Source: Acidilobus saccharovorans 345-15 (lineage in GTDB: Archaea > Thermoproteota > Thermoprotei_A > Sulfolobales > Acidilobaceae). From it: a stretch of 64,000 bases of DNA. Below the pieces are notes generated by a model, which was not told the DNA's origin, searched no databases, and was given only the letters and a program-made list of their open reading frames with translations. The first letter of the stretch is position 1. Every line of letters starts with the position of its first letter. The stretch is taken from positions 1,240,001 through 1,304,000 of the forward strand of contig NC_014374.1 in the NCBI RefSeq assembly GCF_000144915.1, given 5' to 3'. Positions 1-64,000 of this stretch are shown one piece after another. The position numbers and the translations under genes are program-made.

Positions 1-305
1 AGGCCCATGTTAGGGCCAATGTTTATCCCTGAGACAACCATTACTGGCCTTGAGGGCAACAGAGCCTTTATTCCTATGGCCACGGCGTCCGCGGGCCTTC
101 CATCTATGGCCCACGCCTCCCTAGCTCCTTCAAGTTTGCGTTTCTCGACTTTCACAGTGAAGGAGTTAGATTTACTGGCGCCGCTCACCTGTGAGGCCGG
201 CGCTACAACATAGACCTCTAGTCCTCTTGAGGCTAGCTCCTCCACCAGGTATCTCAGCCCCGCACTGTCTATGCCATCGTCATTGGTCACTAGCAGGCTC
301 TGCAT
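1..305 (-). CDS. surE: 5'-nucleotidase SurE (3' part outside the window)
   Basis: SurE is a metal-dependent 5'/3'-nucleotidase that hydrolyses nucleoside monophosphates. The visible 101 N-terminal residues carry the family signature: LLVTNDDG with the metal-binding Asp pair at 9-10, APASQVSGAS with the metal-ligand Ser near 39, and VSGINIGPN with Asn near 95. The start is taken as the ATG at 305; an in-frame GTG three codons upstream is possible. The C-terminal half lies beyond base 1, so integrity of the gene cannot be judged. It reads away from the hemerythrin gene's 3' end and shows no obvious operon link. Confidence 0.9.
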   Translation of the reverse strand, partial: MQSLLVTNDDGIDSAGLRYLVEELASRGLEVYVVAPASQVSGASKSNSFTVKVEKRKLEGAREAWAIDGRPADAVAIGIKALLPSRPVMVVSGINIGPNMG

Positions 306-394
306 TTCTTCCACGCTCCAGGGCTTGCGAAGCGTCAGATGTGTGATGCACGGAAGATAAAAGCGTTAACATTAGGCACTACAACAAGGTTCGG

Positions 395-937
395 CTAGCC
401 CTCCATGACAGAAAACATGTAATTAAGCTGCCTCTCCACGGAAGCCTTGTTACACTCAGGCTTTGCGTCAAACAGCCTTAGCTCATTCAGCAGCTGGCTC
501 TTCTCGTTGTCGCTGGTGTACATTTCAACGTAGGCGAATGCAACGCTGTTCTCCTTCTCCTGGTGGCTGAGGAGCCTCTTTACCAGGTCTCCGAGCACGG
601 CATCAATGAGGCTAACGTCGCCGGTCTCCCAGGCGGCCTTAAGTTTATCTGTGAGCGCCCTGATAGCGTTATGATCCTCCTCTAGCTCAAGCTCCAGCGA
701 CTTAATATCGTCGCCTAGGGCCCTCAGCTTAGGAAACACGTAAAGCTCTTCCTTTGCGAAGTGGCACGAAATTACGAAGTCCCTGAGAAAGCTAAGCTGC
801 GATGAGATGAAGTCCTCGTCTAAGCCTATGCCCGACTCCACTCTTGTCCTAGTCCACTCGAGGACCGTCGTGAACCGCTCTATTAGTACGTGTTCTTCCT
901 GAAGGCCTAAAGTGACGGCCTCCACTCGAAATCCCAT
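395..937 (-). CDS. Hemerythrin-like (HHE) domain protein
   Basis: This is a 180-residue, predominantly helical cytoplasmic protein. It has hemerythrin-type metal ligands in order: EEH (His16), CHFAKEE (His59, Glu63), EEDHNAIR (His89) and LLSHQEKEN (His125, Glu129). That is the spacing expected for an HHE four-helix bundle binding a di-iron site. Known members bind O2, NO or iron, and the substrate here cannot be inferred. The start is the ATG at 937. The minus strand carries a TATA-like AACTTAAAAACG stretch a short way upstream, consistent with a short or absent leader. It appears to be a single-gene transcript. Confidence 0.82.
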   Translation of the reverse strand: MGFRVEAVTLGLQEEHVLIERFTTVLEWTRTRVESGIGLDEDFISSQLSFLRDFVISCHFAKEELYVFPKLRALGDDIKSLELELEEDHNAIRALTDKLKAAWETGDVSLIDAVLGDLVKRLLSHQEKENSVAFAYVEMYTSDNEKSQLLNELRLFDAKPECNKASVERQLNYMFSVMEG

Positions 938-1058
938 TTAGACGTTACCCGCCTGTGGCGTTTTTAAGTTAGGACCATGGTTAGTAAATCTTAAAAGGCG
1001 AGGTTAGGACTCTAAGCTTTTACTTGTAAACAAGCGAGGCCATCTGTGGAGACCCATA

Positions 1059-1631
1059 TTGAAAGCCACGTTAGTGCTGGCAGACGTTCATTACCCTCAC
1101 ACTGACTTGAAGCTCTTAAGGTGGTCGCTGGAGGAGGAGCACGACTCAGTGGTTCTGCTGGGGGACTCTGTCGACTTAGCAGCGTCTCTGCCAGAGCTCC
1201 TGAGGTTAGTTGGCAACGAGGGGTCTGTACCCGTCACGCTGGTGAGAGGAGATAATGAAGAGGCGCTAGGAATAGGGGGTGTAGACTTCTACTCAGCGCT
1301 CGGAGGAAGAGTGCTCATGGTTCATGGACATCAAGGTAACGTGGCCAATGAGAGCTTTACAAAGTTCGCCGCAAGGCTTGCCGCTAGGGTCAGTAGGAGG
1401 CTCGTCCTGAGCGTTTATGCAATGAGGCTGCACAGGCCCGGGGTTTTTGTTGTCGCTGGGCATGCCCATGCTCTGTGGTACTCACGTGCTTTCAGGGTAG
1501 CTATCGTTGGTTCACTGTCCACTAAGAGCAGTTCGAGGCCATTCAACGAGCAGGGCTATGCGATCTTAAGCGGGGAAAGCCTGACCCTTAAGGTCGACCC
1601 CGACGATCTGGTGGTCTCCATAAAGGTCTGA
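1059..1631 (+). CDS. Calcineurin-like metallophosphoesterase
   Basis: A 190-residue protein with the five metallophosphoesterase blocks: LADVHYP (Asp9, His11), LLGDSVD (Asp36), RGDNEE (Asn66), VHGHQGN (His89) and AGHAHALW (His135, His137). Length and order match the small YfcE/MJ0936-like phosphodiesterase group. The natural substrate is not predictable from sequence. The start is a TTG at 1059, preceded by TATA-like TCTTAAAAGG and GCTTTTAC stretches. It does not appear to be co-transcribed with the next gene, which is on the opposite strand. Confidence 0.85.
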   Translation: MKATLVLADVHYPHTDLKLLRWSLEEEHDSVVLLGDSVDLAASLPELLRLVGNEGSVPVTLVRGDNEEALGIGGVDFYSALGGRVLMVHGHQGNVANESFTKFAARLAARVSRRLVLSVYAMRLHRPGVFVVAGHAHALWYSRAFRVAIVGSLSTKSSSRPFNEQGYAILSGESLTLKVDPDDLVVSIKV

Positions 1632-1673
1632 AGGCGTGGAGAATCGAAAAAGCTAGTGGTGCGCGGTCAAACC

Positions 1674-2231
1674 TTACTCCTGGACTACTATCCTCTTGAC
1701 GAGCTGGCACTTCTTGGCGAGTTGAAGCATGGGTATCCCCTTTGGGACGACTAGCTCATTAACAACCTTAATGGACCTCACCTTTGAATTTATTGTGTCC
1801 CAGTCTACATCGGGCGAGAACACCAGCCTCTTGATGTTTGAGAAAACAACAGGTTTATCAAGAGCCAGTAGGTCGTTCTTGCTTACTGTAAGTTCGTCTA
1901 TGTCACTTATGAGGTCAAAGTCACCAACCACGCTAACCATAGTCTTTATAGCGGCTGACTGGGCGGCCTTAAGTTTCTCGGCTATCCTGGACACCTTAGA
2001 TGAGGCCTTCTGAGCTGCGTCCTTAGAGGCCTCGAGAGTCACAAGTAGGTTACTCATGGCCATATTCATTAGGTCTCCAACGGTGACCCCTACCTCCTTT
2101 GCGACCTTTGTAAACCTGTCGTAGAGGTCAGGGTCAAGCCCCCTTATGGTGTATACCTTCTCCCTCTGTTGAGTTTTGCCTTCTGGGGCCTCCCCCTGCT
2201 GGTTTCCTTCCGAGCTCATAATACATGTCAC
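1674..2231 (-). CDS. Hypothetical protein with ribbon-helix-helix-like segment
   Basis: A 185-residue protein with a polar, Gln/Glu-rich N-terminus. A stretch around residues 27-60 (YTIRGLDPDLYDRF...VGVTVGDLMNMAM) resembles an RHH fold. A helical, Ala/Lys-rich middle (65-95) could form a coiled coil. The C-terminal half (VVFSNIKRLVFSPDVDW...) has alternating beta/alpha character. This combination suggests a DNA-binding or scaffold protein, but I do not recognise a named family. The start is given at the ATG at 2231; a second in-frame ATG at 2219 is equally possible. It diverges from the SRPBCC-like gene, so 2232-2343 is a shared promoter region with several AT-rich stretches. Confidence 0.6.
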   Translation of the reverse strand: MTCIMSSEGNQQGEAPEGKTQQREKVYTIRGLDPDLYDRFTKVAKEVGVTVGDLMNMAMSNLLVTLEASKDAAQKASSKVSRIAEKLKAAQSAAIKTMVSVVGDFDLISDIDELTVSKNDLLALDKPVVFSNIKRLVFSPDVDWDTINSKVRSIKVVNELVVPKGIPMLQLAKKCQLVKRIVVQE

Positions 2232-2343
2232 CTCTGTATTACAAGTATTCTATGCATGCCTAATAAACTTTGCTATATTAACTAACATTCTAAAAAGAAA
2301 GGCTCCAGAAGTCAGAGCGGGGGCAGCAGTGGCCATAGGGTTC

Positions 2344-2751
2344 ATGATCTCTAGGGGAGTTTCCGACCCCGCGTGCGCCTGGAAGGCGGTGGCTGACATA
2401 AGCCAGATGCCAAGGTACTGGAGGGGGCACAGGGAAGTCAATGTGATGAGCTACGATGGACATAGGTATTATGTTAGCATAAGGTTTGCCTTCCCTGGGC
2501 CCTTAAATAAAGGGCTGGCGAGCGTGCTGATAAATGATGCCGAGAAGTACGTCACGGTGGAGTACGCTAAGGGCCCGGTGAGGGGCACTGTGACGACTAA
2601 GGTTCAAGGAGGCAAGGTGATCACTGTATGGAACGTCAAACTCGCATGGTATTTGAGGCTTCTCGAGCCGTGGGTTAAGGGTCACTTCATGAAGGGGGCC
2701 TCTGACGCCCTCGGGAGGATAGCATTGGAGTGCAGCGAAGGTCACGCCTAA
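2344..2751 (+). CDS. SRPBCC (START-like) ligand-binding domain protein
   Basis: About 135 residues from the ATG at 2344. The opening, 'DPACAWKAVADISQMPRYWRGHREV', read in pieces, has the typical SRPBCC pattern of a short strand, helix and the xxMPxWxxG turn. A C-terminal amphipathic helix (WVKGHFMKGASDALGRIA) closes the hydrophobic pocket seen in this fold. Members bind or cyclise hydrophobic ligands, and no ligand can be assigned here. The reading frame stays open upstream to 2176, but that part runs through the divergent gene's start and reads as promoter sequence, so I prefer the internal ATG. Confidence 0.6.
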   Translation: MISRGVSDPACAWKAVADISQMPRYWRGHREVNVMSYDGHRYYVSIRFAFPGPLNKGLASVLINDAEKYVTVEYAKGPVRGTVTTKVQGGKVITVWNVKLAWYLRLLEPWVKGHFMKGASDALGRIALECSEGHA

Positions 2752-2777
2752 AAGGCCCCGCGCGCACTTCTAAACGG

Positions 2778-2836
2778 CCGCCGTGAGGAAAGGTTTCGGG
2801 CCTGAGGCGATGAAGAGGGCTAGATTGTCCGAGCGG
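2778..2836 (+). ncRNA. Candidate C/D box guide sRNA
   Basis: Between two convergent genes sits a 5' CCGC (2778-2781) that can pair with GCGG (2833-2836). Inside are, in order, a C-like box GTGAGGA (2783-2789), a D' box CTGA (2802-2805), a C'-like GATGA (2809-2813) and a D-like CCGA (2829-2832). Spacings of about 12 and 15 nt between boxes would serve as guides. C and D each deviate by one base from consensus and the D'/C' spacer is short, so this is only a candidate. The window encodes the matching protein machinery (Nop5 and fibrillarin). Confidence 0.3.
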
Positions 2837-2843
2837 TCCTCGT

Positions 2844-4814
2844 TCACTTCATAAGCCTCTTCAGCGTTGCTGCAGCCTCCTTCACGTAGTTTATGGACTC
2901 TGGGTTATCAATTACAGAGGACTGCTCCACCTGTTTATCAACAGCGGCGTCCCTCACTATCCTCCTCATTATCTTTCCGCTCCTGGTCCTGGGCAGGTCC
3001 TTAACGGGCACCACGGCCTCCGGCTCAAAGGGTTTTCCAAGCTTTTCTGCCACCAACCTCCTTATGTTGCTCAGGTCCACATCATCAAGCACCTGGCCCG
3101 GCTTAGGTATGGCAAAGCAGACAACCACCTCACCCTTGACAGGGTGCGGGTAGCCTATGCACGCGCTCTCGGCGACCTTGGGGTAGCTGTTGACTATAGT
3201 TTCGACCTCGGCCGGGCCCAGCCTCTTGCCGGCCACCTTTATCACGTCGTCAGCCCTTCCAAGTATGTACCAGAAGCCGTCTTCATCGATAAGTGCGTAG
3301 TCCCCATGGTACCAGACCCCTGGGAACCTGGACCAGTAGGTCTCTATGTACCTCTCGGGGTCCTTCCAGAGCCCCCTTGTCATGCTTGGGGCAGGCTTCT
3401 TGGCGACCAGGTAGCCGGGCTTGCCCCTCACAGGCGTGCCGTTATCGTCGAACACGTCAACGTCCATGCCAAGGCCCGGGCCCCAGAGCGTAGTGGGCTT
3501 GAGCGGCACCACGGGGCTCGGCAGCAGGAAGCACCCCATTATCTCAGTGCCCCCGCTCAGGTTTATCATAGGCCTCCTCTCCTCGCCAAGGTCCCTGACC
3601 ACCCACATCCAGGTGTCCTCGTCAATAGGCTCACCGGTGTTGCCAAAGGCCCTGATTGAGGACAGGTCATGGTTTTCATACGCGTCCTTGCCAAGTGACT
3701 TAAGTAGTCTGCCCGCAGTGGCGGCGAAGCCCAGGTGGGTCACCTTAAACTTCTCTATTATGTCCCAAACCCTGTCCCTTGCAGGGTAGTCAAGGGCCCC
3801 CTCTATCGAGAGGTGGGAGGCGCCAAGCGACTGGGAGCCAACTACCATCCATGGCCCCATCATCCAGCCCAGGTCGGTTATCCACCAGAGGACGTCATTG
3901 TACCCCTCCCAGCCGGGCTTTATGTCAAGGTTGAAGTAGTGCTCCTTCGTGGGCTGGAGCAGCATGCCCGCGTGGCTAATTACTGCCCCCTTAGGCTTTC
4001 CGGTTGTGCCGCTCGTGAACATAAGGATTGCCGGGTCCTCGGCTTCGGTCTCTGCAGGCTCAAAGGTAGGCCTCTTGGACTGTACCTCCCTGTCAAATAT
4101 CAGGTCTCTCTCCTCGTTAATGGGAACCTCTATGTTTAGCCTTCTTATCACTATTACCTTAGGTTTAAGCCCGGAAAGCCTAACAGCTTCGTCAGCGCTG
4201 GGCTTGAGCTGCACTACCTTCCCTTTCCTGTAATACCCATCAACGGTTACAAGCACTTTGGCCTCCCCAAGCCTTAACCTTTCAGCGACGGCCTCAGGCG
4301 CGTAGCCGCTAAATATCGGCGCGGCTATGGCCCCGACCCTCATGGAGGCCAGCATAGCTATGGCGCTCTCAGGCATTATTGGGGCATATATCGCAACGAC
4401 GTCGCCCTTCCCAACGCCAAGATCCACTAGCAGGTTGGAGAACCTATTGACGTAGTCCAACATCTCATTATACGTTAACCTGACAACCTTCGAGTCCTCG
4501 CCTATCCACGTCATAGCTACCTTGTCTCCAAGCCCCCTCTTGACAATTCTGTCGAGGACGTTATAGCTCACGTTTATTTTACCGCCTATGTACCACTTGG
4601 TCCACTCGACGCCCCTGGAGGAGTCGTAGACATCCCTAGGCTCAGCGAACCATTCAAGCTCCAGCCACTCTGGCACGTTGCCCCAGAACCACTTGATGTC
4701 CGACGCGCTGCGCCTCACGAGGTCTTGATAGCTTTCTATCTTCTGGGACTCCATGAAGTGCGTGACGTTGGCCTGCTGCACGAGGTCCCTGGGCGGAGTC
4801 CAAATATAGGTCAC
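2844..4814 (-). CDS. AMP-forming acyl-CoA synthetase (acetyl/propionyl-CoA synthetase-like)
   Basis: Activates a carboxylic acid to its CoA thioester via an acyl-adenylate in the cytosol. From a GTG at 4814 the protein has about 656 residues, the usual acetyl-CoA synthetase size. The N-terminal ACS cap is followed by the P-loop-like FTSGTTGKPKG near 267, the adenylate-binding YHGDYALIDEDGFWYILGR hinge region, and the acylation lysine in RTRSGKIMRR near 614. The frame is open to an ATG at 4889. I prefer 4814 because it follows a GGGTGGG ribosome-binding motif and leaves room for the divergent promoter. It diverges from the thiolase/DUF35 operon, suggesting joint use of an acyl-CoA substrate; the acid itself is unknown. 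Confidence 0.85.
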   Translation of the reverse strand: MTYIWTPPRDLVQQANVTHFMESQKIESYQDLVRRSASDIKWFWGNVPEWLELEWFAEPRDVYDSSRGVEWTKWYIGGKINVSYNVLDRIVKRGLGDKVAMTWIGEDSKVVRLTYNEMLDYVNRFSNLLVDLGVGKGDVVAIYAPIMPESAIAMLASMRVGAIAAPIFSGYAPEAVAERLRLGEAKVLVTVDGYYRKGKVVQLKPSADEAVRLSGLKPKVIVIRRLNIEVPINEERDLIFDREVQSKRPTFEPAETEAEDPAILMFTSGTTGKPKGAVISHAGMLLQPTKEHYFNLDIKPGWEGYNDVLWWITDLGWMMGPWMVVGSQSLGASHLSIEGALDYPARDRVWDIIEKFKVTHLGFAATAGRLLKSLGKDAYENHDLSSIRAFGNTGEPIDEDTWMWVVRDLGEERRPMINLSGGTEIMGCFLLPSPVVPLKPTTLWGPGLGMDVDVFDDNGTPVRGKPGYLVAKKPAPSMTRGLWKDPERYIETYWSRFPGVWYHGDYALIDEDGFWYILGRADDVIKVAGKRLGPAEVETIVNSYPKVAESACIGYPHPVKGEVVVCFAIPKPGQVLDDVDLSNIRRLVAEKLGKPFEPEAVVPVKDLPRTRSGKIMRRIVRDAAVDKQVEQSSVIDNPESINYVKEAAATLKRLMK

Positions 4815-4909
4815 AATCCCACCCTTAATACTGGGCCCGATTATGTATCCAGTAAGTAGCACAGCTTTTATTTTAATGAAGGACCCCATTTATAATAGGC
4901 AGAGTTAGT

Positions 4910-6085
4910 ATGGGGAATGGAAGAGTAGCCGTAATAGGCGTCGGCTTTTATGGCTTCAGACCATCAACGCCCGAGGTAAGCTTCCAAGGGATGATGTTTG
5001 AGTCATCCCACAGGGCCTATGCAGAGGCTGACGTGGATCCAAGGAAGGACATAGACGTCTTTGTAGATTGTCAGGAAGACATGTGGGAGGGCATAGCTAT
5101 AACTGACGAGTTCGCCCCAGAGCCCATAGGTGGAGCTTTAAGGCCTACCTTCACGGTGTCAGGTGACGGCCTGCTGGGGGTAGCCCACGCCTACATGTTA
5201 ATAAGGTCGGGCCTTGCCAACGTGGTGGCCGTGGAGTCCCACGGAAAGCCCAGCGAGATAAAGACCTTACAGGACATCTATTACTTTGCGATGGACCCGC
5301 TTCACATAAGGCCTCTGAGCACGGGTAACCCGTTCTTCATAGCGGGCCTTGACGCCCAGGCTTACATGAGCAGGACCGGAGCTAGAAGGGAGCACCTAGC
5401 TATGGTGGCAGTTAAGAACAGAAACAACGGCCTCCGTAACGACAGGGCCCCCTACTCATCAAGGATATCACTTGACGAGGTCCTTTCATCGCCTTATGCA
5501 GTATACCCGATGACTAGGTATGAGATGGCTGGGTTCTCGGACGCCTCCGTAACTGTGGTGTTGGCGAGCGAGGACGTAGCGAAAAAGTTCACTGATAAGG
5601 TGGTGTGGCTCGACGGCGTTGGATACTCAACTGAGGTAGGGAGCGGCTCCATCGAGTGGCACCAGTGGGGAAGGATGCCATCTATGAGAAACGCCGCCTT
5701 GATGGCTTACAAGCTCGCCGGGCTCTCCGACCCGCAGAAGGACGTCAGCTTCGCAGAGGTAGAGGACAGGTTTAGCTTTATGGAGCTGCTCTCGGCCGAG
5801 GAGCTTATGCTGTCGCCTGAGGGTGAGGCCCACAAGATGCTGGAGGCCGGGGAGTTCGACTTTGATGGAAGGCTCCCGCTGAACCCAAGCGGCGGCAGCC
5901 TGGCCATGGGCGTCTCGTTGGAGGCCACAGGCCTAGCCAGGTTCCTTGAGGCCGTGCTTCAGCTGAGAGGCGAAGCCGGAGCTCACCAGCTCAAGGAGGC
6001 CAGGAGGGCGGTGGTGGCCTCGTGGAGGGGGGTTCCCACGTACACGAGCGCCGTAGCTGTTTTGTCCTCAGACGTTGAGGGGTGA
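4910..6085 (+). CDS. Thiolase-fold protein lacking canonical catalytic residues (1)
   Basis: A 391-residue protein with overall thiolase/SCP-x architecture: N-terminal VAVIGVGFYGF, a central DGLLGVAHAYMLIRSG helix, and C-terminal NPSGGSLAMGVSLEATG. The nucleophilic Cys of the CxSG motif is replaced (VSGDG, Ser84). The His of GHPxGATG is Val (GVSLEATG), and the C-terminal CxGG loop reads SWRGV. It is therefore unlikely to be a working acetyltransferase. It heads a tight operon with a second thiolase-fold protein and two DUF35 proteins. Known precedents are the thiolase/HMG-CoA synthase/DUF35 complex of archaea and Ltp2-DUF35 aldolases of steroid degradation; the latter fits the missing residues better (inference). 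Confidence 0.8.
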   Translation: MGNGRVAVIGVGFYGFRPSTPEVSFQGMMFESSHRAYAEADVDPRKDIDVFVDCQEDMWEGIAITDEFAPEPIGGALRPTFTVSGDGLLGVAHAYMLIRSGLANVVAVESHGKPSEIKTLQDIYYFAMDPLHIRPLSTGNPFFIAGLDAQAYMSRTGARREHLAMVAVKNRNNGLRNDRAPYSSRISLDEVLSSPYAVYPMTRYEMAGFSDASVTVVLASEDVAKKFTDKVVWLDGVGYSTEVGSGSIEWHQWGRMPSMRNAALMAYKLAGLSDPQKDVSFAEVEDRFSFMELLSAEELMLSPEGEAHKMLEAGEFDFDGRLPLNPSGGSLAMGVSLEATGLARFLEAVLQLRGEAGAHQLKEARRAVVASWRGVPTYTSAVAVLSSDVEG

Positions 6086-7269
6086 TGTACATGGTGAGTA
6101 ACCTGTTCGTTAAGGATAGGGTTGCGATAGTTGGCGCGGGCATAACCACTTTCATGAGGCGCGCGCTCGAGACGCCCAGGGAACTCGCCTGGGAGGCCGC
6201 AAGGCAGGCCCTTGATCAGGCTGGGCTGACGCTGAGGGACATAGACTGCGTGGTAATAGGCTCAGCGCCGGACACCTTCGACGGCGTCCACATGAAGGGT
6301 GAGTACCTTGCTGACGGCTCAGGCGCCCTGAACAAGCCCATGACAAGGGTTTACGTCGGTGGCGGCACCGGCGTCTTCGTGCCGGTATCGGCGTGGTGGC
6401 ACGCGGCCAGCGGCCTCTGCAGGACGGTCCTGGCGGTGGCGGAGGAAAAGATGAGCCCTGCCCACCCTCACCCGCAGTACGTCTTCAGGTACATATGGGA
6501 CCCAATAATTCACAGGCCCCTTGAGCCTAACCTGATATGGATATTTGCCATGGAGATGAGGAGGTACATGGCCAAGTGCGGCGCCAAGAAGGAGGACATA
6601 GCGCTGGTCAGCGTCAAGAACAAGCGCAACGCGCTCGACAACCCCGCGGCGCAGGTGGCGGCAAACATAACTGTCGACGACGTGCTTAAGAGCGAGCTCC
6701 TGGTGTGGCCGGTCAACGAGCTCGACATATCGCCTGTGACGGACGGCGCGGCAGCCCTGGTTATCACCAATGAGAACACCGCGAGGCAGGTCACCGACTC
6801 CCCAGTGTGGATAGACGGCATAGGCTTCACGCTCGACAACCAGCACTGGGAGAACAGGGAGCTGGCATTTCCAAGGTACCTCAACTACGCCGCAAGGATG
6901 GCTTACAGGATGGCGGGAATAGAGAGGCCCTGGAAGGAGATAGACGTGGCGGAGCCGTACGACCCATTTGACTACAAGGAGCTACACCACATAGAGGGCC
7001 TTATGCTGGCCAGGCCCTGCGAGGCATGGAAGCTGCTCAAGGAAGGGTACTTTGAGAGGGACGGGGAGCTGCCTACCAGCCCAAGCGGAGGCCTGCTGGG
7101 AGTCGGCAATCCAATAGCCGCCGCTGGGCTGATGAAGGTGGCCGAACTCTTCTGGCAGCTGAGGTACGAGGCCGGCAAGAGGCAAGTTAAGAAGCCTGTT
7201 CACAAGGCCGTCGCCAACGCGTGGGGCGACCTCATGCAGGCTGGAACCGTTATTGTTTTGAGTAATTGA
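6085..7269 (+). CDS. Thiolase-fold protein lacking canonical catalytic residues (2)
   Basis: About 394 residues, SCP-x-like, beginning DRVAIVGAGITTFMRR. It keeps family landmarks such as SPVTDGAAALVI and SPSGGLLGVGNPIAAAG. The expected nucleophile Cys position is Gly (YVGGGTG, near 93), the GHP histidine is Asn (GNPIAAAG), and the last CxGG is AWGD. It overlaps the upstream stop codon (TGATG); a GTG at 6082 and an ATG at 6091 are alternative starts. Only weak resemblance is seen to its upstream neighbour, so the two may form a heteromer instead of being a recent duplication. The reaction is unknown; retro-aldol cleavage of a beta-hydroxyacyl-CoA is a testable possibility. Confidence 0.8.
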   Translation: MYMVSNLFVKDRVAIVGAGITTFMRRALETPRELAWEAARQALDQAGLTLRDIDCVVIGSAPDTFDGVHMKGEYLADGSGALNKPMTRVYVGGGTGVFVPVSAWWHAASGLCRTVLAVAEEKMSPAHPHPQYVFRYIWDPIIHRPLEPNLIWIFAMEMRRYMAKCGAKKEDIALVSVKNKRNALDNPAAQVAANITVDDVLKSELLVWPVNELDISPVTDGAAALVITNENTARQVTDSPVWIDGIGFTLDNQHWENRELAFPRYLNYAARMAYRMAGIERPWKEIDVAEPYDPFDYKELHHIEGLMLARPCEAWKLLKEGYFERDGELPTSPSGGLLGVGNPIAAAGLMKVAELFWQLRYEAGKRQVKKPVHKAVANAWGDLMQAGTVIVLSN

Positions 7270-7285
7270 GGTGGAGGTGGTGTGC

Positions 7286-7822
7286 ATGAGCGCGAAGGAG
7301 GGTGCAAGGCTTCCGGGAACTAAGCTCAGCGCGAAGGAGATGTACTCGTTGTTAGGCCTCGTGGAGTCAAGTCCGCAGGCCAAGTATGAGTTCTCGGCAG
7401 GGCCCACCATCTCAAGGTTCCTGCAGGGGCTCAAGGAGGGTAAGATACTTGGACGCAGGTGCCCCAGGTGCGGCAGAATCTACGTGCCACCTAGGGACTA
7501 CTGCGAATACTGCCACGTAGCTTTGACTGACTGGGTCGAGGTCCCCGACACCGGCACTGTGCAGACCGCAGTGGTGAGCTACATATCTGTAAGGAGGGAG
7601 AGACTTGAGAAGCCGGAGGTGGTTGGCGTCATAAAGCTTGACGTGCCAGGCTACAAGGAGGGCAGCTATGAGTTCGCAGGGCTCTTCCATAGGCTCTGCA
7701 TAGACCCTGAGGAGGCAAAGAAGGACAGCACCATAGGCATGAAGGTCAAGGCCAGGTGGAAGCCCGCCGAGCAGAGGACAGGGTCTATTTTAGATATTGA
7801 GTGCTTTGAGCCCGTGAGGTGA
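7286..7822 (+). CDS. DUF35 OB-fold protein with complete zinc ribbon
   Basis: A protein of about 178 residues. A helical N-terminus is followed by a rubredoxin-like zinc ribbon with four cysteines (CPRCGRIYVPPRDYCEYC, spacing Cx2C-x11-Cx2C). The OB-fold (VPDTGTVQTAVVSY...) and a C-terminal VKARWKPAEQRTGSILDI strand pair follow. DUF35 proteins bind acyl-CoA or scaffold thiolase-fold enzymes and channel CoA intermediates. The start is set at the ATG at 7286, behind a GAGGTGG ribosome-binding site; an in-frame GTG at 7271 lies within that motif. It is the third gene of the thiolase-fold operon, 16 nt after the preceding stop. Confidence 0.88.
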   Translation: MSAKEGARLPGTKLSAKEMYSLLGLVESSPQAKYEFSAGPTISRFLQGLKEGKILGRRCPRCGRIYVPPRDYCEYCHVALTDWVEVPDTGTVQTAVVSYISVRRERLEKPEVVGVIKLDVPGYKEGSYEFAGLFHRLCIDPEEAKKDSTIGMKVKARWKPAEQRTGSILDIECFEPVR

Positions 7823-8286
7823 TGGACATGAGCTGGGACAAGCACGGTAGGATTCACGACCTGATATTCTGGCCTGAGCGCGAGGAAGTAGACAAATACG
7901 TCTATACTCCAGGCCTTCATGGACTCGAGCTGGCCAAGGCCCTGGTTGAGGGCAGGATACTTGGGATGAAGTGCAGCGACGGCTCGGTATACGTACCGCC
8001 TAAGACCTTCTGCCCAGACTTCGGCGAGGGCTCGCTGGTTGAGATCAAGGGACCATGGAGGCTTCAATACTACACCGTAGTTTATGAGGACCTCTACGGC
8101 AACAGGCTCGAGAAGCCCATAGTTGTCGGCGTCATAAAGCCCGACGACGCGGTAAACGGTATGGTACACATAGTAAATGTGGACCCAGGCAAGGTTTACG
8201 TTGGAATGGAACTAAAGCCCGTCTTTAAGCCCAAGGACCAGAGGAAGGGCACGATAGCAGACATACAGTACTTTGAGCCCGCTTAA
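7822..8286 (+). CDS. DUF35 OB-fold protein with degenerate zinc ribbon
   Basis: About 154 residues, homologous to the preceding gene. The shared core is FVPP/YVPPKTFC, an RLEKPIVVGVIKPDD strand and a PVFKPKDQRKGTIADI tail. In the zinc-ribbon segment only two of four cysteines remain (MKCSDGSVYVPPKTFCPDFG): the second and fourth are Gly/Ser- and Phe-type residues, so zinc binding is doubtful. The ATG at 7822 overlaps the upstream stop; a GTG at 7819 and an ATG at 7828 are alternatives. Paired DUF35 proteins beside paired thiolase-fold proteins suggest a 2+2 heteromeric complex. Confidence 0.82.
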   Translation: MDMSWDKHGRIHDLIFWPEREEVDKYVYTPGLHGLELAKALVEGRILGMKCSDGSVYVPPKTFCPDFGEGSLVEIKGPWRLQYYTVVYEDLYGNRLEKPIVVGVIKPDDAVNGMVHIVNVDPGKVYVGMELKPVFKPKDQRKGTIADIQYFEPA

Positions 8287-8940
8287 GCCCCAAAGTTCCT
8301 TTTTTGCAGCTCAAACCACTCGAGGGCTTTCTTCAGCTCCTCCCTTGTGAACTCAGGCCACAGGGTCTCCGTGAAGTACAGCTCTGCGTAGCTGGTCTGC
8401 AGCGGGAAGAAGCCGCTGAGCCTCCTCATGCCGCCGGTCCTTATCACCAGATCTATGGGCGGCACCCCAGCGGCCAGCGAGGGCGAGGCCGTTCCAGTTG
8501 CAATGACATTCCTCTCCCACTCGCCGCTGTAGCAGACTCCCAGGTGGAGGGAGCCACCATCATAGCTGGCCGTGTGCTCCTCGAGCGCTGCCCCCTCCCT
8601 CCTAGCGGCCTCGGACACAAGGGAGAGGTCGCCGACAAGCCTCACACTTATCCTCTCCCCGTTAATTATTGGGTCAGACCTCAGATCCCTCAGCCCGTTG
8701 ACCAGCAGGTCCTCAAGGACGGCCTTCTCTATAGGCGACCTCCTAGTGCAGTTCTCATAGCTCAGCACGTACACAACGGCCCTCCTGACGCCCTCCTCTA
8801 TAACCCACCTCAGGGCCTCCCTCAGCCTCTCATAGCCCTGCCTGTAGGCCTGAAAGTAGCTGATGTGGTGCTTCTTAGCGAACCTCCTGTTGCCGTCAGG
8901 TATAATGCCGATGGTGCTAGGTATCGTTGGGACGCACCAT
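8283..8940 (-). CDS. uppS: Cis-prenyltransferase (polyprenyl diphosphate synthase, UppS family), start frame unclear
   Basis: Condenses isopentenyl diphosphate units into the long cis-polyprenyl (dolichol) carrier used for glycan assembly. The catalytic N-terminal motif is IGIIPDGNRRFAKK. Later come YVLSYENCTR, the RxSGFFPLQTSYAEL segment (VIRTGGMRRLSGFFPLQ) and LWPEFTREE. The correct frame runs from about 8945 to 8283 but holds no ATG, GTG or TTG before the essential Asp. An ATG at 8940, 24 nt after a TATA-like TTATTAAC (8960-8968), is in another frame and would need a +1 shift between it and 8912. The first in-frame canonical start (GTG 8774) would delete the active site. The 3' end overlaps the end of the DUF35 gene by 4 nt. 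Confidence 0.78.
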
Positions 8941-9001
8941 GCAGGTTAGAGGTGTCAAAGTTAATAAGAATTAGTTTCCTTAACCCCTGGGACGCGACTA
9001 G

Positions 9002-9883
9002 TTGCAGGGCGAGGAGAGTATTTTAAGAAGGCTGGCGGAGCTCGCTGGAAACGCCGACATTTTCAACGTAGATGCCGCAGGGCCGCAGGGTCTTCTTATT
9101 AATATAGATGGCTACGCGGCCTCCATGAGCAGGCTTCCGTTCATGAGCTGGAGCGACTGGGGCTACAAGTCGACGGTGGCCTCAGCCAGCGATATCATAG
9201 CGTCAGGGGGCAAGCCCATAGCGATAGCTTACAGCGTGGGCGCCACGTCTGTTGACGTTCTTGAGGAGGTAGCCAAGGGCGTTGGCGAGGCCTCCCGCGA
9301 CGTGGGAGCTAAGGTCTACAAGGCGGATTCCAATAGGTCCGCAGCAGATGCGTGGATCGACGTGGCCGTCGTGGGTACCACTAGCAGGCCTGTGACAAGG
9401 AGCGGGGCAATGCCAGGCGACATTGTGGTGCAGGTTGGCTACCTTGGGTATGGGGCGCTGGCTTACAAGATTATGAAGTCTGAGGTCTCGCTCAGGGACG
9501 TTGAGGAGGACGTCATAAGGAAGATAGTAAGGCCTCGCCCTCACGTTGACGCGGCTGAGGCCATCTCAAGGTATGCCCATGCCTCATCTGACAACAGCGA
9601 TGGGTGGCTCGTGACGCTTAACAACATAGCTAGCTCCAGCGGCGTGCTAATATCATTAGAGGAGGTGGTCATGGATCCCCAGCTCGAAGGGCTGCTTACG
9701 GCAGAGGAAAGCATCACGAGCTGGGAAGACTATAATCTAGCTGTGGCAGTGCCGGCCAGCTCCCTTGACGAGTTTCTGAAGCTCTGCGGTTCACAATGCT
9801 TTGCAGTTGGGAAAGTCAGGGAGGGGCGTGGAGTGGAGTTTAAGGGAAAGCCCCTGGAGCCGCGGGGTTGGTCATGGTGGTAG
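9002..9883 (+). CDS. thiL: ThiL-like thiamine-monophosphate kinase (PurM/AIR synthase fold)
   Basis: ThiL phosphorylates thiamine monophosphate to the diphosphate cofactor. The 293-residue protein has the AIR-synthase-type nucleotide-binding landmarks: a GNADIFNVDAAG opening, LINIDGYA, DWGYKSTVASASDIIASGG, YKADSNRS, and the Mg-binding DNSDGW near 199. It is slightly shorter than the family norm and diverged, so the precise substrate is not certain. The start is a TTG at 9002. Its last codons overlap the AGOG gene, implying co-transcription. A second PurM-fold gene lies next to thiDN in this window and competes for the same role. Confidence 0.68.
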   Translation: MQGEESILRRLAELAGNADIFNVDAAGPQGLLINIDGYAASMSRLPFMSWSDWGYKSTVASASDIIASGGKPIAIAYSVGATSVDVLEEVAKGVGEASRDVGAKVYKADSNRSAADAWIDVAVVGTTSRPVTRSGAMPGDIVVQVGYLGYGALAYKIMKSEVSLRDVEEDVIRKIVRPRPHVDAAEAISRYAHASSDNSDGWLVTLNNIASSSGVLISLEEVVMDPQLEGLLTAEESITSWEDYNLAVAVPASSLDEFLKLCGSQCFAVGKVREGRGVEFKGKPLEPRGWSWW

Positions 9884-10761
9884 CCAGGGTTGACAGCGAA
9901 AGGGTCAGGGCTGTAGCCTCAGCAATATCAAGAGCAGGGGTAAACGGCATCCTAAGGCTCGAGGAAGTTCTGGACCCTCAATATGACGACATGCAGAGGC
10001 TTGCGGAGAGCGTGGGAAGGGGGCCAGCCACCGTCTACGCCCTTCTGGTGGCCCTGTCAAGCTACAGGTTAACTATGAGAGGTGAGGAGTGGTGGCGGTG
10101 CGTCTCAGACATGTTAGGCGGTAGGGGGACTCCCAAAACTGTTGACGAGGCTGTCGATAACGTTATATGGTTCCTGAGCAACTGTCCTGGCTCCCTGATT
10201 GGCAGGGATGTCAAGATAAGGAGGGTTAGAAAGGTAGGAACTTACATGAGGGGCGTCCTTGAGGGGCTCATGTCGCGGCCGGAGCTCGTCATTGAGAAGC
10301 CGCAGGACATCCTAAGCTCTGTGGCGGCCTCGCTGGGCTCCAAGGAGGAGAGGAAAACGGTGGCGTTCTCAGTTAAGATGGCCTACTACGCTGCGAGGGC
10401 CAGAGGCGTCATGAGACCGTTAGCCTTTGACCTTCCAATGCCCATAGACGTCAGGGTAGCATGCGTCACTATGACAAGCGGGCTTGTCAGGGGCCCCAGG
10501 GACTACCACGAGCTTGTTAGGTCGCCTGCAGAGGCCCAGAGGGCCTGGAGGGACGTTTCGCTGATGAGTGGGGTGCCGACGCCTCACCTGGACTCGCTGC
10601 TGTGGGTGGTGGGCTGGGCTCCGAGGGACCTTGATCAGGCAGCCGCCAGGGAGGAGATAAGGAGGACGCTCTCAAAAGTAATCCCAGAGGCGGCAGAGGC
10701 CATAGCAAGGGAGCTCACGTATATTCCTTGCCCCTCTGGCGGGGGGCCGCGTCGCCATTAA
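9874..10761 (+). CDS. Archaeal 8-oxoguanine DNA glycosylase AGOG
   Basis: A bifunctional glycosylase/lyase that removes 8-oxoguanine. The helical protein carries the AGOG signature block: KTVAFSVKMAYYAAR provides the candidate Schiff-base Lys, and PMPIDVRVA provides the catalytic Asp near residue 192. The whole resembles Pyrobaculum Pa-AGOG more than bacterial Nth or OGG. The length of about 295 residues is close to or slightly above the family norm. The ATG at 9874 is chosen; a TTG at 9868 is in frame. It overlaps thiL by 10 nt. An oxidised-base repair enzyme next to the S8e gene is not functionally informative. Confidence 0.85.
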   Translation: MVVARVDSERVRAVASAISRAGVNGILRLEEVLDPQYDDMQRLAESVGRGPATVYALLVALSSYRLTMRGEEWWRCVSDMLGGRGTPKTVDEAVDNVIWFLSNCPGSLIGRDVKIRRVRKVGTYMRGVLEGLMSRPELVIEKPQDILSSVAASLGSKEERKTVAFSVKMAYYAARARGVMRPLAFDLPMPIDVRVACVTMTSGLVRGPRDYHELVRSPAEAQRAWRDVSLMSGVPTPHLDSLLWVVGWAPRDLDQAAAREEIRRTLSKVIPEAAEAIARELTYIPCPSGGGPRRH

Positions 10762-10803
10762 CGCTTTTATGTGTAAGCCTAATGCTAACCCCTGGTGCAG
10801 GCA

Positions 10804-11205
10804 ATGGGCGTGTACCAGTACAGGGACCTTAAGAAGCCCAGCGGCGGCCTCAGGTCACTGCCTCACAAGAGGAAGAGGAGGTACGCGATGGGCGACTACT
10901 TTGTGCCGACGGTGCTGGGCGACTCACGCGACGTCAGGGTCAAGAGGGTGATGGGGGGCAACTATAAGCTGTCGCTTAGGACTGTGACTGAGGCGATAGT
11001 TAATGACCCCAAGACCGGCAAGAGCGTTAAGGCCAAGATACTTGCCGTCGTGTCAACGCCCGCCAACAGGGAGTACGCGCGGAGGAACATAATAACTAAG
11101 GGCACTATAATCAGGACATCCGCTGGCTTAGCCAGGGTCACCTCAAGGCCAGGCCAGGATGGTATTGTTAACGCAATCCTAGTTGAGGGGCAGCAGGCTA
11201 GTTAA
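10804..11205 (+). CDS. rps8e: 30S ribosomal protein S8e
   Basis: A basic protein of 133 residues with the conserved opening VYQYRDLKKPSGG, then HKRKRRYAMGDYF and GNYKLSLRT. The tail is the typical S8e C-terminus (ITKGTIIRTSAGLARVTSRPGQDG). The ATG at 10804 follows a GGTG ribosome-binding motif about 6 nt upstream; an in-frame GTG at 10795 overlaps that motif and is not favoured. A TATA-like GCTTTTATG lies some 40 nt upstream, so the gene probably has its own promoter in addition to read-through from agog. This is a component of the small ribosomal subunit in archaea and eukaryotes. Confidence 0.95.
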   Translation: MGVYQYRDLKKPSGGLRSLPHKRKRRYAMGDYFVPTVLGDSRDVRVKRVMGGNYKLSLRTVTEAIVNDPKTGKSVKAKILAVVSTPANREYARRNIITKGTIIRTSAGLARVTSRPGQDGIVNAILVEGQQAS

Positions 11206-11267
11206 GTTGCCGAAAACCTTGTTATATAAGGACCGAATTACTAGGGGAGCGGTAAAAGGAAAAATGA

Positions 11268-12191
11268 TTAGGCCGGCAGGTAAACAGGATGGCTGAGCGT
11301 CGAGACCTCATTCCATGAGGCCAGGAAGTCCCTTATGTTCTTAGGTACGTTAAACATTGACCGATGACTCTCGGAGTCATAGAACCTGTTGCCCTTGACC
11401 CCCATGGAGCTGAGCCGGGAGTCTATGTCGTTCGTGGAGCGCAGGGACTCCACCTCTATGTTGTCAGAACCCATAACAAAGCCCCAGAGGCCCTCGAAGC
11501 TCCTTATGTAGACGTAGTAAGAGGTTGCGTGCTTAAAGGCGGCTCTGACGGTGTTGTAAATGGTTGCATGCACAGAAGGCGTAAGCACAGGGCTTGTGGC
11601 CTGAGTTACGAAGACTCCTCCCTTGTTAAGCTTTGACTTAAGCAGCTCATAGAACTCCTTAGTGTAAAGCCTCCATGCCGGGCCCCCCTCCTCTGGATCA
11701 ACCAGGTCAGCTATTATTACGTCGAACTTCTCGCCGGTAGTAGTGACGTAGTGCTCGGCATCATCTATAACCAGTTTTAACCTTGGATCGTCGAAGGCCC
11801 CCCTGTGCCACTCTGGCAGAAGCTCCTTGCAGGCATTAACCACCTCCTCATCTATGTCAACCATTATCACTTTGTTTACCGAGGGAAACTTAAGGACCTC
11901 GCGCGCTGTGGCGCCCTCGCCGCCCCCAAGTATGAGGACGCTCCTGGGGGACCCGTGGGCTATCATGGCAGGCTGAACAAGGGATTCATGATAAACAAAC
12001 TCATCTATAATGGCCGACTGGGTCTTACCGTCGATAACGAGCGCCTTTCCTAGGTCCTCAAACTCAACTACAAGGTAGGTCTGATACTTGCTTTTACCAA
12101 AGGCGTAGACCCTCTTCACTGCGTGTGCGTGAAATGTGCCGGGAGTGCTCCATTCATGAATCCAGTGCCACTCAGGGTAGTTCACAGACAA
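11268..12191 (-). CDS. speE: Polyamine aminopropyltransferase (spermidine/agmatine aminopropyltransferase family)
   Basis: Transfers aminopropyl groups from decarboxylated SAM to a diamine or agmatine. The 307-residue protein has an N-terminal beta-hairpin domain (WHWIHEWSTPGT, VVEFEDLGKALVIDG). The Rossmann methyltransferase-like core has ILGGGEGATAREVLK near 86, VDIDEEVV and DDAEHYV. The active-site loop is ADLVDPEEGGPA. GGGEGAT in place of GGGDGG is common in thermospermine- and agmatine-using enzymes, so long-chain polyamine synthesis is likely; the exact acceptor is uncertain. The ATG at 12191 is preceded by a TTTTAAAG TATA-like stretch on the minus strand. Confidence 0.88.
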   Translation of the reverse strand: MSVNYPEWHWIHEWSTPGTFHAHAVKRVYAFGKSKYQTYLVVEFEDLGKALVIDGKTQSAIIDEFVYHESLVQPAMIAHGSPRSVLILGGGEGATAREVLKFPSVNKVIMVDIDEEVVNACKELLPEWHRGAFDDPRLKLVIDDAEHYVTTTGEKFDVIIADLVDPEEGGPAWRLYTKEFYELLKSKLNKGGVFVTQATSPVLTPSVHATIYNTVRAAFKHATSYYVYIRSFEGLWGFVMGSDNIEVESLRSTNDIDSRLSSMGVKGNRFYDSESHRSMFNVPKNIRDFLASWNEVSTLSHPVYLPA

Positions 12192-12368
12192 GACTCCCGC
12201 CGCACTTGGGGGTTCATAAGTGAATTTTAAAGTCTTTAACCTTCCCCTGAAGCCTTGTTGACGCTCAAGGGAGGCCTTTCCAAAGGTCCTTAAGGTCCTT
12301 CACTTTCGCTCGCTCCGCCCACCCCTCCCTGCAATTTTTTGGCTATGCTGTAGGCTGGGTACCAGGCA

Positions 12369-12617
12369 ATGGCTGATGTGGTAAGTTTCATACAGCAGCT
12401 CACCCAGGAGGTCACGCTGGCAGCCTGGGCCCTCTTCCTCTTGACGTGGACTATAGGGTGGACTTTGAGGGGGGCCCCAATACCGCTCTCAAGGCTGAAG
12501 AGGGCCGGCTCAGGGCTAGTTGAGGACTCCATATGGGCCGCCCTCTGGCTGGCCCTTGGAAGTACTGTGTTCACGTTCATAACCTATATCGTAAAGGCGG
12601 TGGTAGGCTCACCATGA
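12369..12617 (+). CDS. cedA1: CedA1-like small two-TM protein (DNA-import pilin candidate)
   Basis: An 82-residue membrane protein with two hydrophobic segments, about residues 15-35 and 55-77. They are separated by a short basic loop containing the PIPLSRLKRAG motif. A similar motif, PIPVRGVKRWG, occurs at the start of the next gene product, so the two are related in design. Position, size and the following cedA-cedB genes match the crenarchaeal Ced system, in which CedA1 has been reported as the subunit of DNA-import pili in Aeropyrum. The start is the ATG at 12369, and the stop overlaps the cedA start (ATGA). No signal peptide is visible, as expected for this family. Confidence 0.65.
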   Translation: MADVVSFIQQLTQEVTLAAWALFLLTWTIGWTLRGAPIPLSRLKRAGSGLVEDSIWAALWLALGSTVFTFITYIVKAVVGSP

Positions 12618-14002
12618 TCTCCTATGGCTACCTTTTTCAGCTCGCAGTTAAGCTTGCCCTGCTCTCCTTCTACATTGGGGTCCTGATCTACGCCCTGCCA
12701 ATACCGGTCAGGGGGGTGAAGAGGTGGGGAGGCACCCTAGTGAGGGACTCCATGTTCTCCTTCATACTGGCCATATCGCTTACTGCAATCATGGAGTTCG
12801 CCCAGGGCCTGGCTGGCATGCTAGGCGGCTCGTGGCCCTACTTTGACTCCTGGCTGACTAATGGAATAGAGCTGCTCCTGAGCGTTAAGGTGGCGCTCCT
12901 GGCCCTCTCCTCGCTGGCCTCCTACGTGCCGGGAGGCTCCGCGGCCAGGGCCCTCGTGTCCCCCTTCAATGACGCGCTGACCGCCGACCTGCTCTTAATG
13001 GTGACGCTCGCGGCCATAGAGGCCATAGTTAGGTACGCTGGAACTCTAATTGCACTGTTGGGCCTCGTGCTCTTCGCGCTCCCATTCAGGCTGGGCCGCG
13101 AGGCCGGGGCATGGTTCATAGCGTTTGTCGTTACGTTTAGCGTGGGCCTGCAGGTGATGCCGGCGTTTGAGTCGGCCATAGCGTCCTCCCCCTCAATAGG
13201 CGTCTCGCCAGGCGCGGCTGCCCTAGGGTTAACGTATGAAAAGGTGGCCATCTACACCGCCAGCGGTCAGCCCCTAGGTGACTCCGTGCTTGAGCTCTAT
13301 GCTAACGTCAGCGGGAGCGCGACCAAGGTGGCCCAGTACTGGGTCGAGGGCGACGGCTACGCGTATGACCCCCAGTCCCCTCAGCCCCAGATGGTCTCAA
13401 TGCCAAGCTCCCAGCCCGTCTACGCTTACGACGTAATAGACGGCGTGGGCTCCCTGCTCGAGCCCTACCCGTTTAACCCGTCTAACTACAGCTTCTCACA
13501 GCAGGTGACCCTGAGGTCCCCTTACATTATCTATACAGCTGGCGATGACGTAGTAATCTTCACTAATCAGCCGGGCCAGGTTAATTTGACGCCGTCAGCC
13601 AATGGCGTTAAGGTTGTGGCAAACCTTGGCTATGGGGGGCTGCTGGAGGTTAGGGCCCCACAGGGCTGCGAGGTCAACGTATCATCTGACATAAGGCCGG
13701 GGCACTCGACCTGGACGTGGCTTGGAGTAAGCGGGAACTCGTGGTACTTTGAGGGACCCCTGAACCTCTCGGCTACGGTCAGCTTCGGCAGGTGCCAGGC
13801 CGCCAACGTGACTGAGTTCGTCACGATAGACTACGCCACCAAGTTCTTTGGCATTAACTACTTGTCCGTTAACGTCGTTGAGGAGTTCATAGTTTACTAC
13901 ATGGTGGTGCCCTTTATGTACATGGCGACGCTCACTACAATAGCGTATGCGCTTGCAAGGCTGCTGGGAGGCAGGAGAGGAATAATGCCCAGGGTGCTCT
14001 GA
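12614..14002 (+). CDS. cedA: CedA-like polytopic membrane protein of the DNA-import system
   Basis: From the ATG at 12614 the protein has about 462 residues. The N-terminal 200 residues hold several transmembrane helices. A large Ser/Asn/Pro-rich, presumably extracellular beta-type domain follows (about 215-415), then one or two terminal helices (FIVYYMVVPFMYMATLTTIAYALARL) and a basic end. CedA is the channel component of crenarchaeal DNA exchange, and VirB6-like roles have been proposed. Support comes from the small cedA1 gene overlapping its start and the HerA/VirB4-type ATPase directly downstream. The long extracellular domain is a notable feature. The frame is open to 12533, but that extension only reads through cedA1. 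Confidence 0.65.
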   Translation: MISYGYLFQLAVKLALLSFYIGVLIYALPIPVRGVKRWGGTLVRDSMFSFILAISLTAIMEFAQGLAGMLGGSWPYFDSWLTNGIELLLSVKVALLALSSLASYVPGGSAARALVSPFNDALTADLLLMVTLAAIEAIVRYAGTLIALLGLVLFALPFRLGREAGAWFIAFVVTFSVGLQVMPAFESAIASSPSIGVSPGAAALGLTYEKVAIYTASGQPLGDSVLELYANVSGSATKVAQYWVEGDGYAYDPQSPQPQMVSMPSSQPVYAYDVIDGVGSLLEPYPFNPSNYSFSQQVTLRSPYIIYTAGDDVVIFTNQPGQVNLTPSANGVKVVANLGYGGLLEVRAPQGCEVNVSSDIRPGHSTWTWLGVSGNSWYFEGPLNLSATVSFGRCQAANVTEFVTIDYATKFFGINYLSVNVVEEFIVYYMVVPFMYMATLTTIAYALARLLGGRRGIMPRVL

Positions 14003-14005
14003 GCC

Positions 14006-15553
14006 TTGAATCCATCATACGCCTTTGACATATTCCTTGCTGGCGTCGCCGTTGTCACAGTGTCGCTTATGATAAGGAACATGCGGACCTCGAGGGAGCT
14101 CAGGCTGTCGCTTGGGATAAAACACGAGGGCGGCGAGAGGCCATCCGTGTACATTGACGGCAGGAAGCTGGTCGGCATAGCCTATGTGGCTGACGGAGTT
14201 CCCAGGGAGGGCGGCGACCTCCCGCTTAGGCTTGCCAAGCTAGCCAGGTCCTCAAGGCTCTCGGTAACGTTCCTGAGCAGCATGTACTCGGTCAGCAAGA
14301 GCTCGCTGCTCAAGGAGCTTGAGGAGGAGATACGTAAGGCTGACTTCGCCTACAGCGCCACCAGGCACGTGAAGTACAGGGAGAGGCTGAGCTTCCTCGA
14401 GGGCCTGTACAAGGAGGTGCTGCACTCCCAGGTGCCTTACGTGGGGGGCTTCTCATTCATAGTCTGGGTCCCTGAGGGCGATAGGGAGGCCGAGCTAAAT
14501 GCTGAAGCCTTTAAGGAGCTTGTTGAGGCCGAGGCCCAAGTGAAGCTTAGGAAGGTCTTAGCCTCAGACATATCCACGCTGTTGGGCTCGGCCGAGCCCA
14601 CGTGGCTGAGCGAGAGCAGCAACAACATGGTCATAGTCGACAGGGAGGACATAAACGACGAGGACGGGGTTGTAATAGGCGAGGACATAAATGAGCCGGG
14701 CAACTTGGTCGTGCTGAGGTGGCCCTACGCCTTTAGGGTACACCTGGGGGTCTTTGGGCCCACCGGCAGGGGCAAGACAGTGATGCTCTCCGGCCTGGCC
14801 TCACAGCTCACGTCAATGCACCAGACCTTCGGTGACCCAAGGGCCGTAGTTGTTATAGACCCCAAGGGGGACCTGGCCTCCATGCTTAGGGGGGTTGCGG
14901 ACTCCTACGTTACTCCGGGCGAGGACGACTGCGTTCCTATGAGGAGGCTTGACGGCATAGCTGCAAAGCTCCTTGAGAGCAGCCGCGAGACCGGCGAGGG
15001 GGCTAACGTTAAGGTCTGCGTTGGAAGACTGGACCCGGAGGGCCTCGTGGTTTACGACCTGACGAGGCTGCCGAACGAGGTTAGGAACGTCTACGGCTCG
15101 CTGCTCGTGAGCTCTATGGCGCTGAGCGCCAGCGAGGGGGACCTTAAGGGCAGGGTCGTGATGATCCTAGACGAGGCCTGGCGCTTTGCCAGGGGCTCCG
15201 CAGTTCACATGGAGTTCGCCCTGAGGGAGGGCAGGAGCAAGGGCCTCTATGTGGTCTACGCGACTCAGCTGCCCTCGGACGTGGGCCGTCCGATAGTTGA
15301 CAACACGGGTTACAAGCTCGTCTTTGGCGGCTTCACCAACTACTACGCGGAGCTGGGGGCGCAGCTCGGCATTGATAAGCCTGAGGAGCTCAAGTCCCTG
15401 CCGGTGGGCCATGCTGTCATGATAGACGAGGTGGGCAGGACCAGGCAGGTGAGGGTGCTGGACTTTACGAAACTGCTTAAAAACCTACCCACTTCACCTA
15501 CAGAGGAGGGCGTAAGGGATGGGAAAGAGCTTAAGGCAGCAGAGGGCAGGTAA
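14006..15553 (+). CDS. cedB: CedB-like HerA/VirB4-type ATPase of the DNA-import system
   Basis: A 515-residue ATPase. An N-terminal membrane-anchor segment (IFLAGVAVVTVSLMI, residues 9-23) is followed by a helical region, a Walker A motif FGPTGRGKTVML near 250-261, VVIDPKGDLASML, and a Walker B motif VVMILDEAW near 386-392. The remaining HerA/VirB4 core includes YVVYATQLPSDV. CedB is thought to power uptake of DNA through CedA. The TTG at 14006 lies 3 nt after the cedA stop, indicating one transcript. The 3' end overlaps the start of rpl2 by 35 nt on the same strand in another frame. Confidence 0.75.
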   Translation: MNPSYAFDIFLAGVAVVTVSLMIRNMRTSRELRLSLGIKHEGGERPSVYIDGRKLVGIAYVADGVPREGGDLPLRLAKLARSSRLSVTFLSSMYSVSKSSLLKELEEEIRKADFAYSATRHVKYRERLSFLEGLYKEVLHSQVPYVGGFSFIVWVPEGDREAELNAEAFKELVEAEAQVKLRKVLASDISTLLGSAEPTWLSESSNNMVIVDREDINDEDGVVIGEDINEPGNLVVLRWPYAFRVHLGVFGPTGRGKTVMLSGLASQLTSMHQTFGDPRAVVVIDPKGDLASMLRGVADSYVTPGEDDCVPMRRLDGIAAKLLESSRETGEGANVKVCVGRLDPEGLVVYDLTRLPNEVRNVYGSLLVSSMALSASEGDLKGRVVMILDEAWRFARGSAVHMEFALREGRSKGLYVVYATQLPSDVGRPIVDNTGYKLVFGGFTNYYAELGAQLGIDKPEELKSLPVGHAVMIDEVGRTRQVRVLDFTKLLKNLPTSPTEEGVRDGKELKAAEGR

Positions 15554-16232
15554 GGGATCGCTGACATTTAAGAACCCGGACCACATACATCCAGGTCCAG
15601 CGAGATACCCTCAGCTCTCTGACAAGACCCTTGAGGGCGTTGTTAAGGAGCTAGTGCACGACCCCGGCAGGTACGTGCCCCTTGCAAGGGTAGTGCTAAC
15701 CAACGGCGAGGAATTCCTGATGCCGGCAGCGGAGGGCATGTTCGTTGGTCAGAAGATAAAGATAGGTCCTGATGCAGAGCCAACTTTTGGCAACGTGCTT
15801 CCCCTCTCTAAGATACCTGAGGGCACCCTGGTCTACAACCTAGAGCTCAGGCCTGGCGATGGCGGGAAGCTGGCCAGGCAGGCGGGAAGTTACGCCATAG
15901 TGCTGAGCAAGTCCGGCGACACCGTGAAGGTGCTGCTGCCGAGCAAGAGGGAGAAGGAGATCTCGGGCAACTGCAGGGCCACCATAGGGGTTCCGGCTGG
16001 GGCCGGCAGGATAGAGAAGCCGCTGCTTAAGGCCGGCAACAGCTACTACAAGTACAGGGTCAAGGGAACCAAGTGGCCTACCGTAAGAGGCGTTGCCATG
16101 AACGCCGCCAACCACCCGTTCGGAGGCGGCTTCCACCAGCACGAGGGCAGGCCAACGACGACCTCAAGAAATGCCCCGCCGGGCAGAAAGGTGGGCCACA
16201 TAGCTGCAAGGAGGACTGGAAGAAGGCGTTAG
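15519..16232 (+). CDS. rpl2: 50S ribosomal protein L2
   Basis: A 237-residue ribosomal protein with the L2 hallmarks: GKSLRQQRAGKGS at the start, a central RPGDGGKLARQAGSYA and the C-terminal VRGVAMNAANHPFGGG with the conserved histidine. The tail is basic (GHIAARRTGRRR). It binds 23S rRNA near the peptidyl-transferase centre and bridges the subunits. Unusually it is not next to other ribosomal protein genes. Instead it starts within the last 35 nt of cedB, so its expression may be partly coupled to the Ced transcript. No separate promoter is obvious inside the cedB end. Confidence 0.96.
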   Translation: MGKSLRQQRAGKGSLTFKNPDHIHPGPARYPQLSDKTLEGVVKELVHDPGRYVPLARVVLTNGEEFLMPAAEGMFVGQKIKIGPDAEPTFGNVLPLSKIPEGTLVYNLELRPGDGGKLARQAGSYAIVLSKSGDTVKVLLPSKREKEISGNCRATIGVPAGAGRIEKPLLKAGNSYYKYRVKGTKWPTVRGVAMNAANHPFGGGFHQHEGRPTTTSRNAPPGRKVGHIAARRTGRRR

Positions 16233-16234
16233 CC

Positions 16235-17623
16235 TTACTTCTCCTGTTTCATCAGCTCCCTGATCTTCCTTCCAATCTCGATCATCCTGCTGGCGACCTC
16301 CATGGCGTTACGTCCAAAGACGAAGGATCCGGGCTCTTTGCCAAAGTCGCCCGTGTCATAAATTACGTCGACGGGTCCATTGGCCTTCTCGAGAGCCCTC
16401 CTAATGCCCCACGGTATGGAGCCGCCCTCCATTTCCTTGACGTTCTCAGGCTCCTCAGACCTGTCATAGTAGGACCACCTGAGACCCAGGGACTCCACAG
16501 CCTTTCTTATGTAGTCGTTTAGGGCTATGTTTGCGGCCGCCCTGTATTCCGGGTACTTGCTCATATAGGCTAAGATGGCCCTGGCCACGTGGCTTGAGGC
16601 CCCTGGCGTGGGGTCGCCGTGAACCATGATTCTATCGCCATACCTGGTTATCCTGCCTGGGACCGCTATCACGTCATCGACGCCCCTGGCGTAGGGATAC
16701 TCCACGGCTTCCCCCACGTTAATTGATATTTCTGGGACGAGGACTGAGACATAGTACTCCTGCTGCTTAAGCATGTCTATAGCTGCCCTGAGGTCCTGTA
16801 TAGCGTTGTACTTCATCGCTGGCACGTAGCTCCAGGCGGAGGGGTTCACGGGCCCGTGGCCCTTGCCAAGCCTGAGCGAGTACCTTATGGACTCAGTTAT
16901 CACGTCCTTGGCAGCCCTCACGGCGTCGGGCAGCTGGAACCCTTTGGCCAGGAATGCGGTTATGGCGGCCGAGAGCACGTCGCCCGTGCCGTGCGTGTCC
17001 TCAGTGTTTATCCTAGGGGCCCTGAACTCCCAGTAGCTCCCGTTGTAGTACAGCACGTCAACGGACTCGCTGCCCCCCAGGTGGCCACCCTTGACCAGGG
17101 CCGCCGCGGCCCCAGTGCTATCAACTATGGCCTTGGCGGCGCGGCGGGCGTCCTCCAGGCCCCTTATTGTCATGCCTGAGAGCCTCTCGGCCTCAGGCGA
17201 GTTCGGGGTCACTAACGTGGCCCTGGGTAAGAGCTCCTTAACTAGCACGTCTATGGCATCATCTCTGAGCAGCTGCGCGCCGCTCTTGGCCACCATGACT
17301 GGGTCCACGACCAGCGGAAAGTCATACTTCTTAAGCTCAGTGGCGACGGCGTGAACTATGTCCCTGTTGCTGAGCATGCCGGTCTTGGCGGCGTCTATTC
17401 CCATGTCCTCGTAGACCGTCTCTATCTGCCTGGCCACGGCCTCTGGGCTCATGTCGTATATTCCCGTCACTGAATACGTGTTCTGGGCCGTGACGCTGGT
17501 CACGGCCACAGTCCCGTGAACTCCGAGCGCCGCGAAAGTCTTGAGGTCAGCGTTGGCCCCAGCGCCGCCACCGCTGTCTATGCCAGCTATTGTCATAGCC
17601 ACCGGTATGCCCCACCTGCTCAC
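16235..17623 (-). CDS. thiDN: Bifunctional HMP(-P) kinase / ThiN-type thiamine-phosphate synthase
   Basis: A 462-residue fusion. Residues 1-270 are the ribokinase-fold ThiD kinase ([21 protein letters not shown] in pieces, [15 protein letters not shown], and the catalytic GTGD in [14 protein letters not shown]). Residues about 285-462 form a ThiN domain ([29 protein letters not shown]) that condenses HMP-PP with thiazole phosphate, replacing ThiE. Both activities belong to thiamine biosynthesis. It sits immediately downstream of a PurM-fold gene in the same orientation with a 6 nt gap. The ATG/GTG at 17623 is used; an internal ATG a few codons later is an alternative. Confidence 0.92.
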
Positions 17624-17629
17624 CCTGCC

Positions 17630-18715
17630 TCACCTCCGCATCTGGAGGACCTTGAAGAAGAGCTCCCAGAAGGGGTCCCTCTCGGGCTGGGAGATCGGCC
17701 TCTCACTGCCGTCGTCTACTAGGTAAACTCCCTTGCCCTCTACTACCTCGCCTATGACGGCCGCGTCGATTCCCTTGGACCTCAGGAGCCCCACCGCCCT
17801 GTCGGCCACCTCGGGCCTAACGGTGGCTATCAGCGTGCCCTCGCTTATTGACGCATATGGGTCAACGGGCACCGACGTGTATTCCGAGAAGGCGTCGATC
17901 ACCTTCTTAACGTCATCCCTTATGAACAGCTTCTCCCTGTGAACCCTTATCGAGACCCCGCTGGCCTCTGCTATGTCATTAAGGGCCCCCCAGACTCCGT
18001 ACTCAGTAGCGTCATGCATGGCCGTGACGCCAGTCCTCAGGCCAAGCTGTGAGAGCGTGAGCGCGTCCTCAACTACAGACTGAAGCCAGAATATGCCCTG
18101 CGCCTTTCTTGCGAACTCATCGCCATACTTCCTGCTCAGGACGTCAGGGAACATGGATGCAAGTATCCCAGCGGTCTCAACGGCGGCGCCCTTAGTCATT
18201 ATTACGACGTCCCCAGGCCTCGCCATGCCTGGCGTCACGTAGTGATCCTTGGGCGTCACCGCGACCATGGTGGCGCCGCCTATCATTGGGTAGTCAATGC
18301 CGCCGTAGCGGCCGGTGTGACCGGCAACTATTGATATTCCCAGCCTGCTGCACTCCCTGTGTATGTAACCCCAGAGGGTCGCCAGCTCCTCGTCCTTCAT
18401 GTTGAGGGGGAGGTTGAGGTCTATGAAGAGGTACCTCGGCGGCACCCCGGAGACGGCCACGTCGCTGGCGAGTATGTGCACAGCGAACCAGGCGCTCTTC
18501 TCCCAGCCGTACTCAGGCACCACATAAACCGGGTCAACCTCAAATATTAGGTCATAGTCCCCAACCCTCACAACCCCGAAGTCGACCCCGAACTGGGGCC
18601 CAACTATGACGGAGGGGTCCTTTGCGCCCAGCTGAGGGTAAATGACCTTCTCAAATAGCCCCCTGTTAACTTTACCTATGACTATGCTCAAGCCAGGCAC
18701 CTCGTTACTATTCAT
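17630..18715 (-). CDS. AIR synthase-related (PurM/HypE fold) protein
   Basis: A protein of about 361 residues from the ATG at 18715 (a TTG at 18736 is in frame). PurM-fold landmarks: VGPQFGVDFGVVRVG, EVDPVYVVP, AVHILASDVAVSGVPPRYL, the Gly-rich GHTGRYGG, and the C-terminal AIRS_C strand set (AMHDATEYGVWGALNDIAE, SISEGTLIATV). It lacks the C-terminal cysteine motif of HypE, and no hydrogenase genes are present. The 6 nt spacing to thiDN argues for a thiamine role, such as TMP kinase, but sequence alone does not decide. A TATA-like GTATTTTAACG lies about 30 nt before the ATG, consistent with a short leader. Confidence 0.65.
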   Translation of the reverse strand: MNSNEVPGLSIVIGKVNRGLFEKVIYPQLGAKDPSVIVGPQFGVDFGVVRVGDYDLIFEVDPVYVVPEYGWEKSAWFAVHILASDVAVSGVPPRYLFIDLNLPLNMKDEELATLWGYIHRECSRLGISIVAGHTGRYGGIDYPMIGGATMVAVTPKDHYVTPGMARPGDVVIMTKGAAVETAGILASMFPDVLSRKYGDEFARKAQGIFWLQSVVEDALTLSQLGLRTGVTAMHDATEYGVWGALNDIAEASGVSIRVHREKLFIRDDVKKVIDAFSEYTSVPVDPYASISEGTLIATVRPEVADRAVGLLRSKGIDAAVIGEVVEGKGVYLVDDGSERPISQPERDPFWELFFKVLQMRR

Positions 18716-18756
18716 AGTGGTAACATAGAGCAACACGTTAAAATACGCTTTAGTAC

Positions 18757-19788
18757 ATGCTCCAGGTGCAGGCCTTGAAGCTTAAGGTGCTTTATGTGAG
18801 CTCAAGCGTCGGCCTAGGCCACGTGACCAGGGACTACAGGCTCTCAAGGCTGCTGGGCTGGGCTGACGTAACGTGGCTCACAGCCGGTAGGGCTGCAAGG
18901 TATCTCGAGGCCAGGGCCGAGAGGCTCCACGAGCTCTCCCGGGAGCTGAGGAGCCTTGGGGACTCCATAATGAACGTGATAAAGGACTGCAGGGTGACGT
19001 TTTCACCGATTGGCCTGGCCAGGCTTTACCTTGATTTGAGGCGCAACTCTCGAGCCATAGCCGAGCGCCTGGACCTGGAAGACTTCGACATGGTGATAGG
19101 CGACGAGCCGTGGGAGCTCATGATGAGCGGCCTCAGTCTGCCCCAGAAGTCGGTGCTCATAACCGACATAACGTCCTTGGGCAGCTCAGCCAACTACGTG
19201 TCCAGGAGGGTCAACTCATGGGTCCTGAAGAGCTTTCACAGGTTTACCCTTCGATTTAACGTGGGCCTCTGGGGCGACGGCGAAGGCTTTCTGAGGTACG
19301 GCCAGATCCCAACGCATGAAAGTTACCCTGAGCCGGAGGAGGGCGACTACGTGGTGATCAACATAGGTGGAACAGACGCCGGCCTCAGGCTGGCCAGACA
19401 GCTGGAGGAGCATCTAACTAAAGTCGGCATGGACGTGGTGACCCTGGGCGGGGAGAACTTTGTTTCTGACCCAACAAAAGTCGTGGCCAAAGCTAAGGCG
19501 CTGGTAGCGTTGGCCGGCTATGGGAGCCTTGTAGAGGCCTCAATCATGAGAAAGAGGGCGGTCATATTAAAAATCGATAAGCATTTCGAGCATAATGAGA
19601 ACGCAAGGCTGTTTGAGGGCAGGAAAGGCTACAGGGTGCTTAGCTGCAGCGAGGCGACGCCAGAGAGGGTTTACAATGCTCTGCTCCAGGTGCTCAGGGA
19701 GGACCCGCAGCCCCCTCTGCTAAGGGATGCCTCTTATGATATAGCGTCAGAGATCGAGAGGCTGGCGAGTCAGGATAGTCTAACTTAG
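18757..19788 (+). CDS. GT-B fold glycosyltransferase (MurG/UGT-like)
   Basis: A 343-residue protein with the GT-B outline. The N-terminal half opens VLYVSSSVGLGHVTRDYRLS (acceptor domain, GLGH loop), then DFDMVIGDEP. The C-terminal nucleotide-sugar domain includes YVVINIGGTDAGLRLA, KALVALAGYGSLVEASIM and a late HFEHNENARLFE. This pattern is close to COG1819/MurG-type enzymes; donor and acceptor are unknown. It diverges from the PurM-fold gene with only about 40 nt between starts, so promoters overlap. The ATG at 18757 is used. It could act on the polyprenyl carrier made by the cis-prenyltransferase, but nothing here proves that. Confidence 0.7.
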   Translation: MLQVQALKLKVLYVSSSVGLGHVTRDYRLSRLLGWADVTWLTAGRAARYLEARAERLHELSRELRSLGDSIMNVIKDCRVTFSPIGLARLYLDLRRNSRAIAERLDLEDFDMVIGDEPWELMMSGLSLPQKSVLITDITSLGSSANYVSRRVNSWVLKSFHRFTLRFNVGLWGDGEGFLRYGQIPTHESYPEPEEGDYVVINIGGTDAGLRLARQLEEHLTKVGMDVVTLGGENFVSDPTKVVAKAKALVALAGYGSLVEASIMRKRAVILKIDKHFEHNENARLFEGRKGYRVLSCSEATPERVYNALLQVLREDPQPPLLRDASYDIASEIERLASQDSLT

Positions 19789-19851
19789 TATTGGGGATTT
19801 TATAGTAAAGGAATATTTAGCTTGACGTGATAGCTGAGCCTGGTGTGAGGC

Positions 19852-20760
19852 TTGGGCATAACTGAGCAGGACCTAGTGGGCGCCTTCTATGAAATGATAA
19901 GGACCGCGGCCACGAGTATACCTGAGGACGTCTACAGGGCACTGAAGGAGGGATATGAGAGGGAGACGAACCCACTGGCTAAGAAGCAGCTCGAGGCCAT
20001 ACTGAAGGATATAGACATAGCGTGCACAAGGAAGGTGCCCATATGTCAGGACACGGGAACCCCCTACTTCTTCTTTGAGATGGGCGAGAACTTCCCCCTC
20101 AGGCTGGGCGCGGTTAACGCTGCGCGCGAGGCCGTCAGGAAAGCCACGAAGGACGGCTACCTGAGGCCCAACGCCGTGGACCCGTTCTACAAGAAGAACA
20201 GCGGTGACAACACCGGCAGGTACATACCGTGGATCCACGTAGACATTGTGGAGGGCAGTGACCTGAAGGTATGGTTCATGACTAAGGGCGGCGGGAGCGA
20301 GTTCCCGGCAACGCTAATAATGAGCGAGCCCATACTTGGCTTCGAGAAGCTCAAGAGCGGAGTAATAGACACCATAGTGAAGTACGGCCCCCTGCCGTGC
20401 CCTCCTGTGATAGTAGGCGTCTCTGTGGCAGCAGGGGCTGACATAGCGCTAACGCTTGCCAAGAAGTCCCTGCTGAGGCCCGTGGGCGAGCGCAACCCTG
20501 ACCCCAACATAGCCAAGCTGGAGGTGGAGCTGCTTAACGCGATAAACAAGCTCGGGCTGGGACCTCACGGCTTCGGCGGCGGCCTTACAGCCCTGGACGT
20601 TAAGATAGACTACTCATACAGGCACCCGGCGACCTTTGCCATAGGTATAGTGACAAGCTGCTGGGCCACCAGGAGGGCCTCTGCTGTGGTGCACTCCGAC
20701 GGCAGCTGGGAGATGACTAGCAAGCACATAAGGTACACGGGGAGCGGCTGCATGATATGA
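19852..20760 (+). CDS. fumA: Fumarate hydratase class I, alpha (N-terminal) subunit
   Basis: Half of the two-subunit, oxygen-sensitive [4Fe-4S] fumarase that interconverts fumarate and malate. The 302-residue chain shows the three cluster cysteine regions: KVPICQDTGTP (near 65), YGPLPCPPVIVGVS (near 185) and IVTSCWATRRA (near 270). It also has TKGGGSEFPATL and the GLGPHGFGGGLTALDVKI block. The TTG at 19852 is preceded by GGTGTGAGG. The partner gene follows after 4 nt. The same gene family includes tartrate dehydratase; absence of tartrate genes favours fumarase. Confidence 0.93.
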   Translation: MGITEQDLVGAFYEMIRTAATSIPEDVYRALKEGYERETNPLAKKQLEAILKDIDIACTRKVPICQDTGTPYFFFEMGENFPLRLGAVNAAREAVRKATKDGYLRPNAVDPFYKKNSGDNTGRYIPWIHVDIVEGSDLKVWFMTKGGGSEFPATLIMSEPILGFEKLKSGVIDTIVKYGPLPCPPVIVGVSVAAGADIALTLAKKSLLRPVGERNPDPNIAKLEVELLNAINKLGLGPHGFGGGLTALDVKIDYSYRHPATFAIGIVTSCWATRRASAVVHSDGSWEMTSKHIRYTGSGCMI

Positions 20761-20764
20761 GGTG

Positions 20765-21397
20765 ATGAGAATGAGCTCCGCCAGGGAGTTCCACCTGAGG
20801 ACCCCCCTCAGGGACGAGGACGTGGATAAGCTCAGGATAGGCGACGTCGTCTACCTCACGGGCACGGTGGTCACGGCAAGGGACGAGGCGCACGAGCTGG
20901 CCCTTGAGGTGCTCCGCGGGGGAGGGTCGCTGCCCGTGGACCTCAGGGGACTGGCGCTTTACCACTGCGGGCCGGTGGCGGTCAAGGACGTCAGCGGCAG
21001 CTGGAAGATCATAGCTGCCGGCCCCACGACAAGCATGAGGATGGAGCCCGTGGAGCCGGAGTTCATAGAGAGGACCGGGGTAAAGATGATAATTGGCAAG
21101 GGAGGCATGGGCAGGGGCACGGCTGAGGCCATGAAGAAGCACAAGGCGGTCTATGCGGTCTTCACTGGGGGCGCCGGGGCGCTGGCCGCCGAGGCGATAA
21201 AGAGGGTGCCAGCCGTTTACTGGCTTGACAAGCTGGGCATGGCAGAGGCCATGTGGGTCTTCGAGGTCGAGGAGTTCGGCCCGCTAACGGTTGCCATAGA
21301 CTCCACGGGCGCTAACCTTTACGAGCAGAGGCTGGCAGAGGTGGCTGAAAAGGCGAAGGAGGTCAAGAGGGAGCTCGGGCTTCCTGCTGAGGAGTGA
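20765..21397 (+). CDS. fumB: Fumarate hydratase class I, beta (C-terminal) subunit
   Basis: The substrate-binding partner of the preceding subunit. About 210 residues with the swivel-domain motifs LRIGDVVYLTGTVVTARDEAH in pieces, YHCGPVAV, AAGPTTSMRMEP, IIGKGGMG and AVFTGGAGALAAEAI. The ATG at 20765 is chosen; a GTG at 20762 and an ATG at 20771 are also in frame behind a GAGGTGATG ribosome-binding stretch. The last 35 nt overlap the 3' end of sufD on the opposite strand, so the two operons are convergent and interleaved. Confidence 0.93.
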   Translation: MRMSSAREFHLRTPLRDEDVDKLRIGDVVYLTGTVVTARDEAHELALEVLRGGGSLPVDLRGLALYHCGPVAVKDVSGSWKIIAAGPTTSMRMEPVEPEFIERTGVKMIIGKGGMGRGTAEAMKKHKAVYAVFTGGAGALAAEAIKRVPAVYWLDKLGMAEAMWVFEVEEFGPLTVAIDSTGANLYEQRLAEVAEKAKEVKRELGLPAEE

Positions 21398-22520
21398 CCT
21401 TCGCTGCTATGGCCTCGACGGCTTTCTTTATCAGCCTTACCCCTAGGTCCTCCGCCTGGAACGTCAGCTCGGCTGGCAGGCCGTCTAGGGTAGACTGCAG
21501 CTTGCCCCTGAGCAGCAGCTCGAAGGCCTCCTGCCCGTTAAGGCCCCTGGACTCAAGGTAGAAGAGCTGGTCCAGGGGCACCCTGTACTGGGCGGCGCGG
21601 TGGGAGGCGGCCCTTATGTCCCCCGTGTCTATCCTCATCATAGGCATAGTGTAGGCCCTGGACTCCTCGCTCAGGAGCAGGGCCTCAACTACGAAGCTTG
21701 ACGACGAGCCGTAGGACTGCGGGTTCATGATTACCGTGCCCCTCACGGACACCAGCGACCTGCCGGACGAGAAGCCAAAGCCTGTTACATCGGCGGTGCT
21801 GTCGTGGCCCGTCTGAACGGTATCTATCACATCATCAACTGTCTGGCCCTCTGACGAGGCCACGAAGGACCTGTGCACGAGCTGTGAGCCGGAGCTCAGG
21901 AGGCTCTGCTCGTCAACCCTCGTCATAACGCTGCCGCCCGAGACCACAGTCGACCTAACCTTGGCTCCAACTCCCAGGGCCCTCCTCAATATGAATGCCA
22001 TGGGCTTCTCGGCCTGCGGCTCCGCCACTATCACAAGGTTAAGGTTGGAGTTCCTCTTGGCCCTGACCTCTATTCCCGTGGTCCCAGGCGAGGCCCTCGG
22101 CGCGTAGACTAAGATGTTCGCGCTTACCCCCTCATTGACGTTTATGAGAAGGTGATAGGAGTACCAGCCGTCGCCCTCGGGCCTGCAGAGGGCTATTCTG
22201 TAAGTGCCGCTCGTGGGCTCAAGCTTGTGCGCACCGGCAAGCCTAGCTACGTGCTCCGCGTAGAGTTTAAATGCCGAGAGGTCAAGCACGCTCTCATCAA
22301 TGTCATAGTTGTAGCTGGCGCCGCAGGGCCCTAGCACCATGTCCCAGCTTCCCTTGGGCTGCGAGAAGCTCACGGGGCCGCTCAAGTTCAACGCCTCCTC
22401 GAAGAGCCTCCAGTTAGTGTAGTTCTTAGTTGTGGGCGAGTCCGCGACCGCCTGCCACAAGGCTGTGGAGGCTATTCTCCTCGCCCTCTCAACCAGGAGC
22501 GAGGTCATAGTAGTGTTCAC
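21363..22520 (-). CDS. sufD: SufD-like Fe-S assembly scaffold protein
   Basis: A subunit of the SufBCD Fe-S cluster scaffold complex. The 385-residue chain has a helical N-terminus followed by the right-handed beta-helix core and the SufB/D C-terminal signature (ALLLSEESRAYTMPMMRIDTGD in pieces; AASHRAAQYRVPLDQLFYLESRG). That signature is the typical EIxxxDVxAxHGATVG-type segment in diverged form. It is the last gene of sufC-sufB-sufD, with a 4 nt overlap to sufB. The start is the ATG at 22520. It is less conserved than SufB, as usual. Confidence 0.85.
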   Translation of the reverse strand: MNTTMTSLLVERARRIASTALWQAVADSPTTKNYTNWRLFEEALNLSGPVSFSQPKGSWDMVLGPCGASYNYDIDESVLDLSAFKLYAEHVARLAGAHKLEPTSGTYRIALCRPEGDGWYSYHLLINVNEGVSANILVYAPRASPGTTGIEVRAKRNSNLNLVIVAEPQAEKPMAFILRRALGVGAKVRSTVVSGGSVMTRVDEQSLLSSGSQLVHRSFVASSEGQTVDDVIDTVQTGHDSTADVTGFGFSSGRSLVSVRGTVIMNPQSYGSSSSFVVEALLLSEESRAYTMPMMRIDTGDIRAASHRAAQYRVPLDQLFYLESRGLNGQEAFELLLRGKLQSTLDGLPAELTFQAEDLGVRLIKKAVEAIAAKVTPQQEARAPS

Positions 22521-23968
22521 CCAACGCTCCCGAGCTGGCTGAACTCGAGCTCGATGACCTTTGTTAGTATGCTCACCGTCTCAAGCGGCAGCCCCCTCAG
22601 CACGTCCCTTATGAAGCCGTTGACTATCATTGCCTTGGCCTCCCCCTCAGTTATGCCCCTTGAGGCCAGGTAGAACAGCTGCTCCTCGCCGAGCCTTCCA
22701 ACGGTGGCCTCGTGGGTCACCTCCGCTGTTGGCTCGTCAACCTCGTTCCTCGGCAGCGTGTAGGCCCTGCTCTCCCTGTCCATTATTAGGCTGTCGCACT
22801 GCACGTGGGCGACGCTGTTCCTGGCGCCCTTAAGTACCTTGACGAGGCCCCTGTAGGCCGCTATGCCGCCCCCAGAGCTTATGCTCTTCGATATTATCAG
22901 GCTCCTGGTCTCAGGCGCCACGTGTATGGCCTTGGAGCCGACGTCCTTTATCTTGGATGGACCGTTGGCTATGCCTATGGATATGTTCTTGGTAGAGGCG
23001 CCCCTCCCCTTAAGTATGGTGCTTGGGTACGTGAACGTTATTTTGCTCCCTATGCTGCCCTCAACCCACTCGACGTTGGCGTAGTCCTCGGCTATGGCCC
23101 TCTTGTTATTGAAGTTGATTATGCTGCCGCTCCAGTTCTGTATTGTAGTGAAGTGGACCTCGGACCTCTTCCTGGCGTAGATCTCCACCATACCGTCGTG
23201 GAAGCTGAACTTCGGCAGTATTGGGGCCGCGCATCCCTCTATGAAGTGTATGAAGCTGCCCTCGTCAGCCACCAGGAGCGTGTGCTCGAACTGACCCTCG
23301 AGCTCGCTGCCTATCAGGAAGAACGCCTCGACCGGGTTGAGCACCTTGACTCCCTTGGGGACGTAGACGAACGCGCCGCCGCTCCAGAGGGCGTAGTGAA
23401 GTGCGGCGAACTTGTGATCGTTGTACGGGAATACCCTGCCGAAGTACTCCTTGACCAGGTCGGGGTACTTCTTCACCGCCTCGTCCATAGACATGAATAT
23501 CACGTTCTTCTTCTTCAGCTCCTCCTTGACTCTGGTTATCATGTTCTCGCTGTCGAAGACCGCCGTGAGGCCCGAGAGCACCTTGGCCTCGGCCTCTGGG
23601 AGGCCGAGCTTCCTGTAGGCATCCTTCATCCAGTCAGGCAGGTCCTCCCACTCACTGGAGCTCTCAGCCTTTGGCTTCACGTAGGCGGCTATCTCATCAA
23701 GGTCTATGCTCTCAACGCCCTCAAGCCAGTTGGGCATGGGTAGCCTCTCGAACGCTTCAATCGCCCTGAGCCTGAGGAGCCTCATCCACTCGGGCTCCCC
23801 CTTGGACCTTGAGATCTCCTCGACGAGGTCCCTTGAAATTTTACCCTTGACCTCCACCTCCTTGGGGTATGGCATTGACCTGCCAAGCAGCGACCCAACG
23901 TCGAAGTGCATTACTTCCTTGAGTTCCCTTTCCCTCACAAGCTTAACGGGCTCAGTCAAGGCTCTCAC
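22517..23968 (-). CDS. sufB: SufB Fe-S assembly scaffold protein
   Basis: The central subunit on which Fe-S clusters form. The 483-residue chain contains the SufB landmarks: AALHYALWSGGAFVYVPKGV, the FIEGCAAPILP cysteine segment, VHFTTIQNWSGSIINFNNKRA in parts, and the C-terminal EVDEPTAEVTHEATVGRLGEEQLFYLASRG region in parts. It overlaps sufC by 4 nt and sufD by 4 nt, so the operon is translationally coupled. No sufS, sufE or sufU is in the window; the sulfur donor must be encoded elsewhere or differ in type. Confidence 0.95.
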   Translation of the reverse strand: MRALTEPVKLVRERELKEVMHFDVGSLLGRSMPYPKEVEVKGKISRDLVEEISRSKGEPEWMRLLRLRAIEAFERLPMPNWLEGVESIDLDEIAAYVKPKAESSSEWEDLPDWMKDAYRKLGLPEAEAKVLSGLTAVFDSENMITRVKEELKKKNVIFMSMDEAVKKYPDLVKEYFGRVFPYNDHKFAALHYALWSGGAFVYVPKGVKVLNPVEAFFLIGSELEGQFEHTLLVADEGSFIHFIEGCAAPILPKFSFHDGMVEIYARKRSEVHFTTIQNWSGSIINFNNKRAIAEDYANVEWVEGSIGSKITFTYPSTILKGRGASTKNISIGIANGPSKIKDVGSKAIHVAPETRSLIISKSISSGGGIAAYRGLVKVLKGARNSVAHVQCDSLIMDRESRAYTLPRNEVDEPTAEVTHEATVGRLGEEQLFYLASRGITEGEAKAMIVNGFIRDVLRGLPLETVSILTKVIELEFSQLGSVG

Positions 23969-24720
23969 CTCGCCATCTGAAGGGTCTCATAACCCTTGGT
24001 GAGGACCTCCTCAACTAGCTCAGGTCCCCCGGAGTCCACTATTCTTCCGTTGATAAGCACGTAGGCCCTTGAGGGCCTCACGAACTTGGTTATCTCGGCG
24101 TGGTGAGTTATTATTAACACCCCTATGCCCTGGGATGCCATGGAGGCTATGGTGTTCCCTATGACCCTTATGCCATCAACGTCAAGGCCGCTGTCGGGCT
24201 CGTCAAGGATAACGTACTTGGGCCTCATGGCGAGCACCTGAAGGATCTCGGACCTCTTCTTCTCGCCTCCGCTGAAGCCCACGTTGACCTCCCTGTCTAG
24301 CAGGTCCTTCGACATGCCAAGCTCTGACGAGCGCTGCCTGACCCACGAGACGAACTGCGGGTCGACGTAGCTTAGGTCAAAGCCTTTAACCCTCTTGGCG
24401 TTTATTACGTTAAGTAAGTAGCTCAGCTTTACGCCTGGGACCTCAACCGGACTTTGGAAGGCCAGGGTTAGGCCCCTGAGGGCGCGATCGTATGTGGGCT
24501 CGTTAGTTATGTCAACACCGTCCATTAATATCCTGCCGCTGACAACCTTATACCTTGGATGCCCCATGAGGGCGTATGCAAGCGAGGTCTTACCGCTGCC
24601 GTTAGGACCCATCAGGACTACGGCTTCCCCTCTCTCAACCCTAAGCGAGACCCCCTTCAGTATCTCCTTGTTGTCCACGCTGACTCGCAGGTCCTGAACC
24701 TCTATAGCCAACTCGCTCAC
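23965..24720 (-). CDS. sufC: SufC ATPase of the Fe-S assembly complex
   Basis: A 251-residue ABC-type ATPase that works with SufBD. It shows Walker A GPNGSGKTSLAYAL (near 36-44), the Q-loop AFQSPVEVPGV, the signature VGFSGGEKKRSEILQ with the SufC-typical GGEKKR, Walker B YVILDEPDSGLDVDGI and the H-loop LIITHHAEI. It is the first gene of the suf operon, and a TTAACG-rich stretch lies just upstream (24728-24745). No iron or redox regulator site was recognised. Confidence 0.96.
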   Translation of the reverse strand: MSELAIEVQDLRVSVDNKEILKGVSLRVERGEAVVLMGPNGSGKTSLAYALMGHPRYKVVSGRILMDGVDITNEPTYDRALRGLTLAFQSPVEVPGVKLSYLLNVINAKRVKGFDLSYVDPQFVSWVRQRSSELGMSKDLLDREVNVGFSGGEKKRSEILQVLAMRPKYVILDEPDSGLDVDGIRVIGNTIASMASQGIGVLIITHHAEITKFVRPSRAYVLINGRIVDSGGPELVEEVLTKGYETLQMAR

Positions 24721-24776
24721 TCAGACCTTTAACGCGCGTTAAAGTTAATAAGCGGTGGTCTGTGCCTTGAAAGGCC

Positions 24777-25175
24777 TTATCTTGTAGGTCTGGAGGGCAC
24801 GCCCAGGGCCCTCCTGACGTACTCAATTATAACCCTCGCGCACTCCAGCGCCTTCACGGCGTCCTCCTCGGTGGCCTCGCTGGCCTCATAGCCGCCTGGG
24901 AGCTCGTCGCTGCAGGCGTCGTCGCAGGCGTCGCTTGTAATTATGCTAAGGGAGTCCAAGACGCCAAGGCACGCAGGGAGCTGAGGGTCCCTCGGGGCAC
25001 CCCTCTTAACGGCCTCAGCGTAGGCCTCCCTCAGGCTGTGAGACGACCTGGCCCCAAGCATGGCCAGCGATGACAGGGCCGCCTGCCTGGACTCGTAGCA
25101 CGAGATTCCATAGAGGCCAGCCTTCAGGTGCTTCTCAGCCGACCTCAGCAGCTCCTCGCCGTACCTAAGCGACAC
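24777..25175 (-). CDS. HEPN domain protein
   Basis: A 132-residue helical protein matching the HEPN pattern: a long first helix with ESRQAALSSLAMLGAR where HEPN proteins have a FxAxQAxExxLKAL-like segment, and a last helix EDAVKALECARVIIEYVRRAL. No adjacent MNT nucleotidyltransferase gene is visible, and the RNase-type Rx4-6H motif is not evident (only RSSH). It may therefore be an accessory HEPN protein and not a toxin. A cysteine-containing acidic loop (SDACDDACSDE) in the middle is unusual. It is transcribed toward sufC with a 56 nt gap. Confidence 0.6.
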   Translation of the reverse strand: MSLRYGEELLRSAEKHLKAGLYGISCYESRQAALSSLAMLGARSSHSLREAYAEAVKRGAPRDPQLPACLGVLDSLSIITSDACDDACSDELPGGYEASEATEEDAVKALECARVIIEYVRRALGVPSRPTR

Positions 25176-25249
25176 GCCGCAGCCCTGAGGACTCGGGAAA
25201 CCTAAGGCGTAAAGCCTTAATTAGGTTCCATAAATGTTAATTTAAGTTA

Positions 25250-25262
25250 GCACTTTTAAAGT
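25250..25262 (+). promoter_or_regulatory. TATA box for a leaderless transcript
   Basis: GCACTTTTAAAGT is centred about 27 nt before the ATG at 25283. This is the spacing at which crenarchaeal transcripts start at or next to the start codon. No ribosome-binding motif is found between the box and the ATG. Confidence 0.6.
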
Positions 25263-25282
25263 AGCGGTATTCTACATATTAC

Positions 25283-26908
25283 ATGCGCACAGTGTGGGTG
25301 AAGGCTGTGAGCGAGGGCTTCAAGGTCGTGCTAACGGCTGAGGGAGCCACCGCCAGTGACACCTTAGGCGCCAGCGTGGCAGGCTTCATAAGCGCCCTCC
25401 CGGACAGCTACATCAAGCCCCTCATAGCAAGGACGTACTTCAGGGTGAAGTCAAGGAATGGCATAGCTGAGAGGGCCCCCTACGGCTTAGCTAAGGTCGA
25501 GGCCTCGCTCGTGGCTAAGGGCGTGGTTAGCAGGGACGAGGTTGTCATAGCCAGCCCCTATGAGCTTGACAAGGTCATAGGGTCCAACACTAGAGTGCTT
25601 GGGATATATGTCATGGACCCCCTCGGGCTCAGCTTTGGAAGCGGGATAGTTTACTGGATACTTAAGCTTGCCGGCCTGCCCTACAGGGGCATACCGTTCA
25701 TCGCCAGGTCCTTCCTGGAGATATTTACAAACCCGGCAGTTAAGGCGCACAGGAACCACATGAAGATAGTTGTCGGAGGGCCGGCCACGTGGCAGCTGAC
25801 AGACACCGGTTATCATAGGAAGCTTGGAGTGGATGTTGTATATGAGGGGGAGTTCGAGAGCCTCGGCCCCTCGGTGTTCTCCAGGCTTCTAAGGGGGGAG
25901 CCCCTGCCCCCGGTGGTCTCAGCCCCTCCAGCTAAGCTTGAGGACATCCCGACGATATTGACGCCTGCGAACGGGGGACTGGTGGAGGTCTCAAGGGGCT
26001 GCGGCAGGGGCTGCTCCTTCTGCACCCCGACGCTCAGCGGCGCCATAAAGTCGCTCCCATTTGAGGGCCACATAGATCAGGAGATAAGGGTCAACATAGA
26101 GAGGGGTGGGATGAAGGACATAAACCTTCACAGCGAGGAGTTCTTTAGGTACGGAGCCAAGGGCATAGAGCCCAACCCTGAGAAGGTCATCGAGCTCACC
26201 AGGAAGGCCTACAGGCTTGTCAAGTCGTATGGCGACGAGTATACTATATCCACGGACTTTACAACGGCCGCCGCGGTGGCCTACAGGCCTAAGATGGTTG
26301 AGGAGGCCGCGCAGTACATAAACGAGGGTGACAGGAGGACATTCATAGAGATGGGCATAGAGACGGGCTCCCCGAGGCTGCTGAGGAAGCTCATGCCCGG
26401 TAAGGCCCTTCCCTACACGCCGGAGCAGTACCCTGAGGTGGTGGAGCAGGCCATAGGCATACTCAACGATAACAGATGGGTAGTGGTTGGCACAATGATA
26501 GTTAACCTCCCCGGGGAGACCGAGGACGACGTAATTTATGACTTAGAGCTCCTGGATAGAATTAAGAAGCTGAGGGTGATAACGTTCCCGCTGCCATTCA
26601 TACCCATGGGGGCCCTGAGGCACACATACTTCACCATCTTAAACAAGATGCTGCTGGACCCGGTCAGAGGGCAGTTCATACTTGAGGCTCTTTCAAAGGC
26701 CTTCAGCGAGGCCGCAGCTGACATGGATATGGCCGTGGAAAAGATGGAGAACCCCTTTGCTAAGGTAATAATAGGGAGGCTTGGCAAGACGTTGGCTTCC
26801 ATGCTGGTTAAGCGTTATGAGGAGGCAATGAGCGAGCTCGCCTCGAGGAGGTTGAAGGTACCAGAGGTGAGCGAGAGCTACACGACGTTAAGGACTACCG
26901 CCTATTGA
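25283..26908 (+). CDS. B12-binding-like radical SAM protein (possible GDGT ring synthase family)
   Basis: A 541-residue enzyme. Residues about 85-235 form a Rossmann-like, cobalamin-binding-type domain (VLGIYVMDPLGLS, MKIVVGGPATWQ, VVYEGEFE). The radical SAM core then starts with EVSRGCGRGCSFCTPT, the CxxxCxxC cluster motif near 240, followed by FIEMGIETGSPRLLRK and MIVNLPGETEDDV. A helical C-terminal extension follows. This architecture matches archaeal class B-like radical SAM enzymes, including the GrsA/GrsB tetraether-lipid ring synthases. That assignment is my inference and needs phylogeny. It is transcribed alone from a leaderless promoter. Confidence 0.72.
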   Translation: MRTVWVKAVSEGFKVVLTAEGATASDTLGASVAGFISALPDSYIKPLIARTYFRVKSRNGIAERAPYGLAKVEASLVAKGVVSRDEVVIASPYELDKVIGSNTRVLGIYVMDPLGLSFGSGIVYWILKLAGLPYRGIPFIARSFLEIFTNPAVKAHRNHMKIVVGGPATWQLTDTGYHRKLGVDVVYEGEFESLGPSVFSRLLRGEPLPPVVSAPPAKLEDIPTILTPANGGLVEVSRGCGRGCSFCTPTLSGAIKSLPFEGHIDQEIRVNIERGGMKDINLHSEEFFRYGAKGIEPNPEKVIELTRKAYRLVKSYGDEYTISTDFTTAAAVAYRPKMVEEAAQYINEGDRRTFIEMGIETGSPRLLRKLMPGKALPYTPEQYPEVVEQAIGILNDNRWVVVGTMIVNLPGETEDDVIYDLELLDRIKKLRVITFPLPFIPMGALRHTYFTILNKMLLDPVRGQFILEALSKAFSEAAADMDMAVEKMENPFAKVIIGRLGKTLASMLVKRYEEAMSELASRRLKVPEVSESYTTLRTTAY

Positions 26909-27041
26909 AGTATATGTTTACATGTTTTGGAGGCGAGTCGCTATATAAAGAAAAGAAAAGGGTTTTAATATTTTAATCAACAATTTAGAATATTAAGAAA
27001 AGGAAGGGAAAGCTATGGGGTGCCAAGTGGCAGGAATCGTT
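26909..27041. terminator. AT-rich convergent intergenic region
   Basis: The gap between convergent genes is A/T-rich on both strands. The plus strand shows GGGTTTTAATATTTTAATC, while the minus strand shows T-rich complements of AAAGAAAAGAAAAGG. Archaeal termination uses such T-runs, so the region probably ends both transcripts. No gene is seen. Confidence 0.45.
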
Positions 27042-28580
27042 TTACGACGAGCTTGCGCTGAGGACCCCCCATGGAAGAAACGCCACGACTGAGACTACAG
27101 CCACTATGATGCTTGCTGGTATGAAGCCTATGATCGAGAGGGCGCCATCGCTGCCTATGTAGGACATGAGTACTATGAAGCCCAGGTATACAAGGTACCA
27201 TAAGGAGCTGAGAAGGCTTCCTTTGACCCTAAATACGGCGCCAAAGATCAGGGCGCCGGCAAGCCCTATGGCCACTGCGTAGGGCACCGCGGGCCAGCCG
27301 CTCCAGAATGATATGAGAGAGGCGCTGGCAAAGGCCAGGGCCGCCCATATCCATGAGCCTGGCAACCTGTACTCCTTAGGTATCAGGTTCTTCCTGTGGC
27401 CAGCGAGCATTGCCACGGGGAGAGTTGCAAACGCCAGGTAGCCGCCCACCACGGCGTCCTGGAGCATAGCATATATTGTGGGCACTGGGGCCGTCAGGAA
27501 GGTCAGAACGGCTGCAATTATAGCAAACACTATGAGGGCCCAGTAGGGGATCGCGTAGGACTCGCTTATTTCCTTAAGCTTCTCCGGCATGTAGCCCGAC
27601 CTTGCCATAGAGAACAGCACCCTGACCCCGCTGCCCAGGTATATGTAGCCTGTGACGAATGGGCCTAGTATAGCGACGACTAGCGTCAGGTAGAGCGCAA
27701 GCGAGGACCTGGCGGCGTTTGCTAAGTCTACGAAGGGATTCCCTGGCAGGTAGCCCACTGCCGTCCAGTTACCGGGCGTTATGCTAAGCGAGCTCCACTT
27801 TAACCCGCCAATGAAGACCACGCTGAACAGTATATAGAAGAGCGTCTGGCCCAGCACCGTTAGCAGTATGGCCTTTCCTAAGAACGACTTATCCTTTACC
27901 TCCTCGGCGAAGTCGGGTATAACCCTTATGCCGCCATATGCGAACATGGCAAAGGGTATCGCCAGGAAGACGCCGCTGAACCCAAAGGGCATGAAACCTC
28001 CTTTGACTGCTGAGAAGTTCCTGAAGTCGAAGAACGCAAAGGCCAGGGCCAGCGCTGCGGCAACGTAAACGAGCAGCTTTATAATGCCGACCGAGGCCGT
28101 GGCCTTACCAAAGGCCTTCACGCCGAAGTAATTGAATGGCACGAAGAGCAACAGGAGCAGGGTTCCCACCACTGCGCCTTGTAGGGTCGGAATAGTGGTG
28201 TGTGGGACTATTAGTGACGGAAATATGAACGAGAGGCCCTCGACAGTGGCCAGGGCCTCTATCGGAGGTATGAAGAGGTACCAGACCAGGTTCATAAACG
28301 ATGATATCAGGTTTAGGATGTTACCATGGGTATACAGGGGGTACCTGGCAGGCCCTCCGGCCTCGGGCCAGGTAAGGGCAAGTTCTATAATAGGTATTGA
28401 TATGAATGTGTAGAATATGGCGCCGAGAACCCATGCCATTACTAAGCTCGGCCCTGCCTCAACGGCCATCTGCGCGGGCGCGAAGAGGACGCCGGTTCCC
28501 ACGGCGCCCACTATCCCGGCTATCAGTATCTCAAGGAAGGAAAGCTCCTTCCTCAGGGACCTGCTCGGTGTGCGCGCCAC
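27042..28580 (-). CDS. APC-superfamily amino acid permease
   Basis: A 512-residue membrane protein with about 12 predicted transmembrane segments. The first helix carries the APC motif GAVGTGVLFAPAQMAVEAGP (discontinuous substrate-binding helix), and a later segment reads FAMFAYGGIRVIPDFAEEVKD, the typical YGGxE-like region. It imports an amino acid or similar cation-coupled substrate; specificity is not predictable. It fits the peptide/amino acid fermentation suggested by glutamate dehydrogenase, OFOR and threonine deaminase. The stop lies just past the AT-rich terminator region. Confidence 0.87.
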   Translation of the reverse strand: MARTPSRSLRKELSFLEILIAGIVGAVGTGVLFAPAQMAVEAGPSLVMAWVLGAIFYTFISIPIIELALTWPEAGGPARYPLYTHGNILNLISSFMNLVWYLFIPPIEALATVEGLSFIFPSLIVPHTTIPTLQGAVVGTLLLLLFVPFNYFGVKAFGKATASVGIIKLLVYVAAALALAFAFFDFRNFSAVKGGFMPFGFSGVFLAIPFAMFAYGGIRVIPDFAEEVKDKSFLGKAILLTVLGQTLFYILFSVVFIGGLKWSSLSITPGNWTAVGYLPGNPFVDLANAARSSLALYLTLVVAILGPFVTGYIYLGSGVRVLFSMARSGYMPEKLKEISESYAIPYWALIVFAIIAAVLTFLTAPVPTIYAMLQDAVVGGYLAFATLPVAMLAGHRKNLIPKEYRLPGSWIWAALAFASASLISFWSGWPAVPYAVAIGLAGALIFGAVFRVKGSLLSSLWYLVYLGFIVLMSYIGSDGALSIIGFIPASIIVAVVSVVAFLPWGVLSASSS

Positions 28581-28797
28581 CTAAAACGCCGACCTCACGG
28601 CGACAGTCATGCCTTAAAGGTATTAATGTATGTACACAGTTATTGTATAGATCTTTATGTAGAGCATGCATGGCTATACCTACCCTTGATGCGGCGAACA
28701 GCAAGCTGCGCTTAGAAACAATCATTAATGAAGTCCATCAGTTCGCCCTAACGGTTTTAACTCAGTTGTAATAGTCCTGGTAGATGGGTTACGTAGG

Positions 28798-29376
28798 TTG
28801 AGGTTGAATGAGGAAGTAATGGAAGTCGTTGCAGATGTTATGAGGCTCCTTTACCAGAGGGGGCTAGTACAAGTGAAGGGGGGTAACGTCAGTGTCATAG
28901 ACAGGTCGTCAGGACTTGTTTACATAACTCCGACGGGAGTTCCAAGGCATCAGCTTAAGGCCGACGACATAGCAGTTATGACTCTTGACGGTAACGTGAT
29001 AGTTGGAACCCCGAGCAGCGAGTTCAGGATGCACCTAGGCATCTACAGTTCAATACCTTCAGCCGTGAGCGTTGTCCACGCTCACCCACCTAAGGTGATA
29101 GCGCTCTACGAGCTCGGGTCTAAGCTCGATCTTTCCATAACTACAGAGGCCAAGGCAAGAGTTAATTGCGTCAGCGAGGTACCTTATGTAAAGCCTGGCA
29201 CCCCAGAGCTCGCGGCTGCGGTAAGCGACGCGCTTAAGCAGTGCCAGGCGGCCGCGCTCAGAGGCCACGGCATAGTGGCCTACTCCTCTCGCGACGTCTA
29301 TGAGGCCCTTGATATTGTTGAAGCCCTGAGTGACCTGGCCGAGGTTCAACTGTACATTAACTTAATGAGAAGGTGA
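28798..29376 (+). CDS. Class II aldolase/adducin family protein
   Basis: A 192-residue protein of the zinc-dependent class II aldolase fold (L-fuculose-phosphate, rhamnulose-phosphate or ribulose-phosphate epimerase type). GGNVSVIDRSSGLVYITPTG is the phosphate-binding region, the metal ligands are VVHAHPP (His near 99 and 101) and RGHGIVAYS, and TEFRMHLGIY-like SEFRMHLGIYSS is the substrate loop. The substrate sugar phosphate is unknown. The start is a TTG at 28798, with a second TTG two codons on. The 217 nt upstream hold AT-rich promoter-like sequence and nothing else recognised. Confidence 0.82.
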   Translation: MRLNEEVMEVVADVMRLLYQRGLVQVKGGNVSVIDRSSGLVYITPTGVPRHQLKADDIAVMTLDGNVIVGTPSSEFRMHLGIYSSIPSAVSVVHAHPPKVIALYELGSKLDLSITTEAKARVNCVSEVPYVKPGTPELAAAVSDALKQCQAAALRGHGIVAYSSRDVYEALDIVEALSDLAEVQLYINLMRR

Positions 29377-29448
29377 ACTTCAATACGTAAAGAAAAGGGG
29401 CTCCTGAGTTACGAGGGTCTCAGTGCATAATAAAGGAACCCTATGGGG

Positions 29449-29958
29449 TTAACCTCCCGGCGTTCCATGATATGTAGCATCACGCCACACGGCGTCCCAT
29501 ATTTCCTGCTCGCTGAGAGTTATGTTCTTTATTATTGCGTTGTAGATCTGCGTCAGGAGGGCGTGATGGAAGCTCTCGTCCCTCAGCAGCATATCTATGA
29601 GGAACGTGAGCGCGGGGTCGGACTTTATCATATTATCATTTTTGAGCTTTTCAAGTTCGTCTATGCTCTCCTTCTCCATCTTTATGTGCGACTCTATGTC
29701 GTTAAGCACGGCCGAGGACTCCGCCTGGTCTATGAGTCCCGCGCCCTGAATTATGGATGCCATAGTTTCATAAATCTTAGAGTGCTTTATTGAATCCTGG
29801 GACACGGCGTCCATTATGAGCTTTACCACCGGGTTCTGGGACCTCTCGGAGGTCGCCCTCAGCTTTTCCGCATACTCAAGCTCACGTTTAGACTCATTCT
29901 TAAAGTACTCGGCCAGCCTTCTCCTGGCCTCAAAGTCCTGCAGCGCCAACTCGCTCAC
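29449..29958 (-). CDS. Ferritin-like di-iron domain protein
   Basis: A 169-residue, all-helical protein. Carboxylate/histidine clusters lie at ESKRELEYAEKL, SQDSIKHSKIYETM, IESHIKMEKESIDEL and LLRDESFHHALL, the pattern of a four-helix di-iron bundle related to rubrerythrin and ferritin-like proteins. No rubredoxin domain is attached. A role in iron or peroxide handling is plausible but unproven. The ATG at 29958 is preceded on the minus strand by TATA-like TTTATACGCG (about 29980-29990). Confidence 0.7.
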   Translation of the reverse strand: MSELALQDFEARRRLAEYFKNESKRELEYAEKLRATSERSQNPVVKLIMDAVSQDSIKHSKIYETMASIIQGAGLIDQAESSAVLNDIESHIKMEKESIDELEKLKNDNMIKSDPALTFLIDMLLRDESFHHALLTQIYNAIIKNITLSEQEIWDAVWRDATYHGTPGG

Positions 29959-30004
29959 TAAGTAGAAAGCTGTTCTAGTCGCGTATAAAGTTTCATTACG
30001 TGAA

Positions 30005-30014
30005 CATATAATAT
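30005..30014 (+). promoter_or_regulatory. TATA box upstream of the M19 peptidase gene
   Basis: CATATAATAT is centred about 23 nt before 30033. This predicts transcription starting near the in-frame CTG at 30033, i.e. upstream of the conserved metal-binding motif and not at the first canonical start codon at 30108. Confidence 0.55.
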
Positions 30015-30032
30015 TTAGCCTTTAACCATAGG

Positions 30033-30938
30033 CTGTCCGGTGGGACCACGAGGCTTATTGACCTACATGAGGACATAGGGTACTGGTACTCCAGGGGCTA
30101 TGACTTCGTGTCGGGGCAAGGTCCCGCGAGCCTTGATAAGCTGTCAAAGTTAGGCGACGTTGCAGTAGTGGCCATGATATTCCCCGCGGTCGGCAGGGGA
30201 AGGTATGACTTAACGCTTAACGTGCTGCTCAACCAGCTTAAGTACTTCCTAAGCCTTGAGCTCGAGGGCAAGGTAAGAATAGTGAGGAGGGCCAGCGACC
30301 TGGATCAGCCTGGGGTGAAGCTAATAATAGGGCTCGAGGGCACGGATGCCCTAAGCGACGCTTATGATTTGCTCTGGCTCTTTAACGCTGGCCTCAGGGT
30401 AATAGCTCCAACTTGGAACTATAACACCAAGTTCGCGTCCTCCTGCACCTCAAAGAAGGACTACGGCCTCACAGACCAGGGCGAGGAGCTGGTAAAGCTT
30501 GCCAACGAGCTTGGAGTGATAATAGACGTGTCGCACTCGTCCAGGCAGACGACCCTTGACGTGACGTCACTAAGCAGGAAGCCCGTCATAGCCACCCACA
30601 GCAACGTGATGGCACTTAAGCAGCACTACAGGAACCTCGACGACGCGGAGATAGAAGGCATAGTAAAGACCGGGGGCGTGATTGGCGTGACCAGCATACC
30701 GGGCACGCTGCCATCCGACGACATAAATGGAATAGCCACAGTGGCCAGCTACATCGGCGAGAGGTTTGGGTGGGACTACGTGGCCCTGGGCACGGACTTC
30801 CTAGGCCTTGACAAGTACCCGCAGGGGTTCTCAGACCTCTCCAACATTGATGACCTGGCTTCAAGGCTTGGCAGCCACGCAGAGGCCGTCCTGTGGGGCA
30901 ACGCGCTGCGCGTCTTCAGACAGGCGCTGCCGCAGTAG
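30033..30938 (+). CDS. Membrane dipeptidase-type metallopeptidase (family M19), non-canonical start
   Basis: A zinc dipeptidase of the renal dipeptidase family. The metal-binding blocks are RLIDLHEDIG (the DxHxD motif), LIIGLEGTD (bridging Glu), IDVSHSS, IATHSNV and ALGTDFLG. The first canonical start (GTG 30108) lies after the DxHxD motif and would delete two metal ligands. The frame is open upstream only to about 30012 and contains no ATG, GTG or TTG there. A CTG at 30033 is the best initiator, giving 301 residues, the family's usual size. It is positioned right for a leaderless mRNA; a sequencing frameshift after the out-of-frame GTG at 30040 is the alternative. Confidence 0.78.
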   Translation: MSGGTTRLIDLHEDIGYWYSRGYDFVSGQGPASLDKLSKLGDVAVVAMIFPAVGRGRYDLTLNVLLNQLKYFLSLELEGKVRIVRRASDLDQPGVKLIIGLEGTDALSDAYDLLWLFNAGLRVIAPTWNYNTKFASSCTSKKDYGLTDQGEELVKLANELGVIIDVSHSSRQTTLDVTSLSRKPVIATHSNVMALKQHYRNLDDAEIEGIVKTGGVIGVTSIPGTLPSDDINGIATVASYIGERFGWDYVALGTDFLGLDKYPQGFSDLSNIDDLASRLGSHAEAVLWGNALRVFRQALPQ

Positions 30939-31000
30939 CCAATTAGCCCTACTTGAGCTTTTAAACATCCCTCGTCGTTACAACTTTTGAGCTGACCGAC

Positions 31001-31318
31001 ATGGGAAGCAAGCTGGTCTACAACATAATAAGGTCCGAGTCTGGCACGGTGTTAGCAGTAGCTGACGCCGAGCTACTAAATAGGAGGTTCACAAGGGAGG
31101 ACGGGGCGGTGCTTGAAGTTAACGAGGAGTTCTTCGGAGATAAGGTTGGCGATGAGAACGACGTGCTGAGGCACTTTGACGAAGCCGACATGATAGTGCT
31201 CGTCGGCAAGAGGTCGGTGGAGCTTGCAGCGAGGCTCGGCCTTGTAGCCCCAGGCTCTGAGATAGTGGTGGGTGGAGTACCTTACGTGCAGATATTCAAG
31301 TCGCTCATGTTGGGCTGA
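31001..31318 (+). CDS. DUF424 family protein
   Basis: A 105-residue protein recognisable as the archaeal DUF424 family by the pattern VYNIIRSESGTVLAVADAEL...FYGDKVGDE-like block (EEFFGDKVGDENDV), DMIVLVGKRSVELA and the closing GGVPYVQIFK. Members are small and often occur near translation or RNA-processing genes; function is unknown. The ATG at 31001 follows a GCTTTTAAAC TATA-like stretch about 40 nt upstream. The stop codon is embedded in a GGGCTGAGCCC palindrome that begins the structured intergenic region. Confidence 0.78.
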   Translation: MGSKLVYNIIRSESGTVLAVADAELLNRRFTREDGAVLEVNEEFFGDKVGDENDVLRHFDEADMIVLVGKRSVELAARLGLVAPGSEIVVGGVPYVQIFKSLMLG

Positions 31319-31495
31319 GCCCTTCCTCGAGCCCTGCGACTTGCCTTAGATGGGAGTCCCCACTCCGTTGGGCTCGATAACCCGTAGGCCCACGAGGTTT
31401 CAAAAGCCCTGCGGCAAGGCGGAAGTCCCTGCGCCGACCATGATTTAAGGAAATGATTAAGCGAAGGCGCAGGACAAACGGTAAACTCCAAAAGA
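31319..31495 (+). ncRNA. Structured intergenic region, possible non-coding RNA
   Basis: No ORF of note spans this gap, but several strong pairings are visible. CTTGCC (31340-31345) pairs with GGCAAG and encloses two hairpins, GGAGT/ACTCC and TGGGC/GCCCA. Further on, CCTGCGCC pairs with GGCGCAGG around a loop containing an ATTT/AAAT mini-stem, followed directly by ACA. I could not match it to RNase P RNA, SRP RNA, 5S rRNA or a tRNA. Strand and boundaries are uncertain; plus is assumed because both neighbours are on plus. Confidence 0.35.
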
Positions 31496-31574
31496 GCTCA
31501 GCTGAGCCCCCTATATGCAGCCCATAAGCTTGGCCTTTTATTTACAGGGTCAAATATAGCAGGCGGGTGATCAC

Positions 31575-32381
31575 GTGGGAGACATAGTGGTGTTGCTGAA
31601 GCCGGCCCTCAACCCGGAGATGATAAGGGGGACCCCCGAGGGCTCCGTGGACTTTGACTACATGCCCCTGAAGCTCTCCGACATAGACAGGAACGCGGTG
31701 GAGGAGGCGGTAAGGATCAGGGACCAGTACCTCAAGGGCTCAAAGATTTACTCCATAAGCGTAGCTACATGGGGGCCCGTGGCTAAGAGGGACAAGGACA
31801 TAAAGATGGCCGTTCAGGAGGGCCTGGCAAAGGGTGTGGACGAGGCCTACATAGTTGAGGATGACTTAATAACCCCTGGAGACCAGGTGACCACAGCTTC
31901 CGCTATAGTGGCTGTGCTCAGGAAGTTCAACATAAAGCCGGATATAATACTGGCCGGCGAGGCCACCATTGATGGGTTCTCGGGCCAGGTGGCGGGCAGG
32001 GTCGCCGCGAAGCTCGACCTGCCCTACGTTAGCTTCGCGAGAAAAATAGATATCAAAGGCAACACCCTGGTGGCCGAGAGAGACGTGGAGGACTACGTGG
32101 AGGTTGTAGAGGCCCCGCTTCCCGCAGTTGTGAGCGTCACCAGGGAGATAAACTCTCCAAGGCCTCCAACACTGATACAGATAAGGATGGCCTCAAGGAA
32201 GCCGCAGCACGTGGTCAAGTTAAGCGACCTAAGCGACGTGGTGACACCAAAGAAGAAGCTCTCAGCTGCCAGGGTGCTTGCGGTCAAGAGGAAGCAGGTA
32301 ATGATAGAGGGCAAGACCCTTGAGGAGACTGCCGACAAGCTGATAGATGCCCTGGTTTCCGAGGGCGTGATAAAGGCGTGA
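31575..32381 (+). CDS. etfB: Electron transfer flavoprotein beta subunit
   Basis: A 268-residue EtfB that binds AMP (or FAD in bifurcating types) and, with EtfA, shuttles electrons from acyl-CoA dehydrogenase-type enzymes. The family blocks are VVLLKPALNP at the start, ISVATWGP, VEDDLITPGDQVTTASAIVAVL, ILAGEATIDGFSGQVAGRVA and PAVVSVTREINSPRPPTL. The start is a GTG at 31575 behind GGTGATC. A TATA-like CCTTTTATTTAC lies 35-40 nt upstream. etfA follows after 4 nt. No acyl-CoA dehydrogenase or ETF:quinone oxidoreductase gene is next to it. Confidence 0.92.
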   Translation: MGDIVVLLKPALNPEMIRGTPEGSVDFDYMPLKLSDIDRNAVEEAVRIRDQYLKGSKIYSISVATWGPVAKRDKDIKMAVQEGLAKGVDEAYIVEDDLITPGDQVTTASAIVAVLRKFNIKPDIILAGEATIDGFSGQVAGRVAAKLDLPYVSFARKIDIKGNTLVAERDVEDYVEVVEAPLPAVVSVTREINSPRPPTLIQIRMASRKPQHVVKLSDLSDVVTPKKKLSAARVLAVKRKQVMIEGKTLEETADKLIDALVSEGVIKA

Positions 32382-32385
32382 GGTG

Positions 32386-33300
32386 ATGGCAATGGCTTCC
32401 TCGTTGGTCGTTGGAGGTTCTGAAGATGACATAGCTGAGGCCCTAACTATAGCCAGGCAGCTGGGCAGCGTACACATAGTGGCTTATGGCAACGTTAATG
32501 CGGCCTCGCTGGCCGAGTACGGCCACATAGTCTATCATATAGCCCAGGACGACCCTGAGTCCATATTCAAGGCTGTTAAGGAGATCTATGACCAGGTCAA
32601 GCCTTCCCTTGTAGTCGCCTTAACCTCTAAGAACCTGAAGGACGCCCTCTCGAGGCTTGCAGGGCTCTACGATCTGCCCATGGCAACTGAGGTCTTCAAT
32701 GTGAAGCTCTCAGGCGACCAGGTCTCATACACTCGCGGCTTCCTAAGCGGGAGGGCGCTGGAGGACGACGTAGTCCCACTGCCAGCGGTCCTCCTCCTGG
32801 CCGCCAGGAAGACGCCCAAGGCGCAGAAGTCGCAGTCCAAAGGCGACGTAAAGGAGCTAACGGTCACTCCATCCATTAAAGTTGTTGAGAGAAGGCCCAA
32901 GGAGAGGGGCGGCGTTAATATAGAGGCGGCTGAGATAATAGTGAGTGTCGGGAGGGGGTTCAGGAGCAAGGACGACCTCAAGCTGGCCTTTGATCTGGCG
33001 GAGGTGCTCAACGCCCAGATAGGCTGCTCAAGGCCCGTGGCGGCCGACCTCAAGTGGCTTAGCGAGGACCACTGGGTTGGCCTGAGCGGCCACAAGGTGG
33101 CTCCAAAGCTTTACATGGCAATAGGCATAAGCGGCGCGCCGCAGCACCTGGCGGGCATCACTGACGCTAAGCTTGTAGTAGCCATAAACAACGACAAGAG
33201 CGCCCCAATATTCAAGAACTGCGACTATGGAGTAGTGGCCGACCTCTACCAGTTTGTGCCGGTGCTCACGAAGAGGCTGAGGGAGAGACTTCACAAGTAG
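32386..33300 (+). CDS. etfA: Electron transfer flavoprotein alpha subunit
   Basis: A partner of EtfB of about 304 residues. The N-terminal domain is diverged. The C-terminal FAD-binding domain is clear: IIVSVGRGFRSKDDLKLA, GCSRPVAADLKWLSEDHWVGLSG, KLYMAIGISGAPQHLAGI and VVAINNDKSAPIFKNCDYGVV. The start is the ATG at 32386 (a GTG at 32383 and an ATG at 32392 are alternatives). With the thiolase-fold/DUF35 and acyl-CoA synthetase block it points to acyl-CoA or related oxidation. It is the last gene of the transcript, followed by T-rich sequence. Confidence 0.93.
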   Translation: MAMASSLVVGGSEDDIAEALTIARQLGSVHIVAYGNVNAASLAEYGHIVYHIAQDDPESIFKAVKEIYDQVKPSLVVALTSKNLKDALSRLAGLYDLPMATEVFNVKLSGDQVSYTRGFLSGRALEDDVVPLPAVLLLAARKTPKAQKSQSKGDVKELTVTPSIKVVERRPKERGGVNIEAAEIIVSVGRGFRSKDDLKLAFDLAEVLNAQIGCSRPVAADLKWLSEDHWVGLSGHKVAPKLYMAIGISGAPQHLAGITDAKLVVAINNDKSAPIFKNCDYGVVADLYQFVPVLTKRLRERLHK

Positions 33301-33428
33301 CCTGGATACACTTTATAATACTTTTCTATAAAAATATTTTGAAGAAATTATTTAAGATTATGAAAAAGAAAAATACATACATCAGTGTAAAAGCGTTTTA
33401 GGCTAGCTTAATTTGATGAGTGTGAGCA
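33301..33428 (+). terminator. T-rich terminator and promoter region between etfA and OFOR genes
   Basis: The first 60 nt contain ATACTTTTCTATAAAAATATTTT, read in pieces as successive T-runs typical of archaeal terminators. The second half is A-rich and leads into GATGAGTGTGAGCA before the ATG at 33429, which would carry the promoter and ribosome-binding site of the oxidoreductase operon. Confidence 0.5.
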
Positions 33429-35345
33429 ATGGCACTTAAGGAGGTTCACCTGCTGCTGGGCGGGCCGCAGGGCGCTGGAGTTGAGACCAGCGCCTCGGTG
33501 CTCACGGCCTCCCTGGCAGGGCTAGGCTATGGCATCATGTCAGACAGGGAGTACTACTCAAACATAGTGGGAAGACATTCGTACGTGCACTTCACCATAT
33601 CAGCCACCTCGTTCCCGCGCAGCCTAACCTATCCAGTCGAGCTCGTGGGCGCAATGGACGCTGAGTCCGTCCTGACACACTTCCATGAGGTTGCGCCGGG
33701 AGGGGTCTTAGTTTACGATGCAGGCGTTGATAAGACGAAGATCTCCCAAGTAATAAGCATGGAGCCTGAGGTAAGGGAGAGGGTCGAGGCCAGGTTCAAG
33801 GAGTACGGTCTCGAGCCCACTGTAGGCAACGCTGCCAAGATCGTTGAGGAGAAGCTAAACGCTCATTCTGTTCCTCTGGACTTCAGGAAGATACTTGACG
33901 AGGCCAGACAGAAGCTCGGCGTCAGCAGCGTTGAGGTGCAGCGCTACAGGAACAGCATACTCCTGGGGGCCGCAGCTGCGGTCCTGGGCGTTGACCCAGA
34001 GGTAATAAGGGACGGGCTCAGCGTGAGGTTCAAGGGAAACCAGAAGATAGTTAACGCTAATATGGTCGTCATAGGACTTACAATGGAGAGCGTCCCCAAG
34101 GACGTGAGGGGACTTGCAAAGCTCGATGAGCCCAAGCTCGACGTTGAGGAGATGATCAGCGCCAGTGGGAACGACGTTATAGGCATGGCTAAGATAGTGG
34201 GCGGCGTCAGGTATCAGTCGTACTACCCAATAACGCCAGCATCGGATGAGTCTGTGTTCATAGAGGCTCACCAGGCCGTCAGCGTTGATGGCAAGCCGGT
34301 GGGCTCAATAGTTGTCTTCCAGACTGAGGACGAGCTGGCAGCTATAAACTCAGCAATAGGCGCCGCACTCACAGGCGTGAGGGCAGCCACGGCAACCAGC
34401 GGGCCAGGCTTCAGCCTGATGGCTGAGGGCCTTGGCTGGGCTGGCCACAACGAGGTGCCGCTGCTGATAACCTTCTACCAGAGGGGAGGCCCAAGCACTG
34501 GACAGCCGACAAGGGGGGAGCAGGCTGACCTGCTTTTCTCGCTCTTCGCGAGCCACGGCGAGTTCCCAAGGATAGTGATTGCAAGTGGTGACATAGAGGA
34601 GGCATTCTACGACACGCTGAAGGCCCTCAACTGGGCCGAGAGGTTCCAGGTGCCTGTTATACACCTCGTAGACAAATACATGGCTAACGTCATATCAGCC
34701 ATGAGGATGCCTGACCCCTCTAAGGTTAAGGTTGACAGGGGCAAGCTTATACTTAAGGCCTCAGGACCCATGAAGAGGTTCGACCTAAGCGACCCCATAA
34801 GCCCGAGGCCTGCCATAGGCTCTGGCGCTATAACCTGGTACACCGGCGATGAACATAACGAGTGGGGCCACATAAGCGAGGACCCTATAAACAGGGTCAA
34901 GATGTATGACAAGAGGATGAAGAAGCTTGAGATCATGGACCAGGAGATACCCGTGGAGGAGAGGGCCGTATACTACGGCGACGACAACGCTGATTTCCTG
35001 CTGGTGGGCTGGGGCTTCGTGAAGGGGGCGGCCCTTGATGCCCTTGAGGAACTGAAGCAGGAGGGCTATCACGGCGCCTACCTTCACTTAAAGGTATTCA
35101 GCCCGTTCCCATCAAAGTACGTGGCTGACATCCTGTCAAAGTTCGACCCCAAGAGGGTAATAGACGTTGAGCATAACTACCTTGGCCAGGCGGCCAAGGT
35201 TATAGAGATGAACACCGGCTTTGAGATATCAAGGTTTATTTTGAAGTACACGGGGAGGCCCATGTATCGCATGGAGCTCAAGGAGGCCGTGAAGAGGATC
35301 CTTGAGGGTAAGAGCGTGAGGGAGGTGTTGACCTATGGCGAGTGA
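33429..35345 (+). CDS. 2-oxoacid:ferredoxin oxidoreductase, fused gamma-alpha subunit
   Basis: The large subunit of the crenarchaeal heterodimeric OFOR, which oxidatively decarboxylates 2-oxoacids to acyl-CoA with ferredoxin. Residues 1-200 are the gamma domain ([18 protein letters not shown]). From about 240 the alpha domain carries the crenarchaeal YPITP motif ([18 protein letters not shown] in parts), [19 protein letters not shown] and [18 protein letters not shown]. The length of 638 is typical. It overlaps the beta-subunit gene by 11 nt. Broad 2-oxoacid use is expected from family knowledge; specificity residues were not assessed. Confidence 0.94.
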
Positions 35346-36294
35346 GGCCGCATATAGGACTAACGTGTGGGTCGACTGGTGCCCTGCGTGCGGCAACTTC
35401 GGCATACTGACAGCCATGCAGAGGGCGCTGGCGGAGCTGAACATACCGCCAGACAAAGTGGTCGACGTTTCAGGCATAGGCTGCAGCGGCAAGACGTCAC
35501 ACTTCCTCAATGTAAACGGCGTCCACAACCTTCACGGGAGATCCATACCTTACGCCGAGGGCATAAAGCTGGCCAACCCAGAGCTCACGGTGCTGGTTAA
35601 CGGCGGCGACGGCGACCTCCTGGGAATAGGCATGGCGCACTTCGTCGCACTTGGAAGGAGAAACCTGGACATAAAAGTGATAATTCACGATAACCAGGTG
35701 TACGGCCTGACCAAGGGGCAGGCGTCGCCAACTCTGAGGGCAGGCCAGAGGGTCAAGTCAATGCCCTTACCTAACATGCAGGACTGGGTTAACCCGATAT
35801 CTGTCGCCCTTGCAAGCGGCTACACCTTTGTGGCCAGGGCCTATGCGCTGTGGATAGACGACCTTAAGGAGATACTGAAGGCCGCCATAAAGCACAGGGG
35901 CGCAGCAGTCATAGACGTGCTGCAGCCGTGCCCGACGTGGAACAACATCTACACGCCGGACTTTTACAAGCAGAGGCTCTACAAGCTTGACAGCGAGAAG
36001 GACTGGGACCCATACGTGAAGGGCCCTGACCCAAAGGAGGTGGCCGAGAAGCTGAGCAGGGCGTTTGCTAAGGCCCAGGAGTGGGGAGACAGAATACCTG
36101 TGGGCATATTCTATGCTAACCCGTATGTCGAGAGCTTCGTCGACAACGTCTCTAAGGTGAACCCAATGTACATGCAGATGTCGCCGGCCAAGAACGTAAT
36201 AGCAAAGGACGATGGAACGCCCATAGTAGACGTGCCGACAATGAGGGCTATATTTAAGGACTACATAATAAATGTGAGGAAAAAGCATAACTAA
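35335..36294 (+). CDS. 2-oxoacid:ferredoxin oxidoreductase, beta subunit
   Basis: A 319-residue subunit that binds thiamine diphosphate and one [4Fe-4S] cluster. [14 protein letters not shown] gives the first cluster cysteines, [11 protein letters not shown] the third, and [16 protein letters not shown] with [18 protein letters not shown] the ThDP/Mg site. The fourth cluster ligand is the Cys of [10 protein letters not shown]. The C-terminal part is family-typical. It is translated in a frame overlapping the end of the alpha gene. AT-rich terminator sequence follows directly. Confidence 0.95.
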
Positions 36295-36348
36295 ATAATT
36301 GCTTCTAAAACATAATTATATTTTAAAGTTTTTCTTTAATTTTAATAA
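36295..36348. terminator. Bidirectional AT-rich terminator
   Basis: The 54 nt between convergent genes are almost entirely A/T, with TTTTTCTTTAATTTTAATAA on the plus strand and matching T-runs on the minus strand. It probably terminates both the OFOR operon and the EamA transporter transcript. Confidence 0.55.
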
Positions 36349-37200
36349 TTATAGAGCTATAGTTCCCGACACCAGCAGTATTCCAAGGAACGCCACGCAG
36401 GCCGCGACCCAGTGCCTTATCATAGGGTGCTTGCCAGCCTCCCTGGTGGCGCCGTAAAGTAAGGCGGTCGTCACTATGGGCCTCAGGTTTTGAAGCGGGG
36501 TCACGACGTCAACTTCCAAGGACGTGAGGGCCACGTACCTGAGAAGCTGGCCCAGGGCCGCGGCCAGGCCCATTATAGCGACAGGCTTCCCGGACCTCCT
36601 CAGCAGGCCCAGGCTAGCCCTGGGGCTAAGCGCCACCAGCCCTGAGAGGTAAGCTATTATCACTCCGAGCCCTGGGCTGCCACCGTAGAGGTCGCCAAGC
36701 TTTATTATAGCCACTGATGACGCTATGGCAAAGCCTGTGGCAAGCCCAAGTCCAAGGCCCGAGAGGCTGAACCTCTCCGTGCCCCAGTCCGAAGCCAGGT
36801 AAACGCCGGCCATTATAGCGACGACCCCTAGAACTATTGAGGGCGTTACCCGCTCGCCCAGGATCAGGCTCATGAGTATTGAGAAGGCCGCGCTGGAGCT
36901 GGTCATAACGCTCGCACCACTGGAGGATAGTCGGGAGGTCGCGGCGTACATGAGTGTCCTTCCGACGCTGAAGTTCACTATGCCAGCTACAATAAAGAGC
37001 CCAGCTGACGCGAGGGTTAGCCTGAGGCCGCCAGCGAAGGGCAGCACTATAGCAAGGAGCGGGAGCCCTGCCAAGAGCGTCGAGAACGAGAGAAGTGACG
37101 GGTCAGCGCCTTCAAGTTTCATCTTCGCGACAGCGTCATGTACTCCAAAGGCCACGCCAACCGACACGGCCATTGCGAGAGCTGCTGCTCTTGGTATCAA
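36349..37200 (-). CDS. EamA/DMT family transporter
   Basis: A 283-residue integral membrane protein with about ten transmembrane helices arranged as two repeats of the EamA domain. First repeat: GVAFGVHDAVAKMKLEG to VYLAS, with LILGERVTPSIVLGVVAIMAGVYL in parts, the typical end of an EamA unit. Second repeat: LGLATGFAIASSVAIIKLGDL to FLGILLVSG. Such proteins export or import metabolites (amino acids, sugars, nucleotide sugars); the substrate is unknown. It ends 10 nt from the DUF296 gene's stop side and is probably co-transcribed downstream of it. Confidence 0.85.
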   Translation of the reverse strand: MIPRAAALAMAVSVGVAFGVHDAVAKMKLEGADPSLLSFSTLLAGLPLLAIVLPFAGGLRLTLASAGLFIVAGIVNFSVGRTLMYAATSRLSSSGASVMTSSSAAFSILMSLILGERVTPSIVLGVVAIMAGVYLASDWGTERFSLSGLGLGLATGFAIASSVAIIKLGDLYGGSPGLGVIIAYLSGLVALSPRASLGLLRRSGKPVAIMGLAAALGQLLRYVALTSLEVDVVTPLQNLRPIVTTALLYGATREAGKHPMIRHWVAACVAFLGILLVSGTIAL

Positions 37201-37210
37201 GCTGACAGCC

Positions 37211-37651
37211 TCACAGAGTTAACGCCGGAAGCCCTATGGACTGATCCATGAGCCTCCGAAGGGTCCCAGAGGCGCTCACTATGAAGACTTCAGCCAGGGG
37301 GCTGACCACGCCCTTAAGCAGGTGGCCCGACACGGGTTGATGATCTGGCAGTGCCGCCGTCACGTGTATGTGAGGCGAGGGGGCCCCAGTTTCGTCGAGG
37401 GCCAGGCTCCCTACGGCAGACGTGAGCTCTATGGTCTCGCCCTCGCCGGCGTCGAAGCTTTGGACGTCATACTTTCCCTGCTTGTAGACGCCTACCTCCA
37501 GGTGCTTCAGGCCTCCGATGGCTACTATGAGGCCGCCACTTATTGAGTACTTCCTGGAGAGCTGCCTCACGGACTCAAGCAGCTCCTCCCCGGGGTGAAG
37601 CCTTGCAATTATCAGGGATGAGGGAGAAAGGCTTACTTCCACAGCCCTCAC
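37211..37651 (-). CDS. PPC/DUF296 domain protein
   Basis: A 146-residue protein of the plant-and-prokaryote-conserved domain. IARLHPGEELLESVRQLSRKY in parts opens the domain. SGGLIVAIGGLKHLEVGVY and PHIHVTAALPDHQPVSGHLLKG contain the histidines (HIH...H) that bind a metal in known structures. It stands alone without an AT-hook. Bacterial and archaeal members form trimers, and the function is not established. It precedes the EamA gene in the same direction with a 10 nt gap, and follows the AOR genes by about 37 nt. Confidence 0.85.
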   Translation of the reverse strand: MRAVEVSLSPSSLIIARLHPGEELLESVRQLSRKYSISGGLIVAIGGLKHLEVGVYKQGKYDVQSFDAGEGETIELTSAVGSLALDETGAPSPHIHVTAALPDHQPVSGHLLKGVVSPLAEVFIVSASGTLRRLMDQSIGLPALTL

Positions 37652-37688
37652 CTGCTAGCTTTTACCTGGGGGGCAATTAACGCGTTAG

Positions 37689-39608
37689 CTAGTCCTCGAG
37701 CTTTATTCCCCTGGCCTCCAAGTCCATGGCCACCTCCTTGAGCCCCAGCCTTAGTAGGGTGGACCTCCTTGGTACGCCATCCCTGGTCCAGCCTCTCACG
37801 TCATAATATTCATCTAACATGACGTCAAGTTCTATCACGTGCCCCTTAGCTGGCCCGCTCCTCAGCGGCTCCTCCAGGAACCTCTTCGGCAGCCTGTCGT
37901 GGGACCTCCTCACTCCTTCCCTGACTAGGTAGGCCCTCTCTATGTTAACTATCCTCATGCCGGCCTCCCTCATCTCGCTCTCGGTGACGTGGATTCCTGT
38001 GATTGCGGTGTAGGCCCTGGCGGCCATATCAAAGTCAAGTATTAGCATGTTCTCTGCCGTGTTTTTACAGGACTCAAACGAATCTACGATTGCATTGAGG
38101 TCCTCAAAGTAGTTTATCAGCTTGCCCTTACCCTTGACGCCTAGCCTCATCGCTGCCTCGGGCTCCCCGAACATCTTCTTGCCAAGCTCAGGATCGTCCT
38201 CAACCTCAACGAAGGGCTCAGACCTGAGGTGATCCGCTCCCCTGCTGGCCACCGCAAAGCCGAGGCCGTAGCCCTTGAGGGCCCTCGGGTCCGCCTGTAT
38301 CATCTCCAGCCCCTTAACGTGGAACGCTATGTCCTTGCCTCTGTTCAGCATCTCAGAGGCCCTCTTGACGCCCTCTGCCAGGACCTTGCCTATGCCCCTC
38401 CTGTAGGCTATCATGTCCACGAGCTCCTCTATTGTGTCAGGGTTGCCCCACTCCAGCTTCACGCCGGCCTCCTCATCCGTTATCTCACCGCGCTGCCTCA
38501 GCTCCATGAGCCAAGCTATGACCTCGCTCGTGGTTATGGCGTCCATGCCGTAGTCCGCCACCTTGAGTATTATCTTGAGCGCCCTGTCCAGGTCCCTGTT
38601 GCCCACCCTGACGGTGAAGCCGCCGAGGGGCTCGTACTCAGGCCCCTCACCCATGAGGCCGGCCAGCGGCCCCCTCTTTATCATGAAGAACCTCGCGCAG
38701 GGCAGTGCGCAGCCGGCCGAGCACGCCCTCACCTTAACGTTGTACTCCCTGGCGAGCCTCTCGCCGCTGACATCATACGCGTAGTCAACCACTGGGTCCT
38801 GGAAGTGCCTCCCTGGGAGAAAGCCAAGCCTCTGGCCGGCCATCAGCACCCTCGACGTGCCCATTATTCTCCTTGGCCAGTACTGCGGGTTCTCATAGAT
38901 TCTGCGGAGCATCTCATCTATAACCTTGATGAGCTCATCTACGTTCTCAGCTTCAATGTAGCCGTCCCCCCTCACGGCTATTGCCTTAACGTTCTTGGAG
39001 GCCAACACCGTCCCCATGCCAGTCCTGCCGGCGGCCCTGTAGACGTTGAAGAAGACCCCAGCGAACTTCACAAGGTTTTCAGCCGCAGGCCCAACTGCGC
39101 CCACCTGGACCCTCTGATCCCCGAGTTCATGCCTTATAGCCTCGTGGGTCTGCGACACGGTGAACCCCCAGAGGCCCTCGGCATCCATGAACTCAACGCC
39201 TGACTCCGTGATGTACAGGTACACAGGCCTTTCACTTCTGCCCTCTATGATTATCTGGTCATAGCCGGCGAACTTCATCTCCTCGGAGAAGTGAGTGCCT
39301 GCGTTGGAGTCCCCGAGGAGGCCTGTCAGGGGCGAGCGGGAGGTCACGTTAAGCCTCGACCCAAGGCCGTGGGGGAAGCCTACCAGGGGCCCCGTCGCTA
39401 TCATTAGCTTGTTCTCAGGCCCCAGCGGGTCGACGCCCGGCGGAACCTCCCAGTATAGCCTGTAGGCGTTGAGCCCCCTGCCGCCTATGAAGGCCTTGGC
39501 GAGCGAGGGGTCGAGCTCCTCAGCCCTGTATGTTCTGTGAGTAAGGTCTACCCTGAGCACCTTCCCTCCATAGCCCTTAAGCCTCGTCAACGTCAACACC
39601 CCACTCAT
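37689..39608 (-). CDS. aor: Tungsten-dependent aldehyde:ferredoxin oxidoreductase (AOR family, WOR5-like)
   Basis: Oxidises an aldehyde to the acid with reduction of ferredoxin. The 639-residue chain has the AOR N-terminal pterin domain (VLRVDLTHRTYRAEEL, FIGGRGLNAYRLYWE, ATGPLVGFPHGLGSRLNVTSRSP in parts). The [4Fe-4S] ligands are RACSAGCALPCARFF near 300 and a later Cys in DSFESCKNTAEN. RTGMGTVLASKNVKAIAVRG is the second pterin-binding segment. The gene directly upstream encodes a four-cluster ferredoxin and overlaps it by 32 nt, the arrangement of heteromeric enzymes such as Pyrococcus WOR5. The aldehyde is unknown; glyceraldehyde or amino-acid-derived aldehydes are candidates. Confidence 0.92.
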   Translation of the reverse strand: MSGVLTLTRLKGYGGKVLRVDLTHRTYRAEELDPSLAKAFIGGRGLNAYRLYWEVPPGVDPLGPENKLMIATGPLVGFPHGLGSRLNVTSRSPLTGLLGDSNAGTHFSEEMKFAGYDQIIIEGRSERPVYLYITESGVEFMDAEGLWGFTVSQTHEAIRHELGDQRVQVGAVGPAAENLVKFAGVFFNVYRAAGRTGMGTVLASKNVKAIAVRGDGYIEAENVDELIKVIDEMLRRIYENPQYWPRRIMGTSRVLMAGQRLGFLPGRHFQDPVVDYAYDVSGERLAREYNVKVRACSAGCALPCARFFMIKRGPLAGLMGEGPEYEPLGGFTVRVGNRDLDRALKIILKVADYGMDAITTSEVIAWLMELRQRGEITDEEAGVKLEWGNPDTIEELVDMIAYRRGIGKVLAEGVKRASEMLNRGKDIAFHVKGLEMIQADPRALKGYGLGFAVASRGADHLRSEPFVEVEDDPELGKKMFGEPEAAMRLGVKGKGKLINYFEDLNAIVDSFESCKNTAENMLILDFDMAARAYTAITGIHVTESEMREAGMRIVNIERAYLVREGVRRSHDRLPKRFLEEPLRSGPAKGHVIELDVMLDEYYDVRGWTRDGVPRRSTLLRLGLKEVAMDLEARGIKLED

Positions 39609-40095
39609 CCGCCAACTTCCTGAGCTCGCTTATGGCGAAGGCCTCGGCGGCGTTACGCGGCTTCACCTTTACGTTGGTTACCTTGGAAAGCGACAGCGCA
39701 TTAGTTGGGCACCTGGCGACGCACATGGGCTCCCCGCCGCACAGGTCACAGATGAGGGGGTAGCGGGCCTCCCTGGGCTCCATTCTCGCAGCGCCATAGG
39801 GACAGACCTCGCTGCACACCCTGCAGCCTATGCACTTGCCCTTGTCTAGGTTCACCTCACCGAGCTTTCCTTTGCTCAGCGCGCCGGTGGGGCACAGCTC
39901 GACGCATGGGGCTGGCTCACACTGCTGGCATACCACGGGATAATCAAAGCCTAGGCGTTCATAAGTTATAACTGATATTCTGGAGAGGGACCTCGAGAAC
40001 ACACCTTCATGTTCATAGGAGCACCAGAGCTCGCATATATTACAGCCAACGCACTTAGAGGGGTCCACAACTACGTGGATCCCCTTAGACTCCAT
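39577..40095 (-). CDS. Four-cluster (16-Cys) ferredoxin subunit of the aldehyde oxidoreductase
   Basis: A 172-residue iron-sulfur protein with four cysteine groups: CVGCNICELWC, CQQCEPAPCVELC, CIGCRVCSEVC and CDLCGGEPMCVARC. With their partner cysteines these bind four [4Fe-4S] clusters, as in DmsB-like electron-transfer subunits. It overlaps the AOR gene and is first in the transcript, so it should be the electron-accepting subunit (like the small subunit of WOR5). The ATG at 40095 is used. The region upstream carries two inverted repeats and a CATATATG TATA-like element near 40151-40160. Confidence 0.92.
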   Translation of the reverse strand: MESKGIHVVVDPSKCVGCNICELWCSYEHEGVFSRSLSRISVITYERLGFDYPVVCQQCEPAPCVELCPTGALSKGKLGEVNLDKGKCIGCRVCSEVCPYGAARMEPREARYPLICDLCGGEPMCVARCPTNALSLSKVTNVKVKPRNAAEAFAISELRKLADEWGVDVDEA

Positions 40096-40172
40096 TGGCT
40101 CAAGGTCTCACCACTGGGGTGGGTTTGGGGCTTCGCCATTTTAAGGGCTCACATATATGCACCTATGATTTT

Positions 40173-40235
40173 CTGACTGGTTTGGTCAGCAGGATGGTTA
40201 TATGGGAACATAGCTACATATAATCAATGTTGATT
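40173..40235 (-). promoter_or_regulatory. Two inverted repeats upstream of the ferredoxin-AOR operon
   Basis: CTGAC (40173-40177) pairs with GTCAG (40185-40189), forming a 17-bp palindrome-like element. Further up, AATCAA (40222-40227) and TTGATT (40230-40235) form a 14-bp one. Both lie between the tRNA gene and the ferredoxin start and upstream of the TATA-like element, where archaeal activator sites usually sit. The cognate regulator is unknown. Confidence 0.35.
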
Positions 40236-40250
40236 GATTTTTAGGCGATC

Positions 40251-40329
40251 TGGTGCGGCGGCCGGGATTTGAACCCGGGACCTTCGGCTTGGGGGGCCGA
40301 CGTCCTAATCCAGGCTAGACGACCGCCGC
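40251..40329 (-). tRNA. tRNA-Gly (anticodon CCC), CCA encoded
   Basis: The minus strand folds as a standard tRNA. The acceptor stem is GCGGCGG/CCGCCGC with discriminator A and encoded CCA (40251-40253). The D arm is GTCTAGCCTGGATTAGGAC, the T arm CCGGG-TTCAAAT-CCCGG and the anticodon stem TCGGC/GCCGA. The seven-base loop CCCCCAA places CCC at 34-36 (40293-40291), reading GGG glycine codons; the acceptor and discriminator also fit glycine. Position 33 is C where U is nearly universal. No intron is seen. An AT-rich promoter (ATATTTTAAAG on the minus strand) lies about 35 nt upstream, within the end of the next gene. Confidence 0.92.
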
Positions 40330-40356
40330 ACCCAGGTTAAGCATAAGGTGGGGGCT

Positions 40357-41883
40357 TTAAAATATTCCCTTGACATCCCCTAGCTCCTCCAGCGCCTCAG
40401 GCACCTCTGCCAGATATGCCTTAAGCCTCATTTTCAGGGTGCCCTCATCCACGGCCCCTATTACATGGCTCCATGGCAGCGGGGACGCCCTGGGCCTCAC
40501 GGCGCTTGAGAACATGCCCTCCGCGGCGCGCCTTCTCCACGAGCCTCTGCCAACGCCTTCCATTGCAGTCTCAACTATGTACTTTAGGGTATCCCTGTTG
40601 CCAAGCGATATTGAGGCCTGCACCAGCGCAAGGAAGGGGTCGTAAAAGCTGAAGTTAACACCTGGCACGAGCTCGCGGAACAGCCTCAGCCTCCTGTTCA
40701 GCTCCCCCTCGTCCTTCATGGGGAGCCACTGGAGCGGGGTCTGAGGCTTAATGATGAGGGGGTTGACGCTGAGCTCAACTCTGGCCACCTGTGACACGCT
40801 CTTAACAAGCTCCGCGGCCTCCCTCAGGTCCCCCTCCCTCTCCCCAGGCACCCCGACCATCATGTAGAGCTTAACTGTAAGCCCAAGCTTGCCAGCCCTC
40901 TCGGCAACCCTCAGGAAGTCCTCATTCCTTGACGACTTGCCCAGGGCGAACCTGAGCCTCTGTGAGGTCTCGGGGGCTAGCGTTATTGTCCTCTGGCCGG
41001 CAGACGCTATGAGCCCCACGGACTCCTCGTCGAGGAGCTCCGCCCTCATGGAGGGCAGGGAGAACCTTATCCCCTCACTGAGGAGCGAGCTCAGGACTTC
41101 CTTAAACCACGGGCTGGCGTTCACAGTGAGCCCTATCATGGCAACCCTCTCCTTGTACCTTTGGTAAAGCTGCCTGGCCTCCCTGACTACATCATCGGCG
41201 GGCCTGGGCCTGAACGGCTTGGTTATGTAGGAGTCCATACAGAAAATGCATGAGAAGGGGCAGCCCCTCACCAGCTCAACAGCTATTGTAAATGCGGCCT
41301 CCGGAGCCATTACTCTCCTGGGATCCCCCCTTATCTCGCCGGAGGAGGCTATGCGAACCTCGTGAGGTCCATAAGATGGGACGTAAACGTGCTCAGAGGG
41401 CTCTATGGGAGCGCCCTCGTTGAGCACCTCCTCTAGCCACAGACTTGACGGCTCCAGGTCGCCCATTATTATGGCATCTGCCGCGTCTGCCATGGGTTCC
41501 GGGTTCGCCGTCACGGCGGGCCCTCCCATTATTATCTTCGGGCCGGCCCTGTCGGCAGACCTCACGCTAACCCCTGAGCCTATGAGCGCTCTAACTACGT
41601 TAGCATAGTCAAGCTCGTAGTGCACCGGTATAACTAGGTAGTCAAAGGACCTGAGGGGTGTGCCGCCCTCCAGCCCCCTGAGCTGTACAGGGCCTCCTGA
41701 AGCGCTAGGCATCACGAGCCTCTCAACGTAGGCGTTCTCCATGTCATTTAACATAAAGTAGAGCCTGTGGTATACCAGGGACGACATGGCCACTCCATAG
41801 GTTGACGGGTAGAAGAGGCCAACCTTTGTCATGCCCTTCCTGTACTTCTTTGTTACAGCGCCGGCCTCCAACTGGTTTGCCAT
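40357..41883 (-). CDS. B12-binding domain radical SAM protein
   Basis: A 508-residue protein. The N-terminal cobalamin-binding-type domain is TKVGLFYPSTYGVAMSSLVYH in parts, FDYLVIPVHYELDY, GPKIIMGGPAVTANPEPMAD in parts and IIMGDLE. The radical SAM core has ELVRGCPFSCIFCMDS (CxxxCxxC near 210) and later VKLYMMVGVPGEREGDLRE. This is the MiaB/TIGR-like B12-rSAM layout used by methyltransferases and ring-forming enzymes; the substrate is unknown. It diverges from the SPASM radical SAM gene with about 60 nt between starts, so the two may share control. The 3' end lies 27 nt from the tRNA gene. Confidence 0.85.
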   Translation of the reverse strand: MANQLEAGAVTKKYRKGMTKVGLFYPSTYGVAMSSLVYHRLYFMLNDMENAYVERLVMPSASGGPVQLRGLEGGTPLRSFDYLVIPVHYELDYANVVRALIGSGVSVRSADRAGPKIIMGGPAVTANPEPMADAADAIIMGDLEPSSLWLEEVLNEGAPIEPSEHVYVPSYGPHEVRIASSGEIRGDPRRVMAPEAAFTIAVELVRGCPFSCIFCMDSYITKPFRPRPADDVVREARQLYQRYKERVAMIGLTVNASPWFKEVLSSLLSEGIRFSLPSMRAELLDEESVGLIASAGQRTITLAPETSQRLRFALGKSSRNEDFLRVAERAGKLGLTVKLYMMVGVPGEREGDLREAAELVKSVSQVARVELSVNPLIIKPQTPLQWLPMKDEGELNRRLRLFRELVPGVNFSFYDPFLALVQASISLGNRDTLKYIVETAMEGVGRGSWRRRAAEGMFSSAVRPRASPLPWSHVIGAVDEGTLKMRLKAYLAEVPEALEELGDVKGIF

Positions 41884-41944
41884 CTGCTTCCTAGCGACTA
41901 GAGCCTTGCCAAAGCTAATAACTGCTAGTAGCTAAGCGTGCGCC

Positions 41945-43105
41945 TTGGAGGAAGCGTTGAAAGGCGATGAGATATTCAGCGATGTCCTTGCCGAGGCCTT
42001 CCTGACGGAGTGCCCAGCGACGCCCCTAAGCCACTTGGCTGAGGGCTCAGAGGGTCTCGCTGCCGAGGGGGTTCCGTACCAGGTCTCCGCGTACGTCACC
42101 AGGGCCTGCAACCTCAGGTGCCTCCATTGCTATATCTCCGCTGATAAGCCTCTCCCTGATGAGTTGAGCTATGAGGAGTGGTCCCGGGCATTCTCGGAGC
42201 TCGTGGACCTGGGCACCAGAGTCCTGTACATCCTTGGCGGCGAGCCCATGCTCAGGAGGGACATCTACGACATCATAAGCTCAGCCTCAGGGCTCGGCAT
42301 GAAGGTCTCCATGAGCACTAACGGCACGCTCATAGGTAAGAGGGAGGCCGTAAGGCTCAGGGAGTCAGGGCTCTCGGAGGTCCAGGTGTCACTTGACGGT
42401 CCAAGTGAGGCCATAAATGATTCCATAAGGCCGCCAGGCTCCTTCAGGGCCGCCATCTCGGCCATAAGGCACCTGAAGGAGGTGGGCCTCAGGGTCACCA
42501 TCGGGGTCACCCTTTTCAGCGCTAACGAGGCCTATGTTAAGTCCATGATTGACTTAGCAAAGAACCTAGGAGTGGACAGCATAACTTTTGAGGCGCTGGC
42601 GCCTTTTGGGAGAGCGATTGTAAACCGGCTTCAACGGCCGTCTGAGAATATCTGGAGGACGATACTGCCTTTGGCGGCGGGCAGCCCAAGGATCTCGCTG
42701 AGCTCCATGAGGTTCCTTATGCCGATAAGCCTACTTCAGGAAAGCTACAGGAAGGCCAAGGAGTTGCTCGGCAAGAGCAGTTACCAGACGTGCCCAGCAG
42801 GCAGGTCAAGGATGGTGATAGACGCCAACGGTGACGTTTATGGGTGCGAGCTTCTTATTGGACTCATGAAGCCTGAGGGCAACGTGAGGAGGGACAGCAT
42901 TAAGGAGCTTTGGAGGGGCGGCTTTGGGGGCCTCAGGCGGAGGGACCTGAGCAACGTGCTGCCGTGCAGCTCATGTACAATGTATGAGCTCTGCCGCGGC
43001 GGTTGCCCTGCCAGGGCGCTGCAGAGGTACAGGACGCTGAGGGCCCCCGACCCGATGTGCCCCTATGTCAAGGGCCGGCCTGTCCCTTCAGCTTCTCGAT
43101 TATAG
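41945..43105 (+). CDS. Radical SAM/SPASM domain protein
   Basis: A 386-residue protein. The radical SAM motif CNLRCLHCYIS lies near 56, with GGEPMLRRDIYDI and VQVSLDGPSEAIND in the TIM barrel. The SPASM region has auxiliary-cluster cysteines: QTCPAGRSRMVIDANGDVYGC in parts, PCSSCTMYELCRGGCPARAL and DPMCPY. Families with this layout include PqqE-like peptide maturases, anaerobic sulfatase maturases and the archaeal heme enzymes AhbC/AhbD. I cannot choose among them, and no precursor-peptide gene is visible. The start is a TTG at 41945. The last 38 nt overlap the end of the convergent PadR gene. Confidence 0.85.
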   Translation: MEEALKGDEIFSDVLAEAFLTECPATPLSHLAEGSEGLAAEGVPYQVSAYVTRACNLRCLHCYISADKPLPDELSYEEWSRAFSELVDLGTRVLYILGGEPMLRRDIYDIISSASGLGMKVSMSTNGTLIGKREAVRLRESGLSEVQVSLDGPSEAINDSIRPPGSFRAAISAIRHLKEVGLRVTIGVTLFSANEAYVKSMIDLAKNLGVDSITFEALAPFGRAIVNRLQRPSENIWRTILPLAAGSPRISLSSMRFLMPISLLQESYRKAKELLGKSSYQTCPAGRSRMVIDANGDVYGCELLIGLMKPEGNVRRDSIKELWRGGFGGLRRRDLSNVLPCSSCTMYELCRGGCPARALQRYRTLRAPDPMCPYVKGRPVPSASRL

Positions 43106-43490
43106 CGTCAAGCCTCCTCCTTGCTTCAAGCAGGCGCTGAAGCTTGTCCTTGAGCATAGTTGGGGACTCGCTAAGCTGCTCCTCAAGGTCCGTCAGGGCG
43201 TTGTCAAGCATCACGAGCGGGTCAAGGGCCGACGCTAGGGGCATGTAAAGGGTCTGCGCCAGCTGTAGCCCCCTCTCAGTAAGCTCGTATCTTCCATCGT
43301 CGCGCCTTGAGATGAAGCCCTCGTCGCTTAGCTCGGCAAGCGTAGGGTAAATGCTTCCCGGCGAGGGCCTCCAGAGACCTCCTGTGAGCCTGTAAATTTC
43401 CTCCATAAGCTCCATGCCATTCATAGGCCTCTTAGCGAGAAGTGAGAGGACCAGCGGCCTCAGCCAACCCCTTCTCCTTCCTCTGGCCAT
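43068..43490 (-). CDS. PadR family transcriptional regulator
   Basis: A protein of about 140 residues from the ATG at 43490. The winged-helix PadR domain is RPLVLSLLAKRPMNGMELMEEIYRLT in parts, PSPGSIYPTLAELSDEGFI and the wing RDDGRYELTERG. A C-terminal helix pair with a dimerising coiled coil follows (DLEEQLSESPTMLKDKLQRLLEAR in parts). The frame is open to 43604, but that extension passes the TATA-like TTTAAAAACTC at about 43540-43550, so it is probably untranslated leader. The effector and targets are unknown; the overlapping radical SAM gene is a natural candidate target. Confidence 0.85.
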   Translation of the reverse strand: MARGRRRGWLRPLVLSLLAKRPMNGMELMEEIYRLTGGLWRPSPGSIYPTLAELSDEGFISRRDDGRYELTERGLQLAQTLYMPLASALDPLVMLDNALTDLEEQLSESPTMLKDKLQRLLEARRRLDAIIEKLKGQAGP

Positions 43491-43663
43491 GTGAGACCAT
43501 GGCGGTCCCCAGCCCTGCAACTCAAGGCCCTCGTGTGCTGAGTTTTTAAAGGACTTATATCTGTTAGCTTGATGAAGTCCTGCGGCTATCAGAATTTTCT
43601 GCATTTACTAGCTGGCGGCCATGTTCCGATAGTGAGCGGAAAGCGCATTATTAAAAGAGCGGA

Positions 43664-44161
43664 TCATCGCGATGACGTAGTGATGACCTCAATGGGGTTC
43701 GTCATGGTTGTCAGGCCTCTCATAACCTTTTTGAGGAACTCGCGCGTCGAGGCAGCAACCTCCGCGCTTTCCGACGCCTCCTTAATGTCAAACAGCCTAA
43801 CATCTACAGCATCGCTTGAAGCCCTTGGAGTCCCCCTACAGTTTTCCATAAGGACCGTTATCAGGATGTAGTGGAACATTACCTTTCCATTTTCGTCTCT
43901 AGTTATTATTTCATCGACGTTCACTACGCCTTTAGAGCTACATAGTAGACCTGTCTCCTCAGCTAGCTCCCTCTCGGCGGCGGCGTAGAGCCCCTCGCCG
44001 AGCTCTACCTTGCCCCCAGGTATAGCCCACTTGTCCTTGTCTGGCGGCGCCGCCCTCTTAACCAGGAGGACCCGATCGTTAATTATTACAAGGGAACCAA
44101 CGCCTACAATAGGCTGATCCGGGTAAAGCCCGCGCAAGATTATACGCCTGCCAGCTGTCAA
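43664..44161 (-). CDS. Nudix hydrolase
   Basis: A 165-residue protein with a complete Nudix box: GGKVELGEGLYAAAERELAEE followed by TGL (GX5EX7REUXEEXGU). The preceding VGSLVIINDRVLLVKRAAPPDKDKWAIPG strand region, read in parts, resembles ADP-ribose and (d)NTP pyrophosphatases. The substrate is undetermined. The ATG at 44161 has a TATA-like TTATAATATTATG just upstream on the minus strand (about 44170-44182), so a very short leader is likely. It diverges from the membrane protein gene. Confidence 0.88.
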   Translation of the reverse strand: MTAGRRIILRGLYPDQPIVGVGSLVIINDRVLLVKRAAPPDKDKWAIPGGKVELGEGLYAAAERELAEETGLLCSSKGVVNVDEIITRDENGKVMFHYILITVLMENCRGTPRASSDAVDVRLFDIKEASESAEVAASTREFLKKVMRGLTTMTNPIEVITTSSR

Positions 44162-44293
44162 GAATGCACCATAATATTATAACTTATTATTAGCACTAGC
44201 TGTGGCCCTATTATATTTTTAATATAAAAAACTACTTCAGAAAGATTTTTAAATTTGTTTATTAGAAGAGAAAAGAGACCTGGTGATCGTCCA

Positions 44294-45109
44294 GTGAGTG
44301 GCGTGCTCTCAACTCTAAGCTACGCCCTTACTCAGAGCCTGCCCTCGATAATAGAATTCATTATAATAGAATTCATTATAATAGTAGTAATAGGCGTCGT
44401 AGTTGCTTATGCAGTTGCCGCGGTCCTAAGAAGAGTACTAAACCTCAGGTTCTTCGCCCAGTACCCTGACGTTGCCAACCTATTAGGCCTCAGCGTCGGC
44501 GCTGTAAAGGCCTTCATTATATTGATATCACTGGCCATAGGGTTCTCAGTGCTAAAGCTCGGCATGGCAACCGTCTATATGACTGAGATAGCCAACTACC
44601 TGCCCTCCCTGGCAGGCGCTATAGTGCTGCTAACGCTTGGAATAGCGCTCGTTAACATACTCGTGGACTACATGCAGAAGCAGGTGGGCGGCTCCGGAAA
44701 CCCATTCTTCGGGGCCATATTTAACGTGCTTAAGTTCGGCCTCTACGCAGTGATAATAACGGTTGCAGCCCAGCTGGCAATATTCTACTGGATAAAGTTC
44801 ATAAACCCATACCTGTTCTATGACATCATAATCGCTTCAGTGATACTTGTAGCTACTTTAAGCATAACTGACACCGTGGTTGACAACCTCCTGAAGTCGC
44901 ACCCTGAGCTCAAAGACCTGGCCGGCTACGGTAGGTTCCTGCTCTACGTCGTGTTCCTACTTATAGCAATAGCTGTCATAGTGCAGCCGTTCTCTAATGT
45001 TACAAGCATCATATATGCGTTCAGCTGGGGCTTTGCTATAGCCTTTGCAATAGCAGTCATACCGCTGGTCTACATGCTCATAAAAAGAGTCTCCAAAGAA
45101 TTAGCATGA
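44294..45109 (+). CDS. Multi-pass membrane protein (MscS-type 'conserved TM helix' repeats)
   Basis: About 271 residues from a GTG at 44294, six to seven nt after GGTGATC; the frame is open to 44255 without such a signal. Around seven hydrophobic segments are visible. FFAQYPDVANLLGLSVGAVKAFIILI (in parts) and the later LLKSHPELKDLAGYGRFLLYVVFL (in parts) look like two copies of the conserved transmembrane helix domain found in some channel-like proteins. Function is unknown. The first helix contains a 15-bp DNA tandem repeat that duplicates an EFIII-type unit. The promoter region is AT-rich (ATTTTTAAATTTG). Confidence 0.68.
   Translation: MSGVLSTLSYALTQSLPSIIEFIIIEFIIIVVIGVVVAYAVAAVLRRVLNLRFFAQYPDVANLLGLSVGAVKAFIILISLAIGFSVLKLGMATVYMTEIANYLPSLAGAIVLLTLGIALVNILVDYMQKQVGGSGNPFFGAIFNVLKFGLYAVIITVAAQLAIFYWIKFINPYLFYDIIIASVILVATLSITDTVVDNLLKSHPELKDLAGYGRFLLYVVFLLIAIAVIVQPFSNVTSIIYAFSWGFAIAFAIAVIPLVYMLIKRVSKELA
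44348..44384 (+). repeat. 15-bp in-frame tandem repeat in a transmembrane coding region
   Basis: The unit ATAATAGAATTCATT occurs twice (44348-44362, 44363-44377) and is followed by a partial copy, ATAATAG. It keeps the reading frame and lengthens the first hydrophobic segment by five residues per copy. It is therefore a site where copy number could change without a frameshift. Confidence 0.85.
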
Positions 45110-45166
45110 GTGTTAAATAGATATAATGTTTTATCTTAAACAAAGAAAAAGTAAAATGGTTACAAG

Positions 45167-45409
45167 TTATTTTTTAGCGGTGACCTTTATCACGGCCACT
45201 ATTTTGTCCTTCTCCTCTCTAACCTCGACCAGCTGGTTTCCCGTCCTCTTAACCCAGGCCTCCACGTCAGGCTTGAAGCCGGGATCCGTGGCCCAGATCT
45301 CTATGGTGTCTCCGTTCTTTAGATTCCTGTAGGCCTTAACTATCTCAGTTATGGGGCCTGGGCACGAGAGCCCCCTAGCGTCTACAAGGACCTTTCTGGC
45401 CTCACTCAT
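45167..45409 (-). CDS. tusA: TusA/SirA family sulfur-carrier protein
   Basis: An 80-residue protein with the family signature LVDARGLSCPGPITEIVKAY in parts; the active Cys lies in the CPGP motif near residue 16. The compact fold then has DTIEIWATDPGFKPDVEAWV in parts. TusA proteins carry a persulfide for tRNA thiolation, molybdopterin/tungstopterin assembly or thiosulfate/sulfur metabolism. It diverges from a YeeE/YedE (TsuA-type) transporter, a well-known pairing in which the transporter imports thiosulfate or related sulfur. Transcription would start in the palindrome-rich 45410-45534 region. Confidence 0.93.
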   Translation of the reverse strand: MSEARKVLVDARGLSCPGPITEIVKAYRNLKNGDTIEIWATDPGFKPDVEAWVKRTGNQLVEVREEKDKIVAVIKVTAKK

Positions 45410-45426
45410 GCTTCCACTCTCATATT

Positions 45427-45521
45427 AGAGAAGGGAATTCTCTCTATAAAAATTTTGCCATATAGCGTCCCCGTTTTTCTAAAAAGAGAACGCTTTTAGG
45501 TCGTTTTCTCTAAAATGAGAA
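45427..45521. promoter_or_regulatory. Repeated AGAGAA/TTCTCT palindromic elements in the tusA-transporter intergenic region
   Basis: The 125 nt between the divergent sulfur genes hold three related elements: AGAGAA-N5-TTCTCT (45427-45443), TTCT-N4-AGAGAA (about 45477-45490) and TTCTC-N6-GAGAA (45506-45521). They flank and overlap AT-rich TATA-like stretches for both directions. They look like binding sites of one dimeric regulator controlling both genes; the regulator is not identified. Confidence 0.5.
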
Positions 45522-45534
45522 TTGGTGGGAACGG

Positions 45535-46950
45535 TTGGCAGGTGTTCCGCTGTTTAAGGTGAACCCCTGGGTTGACGCTGCTTTCTACGCAGTCCTGGGC
45601 TTCCTCTTTGGAGTCCTGGCCGAGAGGACCACGTACTGCATAGTAGTTGCGACCCATCAGGTAATGGGAGTTAAGTACAGCAAAGTCTATGAGATGATCC
45701 TCGTAGGGGTGGCGGTCTCCTCGCTCCTCACAGGGCTCCTAGTGGCCTCGGGGCTTGTTCCTGCAGTGGACGCCTATTTCAAGGTGCCGGGGGCGGGCTG
45801 GTACACCCTGTTAGGCTCATTCATATTTGGCTTCGGCATAATGCTTGGCCAGGGCTGCATGGTGGGCATGCTGTGGAAGGCCGGCCAGGGCTACCTGGTC
45901 AACTGGCTCGAAATAGCGGGCATGATAGCGGGCACTGTTATATTTGCCTTCCCAGTATTTGACGGGCTCAACCTTAACTGGTGGTGGCACCACGACACCT
46001 CACTCAGCATAATGAACGGGGCCCCCCAGAACTATGTGCCGAACCTTCTTGACAGCTTCCTGTCGCTCAGGGCGGCCGCCGCCCTCACTGGCGTTATATT
46101 CTTCGCTGGAATTATGGCCGCCGCCCTATGGCTCAGGCATAACAGGCTAGCCTGGACCGGCGGCGAACGGGGAAAGATTTGGAGCTCGCCGTATCTCCTT
46201 GGAACAGTGTTCGGCCTCTTCATGGTGGCCTCATTTGTGTTCCTGGCTGGCAGGGACTTCAACTACCTCGGCGTGACGACACCTGTTGGCCTCCTCGGGG
46301 AGTATTTGACGGCCCCCTTTGGCGGCGTCCTCGGCTCCGCGTCAATGCCAAACAATTGGTTCCAGACAGTGGGCATAGCCAGCGTGTTCACCTTCTTTAT
46401 ACTGATGATACTCTCCGGCGCCATGGTGTCAGCCATTTGGAGGGGGACGTTCTCGATCAGGCTCCCAGCGAGGAACACGAACGCCGCGGCTGAGATGGCA
46501 ATAGCTTTCCTGGGAGGCGTCATACTAGCGATAGGCGCCAGGATGGCTCAGGGCTGCAGCGTCGGCGGCTTCTGGAGCGGCCTCGCGGCCCTGAGCCTCT
46601 TTGGGCTCGTCTTCACAGTAGGCTTCATACCTGGCACCATAGCCGGCTACTACGCATATGTTGCCATGAGCAGCGCGGCCGCCAGGAGAGTTAAGACAAT
46701 AAGGCAGCTCTCCTCAATTGAGCTAAAGGTTGGCAACGTCGACGTAAGCGGGCTTGTGGTCGCAGTCCTTTGGTCTATGGTCCTTGGAGCTGTAGGAATA
46801 GAGCTCAGGGCCTTTAACTCGGCGCTCAGGGTTCACATGAGCCCTGCTGCAGTATCGCAGTGGTCAGCGGTAATGGAGGTCGCAGCAGTAGTAGTGCTGT
46901 TGCTGGCGGTCGTGGGCTGGCTAAGGAGGGGCTCCGCCGCTTCCCGTTAA
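45535..46950 (+). CDS. YeeE/YedE (TsuA-like) sulfur-compound transporter
   Basis: A 471-residue membrane protein with about 12 or more transmembrane helices and the duplicated YeeE/YedE half-domain. First half: GFLFGVLAERTTYCIVVATHQVM in parts and FGIMLGQGCMVGMLWKAGQG. Second half: LAIGARMAQGCSVGGFWSGLAALS in parts. The conserved cysteines in GQGCMVG and AQGCSVGG form the substrate path in TsuA, which imports thiosulfate. The neighbouring TusA supports a sulfur role. The start is a TTG at 45535, closely preceded by the repeated palindromes. Confidence 0.87.
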   Translation: MAGVPLFKVNPWVDAAFYAVLGFLFGVLAERTTYCIVVATHQVMGVKYSKVYEMILVGVAVSSLLTGLLVASGLVPAVDAYFKVPGAGWYTLLGSFIFGFGIMLGQGCMVGMLWKAGQGYLVNWLEIAGMIAGTVIFAFPVFDGLNLNWWWHHDTSLSIMNGAPQNYVPNLLDSFLSLRAAAALTGVIFFAGIMAAALWLRHNRLAWTGGERGKIWSSPYLLGTVFGLFMVASFVFLAGRDFNYLGVTTPVGLLGEYLTAPFGGVLGSASMPNNWFQTVGIASVFTFFILMILSGAMVSAIWRGTFSIRLPARNTNAAAEMAIAFLGGVILAIGARMAQGCSVGGFWSGLAALSLFGLVFTVGFIPGTIAGYYAYVAMSSAAARRVKTIRQLSSIELKVGNVDVSGLVVAVLWSMVLGAVGIELRAFNSALRVHMSPAAVSQWSAVMEVAAVVVLLLAVVGWLRRGSAASR

Positions 46951-47017
46951 TACTTAATTTAAAATAGCCGTCTATTTCTTTTAAAGCCTATAAGAATAAC
47001 TCTTAGACTATTTTAGC

Positions 47018-47035
47018 AAGAATTTATATATCTTG
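47018..47035 (+). promoter_or_regulatory. BRE/TATA promoter of glutamate dehydrogenase
   Basis: AAGAATTTATATATCTTG is a strong archaeal promoter with a purine-rich BRE side and a TATA box centred near 47028. That is 26 nt before the ATG at 47054, predicting a leaderless, highly expressed mRNA. Confidence 0.65.
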
Positions 47036-47053
47036 TGAAACAGCTCTGTATAC

Positions 47054-48346
47054 ATGCGAGGTGCATTTGAGTTGGCCGTAAGGCTTGACCCTTATGAAGA
47101 AGCCAAGAAGCAGCTGGAGGTCACGGCCAGCATACTGGGCCTGAGCAAGGAAGTCTACGACATGCTGGCCACGCCCGAAAGAATTGTACAGGTCAAGATA
47201 CCTGTGGTCATGAGGGACGGGAGCGTCAAGGTCTTCATAGGCTGGAGGGTTCAGCACAACAGCGCCCTTGGCCCCTACAAGGGAGGGGTCAGGTACAGCC
47301 CTGAGACCAACCTGAGCGAGGTAATGGCTCTGGCCATGTGGATGACCTGGAAGAACTCGCTGGCAGGTCTCCCCTACGGAGGCGCTAAGGGCGGTATACA
47401 GGTTGACCCATTCCAGCTTAACCAGTATGAGCTCATGCAGCTCTCTAAGAACTACTTCTCAGCAATATCACCCTTTGTGGGCGTCGACCTTGACATACCT
47501 GCCCCGGACGTTAACACCAACCCCCAGACCATGGCCTGGTTCCTGGACGCCTATGAGTCAAGGACTGGGCTGAAGCAGCTGGGCGTCGTTACTGGTAAGC
47601 CCCTGGAGCTCGGGGGCCTTGAGACCAGGATATACTCGACGGGCCTCGGCGTGGCCACCGTTGCCCAGGCCGCGGCTAAGAAGCTCTGGGGTGGCATAGA
47701 GGGCAGGACCGTTGCCATACAGGGGTTCGGCAACGTGGGCTACTACACTGCCAAGTTCCTCAAGGAGATGGGCGCAAAGGTAGTTGCGATATCAGACATA
47801 AAGGGAGGCATATATAACAGCAAGGGCTTTGACCCTGACGCGGTCAGGGAGTACATAACTAAGAAGGGCTCCGGCTTTGTCATTGACTACCCTGACGTTG
47901 AGAGGAAGATTACCAATGACGAACTGCTGACAAGCAACGTTGACATACTGGTCCCTGCTGCCGTGGAGAACGTCATAAATGCGAGTAACGCAAACAACGT
48001 AAAGGCCAAGCTCATAGTCGAGGGAGCCAACGGGCCAACGTCGCCTGAGGCGGAGCAGATACTTGTTAAGAAGCAGGTCGTCATAGTGCCTGACATACTG
48101 GCCAACTCAGGAGGAGTAGTGATGAGCCACATAGAGTGGGTCAACAACAGGATGGGTGGGTGGATAACTGAGGAGGAGGCCAAGAACAAGCTGATGCAGA
48201 AGATGACTGACAACTTTAACGCGGTCTGGAACTACTGGGAGCAGAAGCTCGGAGGCCTCGGAGGGGCCTACAGCATGAGGACGGCCGCGCAGGCCATAGC
48301 TGTTGACAAGGTCGTAAGGGCTATGAAGCTGAGGGGCTGGATCTAA
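47054..48346 (+). CDS. gdhA: Glutamate dehydrogenase
   Basis: Interconverts glutamate with 2-oxoglutarate and ammonia, linking amino acid degradation to the oxoacid oxidoreductases in this window. The 430-residue chain has the substrate-domain motifs HNSALGPYKGGVRYSP in parts, SLAGLPYGGAKGGIQVDP in parts (catalytic Lys) and the VDLDIPAPDVNTN block. The Rossmann domain is VAIQGFGNVGYYTAKFL and LIVEGANGPTSPEAEQIL in parts. Length and motifs match hexameric crenarchaeal enzymes; coenzyme choice was not determined. The start is the ATG at 47054, driven by the strong promoter just upstream. Confidence 0.96.
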   Translation: MRGAFELAVRLDPYEEAKKQLEVTASILGLSKEVYDMLATPERIVQVKIPVVMRDGSVKVFIGWRVQHNSALGPYKGGVRYSPETNLSEVMALAMWMTWKNSLAGLPYGGAKGGIQVDPFQLNQYELMQLSKNYFSAISPFVGVDLDIPAPDVNTNPQTMAWFLDAYESRTGLKQLGVVTGKPLELGGLETRIYSTGLGVATVAQAAAKKLWGGIEGRTVAIQGFGNVGYYTAKFLKEMGAKVVAISDIKGGIYNSKGFDPDAVREYITKKGSGFVIDYPDVERKITNDELLTSNVDILVPAAVENVINASNANNVKAKLIVEGANGPTSPEAEQILVKKQVVIVPDILANSGGVVMSHIEWVNNRMGGWITEEEAKNKLMQKMTDNFNAVWNYWEQKLGGLGGAYSMRTAAQAIAVDKVVRAMKLRGWI

Positions 48347-48431
48347 GCCCTTGTCAACTTGAAGTTTTAGCCTAGGTCAACCTCACCTTATTTTGTTGCC
48401 GCCTTCCTGGGCAGTCACCTACAATGGAAGC

Positions 48432-49448
48432 CTATGGTTTAGGTTTCAGAACCGCTCTAAGGGCCTCAAGGCACGCCTCCTTATCCAGCGCTGAAATCTT
48501 CATGTGCTCTGTGATGCCAGACTTCAGGAGGGTGCTCTCCACTAGGTTAAGCCTGTTGGAATCAACTGCGTCCACCTTGTTAATTACCACAAGGACCCTA
48601 CGGCTACCGCCTAACATCGCCCTAATTCTGGAGAGGAGGCTAACCTGGGACTCAAGGTCCAGGGGGGCCTCCGGCGTCGGGTCCACGAGGTAGAGGACAG
48701 GCCCTGGAAGCTCCTGGAGAGCCGCCACCGCCCTCAGCTCGACTTCGTTCATCTGAGAGGGATCCCTGTCAAGTAGCCCTGGGGTGTCAATTACTTGCAC
48801 TTCGACTCCATCAACGTTAGCGTGCCCCACTATAACGTTCTTAGTTGTGAATGGGTAGGGGGCTATCTCAGGCCTTGCCCTTGATACCGACGACAGGAAC
48901 GTGGACTTGCCCGCGTTAGGAGGTCCAGACACTATAACTATCTGTTTGCTCACGTCTATGCCAGGCAGTCCAGCGAGGAACTTGACTACCTCCCTGAGCC
49001 TCTCAAGGCCGTGGGAGCACTTCTTAAGCTGAGACATCATCCTTCCCCGGGCTTCCCTGCCTATGGCCCTCGCCTCGCCTTCGCTTTCGGCGGCGAGCAG
49101 CCTGTACCTGTAGCTCTGCCACATTCTCTGGGCCACCGTCCTGGCCTTCACGACGCACTCTATATCCCTGTTGACCTGTTCCATGTCAAAGCTTATACTG
49201 AGGAGCCTCAAGTAGAACGGGTGGAGCCCCCTGAGCAGCGACCTTAGCTGCATCACAGGCTCCGTCTTGCCCACTATCACGTCTTTAACCAGGTCCAGGG
49301 ACCTCCTTTCCCTCTCGTAGGCGTTGACGTTATGGGGGTACCTGTTCTTAATTCTCTGCAGCACTTCGCTGTAAGAGGGCACGTGTATCCTCTTAGCTAT
49401 GGCTGCCGGATCCGGCAACAGTTGACCCTTGATTCTGGCGGAGCCCAT
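48432..49448 (-). CDS. NOG1-like GTPase
   Basis: A 338-residue protein of the OBG/HflX-class GTPases, NOG1 branch, linked to large-subunit ribosome assembly. An N-terminal helical NOG1 domain (PSYSEVLQRIKNRYPHNVNAYERERRSLDLVKD in parts) precedes the G domain: G1 VSGPPNAGKSTFLSS near 175, G2 region PYPFTTKNV, G3 VIDTPGLLDRD, G4 VVINKVDAVDS. The archaeal form lacks the long C-terminal tail of eukaryotic Nog1. It lies directly downstream of the TFB-like gene with a 2 nt gap, so the two are one operon. Confidence 0.88.
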   Translation of the reverse strand: MGSARIKGQLLPDPAAIAKRIHVPSYSEVLQRIKNRYPHNVNAYERERRSLDLVKDVIVGKTEPVMQLRSLLRGLHPFYLRLLSISFDMEQVNRDIECVVKARTVAQRMWQSYRYRLLAAESEGEARAIGREARGRMMSQLKKCSHGLERLREVVKFLAGLPGIDVSKQIVIVSGPPNAGKSTFLSSVSRARPEIAPYPFTTKNVIVGHANVDGVEVQVIDTPGLLDRDPSQMNEVELRAVAALQELPGPVLYLVDPTPEAPLDLESQVSLLSRIRAMLGGSRRVLVVINKVDAVDSNRLNLVESTLLKSGITEHMKISALDKEACLEALRAVLKPKP

Positions 49449-49450
49449 GC

Positions 49451-49990
49451 TTATTTGCGCTCTGGGCCCAGGAGCCTCTCCCTCACGAGTTCCTCGTACA
49501 TCATGAAGGCGGCCCTGTGCCTCCTCACAGCGCTTTCTATGGACTTAGGCGAGGCCCCTGACCTCCTGGCGGCCTCAGACAGAGCCCTCGAGGAGCTCAC
49601 CCCGAGCGCCTTAAGGGTAGCGTAGACGGCTAAGCCCACCTTAACCCTCTCAGTTCTTGACTTAAGCTCGGGGAACCCATCTATTACCTTGAGGGCCTCC
49701 GAGGCCTCAGCGTCGTGCCTGGTGGCGGGCGACCTAAACTTTATAGCGCCGTTTATAACCTCAATGAACTTGCCCCTGCTCACAGCCTTAGCTGAGGCCC
49801 TCTCAAGGGCCACCTCAAGCGGCCCCCTGGGGGGAGAGCCCTCAACTACCCTCTGCGCGTCTTCGCTAAACCGCGGAGGCCTGTCGTCTATTAAGTTCTC
49901 TATTATCGCTCCGCAGTCCTGACACACCAGGTGTCCGGTCTCCTCGCTCCAGGCAAGCCTCTCAGAGCCGCAGTAAGGGCACCTTAGCAT
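49451..49990 (-). CDS. Short TFIIB-like protein (zinc ribbon plus one cyclin-like domain)
   Basis: A 179-residue protein. The TFIIB-type zinc ribbon MLRCPYCGSERLAWSEETGHLVCQDCG (in parts; four Cys) is followed by a linker and a single cyclin-like helical segment (VKVGLAVYATLKALGVSSSRALSEAARRSGASPKSIES in parts). A full TFB has about 300 residues and two cyclin repeats, so this is a short paralogue like the TFB3-type factors of Sulfolobales. The ATG at 49990 follows GGTGATT; a GTG at 50002 is in frame. It forms an operon with the NOG1-like gene. Confidence 0.75.
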   Translation of the reverse strand: MLRCPYCGSERLAWSEETGHLVCQDCGAIIENLIDDRPPRFSEDAQRVVEGSPPRGPLEVALERASAKAVSRGKFIEVINGAIKFRSPATRHDAEASEALKVIDGFPELKSRTERVKVGLAVYATLKALGVSSSRALSEAARRSGASPKSIESAVRRHRAAFMMYEELVRERLLGPERK

Positions 49991-50050
49991 GTTAATCACC
50001 ACCGCGCCCTTGAACTATGGGCTGTAAATTCATTGTGATAGCTTAGCTAC

Positions 50051-50136
50051 GCAGGGAGGGAGGGGCCCTGGCGTAAGTGCTATGGCACTTCGCGAAACTG
50101 TGGTATCACTGGCTCTGAACCCCTAGCTGGCCCTGC
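50051..50136. ncRNA. Hairpin-rich intergenic region, possible structured RNA or recombination site
   Basis: In the divergent gap between the TFB-like and XerA genes, nested pairings are visible. GCAGGG (50051) pairs with CCCTGC (50131), and AGGGG (50061) with CCCCT (50120). A clean hairpin GCG-t-AAGTGC-tatg-GCACTT-CGC lies at 50071-50093, and a smaller GTG/CAC follows. It has no tRNA cloverleaf. It could be a non-coding RNA on either strand, or a site used by the adjacent recombinase. Strand is unknown. Confidence 0.35.
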
Positions 50137-50166
50137 CCGCTACTTGATCTCAGGTGAGCGCTAAGT

Positions 50167-51141
50167 TTGCCTGCCAGAAGAATTCAGCAGCCTCAGCCAG
50201 AGGTTCTTTCGAAGAGCGTCGCTGACGCTGTTGAAAGCTTCCTTAGCGCGCTGGAGGCCTCCGGGGCCTCAAAGCTGACGCTAAAGTCCTATAGGGCAGC
50301 GCTGCAGTCCTTCGCGTCTCACGTGGGTCCTTCAAGGCCTGTCTCCCAGCTATCCCAGGCAGACTACCTTTCATGGCTTTCAGAGATGAGGTCCAAGGGC
50401 CCCGTGGGACCACGGGGAGGTAGGTGGAGTTCGACTGTTCACTACTACACAATCTTTGTCAGGAGGTTCCTCCAGTGGCTCGGCATCTCAGGCCTCCCGG
50501 CAGAGCCCCAACGTAGGTCTGAGTTCAGCGGGGCCCTGAGCTGGAAGGAGGTTGAGGCCATGATGTCTAAGGCCAGGGACCTCTACGACTTGCTCATACT
50601 TTCCCTGATGGCTGAGTCAGGGCTAAGGGCGAGGGAGGTGGTCAACTTGACGTGGGGCGACATAGACCTAGCCAAGGGCGAGGCCAGGGTTAGAGGAAAG
50701 TATGGCAAGGAGAGGCTTGTGGTGCTTGGCCAGGTGGCGAGGTCGGTGCTTTCAGTGCTGCCGCCAGGGGGGCCCAACGAGAGGGTGGTAAAGCTGAGCT
50801 ATCAGGCCATATATGATAGGGTGAAGTCGCTTGCGAGGAGGGCTGGCATAGACGTCAGCAAGGTGAGGCCTCACGTGCTCAGGCACACGTTCGCGACCGA
50901 GGCGCTGAGGAGGGGGATGAGCCTTCCCGTGCTTCAGAGGCTGCTGGGCCACAGCGACATAAGGATCACACAGGTGTACCTTCACCTGCTGGACGAGGAC
51001 GTCAGGAGGGAGTACGAGAGGGCATTCATGCAGCCCCAGCAGCCCTACTATATGGCGCCCCAGTACCCAGGGCAGGCTTACATGGGTTACCCGCTGTACC
51101 CTCAGGGCTTTTACCCAGGCATGACAGGGCAGAGGACCTGA
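50167..51141 (+). CDS. xerA: XerA tyrosine recombinase with low-complexity C-terminal tail
   Basis: Resolves chromosome dimers at dif in archaea. The 324-residue chain has an N-terminal core-binding domain (residues 15-110) and a catalytic domain with Arg154 (SGLRAREVV), a Lys in GKYGKERLV, HVLRH (His236, Arg239), LLGHSD (His262) and the nucleophile Tyr271 (QVYLHLL). After residue about 288 it carries a 36-residue Gln/Pro/Tyr/Gly/Met-rich tail that is not part of the usual fold. The start is a TTG at 50167 (a GTG or ATG are absent nearby). It is followed after 4 nt by a convergent acidic membrane protein gene. Confidence 0.88.
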   Translation: MPARRIQQPQPEVLSKSVADAVESFLSALEASGASKLTLKSYRAALQSFASHVGPSRPVSQLSQADYLSWLSEMRSKGPVGPRGGRWSSTVHYYTIFVRRFLQWLGISGLPAEPQRRSEFSGALSWKEVEAMMSKARDLYDLLILSLMAESGLRAREVVNLTWGDIDLAKGEARVRGKYGKERLVVLGQVARSVLSVLPPGGPNERVVKLSYQAIYDRVKSLARRAGIDVSKVRPHVLRHTFATEALRRGMSLPVLQRLLGHSDIRITQVYLHLLDEDVRREYERAFMQPQQPYYMAPQYPGQAYMGYPLYPQGFYPGMTGQRT

Positions 51142-51145
51142 TCCC

Positions 51146-51991
51146 TCAGATCATGCCCTCCTCCATGACCTGCTCCTTTACCCTCCTCCTGAGGTCCCTG
51201 CTCTCAAACGGCATGAGGTCCTTGAGCTGTTCAGGGACGCTGAGCCTGGAGCTCCTAATCATTTTTAGCAGGGCCTTGTAGGCGCTGTACGAGGCCAGGC
51301 CCTCGTCGTTTATGTCGGCCTCAGCTATGGCCTTAGCTACCCTGTAGAGACTCCTGAGCTCCTCCTCGTTGTTCACAACGGCCACCTCCCCATCCCCTCC
51401 CTGGACGACTTTGACTAGCTGGGCGAAGTGTTTAGCTGGCAACTTAACTACAAGCTTATCCCCATCAAGCAGCTCGGCCTCCGGCTCATCCGGCTCATCC
51501 AGGTCCGCATCACTGTAGTAGTCCCCTTCGTCCTCGCCCTCAGAGCCTAGCTCGAAGGGTTCTGGGTAGAAGAGCACCAAGTCGTCGGTGAACGCCACCA
51601 TCTCTATGGATTTAAGGCGACCGTAGACCTCCCTAGCTATGTTTGATACTAAGTAGTACACGAGGAATACGTCTTCATTATCATACTCTTCATCGCTGTC
51701 GTTATCTTCCATGCCCTCGCCGCCTCCGTAATCCCCTTCGTCCTCGCCAGAGCCTACGGCGACTGAGATTATATTGCTAAGCCAGGTTTCGAACTCCCTC
51801 GAGGCTCTCCTGAGGAACACGAAGGAGAGTGCGGCGGTGAAGGCCCCAACAAGTGGCGGCACAAGGGAGGGCCACCTGAAGATGCCTGAGAGCACCAGCA
51901 CTGATGAGAATGTGAAGACTCCAAGCAGGGCTGAGATGATCGTGATAGCTATGTAAAGCTTTACACCCGTCCCTATCAGCCCAACTCGCAG
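51146..51991 (-). CDS. Acidic membrane-anchored hypothetical protein, start uncertain
   Basis: The gene product has a hydrophobic N-terminus and a highly acidic middle (DNDSDEEYDNEDVF, SEGEDEGDYYSDADLDEP, both in low-complexity stretches). The C-terminus is helical and basic (RSSRLSVPEQLKDLMPFESR in parts). From the first canonical start, a GTG at 51901, there is one membrane helix. The same frame stays open to about 52014 and encodes a second helix (LYIAITIISALLGVFTF), but no ATG, GTG or TTG precedes it; a CTG at 51991 is the only near-cognate start. I do not recognise a family. It is convergent with xerA and diverges from the next gene. Confidence 0.5.
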   Translation of the reverse strand: MRVGLIGTGVKLYIAITIISALLGVFTFSSVLVLSGIFRWPSLVPPLVGAFTAALSFVFLRRASREFETWLSNIISVAVGSGEDEGDYGGGEGMEDNDSDEEYDNEDVFLVYYLVSNIAREVYGRLKSIEMVAFTDDLVLFYPEPFELGSEGEDEGDYYSDADLDEPDEPEAELLDGDKLVVKLPAKHFAQLVKVVQGGDGEVAVVNNEEELRSLYRVAKAIAEADINDEGLASYSAYKALLKMIRSSRLSVPEQLKDLMPFESRDLRRRVKEQVMEEGMI

Positions 51992-52082
51992 TATGTTGAG
52001 GCGCCCCTATTAAGGCTAATGCTCTATTGAAGCTTTTTCACCTGTCTACGAACCTCTAAGCTAGAATTACCAGGTGGACGCC

Positions 52083-52649
52083 TTGCCAAGAGTTGACATT
52101 GGTATGTACCTCGTGGAGTTCGCCAACATCTTCACGCTGAGCAGGCAGGAGCTGATGTCGTTAAGGGACTGGGCCCTGGCCAGCGGCGCTGTGTTAGTCA
52201 CGTCGCCGTCTATCGTCAGCGTGAGCACGGCCTCAGGCCCAGTCAGGCTAGCCGTCGGCGTGGGGTCCCTCATAAGCAGCGAAAAGCCTCCGATAAGATG
52301 GCTTCAGATAACATCGCACGACTGGGTCGACGGCTGTCCCTCAGGCTCGAAAGAGCCCAACTATCATGTGGCTGACTCAGGTGACATCAAGGTCAAGGGC
52401 GTTGCTGTTGCTATAGACTACAGGGACCCGCCCTCACTTATGGCTAATTCTATGAGAAGTGAAGCGATGCTTAGGTCGCAGACGGAGGGGCAGCCGCTAC
52501 TTGTTATTGTAGACGACGAGACGGGAAAGCAGTGGCCGCTTATGACGCTAAGGGAAGGTGCTTATGAAATAAACGCGGCGGAGGGGAAGGTCAGGGACTT
52601 GTTGGAGTATGCGGCCTCGCTCTACTCGTCGTGCCCTAGTGGCGTTTAG
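52083..52649 (+). CDS. Hypothetical protein
   Basis: About 188 residues from a TTG at 52083, five nt after GGTGG; an in-frame GTG at 52074 lies in that motif. The sequence is mixed alpha/beta with VDIGMYLVEFANIF at the start, SWVDGCP-like HDWVDGCPSGS, and PLLVIVDDETGKQWPL near the C-terminus. No membrane segment or known motif is recognised. Its last 4 nt overlap the gatE end on the other strand. Codon use looks like that of its neighbours, so it is likely a real gene. Confidence 0.55.
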   Translation: MPRVDIGMYLVEFANIFTLSRQELMSLRDWALASGAVLVTSPSIVSVSTASGPVRLAVGVGSLISSEKPPIRWLQITSHDWVDGCPSGSKEPNYHVADSGDIKVKGVAVAIDYRDPPSLMANSMRSEAMLRSQTEGQPLLVIVDDETGKQWPLMTLREGAYEINAAEGKVRDLLEYAASLYSSCPSGV

Positions 52650-54574
52650 CTCGAGGAGGCCAGCTGCCTTAGCTTTGACCTCAGAATATCTGAAACGGTC
52701 TTACCGTCTACTTTACCCCTGAGGACCCCCATGGCTTTACCCATCAGCGTGCTGAATGAGGCCTCGCCCTTCTGCTTTATGAGCTCCATGTTCTCAGCAA
52801 TTATCTTGTCTATCACGGCCTCGGCCTCCTCCCTGCTCATGCCAATGAGTCCTAGCTGCTTAGCCGCCTCCTCAGCCGTTATCTTGGGGTCCTCAGACAT
52901 CTTAGTAAGTATGGGCTCGATGGCTTCCTTGGCTATCTTGCCGTCAGCTAGGAGCCTTATGAGGCTCTCAAGCCTGCTCTCGTCTATGGAGTCCACGTCA
53001 ACGCCCTTGCCCCTCAGGCCCTTCATTATGGTTACGAATATCGAGGCTATCAGCGTTGGCTGCACCGAGGAGCCATAGGTGTATATCATCTCCTCTATTA
53101 TAGGCAGCCTGGGGTCTGAGACCACCTTCTCCGCAAGCTCCCTACTCATGCCGTACTTTTCAACGAAGCGCCTCACCTTGGCCTCGGGGGGCTCCGGCAC
53201 CAGCTTCTCGGCCTCAGCCAGTATGTCAGGCGTCACCCTCAGCGGAGGTATGTCCGTCTCGGGATACATCCTCTCCCTGCCAGGCCTTGGCCTCATGTAT
53301 TTAGTTGTGCCGTCCTCGTTGGCTGCCCTGGTCTCCTCTGGGACGCCGTCGAGCGCCTGCCTGACCCTGTCCACTATAACGGAGAGGGCCCTGAGCGCCC
53401 TGTCCTCCCTCTCCGCCACCATGGCGAAGGCGTCTACGCCTGGGTCAGCCCCCAGGGCCTTGTGGACGGCGTTAACCTCCTCCTGCGTTATGCCGTAGTT
53501 GGGCAGCTCGTCGCTGTGGAACAGGCCCTGCACGTTGGCCCAGAACCTGACGTAGTCCGCTATCTCTGTGCCAAACCTCCTGCCGGGCTGTACGTAGGTG
53601 CCGAGCAGGCCCTTCATCCTGGGAAGCTTTATAGCCAGGACGCGGCCGCCCTCGCTTATGGCCTTGGCAATCACCTTGCTCTTGGTGCTCCTGAATACGT
53701 CAGTCACGTCCACTGGCTCCATCCTTATGAGCTCCTTAGTTATGCCCCTCCTTACCATTTCATCCCTTATCTTGAGCAGGTTGACCTGCCTCATGACCTC
53801 ATACTTGACTATCTTGTCTATGAGCTCCAGGGTCTGAACTCCCTTGATCTCGGTCTTGGCGCCTCCCGCTATACTGACGTTAAGGTCCTGCCTTATGGTT
53901 CCAAGGCCTCTCCTGACGGCGCCAGTCATGCGGAGCAGCATGCCTATAGCGAGGGCCACGTCCCTGGCCTCAGAGGGCGTGTGCATGTCAGGGGCCGTGG
54001 AGATCTCTATGAGCGGTATCCCGAGCCTGTCAAGCCTGTATGATGTCTCAGGCCCGTTCTCGCCGACCTTCCTGGCGGCGTCCTCCTCGACGACTATAGT
54101 CTGTATGCCGTAGTCCTTACCATTGACAGTTATCTTGCCTCCCAGCGCCACTATTGCAGTCCTCTGGAAGCCGCTCGTGTTACTGCCATCTATCACTATC
54201 TTTCTCATGACGTGGACTTCGTCCACAATGGTTGACCCGAGCGCCTTAGCGATGGCTATAGCTATGGCCACCGCATCCCTGTTTATCGGGTGTGGCGGCT
54301 CCTCGTCAGACTCGACCAGGCAGTAGTGCCCCCTAGGCGCCTCGTACCTGTAGACCCTACCTTTCCTGTACTCAAAGAGCGCGGCTATGTCAACGTCCCC
54401 AGTCTCGCTGCGGGTCGGCCTGAGTCTCCTGGTAAAGCTCTCGGGGGCGTTCTCTTCAGTCAGCTCGGCTGGGCAGCTGCAGAACAGCTTAGTCCTCGTC
54501 TTAAGCTGCTGGTGGATCTCAAGGCCTACCTTGAGCCCCAGCGCCTCGTAGTCAAGCTCTTCATTCCCTGTCAT
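52646..54574 (-). CDS. gatE: Glu-tRNA(Gln) amidotransferase subunit E
   Basis: With GatD converts misacylated Glu-tRNA(Gln) to Gln-tRNA(Gln), the archaeal route to glutaminyl-tRNA. From the ATG at 54574 (after GAGGTGGTACC) the protein has about 642 residues. The GatB-like kinase cradle is GLKVGLEIHQQLKTRTKLFCSCP in parts, VDIAALFEYRKGR, VIDGSNTSGFQRTAIV and IPLIEISTAPDM. An AspRS-like insert and a C-terminal helical plus YqeY-type tail domain follow (FSTLMGKAMGVLRGKVDG in parts). It overlaps gatD by 14 nt. Confidence 0.95.
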   Translation of the reverse strand: MTGNEELDYEALGLKVGLEIHQQLKTRTKLFCSCPAELTEENAPESFTRRLRPTRSETGDVDIAALFEYRKGRVYRYEAPRGHYCLVESDEEPPHPINRDAVAIAIAIAKALGSTIVDEVHVMRKIVIDGSNTSGFQRTAIVALGGKITVNGKDYGIQTIVVEEDAARKVGENGPETSYRLDRLGIPLIEISTAPDMHTPSEARDVALAIGMLLRMTGAVRRGLGTIRQDLNVSIAGGAKTEIKGVQTLELIDKIVKYEVMRQVNLLKIRDEMVRRGITKELIRMEPVDVTDVFRSTKSKVIAKAISEGGRVLAIKLPRMKGLLGTYVQPGRRFGTEIADYVRFWANVQGLFHSDELPNYGITQEEVNAVHKALGADPGVDAFAMVAEREDRALRALSVIVDRVRQALDGVPEETRAANEDGTTKYMRPRPGRERMYPETDIPPLRVTPDILAEAEKLVPEPPEAKVRRFVEKYGMSRELAEKVVSDPRLPIIEEMIYTYGSSVQPTLIASIFVTIMKGLRGKGVDVDSIDESRLESLIRLLADGKIAKEAIEPILTKMSEDPKITAEEAAKQLGLIGMSREEAEAVIDKIIAENMELIKQKGEASFSTLMGKAMGVLRGKVDGKTVSDILRSKLRQLASSS

Positions 54575-55946
54575 GGTACCACCTCGGGAACAGCTTAAGT
54601 TCATGTCTCGGATTTATCTCGCCGGCCAAGTTGGTCAACATCAGCCTCCTGACCTCTCCCAGGTCCCTGGTTCTGTGAAGCGCCCAGGAAAGCTTTACGT
54701 AGGCGGTCTCCGGCAGCATGTCCTCCGCGGGTATGACTCCGGCCTGGAGCATGCGCCTTCCCGTGCTATAGACGTTAAGGTTAACCCTGCCGAAGAGCGT
54801 CTGGCTAGTTATAACAACAGGTATTCCCTCCTCCACGGCCCTCTGCACGGAGGGTATGAGCGCGTTGGCTACGTGGCCGAAGCCCGTGCCCTCTATCACT
54901 ATTCCATGGTAGCCCCTGTCCACAAGGAAGTCTATCAGGTCGCTCGTCATGCCTGGGAAGAACTTTATTAGCGCTACCTTGTCGTCGAAGCCGTTCTCAG
55001 GCCTGAGCTCCCTCGACCTGCGCCTGTAGTCCTCCTTGAGCATCTCTATCTTACCCTCGTAGGGCCACACCTTGGCAAGGGGCACGTCATTTACAGACTG
55101 GAAGGCGTCCCTCCTGCTCGTGTGCATCTTCCTCACCTTTGTCCCCCTGTGGGCCAACGCGTACGAGTCGCCGGTCTCGCCGTGCATCACCACGCACACC
55201 TCCCCGAAGGGCGCCCTTGACGCCACGAGGACGGCCGACGTAAGATTGAACGCTGCGTCGCTGCTGGGCCTGTCGCTGCTCCTCTGGGCTCCAACTAACG
55301 CCACAGGCCCTGGCAGCCCCCTGTGAAAGACAAACGAAAGGGCTGCCGCCGTGTATGCCATGGTGTCTGTTCCATGCGCTACTACTACGCCGGAGTACCC
55401 CTTCTCAAAGTACCTGGCGACCTCCTCGGCTATGGCTTGCCAGTTCCTTGGAGTCATGTCCTCGCTGAATATAGACATGAACTGAACAGAGTCAACGGTG
55501 GCGTACTTAAACATCTCAGGCACGGATGCCGCCAGTTCCTTGGAGTCCATGTACGGGTTCACCGCCCCAGTCTCATAGTCAACCCTGCTCGCTATAGTGC
55601 CGCCGGTGCCCAGCACAAAGACCCTTTCAGCGGGGGGCCTGACCTCCTCCTCAGAGAGGCTCACCGGCTCGCCTGGATGGGTCGTCAGCGACCCTCCCTC
55701 GACAACTCTGACCTTGGCGCCTTCGTCAATTCTTATGCCCACGTTATAGCCATTGTCAAGCTTAAGCACCACTATGTCAGGCGCGGAGAACTCGCTCTTG
55801 GGCATCAGGGTTCCCATAAGCCTGGACCCGTCGGACCTTGCGACCTCAACTACATCTCCTGGCCTCGCTGAGGCCTCAACCAGCTTCTTCGCTGCTATGC
55901 CCGTGTAGCCGTAGTAGGGTCCGCTCTCGTTGGAAATACGCCTCAC
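54561..55946 (-). CDS. gatD: Glu-tRNA(Gln) amidotransferase subunit D
   Basis: A 461-residue asparaginase-type subunit that releases ammonia from glutamine or asparagine for GatE. An N-terminal SH3-like domain (VVEVARSDGSRLMGTLMP in parts) precedes the asparaginase domain: first catalytic Thr block VLGTGGTIASRVDYE, second block VVAHGTDTMAYTAAAL, plus PVALVGAQRSSDRPSSDA in parts. It is the first gene of gatD-gatE. The start at 55946 is the first codon of a short, possibly leaderless message. Confidence 0.95.
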   Translation of the reverse strand: MRRISNESGPYYGYTGIAAKKLVEASARPGDVVEVARSDGSRLMGTLMPKSEFSAPDIVVLKLDNGYNVGIRIDEGAKVRVVEGGSLTTHPGEPVSLSEEEVRPPAERVFVLGTGGTIASRVDYETGAVNPYMDSKELAASVPEMFKYATVDSVQFMSIFSEDMTPRNWQAIAEEVARYFEKGYSGVVVAHGTDTMAYTAAALSFVFHRGLPGPVALVGAQRSSDRPSSDAAFNLTSAVLVASRAPFGEVCVVMHGETGDSYALAHRGTKVRKMHTSRRDAFQSVNDVPLAKVWPYEGKIEMLKEDYRRRSRELRPENGFDDKVALIKFFPGMTSDLIDFLVDRGYHGIVIEGTGFGHVANALIPSVQRAVEEGIPVVITSQTLFGRVNLNVYSTGRRMLQAGVIPAEDMLPETAYVKLSWALHRTRDLGEVRRLMLTNLAGEINPRHELKLFPRWYHDRE

Positions 55947-56001
55947 CGCGAGCTGTGGGTGAGCTCAGGGTTAAATAATAAGCAAAAGAAAGTGGTGGGG
56001 C

Positions 56002-56172
56002 TCAGCTCGCTGCCCTTGAGGAGGCCGTCTGCTGGGCGGCCTTAAGCACCCTCCTGACGAACTCCACCTTATTTTTAATCCTTGGCGGCTGGTTCTTCTT
56101 GTGCTTGGGCTCTATCTTGGGCGTCGCCTTCCTAACCTTGCCAGCCTTAGTCATTGATCCGTGCGTAGGCAA
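56002..56172 (-). CDS. rps30e: 30S ribosomal protein S30e
   Basis: A 56-residue basic protein beginning MPTHGSMTKAGKVRKATPKI, which is the signature of S30e (fused to ubiquitin-like Fubi in eukaryotes, free in archaea). It is followed by Lys/Arg-rich KKNQPPRIKNKVEFVRRVL and a neutral tail. The start is a TTG at 56172, preceded on the minus strand by GGTGAG, with a TATA-like GGTTTTAACT (56205-56214) upstream. It is a small-subunit component. Confidence 0.85.
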   Translation of the reverse strand: MPTHGSMTKAGKVRKATPKIEPKHKKNQPPRIKNKVEFVRRVLKAAQQTASSRAAS

Positions 56173-56432
56173 GCGTTCTCACCGCTGTGAAAGCTCCGCT
56201 TGCTAGTTAAAACCTTTCCTCTGAGGCCTCGACCCGTTACCTGTTAATGGCTGCTTCTGGACTACTTCGGCTCAGGCACATGAGCTGCCGTCCTTCCTTC
56301 CTGTCTTCAATGTCCTCAGCTCGGCCCTGATAATGTTTTTGTAGTAGAAGCGGTTAGCGGCCATGCAAGAGCTGCAGGCAAAGGGCTCGTTTAAGGTTAT
56401 AATCTTCTCTTATCAGACGTTAGCCAGGAGCG
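56173..56432. other. Divergent promoter region between S30e and Nop5 genes
   Basis: Contains the S30e promoter (TATA-like AGTTAAAACC, 56205-56214, minus strand) and a symmetrical GGTTATAATC (56395-56404) placed about 33 nt before the Nop5 start. A 30-codon minus-strand frame (56272-56364) is open in between but not supported by any family resemblance. I see no other gene. Confidence 0.5.
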
Positions 56433-57686
56433 GTGAAGGGGTTGAAGATTTACATCGTTGACACTATAGCGGGTAGCTATGCAGTTGACGAGAGCGGCAA
56501 GGAGCTGGCCTTTGAGCCTCTGCCAAAGTCTTTTGACGACCTGGTGGCCGAGGCCATTAAAATATCTAGGGGGGAGCTGAGCGAAGCCTTCATCAAGCTT
56601 GCCGACAAGGTTAAGCAGCTCAGCCCCGAGGAGGTGATAGTGGAGAGCGAGGAGGAGGCCAAGTACCTGAACCAGCAGGGGCTTAGAGCTACTGTCAGCG
56701 AGGGCAACCAGGTAGCCCTGTCCGTGAGGTCCAGAATTCCCCAGCTCCTGATAGAGTCAGAACTCATAAAGAGCGACTCGGAGGCCCCCGCCTTTGAGCT
56801 CAACGTGGCCTTCGAGTTCACAAGAAGGGGCCTCATGGGGGCGGCCAAGAAGCGTGACCTTCTGGCAGCCCACTCCATAAGGACCATAGATGACATAGAT
56901 AAGACCGTGAACTTGTTTGTAAACAGGCTGAGGGAGTGGTACAGCGTCAACTTCCCTGAACTTAATGACATAGTGGAAGATCACAGGCTCTACGTCAAGC
57001 TCGTCGCTGAACTGGGCGACAGGGAGAACTTCACAGAGGACAGGCTGAAGGACCTTCGCGTCCCACCCCAGCTGGCCGAGAAGATAGCCAGCGCCGCGAA
57101 GAGGAGCATAGGGGCTGACCTCTCAGAGCACGACTTGGAGGCAATAAAGACCTTCGCAGGCATCATACTTCAGCTCTACGACCTTAGGGATCAGCTGGAA
57201 GGCTACGTGAACAGGGTAATGAAGGAGGTGGCCCCGAACATAACGGAGCTGGTAGGGCCCCTGCTCGGCGCTAGGCTAATAAGCCTTGCAGGGGGCCTTG
57301 ACAGGCTAGCCACGATGCCGGCCAGCACTATCCAGGTTTTAGGCGCAGAGAAGGCCCTCTTTAGGGCCCTTAGGACTGGCGGCAGGCCGCCAAAGCATGG
57401 GATAATATTCCAGTACCCGGAGATATTCAGGGCCCCAAAGTGGCAGAGGGGTAAGATAGCCAGGGCCCTAGCTGCAAAGCTCGCAATAGCCGCTAAGGTT
57501 GATGCCTTCAGCGGAAGGTTCATAGGGGACAGGCTTAACTCTGAGCTTCAGCAGAGGATAGCTGAGATAAAGAAGGTATACGCCTCGCCGCCCAAGAGGA
57601 AGGAGGCCCCACAGGCCCCGCAGAGGGGGCAGAGGCCTCCAAGGAGGCATGGCAGGGGAGGAAGGGGAGGAAAGGGCAGGAGGTGA
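56433..57686 (+). CDS. nop5: Nop5 (Nop56/58) C/D box RNP core protein
   Basis: A scaffold of the archaeal 2'-O-methylation RNP. The 417-residue protein has an N-terminal fibrillarin-binding domain (IYIVDTIAGSYAVDESGKE in parts), a coiled-coil middle (about 115-250) and the C-terminal NOP domain. That domain carries the L7Ae/RNA-contact signature APNITELVGPLLGARLISLAGGL in parts and GAEKALFRALR. A basic Arg/Gly-rich tail follows. The start is a GTG at 56433; a TTG at 56442 behind GGTGAAGGGG is an alternative. It forms an operon with fibrillarin, 6 nt upstream. Confidence 0.95.
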   Translation: MKGLKIYIVDTIAGSYAVDESGKELAFEPLPKSFDDLVAEAIKISRGELSEAFIKLADKVKQLSPEEVIVESEEEAKYLNQQGLRATVSEGNQVALSVRSRIPQLLIESELIKSDSEAPAFELNVAFEFTRRGLMGAAKKRDLLAAHSIRTIDDIDKTVNLFVNRLREWYSVNFPELNDIVEDHRLYVKLVAELGDRENFTEDRLKDLRVPPQLAEKIASAAKRSIGADLSEHDLEAIKTFAGIILQLYDLRDQLEGYVNRVMKEVAPNITELVGPLLGARLISLAGGLDRLATMPASTIQVLGAEKALFRALRTGGRPPKHGIIFQYPEIFRAPKWQRGKIARALAAKLAIAAKVDAFSGRFIGDRLNSELQQRIAEIKKVYASPPKRKEAPQAPQRGQRPPRRHGRGGRGGKGRR

Positions 57687-57692
57687 TGAAAA

Positions 57693-58385
57693 GTGCGCGT
57701 GTATGAACACCAGTCTTGGAAGAACGTGTACGTAGTTGAGTTGGACGACGGCAGCCTGAGGCTAGCCACGAAGAACCTCGTGCCGGGCCAGAGGGTTTAC
57801 GGGGAGCACCTTTACTCCTACGAAGGCGTTGAGTACAGGGAGTGGAACGTCTACCGCAGCAAACTTGCAGCCGCGCTGCTGAAGGGCCTTCAGGAGCTGC
57901 CCGTGAGGGAGGGCGACAGGATACTCTACCTTGGCATAGCCAGCGGCACCACGGCGAGCCACATAAGTGATATCATAGGCCCCACCGGCCTGATATATGG
58001 GATTGAGTTCTCGCCAAGGGTGATAAGGGACTTGCTGCAGATAGTGCCTGACAGGAAGAACATAGTGCCGATTCTGGCGGACGCTAGGGAGCCCGTCAGG
58101 TACAGGCACCTGGTGGGCGCCACAAGGGGGCTTTACGCTGACGTGGCCCAGCCGGAGCAGGCGGACATAGTGGTTAGGAACGCCAAGCTCTTCCTTGAGG
58201 ACGGTGGATACCTGCTGTTAGCTATAAAGGCGAGAAGCGTCGACGTCACCAGTGAGCCGAGCGAGGTCTACCTTAGGGAGATGAGGACCCTGGCGGAGGG
58301 AGGCTTTGACATAAAGGACGTGGTTCACCTGGACCCATTTGACAAGGATCACGCGATGGTCTACGCCATATACAGGAGGGGCTGA
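57693..58385 (+). CDS. flpA: Fibrillarin-like rRNA/tRNA 2'-O-methyltransferase
   Basis: A SAM-dependent methyltransferase guided by C/D box sRNAs. The 230-residue protein has EYREWNVYRSKLAAALLKG (Nop5-contact and N-terminal part), the SAM-binding LYLGIASGTTASHISDIIGP (in parts), VYGIEFSPRV-like IYGIEFSPRVIRDL, and PILADAREPVRY with the catalytic-site aspartate region. The full length equals the archaeal norm. It sits between nop5 and DUF61 in one operon, with the DUF61 start 1 nt after its stop. Confidence 0.96.
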   Translation: MRVYEHQSWKNVYVVELDDGSLRLATKNLVPGQRVYGEHLYSYEGVEYREWNVYRSKLAAALLKGLQELPVREGDRILYLGIASGTTASHISDIIGPTGLIYGIEFSPRVIRDLLQIVPDRKNIVPILADAREPVRYRHLVGATRGLYADVAQPEQADIVVRNAKLFLEDGGYLLLAIKARSVDVTSEPSEVYLREMRTLAEGGFDIKDVVHLDPFDKDHAMVYAIYRRG

Positions 58386-58386
58386 A

Positions 58387-58812
58387 GTGGGCTCTGAGGA
58401 GGGGCCTGCAAGGCACATAACTAAGGTGTACACCGAGGAGGTCAGGAGGCTCCAGGCCTCCTGGCCGAGCAAGCAGGTGAGGCTGCGGGAGCTGAGGGAC
58501 ACCGATTATATAATCCTCAACGACGGCACGTCGCATGAATTTGACAAGGACGAGGTCTCCAGGCTGCTCTCCCAGGTGCCGGAGTACTTTTGGGACTTCA
58601 TGACGGTGCCCCTGCTGCTTTACTATATAAGGACTGAGTCGGGCGTAGCTAAGTATGTCGTGGTTGGCAACAGGTGGCAGAGGAGGCTGGCGGAGATAAT
58701 GCTGAGGGGCGACTACACCGCGGAGGGCATAGGGGAGCTGAGCGTTGACGAGTTTCTCGTAATTATAGGCAAGTACAGGAGCCTGGTCTTCGTCTCGCTT
58801 AGCGTGGCTTGA
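58387..58812 (+). CDS. DUF61 family protein
   Basis: About 141 residues from the GTG at 58387, directly behind GGAGGGG at the end of the fibrillarin gene. The DUF61 core is RLRELRDTDYIILNDGTSHEF-like (LREL...YIILNDGTSHEFDKDEV), LLLYYIRTESGVAKYVVVGNRWQRRL in parts, and a C-terminal SVDEFLVIIGKYRSLVFVSL. The family occurs in archaea and has no assigned function. Co-transcription with nop5 and fibrillarin suggests an RNA-modification link, which is inference only. Confidence 0.8.
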   Translation: MGSEEGPARHITKVYTEEVRRLQASWPSKQVRLRELRDTDYIILNDGTSHEFDKDEVSRLLSQVPEYFWDFMTVPLLLYYIRTESGVAKYVVVGNRWQRRLAEIMLRGDYTAEGIGELSVDEFLVIIGKYRSLVFVSLSVA

Positions 58813-58862
58813 CGCGCGCCTTTTATAACTCTGTATACACCTTCAAGTCGTGGTGTCAAGCC

Positions 58863-60098
58863 TTGGAGAGCGGTCTGGTGGAAGAGATTTACCAGAACGC
58901 CCTGAGGGCCAGGGACGTACTAAAAGGCCTTATACATGAGACCCCGCTCGACCTGAGCTCTACGTTCTCAGCTATGACGGGCGGGGAGGTCTACCTCAAG
59001 CTGGAGAACCTGCAGAAGACGGGCTCGTTCAAGGTAAGGGGGGCATACTACAAGATGTGGACCCTGGGCGACGCCGCCAAGAGGGGCGTCGTGGCCGCCA
59101 GCGCTGGAAACCACGCGCAGGGAGTAGCGTTTGCGGCGAAGCTGCTGGGCGTCAAGGCTACCATAGTTATGCCGCTTGTGGCCCCCCTCTCTAAGATACT
59201 TGCCACGAAGTCCTATGGGGCCGAGGTGGTGCTTTATGGGAACGTTATAGATGAGTCCATGAAGAAGGCCAATGAGATAGTCGAACAGACGGGGGCCACG
59301 CTGATACACCCGTATGACGACCCAGCTGTTATAGCTGGCCAAGGAACTATATCGCTTGAGCTGCTCGAGCAGATGAGCGAGCCGCCGGACGTGGTGGTCA
59401 TTCCCATAGGCGGCGGAGGCCTCATATCTGGCAACGCCGTGGTGCTTAAGAAGAGGCTTGGCGACAAAGTCAAAGTAATAGGAGTTGAGCCCTCCTACCT
59501 GCCCAAGTACTCTATGAGCCTCAAGGAGGGCAGGCCCGTTAACATAACTGGCGTTGTCTCAGGGCTGATGGACGGCCTTATAGTGAAGACAGCCGGCAAG
59601 TTCACCTTTGAGTTAATAAGGGACCTCGTAGATGACGTAGTTACAGTTGATGATAGGGAGGTCGCCAGGGCCATGTTCCTCCTGCTGGAGAGAGGCAAGA
59701 CGCTTGCTGAGGGCGCGGGGGCTGCCCCCCTGGCGGCGATACTGGAGGGCAAGGTTAACGTAAAGGGTAAGAGGGTCGTCGCACTCATAAGCGGAGGCAA
59801 CGTGGACCTGACGAGGCTGGCCAACATAATTAACTACGAGCTCTTCAGGACGAGGAGGCTTATAAAGCTCGTGGGCACAGTGCCTGACCAGCCGGGCTAC
59901 CTTGACAGGGTCCTGAGGAAGCTTGCCGACGCCAGGTTCAACGTTATTGACATAAGGCACGACAGGTTCTCGCCAAGCCTGGTGCCGGGCTACGCCATGG
60001 TAGAGGTGTTGGTCGAGGCGCCAGACCCGGACGCGGTGCCTGAGGCGCTGCAGGCATTGAAGGCTGACGGCTTTAACTTCAGGGAGGCCGAGGGGTAG
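58863..60098 (+). CDS. ilvA: Threonine ammonia-lyase (biosynthetic/catabolic type, with ACT domain)
   Basis: A PLP enzyme converting threonine to 2-oxobutyrate and ammonia. The PLP lysine is in KTGSFKVRGAYYK, the phosphate-binding loop is PIGGGGLISGNAV, ALISGGNVDL lies near the end of the catalytic domain, and AASAGNHAQGVAFAA contacts the substrate. A C-terminal ACT-like domain (LVGTVPDQPGYLDRVLR) follows, typical of allosteric or ring-forming versions. I place the start at the TTG at 58863 because a TATA box (TTTTATAAC, 58821-58829) lies about 38 nt upstream; the frame is open to a TTG at 58809. It feeds 2-oxobutyrate to OFOR. Confidence 0.9.
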   Translation: MESGLVEEIYQNALRARDVLKGLIHETPLDLSSTFSAMTGGEVYLKLENLQKTGSFKVRGAYYKMWTLGDAAKRGVVAASAGNHAQGVAFAAKLLGVKATIVMPLVAPLSKILATKSYGAEVVLYGNVIDESMKKANEIVEQTGATLIHPYDDPAVIAGQGTISLELLEQMSEPPDVVVIPIGGGGLISGNAVVLKKRLGDKVKVIGVEPSYLPKYSMSLKEGRPVNITGVVSGLMDGLIVKTAGKFTFELIRDLVDDVVTVDDREVARAMFLLLERGKTLAEGAGAAPLAAILEGKVNVKGKRVVALISGGNVDLTRLANIINYELFRTRRLIKLVGTVPDQPGYLDRVLRKLADARFNVIDIRHDRFSPSLVPGYAMVEVLVEAPDPDAVPEALQALKADGFNFREAEG

Positions 60099-60101
60099 CC
60101 G

Positions 60102-60896
60102 TCAGGGCCCGCTCGGCCCGCTGGCTGAGCTCACGACCTCCATGTACTCTTTGTCAGAGTATATGCCCTCCTGCTCCTCCCTGACCTTTTCAAGGAGCCC
60201 GCTGGCGGTCCTTGAGACGAACTCGGCAATCCACTCTACGTCCTCAGACGCGGAGCCCTTAGGGTTGTAAGGGAGCGCGGACCTCCCAAGGCTGCCCTTG
60301 CCGAGCAGCCACAGGCCTACCACCTCAGGCCTTGAAAGCTCCCTGACAAGTTGGGGGCTTAAGGCGCCGCCGGAGGCCCAGTAGAGCTCCCTGACGAAGC
60401 TGATCGACAGCGCCCTCCTCAGCTTGTCGCGCCACTCAGCGAAAAGCTCCCTGTCCTTTCTAATCACTTCGCCTATAACCTGCTCAGGCCTCACGCCGCT
60501 CACGGGAGACCTCACGGCGGCGCTGACCAGCTCCCTGACGGCCACGGGGGCAAGGGAGCCGTGAAGTATGGCAACCGCCGATGCCAGGGAGCTGTGAAGG
60601 ACCGAGTTCATGAAGGCCTCGACAGGGTCCCCTGGGTCTACCTTAGAACCGTTAACTATGTCAATGACCTCCTCGGCGCTCACAGGGTCGGTAGCCGCAG
60701 GCTCGTCACCGACCGTCACCCAGGGCACGCTGAGGACGCCTAGCCTGACGGCCTCAAGGGAGCCCAGCCTCACAAGCCTGACCCTGCCCAGGGCCCCAGC
60801 CCTGCGGAGCCCGGTTATCACTTCATGGCTGGTCTCGCAGGAGGGGTGAAAATATATCGTTACGTCGCGGCTTGTCAAGCCTGGACCCCTCAGCAA
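60102..60896 (-). CDS. Thioredoxin-fold N-terminal domain protein of unknown function
   Basis: A 264-residue protein. Residues about 10-70 have a thioredoxin-like outline: VTIYFHPSCETSHEV holds a single Cys (CxxS-type) where the redox CxxC would be, and LSVPWVTVGDE matches the cis-Pro strand. The remaining 190 residues are helical (AVAILHGSLAPVAVRELV and others, plus a late EGIYSDKEYMEVV). I recognise no family. It follows the Lrp-like gene in the same direction after 15 nt, so joint expression is likely. Confidence 0.5.
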   Translation of the reverse strand: MLRGPGLTSRDVTIYFHPSCETSHEVITGLRRAGALGRVRLVRLGSLEAVRLGVLSVPWVTVGDEPAATDPVSAEEVIDIVNGSKVDPGDPVEAFMNSVLHSSLASAVAILHGSLAPVAVRELVSAAVRSPVSGVRPEQVIGEVIRKDRELFAEWRDKLRRALSISFVRELYWASGGALSPQLVRELSRPEVVGLWLLGKGSLGRSALPYNPKGSASEDVEWIAEFVSRTASGLLEKVREEQEGIYSDKEYMEVVSSASGPSGP

Positions 60897-60911
60897 ACTA
60901 GTCGCTTAGCT

Positions 60912-61403
60912 TTAAGGCTTTTCTGACCAGCTCTCGTAGACGCTGGCGACGCTCGAGACCCTCTTCAGCTCATTTATTACCATTATCGAGGAGACCTCTA
61001 TCACACCGGGCGCAGAAGCTATGCCGTCCAGGGCCGCTGACAGGTCCCTCTGGGTCGGCGCCAGCACCTTGACAAGGAAGTTGTAGGGCCCGCTAGTTTC
61101 ATATGCCTCAACTACATAGTTAAGGCTTCTGAGGAGCTCCCTCACTTTGCCCAGGCTGTCGGCCCTGGCCTTTACTAGGAAGTAGGCCGAGGCCTCAAGG
61201 CCAAGCTTTGAGGGCTCAACATTTACCGTGAACCCCTTTATGACCCCCTCGCTGACCAGCTTCTTGACCCTCAGGTAGACAGTTGCCTCGCTGACCTCCA
61301 TCTTCGAGGCTATCTCGCTCCACGGCATCCTTCCGTCCTCCTCCAGGTACTTTATGAGCTGGAGGTCCCTCTCGTCAACTACGGGGGTCGCCTGCCTTCT
61401 CAA
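60912..61403 (-). CDS. Lrp/AsnC family transcriptional regulator
   Basis: A 163-residue regulator. The N-terminal helix-turn-helix is DLQLIKYLEEDGRMPWSEIA and SEATVYLRVKKLVSEGVI, and the C-terminal RAM domain is EASAYFLVKARADSLGKVRELL (in parts) and SGPYNFLVKVLAPTQRDL. This is the standard Lrp form, which senses amino acids or other small molecules. Neighbours are a Trx-fold protein (downstream) and a geranylgeranyl reductase gene (upstream, same strand). Its targets may include the amino acid genes in the window (inference). Confidence 0.9.
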   Translation of the reverse strand: MRRQATPVVDERDLQLIKYLEEDGRMPWSEIASKMEVSEATVYLRVKKLVSEGVIKGFTVNVEPSKLGLEASAYFLVKARADSLGKVRELLRSLNYVVEAYETSGPYNFLVKVLAPTQRDLSAALDGIASAPGVIEVSSIMVINELKRVSSVASVYESWSEKP

Positions 61404-61448
61404 GCCCTCTCGCCGACAGGCCTACTAGCCTTCAGGCAGTTAATATTG

Positions 61449-62510
61449 TCAGCTAATCATAATATACTTCATTATCTTAGCTGCAAGGAGAGGCTTTGAG
61501 GCGAGGGCCTTTACTATCCTGTTAATGTTCATGGTGCCCAGGGCCACCTCCTCATGAACGGCTGCGGGTATCTCAAACATGAAATCCCTCCTCCTCTCCG
61601 GACTCATGCCCTTAAGCGCCTTAAGTATGGACCTGTGGACCCTAACTACCCTCGATATGTTAAGGGACTCGAGCACGCTATTAACGTCAAGGCCTGTGAG
61701 GTAAGCCCTGGCGGCCTCGTAGCCTGATATAGCCGAGGGCCTAATGCCCTCCCCAGTTAGGGGAAGGACGAAGCCGGCCGCCTCGCCGACCTTGAAGAGC
61801 CCTCTGACGCTCCCCGTGGACACCCCTCCCACTGCTATGGGGGCCCCGGCTATCGAGAGTATTGAGTAGCTGCCCAGCATTTCCTTATGCTTCTCAATGT
61901 ACCTTTCCAAGAGCTCCCTGAGCCTCTGCGGTGACTCAAAGCCGCCCACGCCGACTTCAACGCCCTCCTCGGCAGGGAATATCCAGTAGTAGCCTATCAG
62001 GCTCGTGTCAAAGTCTATGTAAAGGTAATCCATGGACTCAAGCCTGGGCGCCCTGACTATGGCCTGAACCCCATAAATCTTCTCGCCATCGTAGAAGGCA
62101 ACGCCGCCCGCCAGGAGGCCCGTCCTGACCTCCCTGACCTGGCCGTTCACCTTAACTGTGCCGTTTGAGGCGTTGTAAGGCGACGAAGTGTACAGCTCGG
62201 CCCCAGAGGAGGCTATTACATCACGTATCATGCCCTCCTTGTCAACTATGTACCCCCTGACAGTGTCCCTGACCTCAACGGACTTAACCCCATCAACATA
62301 GAGGACGGCGCCCTTTATGTCAGCTATGACCCTTTCCTTGGGGACCTCGAAGGGCAGGTTAGAAAGCGTTGGTATGCCCCTTCCGCATGGCTTAACAGCC
62401 GGCCTTGGGTTAGCCTCGTAGACAACTGCCCTGAAGCCAAGCTTCGAGGCCGCGTACGCCGCAGAGGCGCCTGCAGGGCCCGCTCCAACTATGTTTAGTG
62501 CCTCAGCCAA
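61449..62510 (-). CDS. Geranylgeranyl reductase family FAD-dependent oxidoreductase
   Basis: A 353-residue flavoprotein. The Rossmann FAD fingerprint is ALNIVGAGPAGASAAYAASKLG (in parts) at residues 4-25, then YEANPRPAVKPCGRGIP. The GG-reductase motif is YYWIFPAEEGVEVGVGGFES in parts, and the second FAD motif is VGEAAGFVLPLTGEGIRPS in parts. Members saturate the isoprenoid chains of archaeal membrane lipids or act on other polyprenyl compounds. The start is near 62510. It lies head to head with archease. Confidence 0.88.
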   Translation of the reverse strand: MAEALNIVGAGPAGASAAYAASKLGFRAVVYEANPRPAVKPCGRGIPTLSNLPFEVPKERVIADIKGAVLYVDGVKSVEVRDTVRGYIVDKEGMIRDVIASSGAELYTSSPYNASNGTVKVNGQVREVRTGLLAGGVAFYDGEKIYGVQAIVRAPRLESMDYLYIDFDTSLIGYYWIFPAEEGVEVGVGGFESPQRLRELLERYIEKHKEMLGSYSILSIAGAPIAVGGVSTGSVRGLFKVGEAAGFVLPLTGEGIRPSAISGYEAARAYLTGLDVNSVLESLNISRVVRVHRSILKALKGMSPERRRDFMFEIPAAVHEEVALGTMNINRIVKALASKPLLAAKIMKYIMIS

Positions 62511-62565
62511 GCCCCTTCCTCTAAAGCCTTTTACATTTGCAGCGAAGTAATAAGTTTGCGGCAGG

Positions 62566-63006
62566 GTGGGAGTGTTGCAGGGCTGTCCCGGCTATGACTT
62601 CCTGGATCACACGGCTGACGTGCTCATAGAGGCCAGGGGCAGGACCAAGGAGGAGGCACTTGAGCAGGCGGGGCTGGCGGTCTACGAGATCATGACTGAC
62701 ACGTCGAAGGTCAGGCCACTGACTCACGTCGACATAGAGGTTAACGGGATGGACCTCTACAACACCATTTACAGGTGGATCGAGCAGCTCCTGGTCAGCA
62801 CCGACGCCGACGGCTTGGTCTTCAGCATATTCAGGGTGTGCGACCTCAGCGAGGACGGCACGCGGCTCGTAGCCAGGGTCTGGGGCGAGAGGTTCGACCC
62901 GTCAAGGCACGAGCAGAGGACCATAGTAAAGGCGATGACCTACTCGCAGATGGACTTCAGGGAGGAGGACGGGTGCTGGAGGCTTCGCTTTGTCGTGGAC
63001 ATCTAG
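62566..63006 (+). CDS. Archease
   Basis: An accessory protein that activates RNA ligase RtcB and modulates tRNA methyltransferase specificity. The 146-residue protein has the archease core: YDFLDHTADVLIEARGRTKEEALEQA in parts (metal-binding Asp in DHTAD), the middle DLYNTIYRWIEQLLVSTDADG in parts, and the conserved C-terminal YSQMDFREEDGCWRLRFVVDI in parts. Starts at GTG 62566, GTG 62572 or TTG 62575 cannot be separated. The stop overlaps the end of the archaemetzincin gene by 4 nt on the other strand. Confidence 0.92.
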   Translation: MGVLQGCPGYDFLDHTADVLIEARGRTKEEALEQAGLAVYEIMTDTSKVRPLTHVDIEVNGMDLYNTIYRWIEQLLVSTDADGLVFSIFRVCDLSEDGTRLVARVWGERFDPSRHEQRTIVKAMTYSQMDFREEDGCWRLRFVVDI

Positions 63007-63542
63007 TCCGAGGGGTGAAGGGACCTGAGCTTAAGCTTGCAGTCGTCGCAGAAGTACGCGGACTTAAGGTCGACGTCCTCCAGCGAGTTGCTGAACGACA
63101 TGACGCACGACCTGTTGCTGCAGTGTCCAAGGCCAAGCAGGTGGCCCACCTCGTGAACAGACTCCTTGAGGAGCCTCCCCAGGTACTTGCCGTGGTCCTC
63201 GGTCTCAAGCCTTGCGGTGTAGACGGTGGCAACTCCAAGGTTTGGGTCAGCGAGGCCAAAGACGAAGTTAAGGCCAGGCACGTAGGCGTCCGCCCCCACG
63301 AGGCCCAGCGCTAACCTCCCTCCCTTGAGGAGCGGCTCAAGGTTCCTGTGAAGCCACGCGTTGACCTCATCAGCCCTGTACTGCATCCTGCTCCAGTCAT
63401 AGGCAGATGCGGGGGGCTGAAGCGGCCACATGGAGGGCACGGCGCTTAACCTCACCGGGAAGTGCTTCGCTATTTCGGAGCCCACGAAGACCGCGTCCTC
63501 AGGCCTGGTCCTGCCCACGGGCTGTACTATCAGCTCTATCAT
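63003..63542 (-). CDS. amzA: Archaemetzincin (zinc metalloprotease)
   Basis: A 179-residue protein with the archaemetzincin active site HEVGHLLGLGHCSNRSC (HExxHxxGxxH followed by cysteines) and VMSFSNSLEDVD. A second cysteine pair, YFCDDCKLKL, completes the family's structural zinc site. It is a member of metallopeptidase family M54; physiological substrates are unknown. The ATG at 63542 is followed upstream by TATA-like TAAAGTTTTAAC (shared region with the next gene). It converges with archease. Confidence 0.92.
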   Translation of the reverse strand: MIELIVQPVGRTRPEDAVFVGSEIAKHFPVRLSAVPSMWPLQPPASAYDWSRMQYRADEVNAWLHRNLEPLLKGGRLALGLVGADAYVPGLNFVFGLADPNLGVATVYTARLETEDHGKYLGRLLKESVHEVGHLLGLGHCSNRSCVMSFSNSLEDVDLKSAYFCDDCKLKLRSLHPSD

Positions 63543-63608
63543 GACTCTCAGGTGCCAGGTGTTCCTTAAAGTTTTAACTTTAACTTAGACAAGGCTAAGG
63601 GGACAGCC

Positions 63609-64000
63609 TTGGGGGAGAGGCCGAAGGTCATATCAGCTGACGGCATTACAGTTTACAACATACTTAAGGGGAGCGTCACAGTGAGGCAGGAGGACTTTAC
63701 AGCGCTCCACAGCCTCCCCGACGGCCCCTTCGCCCTCCTGGTCGCAATAATATTAAGCCAGAACTCGAACGACAGAAACTCAATAGCTGCATATGATGAC
63801 CTCAAAAGGGCCACGGGCTTGGACCCGGCGAGGATACTTGCCCTAGGCGATGGTCTGGAGCAGGTAATTAGGAGGGCAGGGATGGTTAGGCAGAAGGCCA
63901 GAGCCATAAGGGAGCTCGCTAGGCTTGCGCTTGAGAGGGGAGTTGATTTCCTTGAGCACGGCGACATTAATGAGGTCGAGAGGGCACTGCTCTCAATAAG
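63609..64000 (+). CDS. Endonuclease III family (HhH-GPD) DNA glycosylase, truncated by the window end
   Basis: The visible N-terminal part (about 130 residues) starts at a TTG at 63609. It contains the Nth/MutY-type core LPDGPFALLVAIILSQNSNDRN, where the family has PFELLVATILSQQTTD, followed by the region leading to the helix-hairpin-helix. The catalytic Lys/Asp pair and any Fe-S cysteines lie past base 64000, so the subclass (endonuclease III, MutY, thymine glycosylase) cannot be settled. It diverges from the archaemetzincin gene. Confidence 0.8.
   Translation, partial: MGERPKVISADGITVYNILKGSVTVRQEDFTALHSLPDGPFALLVAIILSQNSNDRNSIAAYDDLKRATGLDPARILALGDGLEQVIRRAGMVRQKARAIRELARLALERGVDFLEHGDINEVERALLSI

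Follow-up and report, generated by a model that had tools for sequence, protein, structure and literature searches.

The window (the whole stretch of DNA analysed, 64,000 nucleotides of the Acidilobus saccharovorans genome, which is a single contig of 1,496,453 bases and is called G000 below) carries a gene of the M19 or membrane-dipeptidase family with no ATG, GTG or TTG within the first 32 codons of its open frame. The protein read from a CTG at 30033 matches PF01244 (Peptidase_M19) with an E value of 8e-70 over profile positions 8–319 of 319, and it is the sole PF01244 match in the genome. The first-pass annotation had stated that this frame lacks a canonical start upstream of its DxHxD metal motif, and this is confirmed, as the first canonical codon (GTG 30108) follows the DLHED codons; a product from that GTG loses DLHED, while a product from an ACG at 30048 keeps it. 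The same annotation placed the probable start at the CTG on a leaderless transcript. Its proposal of a non-canonical start stands, but the CTG and the leaderless transcript are not supported, as the start column of relatives, the distance to the TATA box and a GGTG string all fit ACG 30048 better. The features of the locus are as follows.

29984–29989, plus strand: TATAAA, a further TATA-like box, about 61 nt upstream of ACG 30048
30007–30012, plus strand: TATAAT, a TATA-like box centred about 38 nt upstream of ACG 30048 and 23 nt upstream of CTG 30033
30012–30938, plus strand: open frame of the M19 gene, beginning just past the preceding stop and closing with TAG, 308 codons
30033–30035, plus strand: CTG, the start of the first-pass annotation, in frame; not favoured (it lacks a Shine-Dalgarno string, has its TATA box at 23 nt and is no start column in relatives)
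30039–30042, plus strand: GGTG, Shine-Dalgarno-like, 5 nt before ACG 30048
30048–30050, plus strand: ACG, proposed start codon
30048–30938, plus strand: proposed coding sequence from ACG to TAG, 296 codons and stop
30060–30074, plus strand: DLHED codons, the DxHxD metal motif
30108–30110, plus strand: GTG, first canonical in-frame codon, downstream of the metal motif

The dipeptidase gene was found in 24 of 60 genomes searched (G000 and 59 relatives). Start columns were compared in the seven nearest orthologues, namely G003, G002 and G001 (87%, 69% and 66% identity to the window protein) and the sister-genus genomes G026, G033, G007 and G019 (46–50%); more distant orthologues, with N-termini of other lengths, were left out. 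The codon aligned with ACG 30048 is GTG in G003, TTG in G001 and ATG in G002 and in all four sister-genus genomes, so that a canonical codon stands at this column in all seven and a dipeptidase start there is favoured. Among these eight genomes ACG occupies the column in G000 only. The starts in G002 and G001 are not forced, since G002 has further canonical codons upstream in frame and G001 has a GTG three codons downstream of its TTG; that of G003 is forced. None of the seven starts at the column of CTG 30033, which lies five codons upstream of the orthologues' start column, and the G000/G003 DNA alignment has a 2-nt gap between CTG and ACG. A frameshift after GTG 30040, which had been raised earlier as something to exclude, is not needed to explain the locus: the M19 frame is unbroken, and this GTG lies outside it, overlaps the GGTG string and is not used as a start by any of the seven relatives. 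For comparison, 35 of 1089 internal ACGs in the surveyed part of G000 face ATG, GTG or TTG in G003.

Spacing of promoter and leader elements was calibrated on 194 G000/G003 orthologue pairs whose canonical start columns coincide near the N-terminus. In G000 these start with ATG (73), TTG (66) or GTG (55), TTG thus being nearly as common as ATG. The distance from GGTG to the start peaks at 6–8 nt (16 cases at 6, 23 at 7 and 12 at 8 nt), with 4 cases at 5 nt and 6 at 4 nt, so that the 5 nt of the dipeptidase gene lies at the short edge of the peak. With 12 TATA-like hexamers chosen by the analyst, the box centre is most often 36–44 nt before the start (34 genes with a Shine-Dalgarno string, 21 without), rarely 24–29 nt (four and six genes, respectively) and 21–23 nt in none of the former and four of the latter. 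In leaderless mRNAs the TATA centre lies about 26 nt upstream of the start, and the 38 nt at ACG 30048 speaks against a leaderless transcript from that codon. The TATA box that had been noted before the CTG is real and its centre does lie about 23 nt upstream, but its spacing fits ACG better. Together the TATA box at 38 nt and the GGTG at 5 nt would speak for a short Shine-Dalgarno leader and an ACG start of the dipeptidase gene. Both A. saccharovorans and Acidilobus sp. 7A are listed as Shine-Dalgarno-rich (54% and 53%) in the available part of PMC10783764.

The dipeptidase leader is not conserved, since the scan found no Shine-Dalgarno string at the G003 and G002 starts and the TATA boxes differ between species: no hexamer of the list precedes the G003 start, and G002 and G001 each have one, at 59 and 47 nt. 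A TATA-like string is aligned at 29984–29989 in all four Acidilobus-clade genomes and may serve either the dipeptidase gene or the divergent gene adjoining it (29449–29958, minus strand). Start candidates for the latter are TTG 29949 and GTG 29958; G003 carries ATG at the column of TTG 29949.

When 61 genes of the window were compared with the syntenic region of G003, a second gene of this kind emerged, encoding a cis-prenyltransferase, with the following features.

8283–8927, minus strand: cis-prenyltransferase gene (PF01255 profile match, uppS-like), read from ACG
8925–8927, minus strand: ACG, proposed start, with ACG at the same column in all four Acidilobus-clade genomes
8935–8938, minus strand: GGTG, 7 nt before the ACG
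8962–8967, minus strand: TTATTA, a TATA-like box centred 37 nt upstream of the ACG

Neither G000 nor G003 has a canonical codon ahead of the motif IGIIPDGNRR, and in both ACG stands at one common column. The gene was found in 56 of the 60 genomes searched, and 30 loci (G000 and 29 relatives) were compared. A canonical codon upstream of IPDGNRR is absent from seven of the 30, these being all four of the Acidilobus clade and three of the four of the sister genus (G007, G019 and G026). All seven have an ACG 7–13 codons before the motif, as against 1 of the 23 others (Fisher 4e-6, with the codon zone picked after looking at the data and the relatedness of the genomes uncorrected). The ACG lies 8 codons before the motif in the Acidilobus clade and 10 in the sister genus. 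The fourth sister-genus genome, G033, lacks an ACG at this place and has a TTG 23 codons ahead of the motif. The ACG of G001 and that of G002 are each preceded, one codon upstream, by an in-frame stop. The TATA box precedes the ACG by 37 nt in G000, 40 nt in G001 and 41 nt in G002, and the Shine-Dalgarno string is GGTG at 7 nt, GGGG at 8 nt and GGTG at 8 nt, respectively. G003 has two ACGs: that at the shared column has a TATA box at 54 nt and is without a Shine-Dalgarno string, and five codons upstream of it lies the well-spaced one (TATA 39 nt, GGTG 7 nt). In G002 and G003 the box reads TTTTAA, which is not among the hexamers used for calibration. The ACG of the sister genus follows an AGGGG string, but the TATA spacing was not seen there. 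From these comparisons the presence of ACG in two genes and in several genomes looks like a lineage habit rather than a slip.

For a wider survey 456,453 bases of G000 (window included) were set against 579,049 bases of G003, giving 327 reciprocal-best frames of which 42 were flagged; 19 of the flagged pairs, including the dipeptidase, the cis-prenyltransferase and a membrane protein, were read codon by codon and the other 23 were judged from the alignment alone. At a bit-score limit of 100, the start columns of 315 pairs were canonical and shared in 243, differing in 48, one-sided in 19 and absent in 5. Many of the last 24 are ordinary starts, as the differences before the first canonical codon are not coding-like. 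RIO2 kinase and two further genes appear to be weaker ACG cases than the cis-prenyltransferase. In RIO2 a single column holds ACG in all of G000, G003 and G001 (loci L173, L174 and L175). Only G003 has no canonical codon available there; G000 and G001 carry GTG two or three codons upstream. The G003 RIO2-type gene has a stop codon directly before CAG ACG. An FAD oxidoreductase has ACG in G003 at the start column occupied by ATG in G000 and G002 and by GTG in G001, but this is a weak case, with the Shine-Dalgarno string just 3–4 nt away and no TATA hexamer. Also weak is a Pcc1-like gene with ACG in G000 only (GGTG at 7 nt, TATA at 45–46 nt), whose G003 counterpart has a GTG three codons later than the ACG column.

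Genome-wide tallies of ACG give weak support, and the ACG case therefore rests on the dipeptidase and cis-prenyltransferase genes. In-frame ACG with GGTG 5–8 nt upstream was found near N-termini 9 times of 312 in G000/G003 against 3.3 expected, and 0 times of 252 against 2.3 expected in a control genus (G015/G023). At six of the nine sites a GTG precedes the ACG by one to three codons, in most of them the GTG of the string itself, and the three without a canonical codon nearby are the dipeptidase gene and the cis-prenyltransferase gene in both species. CAA and AGT are also raised in tallies of this type. When a TATA box and a Shine-Dalgarno string were scored together, ACG occurred five times in frame and not at all out of frame, ACC and AGG each giving 5 against 0.5; of the five ACG sites, two lie near a canonical codon.

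The control genus contributed 184 pairs, 20 of them flagged and 19 scanned (one straddling two stretches was left out). Since 14 of the 19 match a Pfam family, most flagged control pairs are real genes and not antisense frames. Three (cis-prenyltransferase, RIO2 and phosphoglycerate mutase) were read by codon and the other 17 were judged through Pfam and the positions of differences. The control cis-prenyltransferase starts with ATG in both genomes, with a chance ACG further upstream, and control RIO2 has GTG in both. The control phosphoglycerate mutase has a conserved upstream part before its Pfam domains (which begin at residue 92), taken for an upstream overlap. The control genus is a good control for the cis-prenyltransferase and only a fair one for the remaining genes. 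TTG is its commonest start (117 TTG, 102 GTG, 93 ATG).

We consider it probable, at about two in three, that translation of the dipeptidase begins at ACG 30048, behind a short Shine-Dalgarno leader, and that this codon is read by the ordinary initiator tRNA with anticodon CAU. The ACG is one base from AUG, lies at the start column and has no canonical alternative nearby. The basis of this reading is purely comparative (the start column, the spacing of promoter and Shine-Dalgarno string, the recurrence in a second gene and a normal CAU initiator tRNA), with few ACG cases and with related genomes that are not independent. The leader would be about 10–15 nt long, and its GGTG string would position the ribosome at the ACG, where the initiator tRNA would pair with a mismatch at the middle base. 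The protein would then begin with methionine (M-R-L-I-D-L-H-E-D), as expected if ACG is read by the CAU initiator tRNA. The codon may have arisen from an ATG-type ancestor through one T-to-C change, and such a change may have been tolerated because other genes of the lineage, the cis-prenyltransferase being the clearest, already have ACG as their start. On balance we lean slightly towards the broader proposal that ACG is a genuine start in Acidilobus and its sister genus, kept in the cis-prenyltransferase through genus-level divergence and newly gained in other genes such as the dipeptidase. The cis-prenyltransferase ACG has perhaps been kept for low or regulated output, which is a guess.

Two changes of machinery were considered and rejected. 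The initiator stem-loop GGG-CTCATAA-CCC is present in exact form in one tRNA (L141). A search for a second initiator tRNA with anticodon CGU gave 58 pattern hits, and the three CGT loops among them fall outside the 45 tRNA places; the pattern search covered all 45, and 30 were scanned with ARAGORN, 4 of these being without a gene or a clear anticodon. Relaxed initiation through loss of aIF1 (SUI1) does not apply, as aIF1 is present in G000–G003. In the portions available of two papers, aIF1 of S. solfataricus is reported to discriminate against non-canonical starts (PMC8211752) and to act against non-AUG starts (PMC6237735), and its presence counts against the ACG reading.

Since ACG occupies the dipeptidase start column in G000 alone, is one transition away from ATG and could be compared with no second genome of the species among those searched (the genome contig scan returned two loci, one from UBA162 and one distant bacterial), the deposited base may be wrong or clone-specific and the real codon may be ATG or another canonical one. 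We regard this as unlikely, because ACG stands at the likely start of the cis-prenyltransferase in seven genomes and of RIO2 in three, and ACG starts free of sequencing error therefore seem to exist in the lineage. A start codon changed in one genome only could also mean that the start has been lost, leaving a young pseudogene or only the truncated product from GTG 30108. The G000 branch does carry somewhat more non-synonymous change than the G003 branch (23 non-synonymous and 30 synonymous against 17 and 35 with G002 as outgroup; 25 and 38 against 17 and 33 with G001), but with outgroup G002 this excess falls short of significance (P 0.32), the frame is intact over 292 codons and the truncated product is without the metal motif, all of which makes loss of the gene very unlikely. 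Least credible of all is editing of the ACG to AUG in the mRNA, as in plant chloroplasts: C-to-U change at exactly that base would presumably restore AUG in both genes, but nothing in the sequence calls for it and we know of no case of C-to-U editing in archaeal mRNA.

Two other in-frame codons compete with ACG 30048. An mRNA starting without a leader at CTG 30033 would have its TATA centre 23 nt upstream, near the leaderless spacing, and another gene of the genus may start at CTG (the G003 phosphoesterase gene b373, below). Against this, the starts of all seven relatives lie elsewhere, the 2-nt gap falls between CTG and ACG in the alignment with G003, and TATA distances of 21–29 nt are rarer than those of 36–44 nt (4 against 34 with a Shine-Dalgarno string, 10 against 21 without), so that we hold this start to be distinctly improbable. 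ATT is a rare bacterial start, and an ATT at 30057, three codons past the ACG, would give a protein beginning M-D-L-H-E-D; G001 has GTG at this column in addition to its TTG. However, six of the seven relatives have no canonical codon there, and GGTG and the TATA centre lie 14 and 47 nt upstream, both off the calibration peaks, which leaves initiation at ATT with even less in its favour than loss of the start codon. ACG 30048 thus remains the start that we prefer.

ACG is a triplet hardly ever used as the start of microbial proteins. Near-cognate initiation at ACG is known from eukaryotes and their viruses, for example in VP2 of AAV; what is proposed here is alike in that ACG would be read by the ordinary initiator tRNA, but it concerns an archaeon, in which a short leader with a Shine-Dalgarno string precedes the ACG, seemingly the only start of the gene. 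AUU is a rare start of bacterial infC, and ACG starts occur in chloroplast genes, where they are often edited to AUG. The chloroplast genes resemble the present ones in having ACG at the start column; non-AUG chloroplast starts are described in the accessible text of PMC9845219. Streptomyces sigR has a GTC start, according to the excerpt available of PMC5472188. Like infC and sigR, the dipeptidase would be a single gene with a rare start codon that may serve to control output, the difference being that its codon is ACG, with a middle-base mismatch, and that it is archaeal. In the part available of a review (PMC7531240) archaeal starts are given as AUG, GUG and UUG, and ACG and CUG do not occur there as words; the Shine-Dalgarno-led mRNAs described in that part are similar in leader, spacing and promoter distance and differ in the ACG start. 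No prokaryotic ACG start was found among the matches listed from the open-licence literature, which is not proof of absence.

Gene finders take ATG, GTG, TTG and at most a few others, so they would overlook or mis-trim a gene with a conserved ACG start, and mis-trimming of the dipeptidase would remove its catalytic metal motif. If the ACG reading is true, these genes would show a prokaryote with a native ACG start that has been conserved. An archaeal initiation complex, whose aIF1/aIF2 core is common to eukaryotes, would then seem to accept a middle-base mismatch in vivo, and the genes would be natural tests of such acceptance.

Other unusual codons were seen at start columns in the survey. 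The G003 metallophosphoesterase gene b373 (orthologue of L116:978-1604) has CTG at the ATG column, with GGTG 7 nt upstream and an in-frame stop two codons before, and G003 gene b35 likewise has CTG at an ATG column. In a535/b637 (L113 at about 4958, G000:1084958, and its G003 orthologue) both species have AGAGGTGA followed 6 nt later by ATA, which is a possible start of that protein. No wider claim is made for either codon as a start, since the tally gave 12 CTG against 9.2 expected and 4 ATA against 14.5. G003 also has a second, broken copy of the FAD-dependent oxidoreductase gene (G003:C1:992126-993299, minus strand) with an in-frame TGA. Finally, a membrane protein gene of the window (51149–52006, minus strand), which has no Pfam match, has no ATG, GTG or TTG before its conserved part in the window; the sequence ACG GGT ... 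AAG CTT TAC is common to the window and G003.
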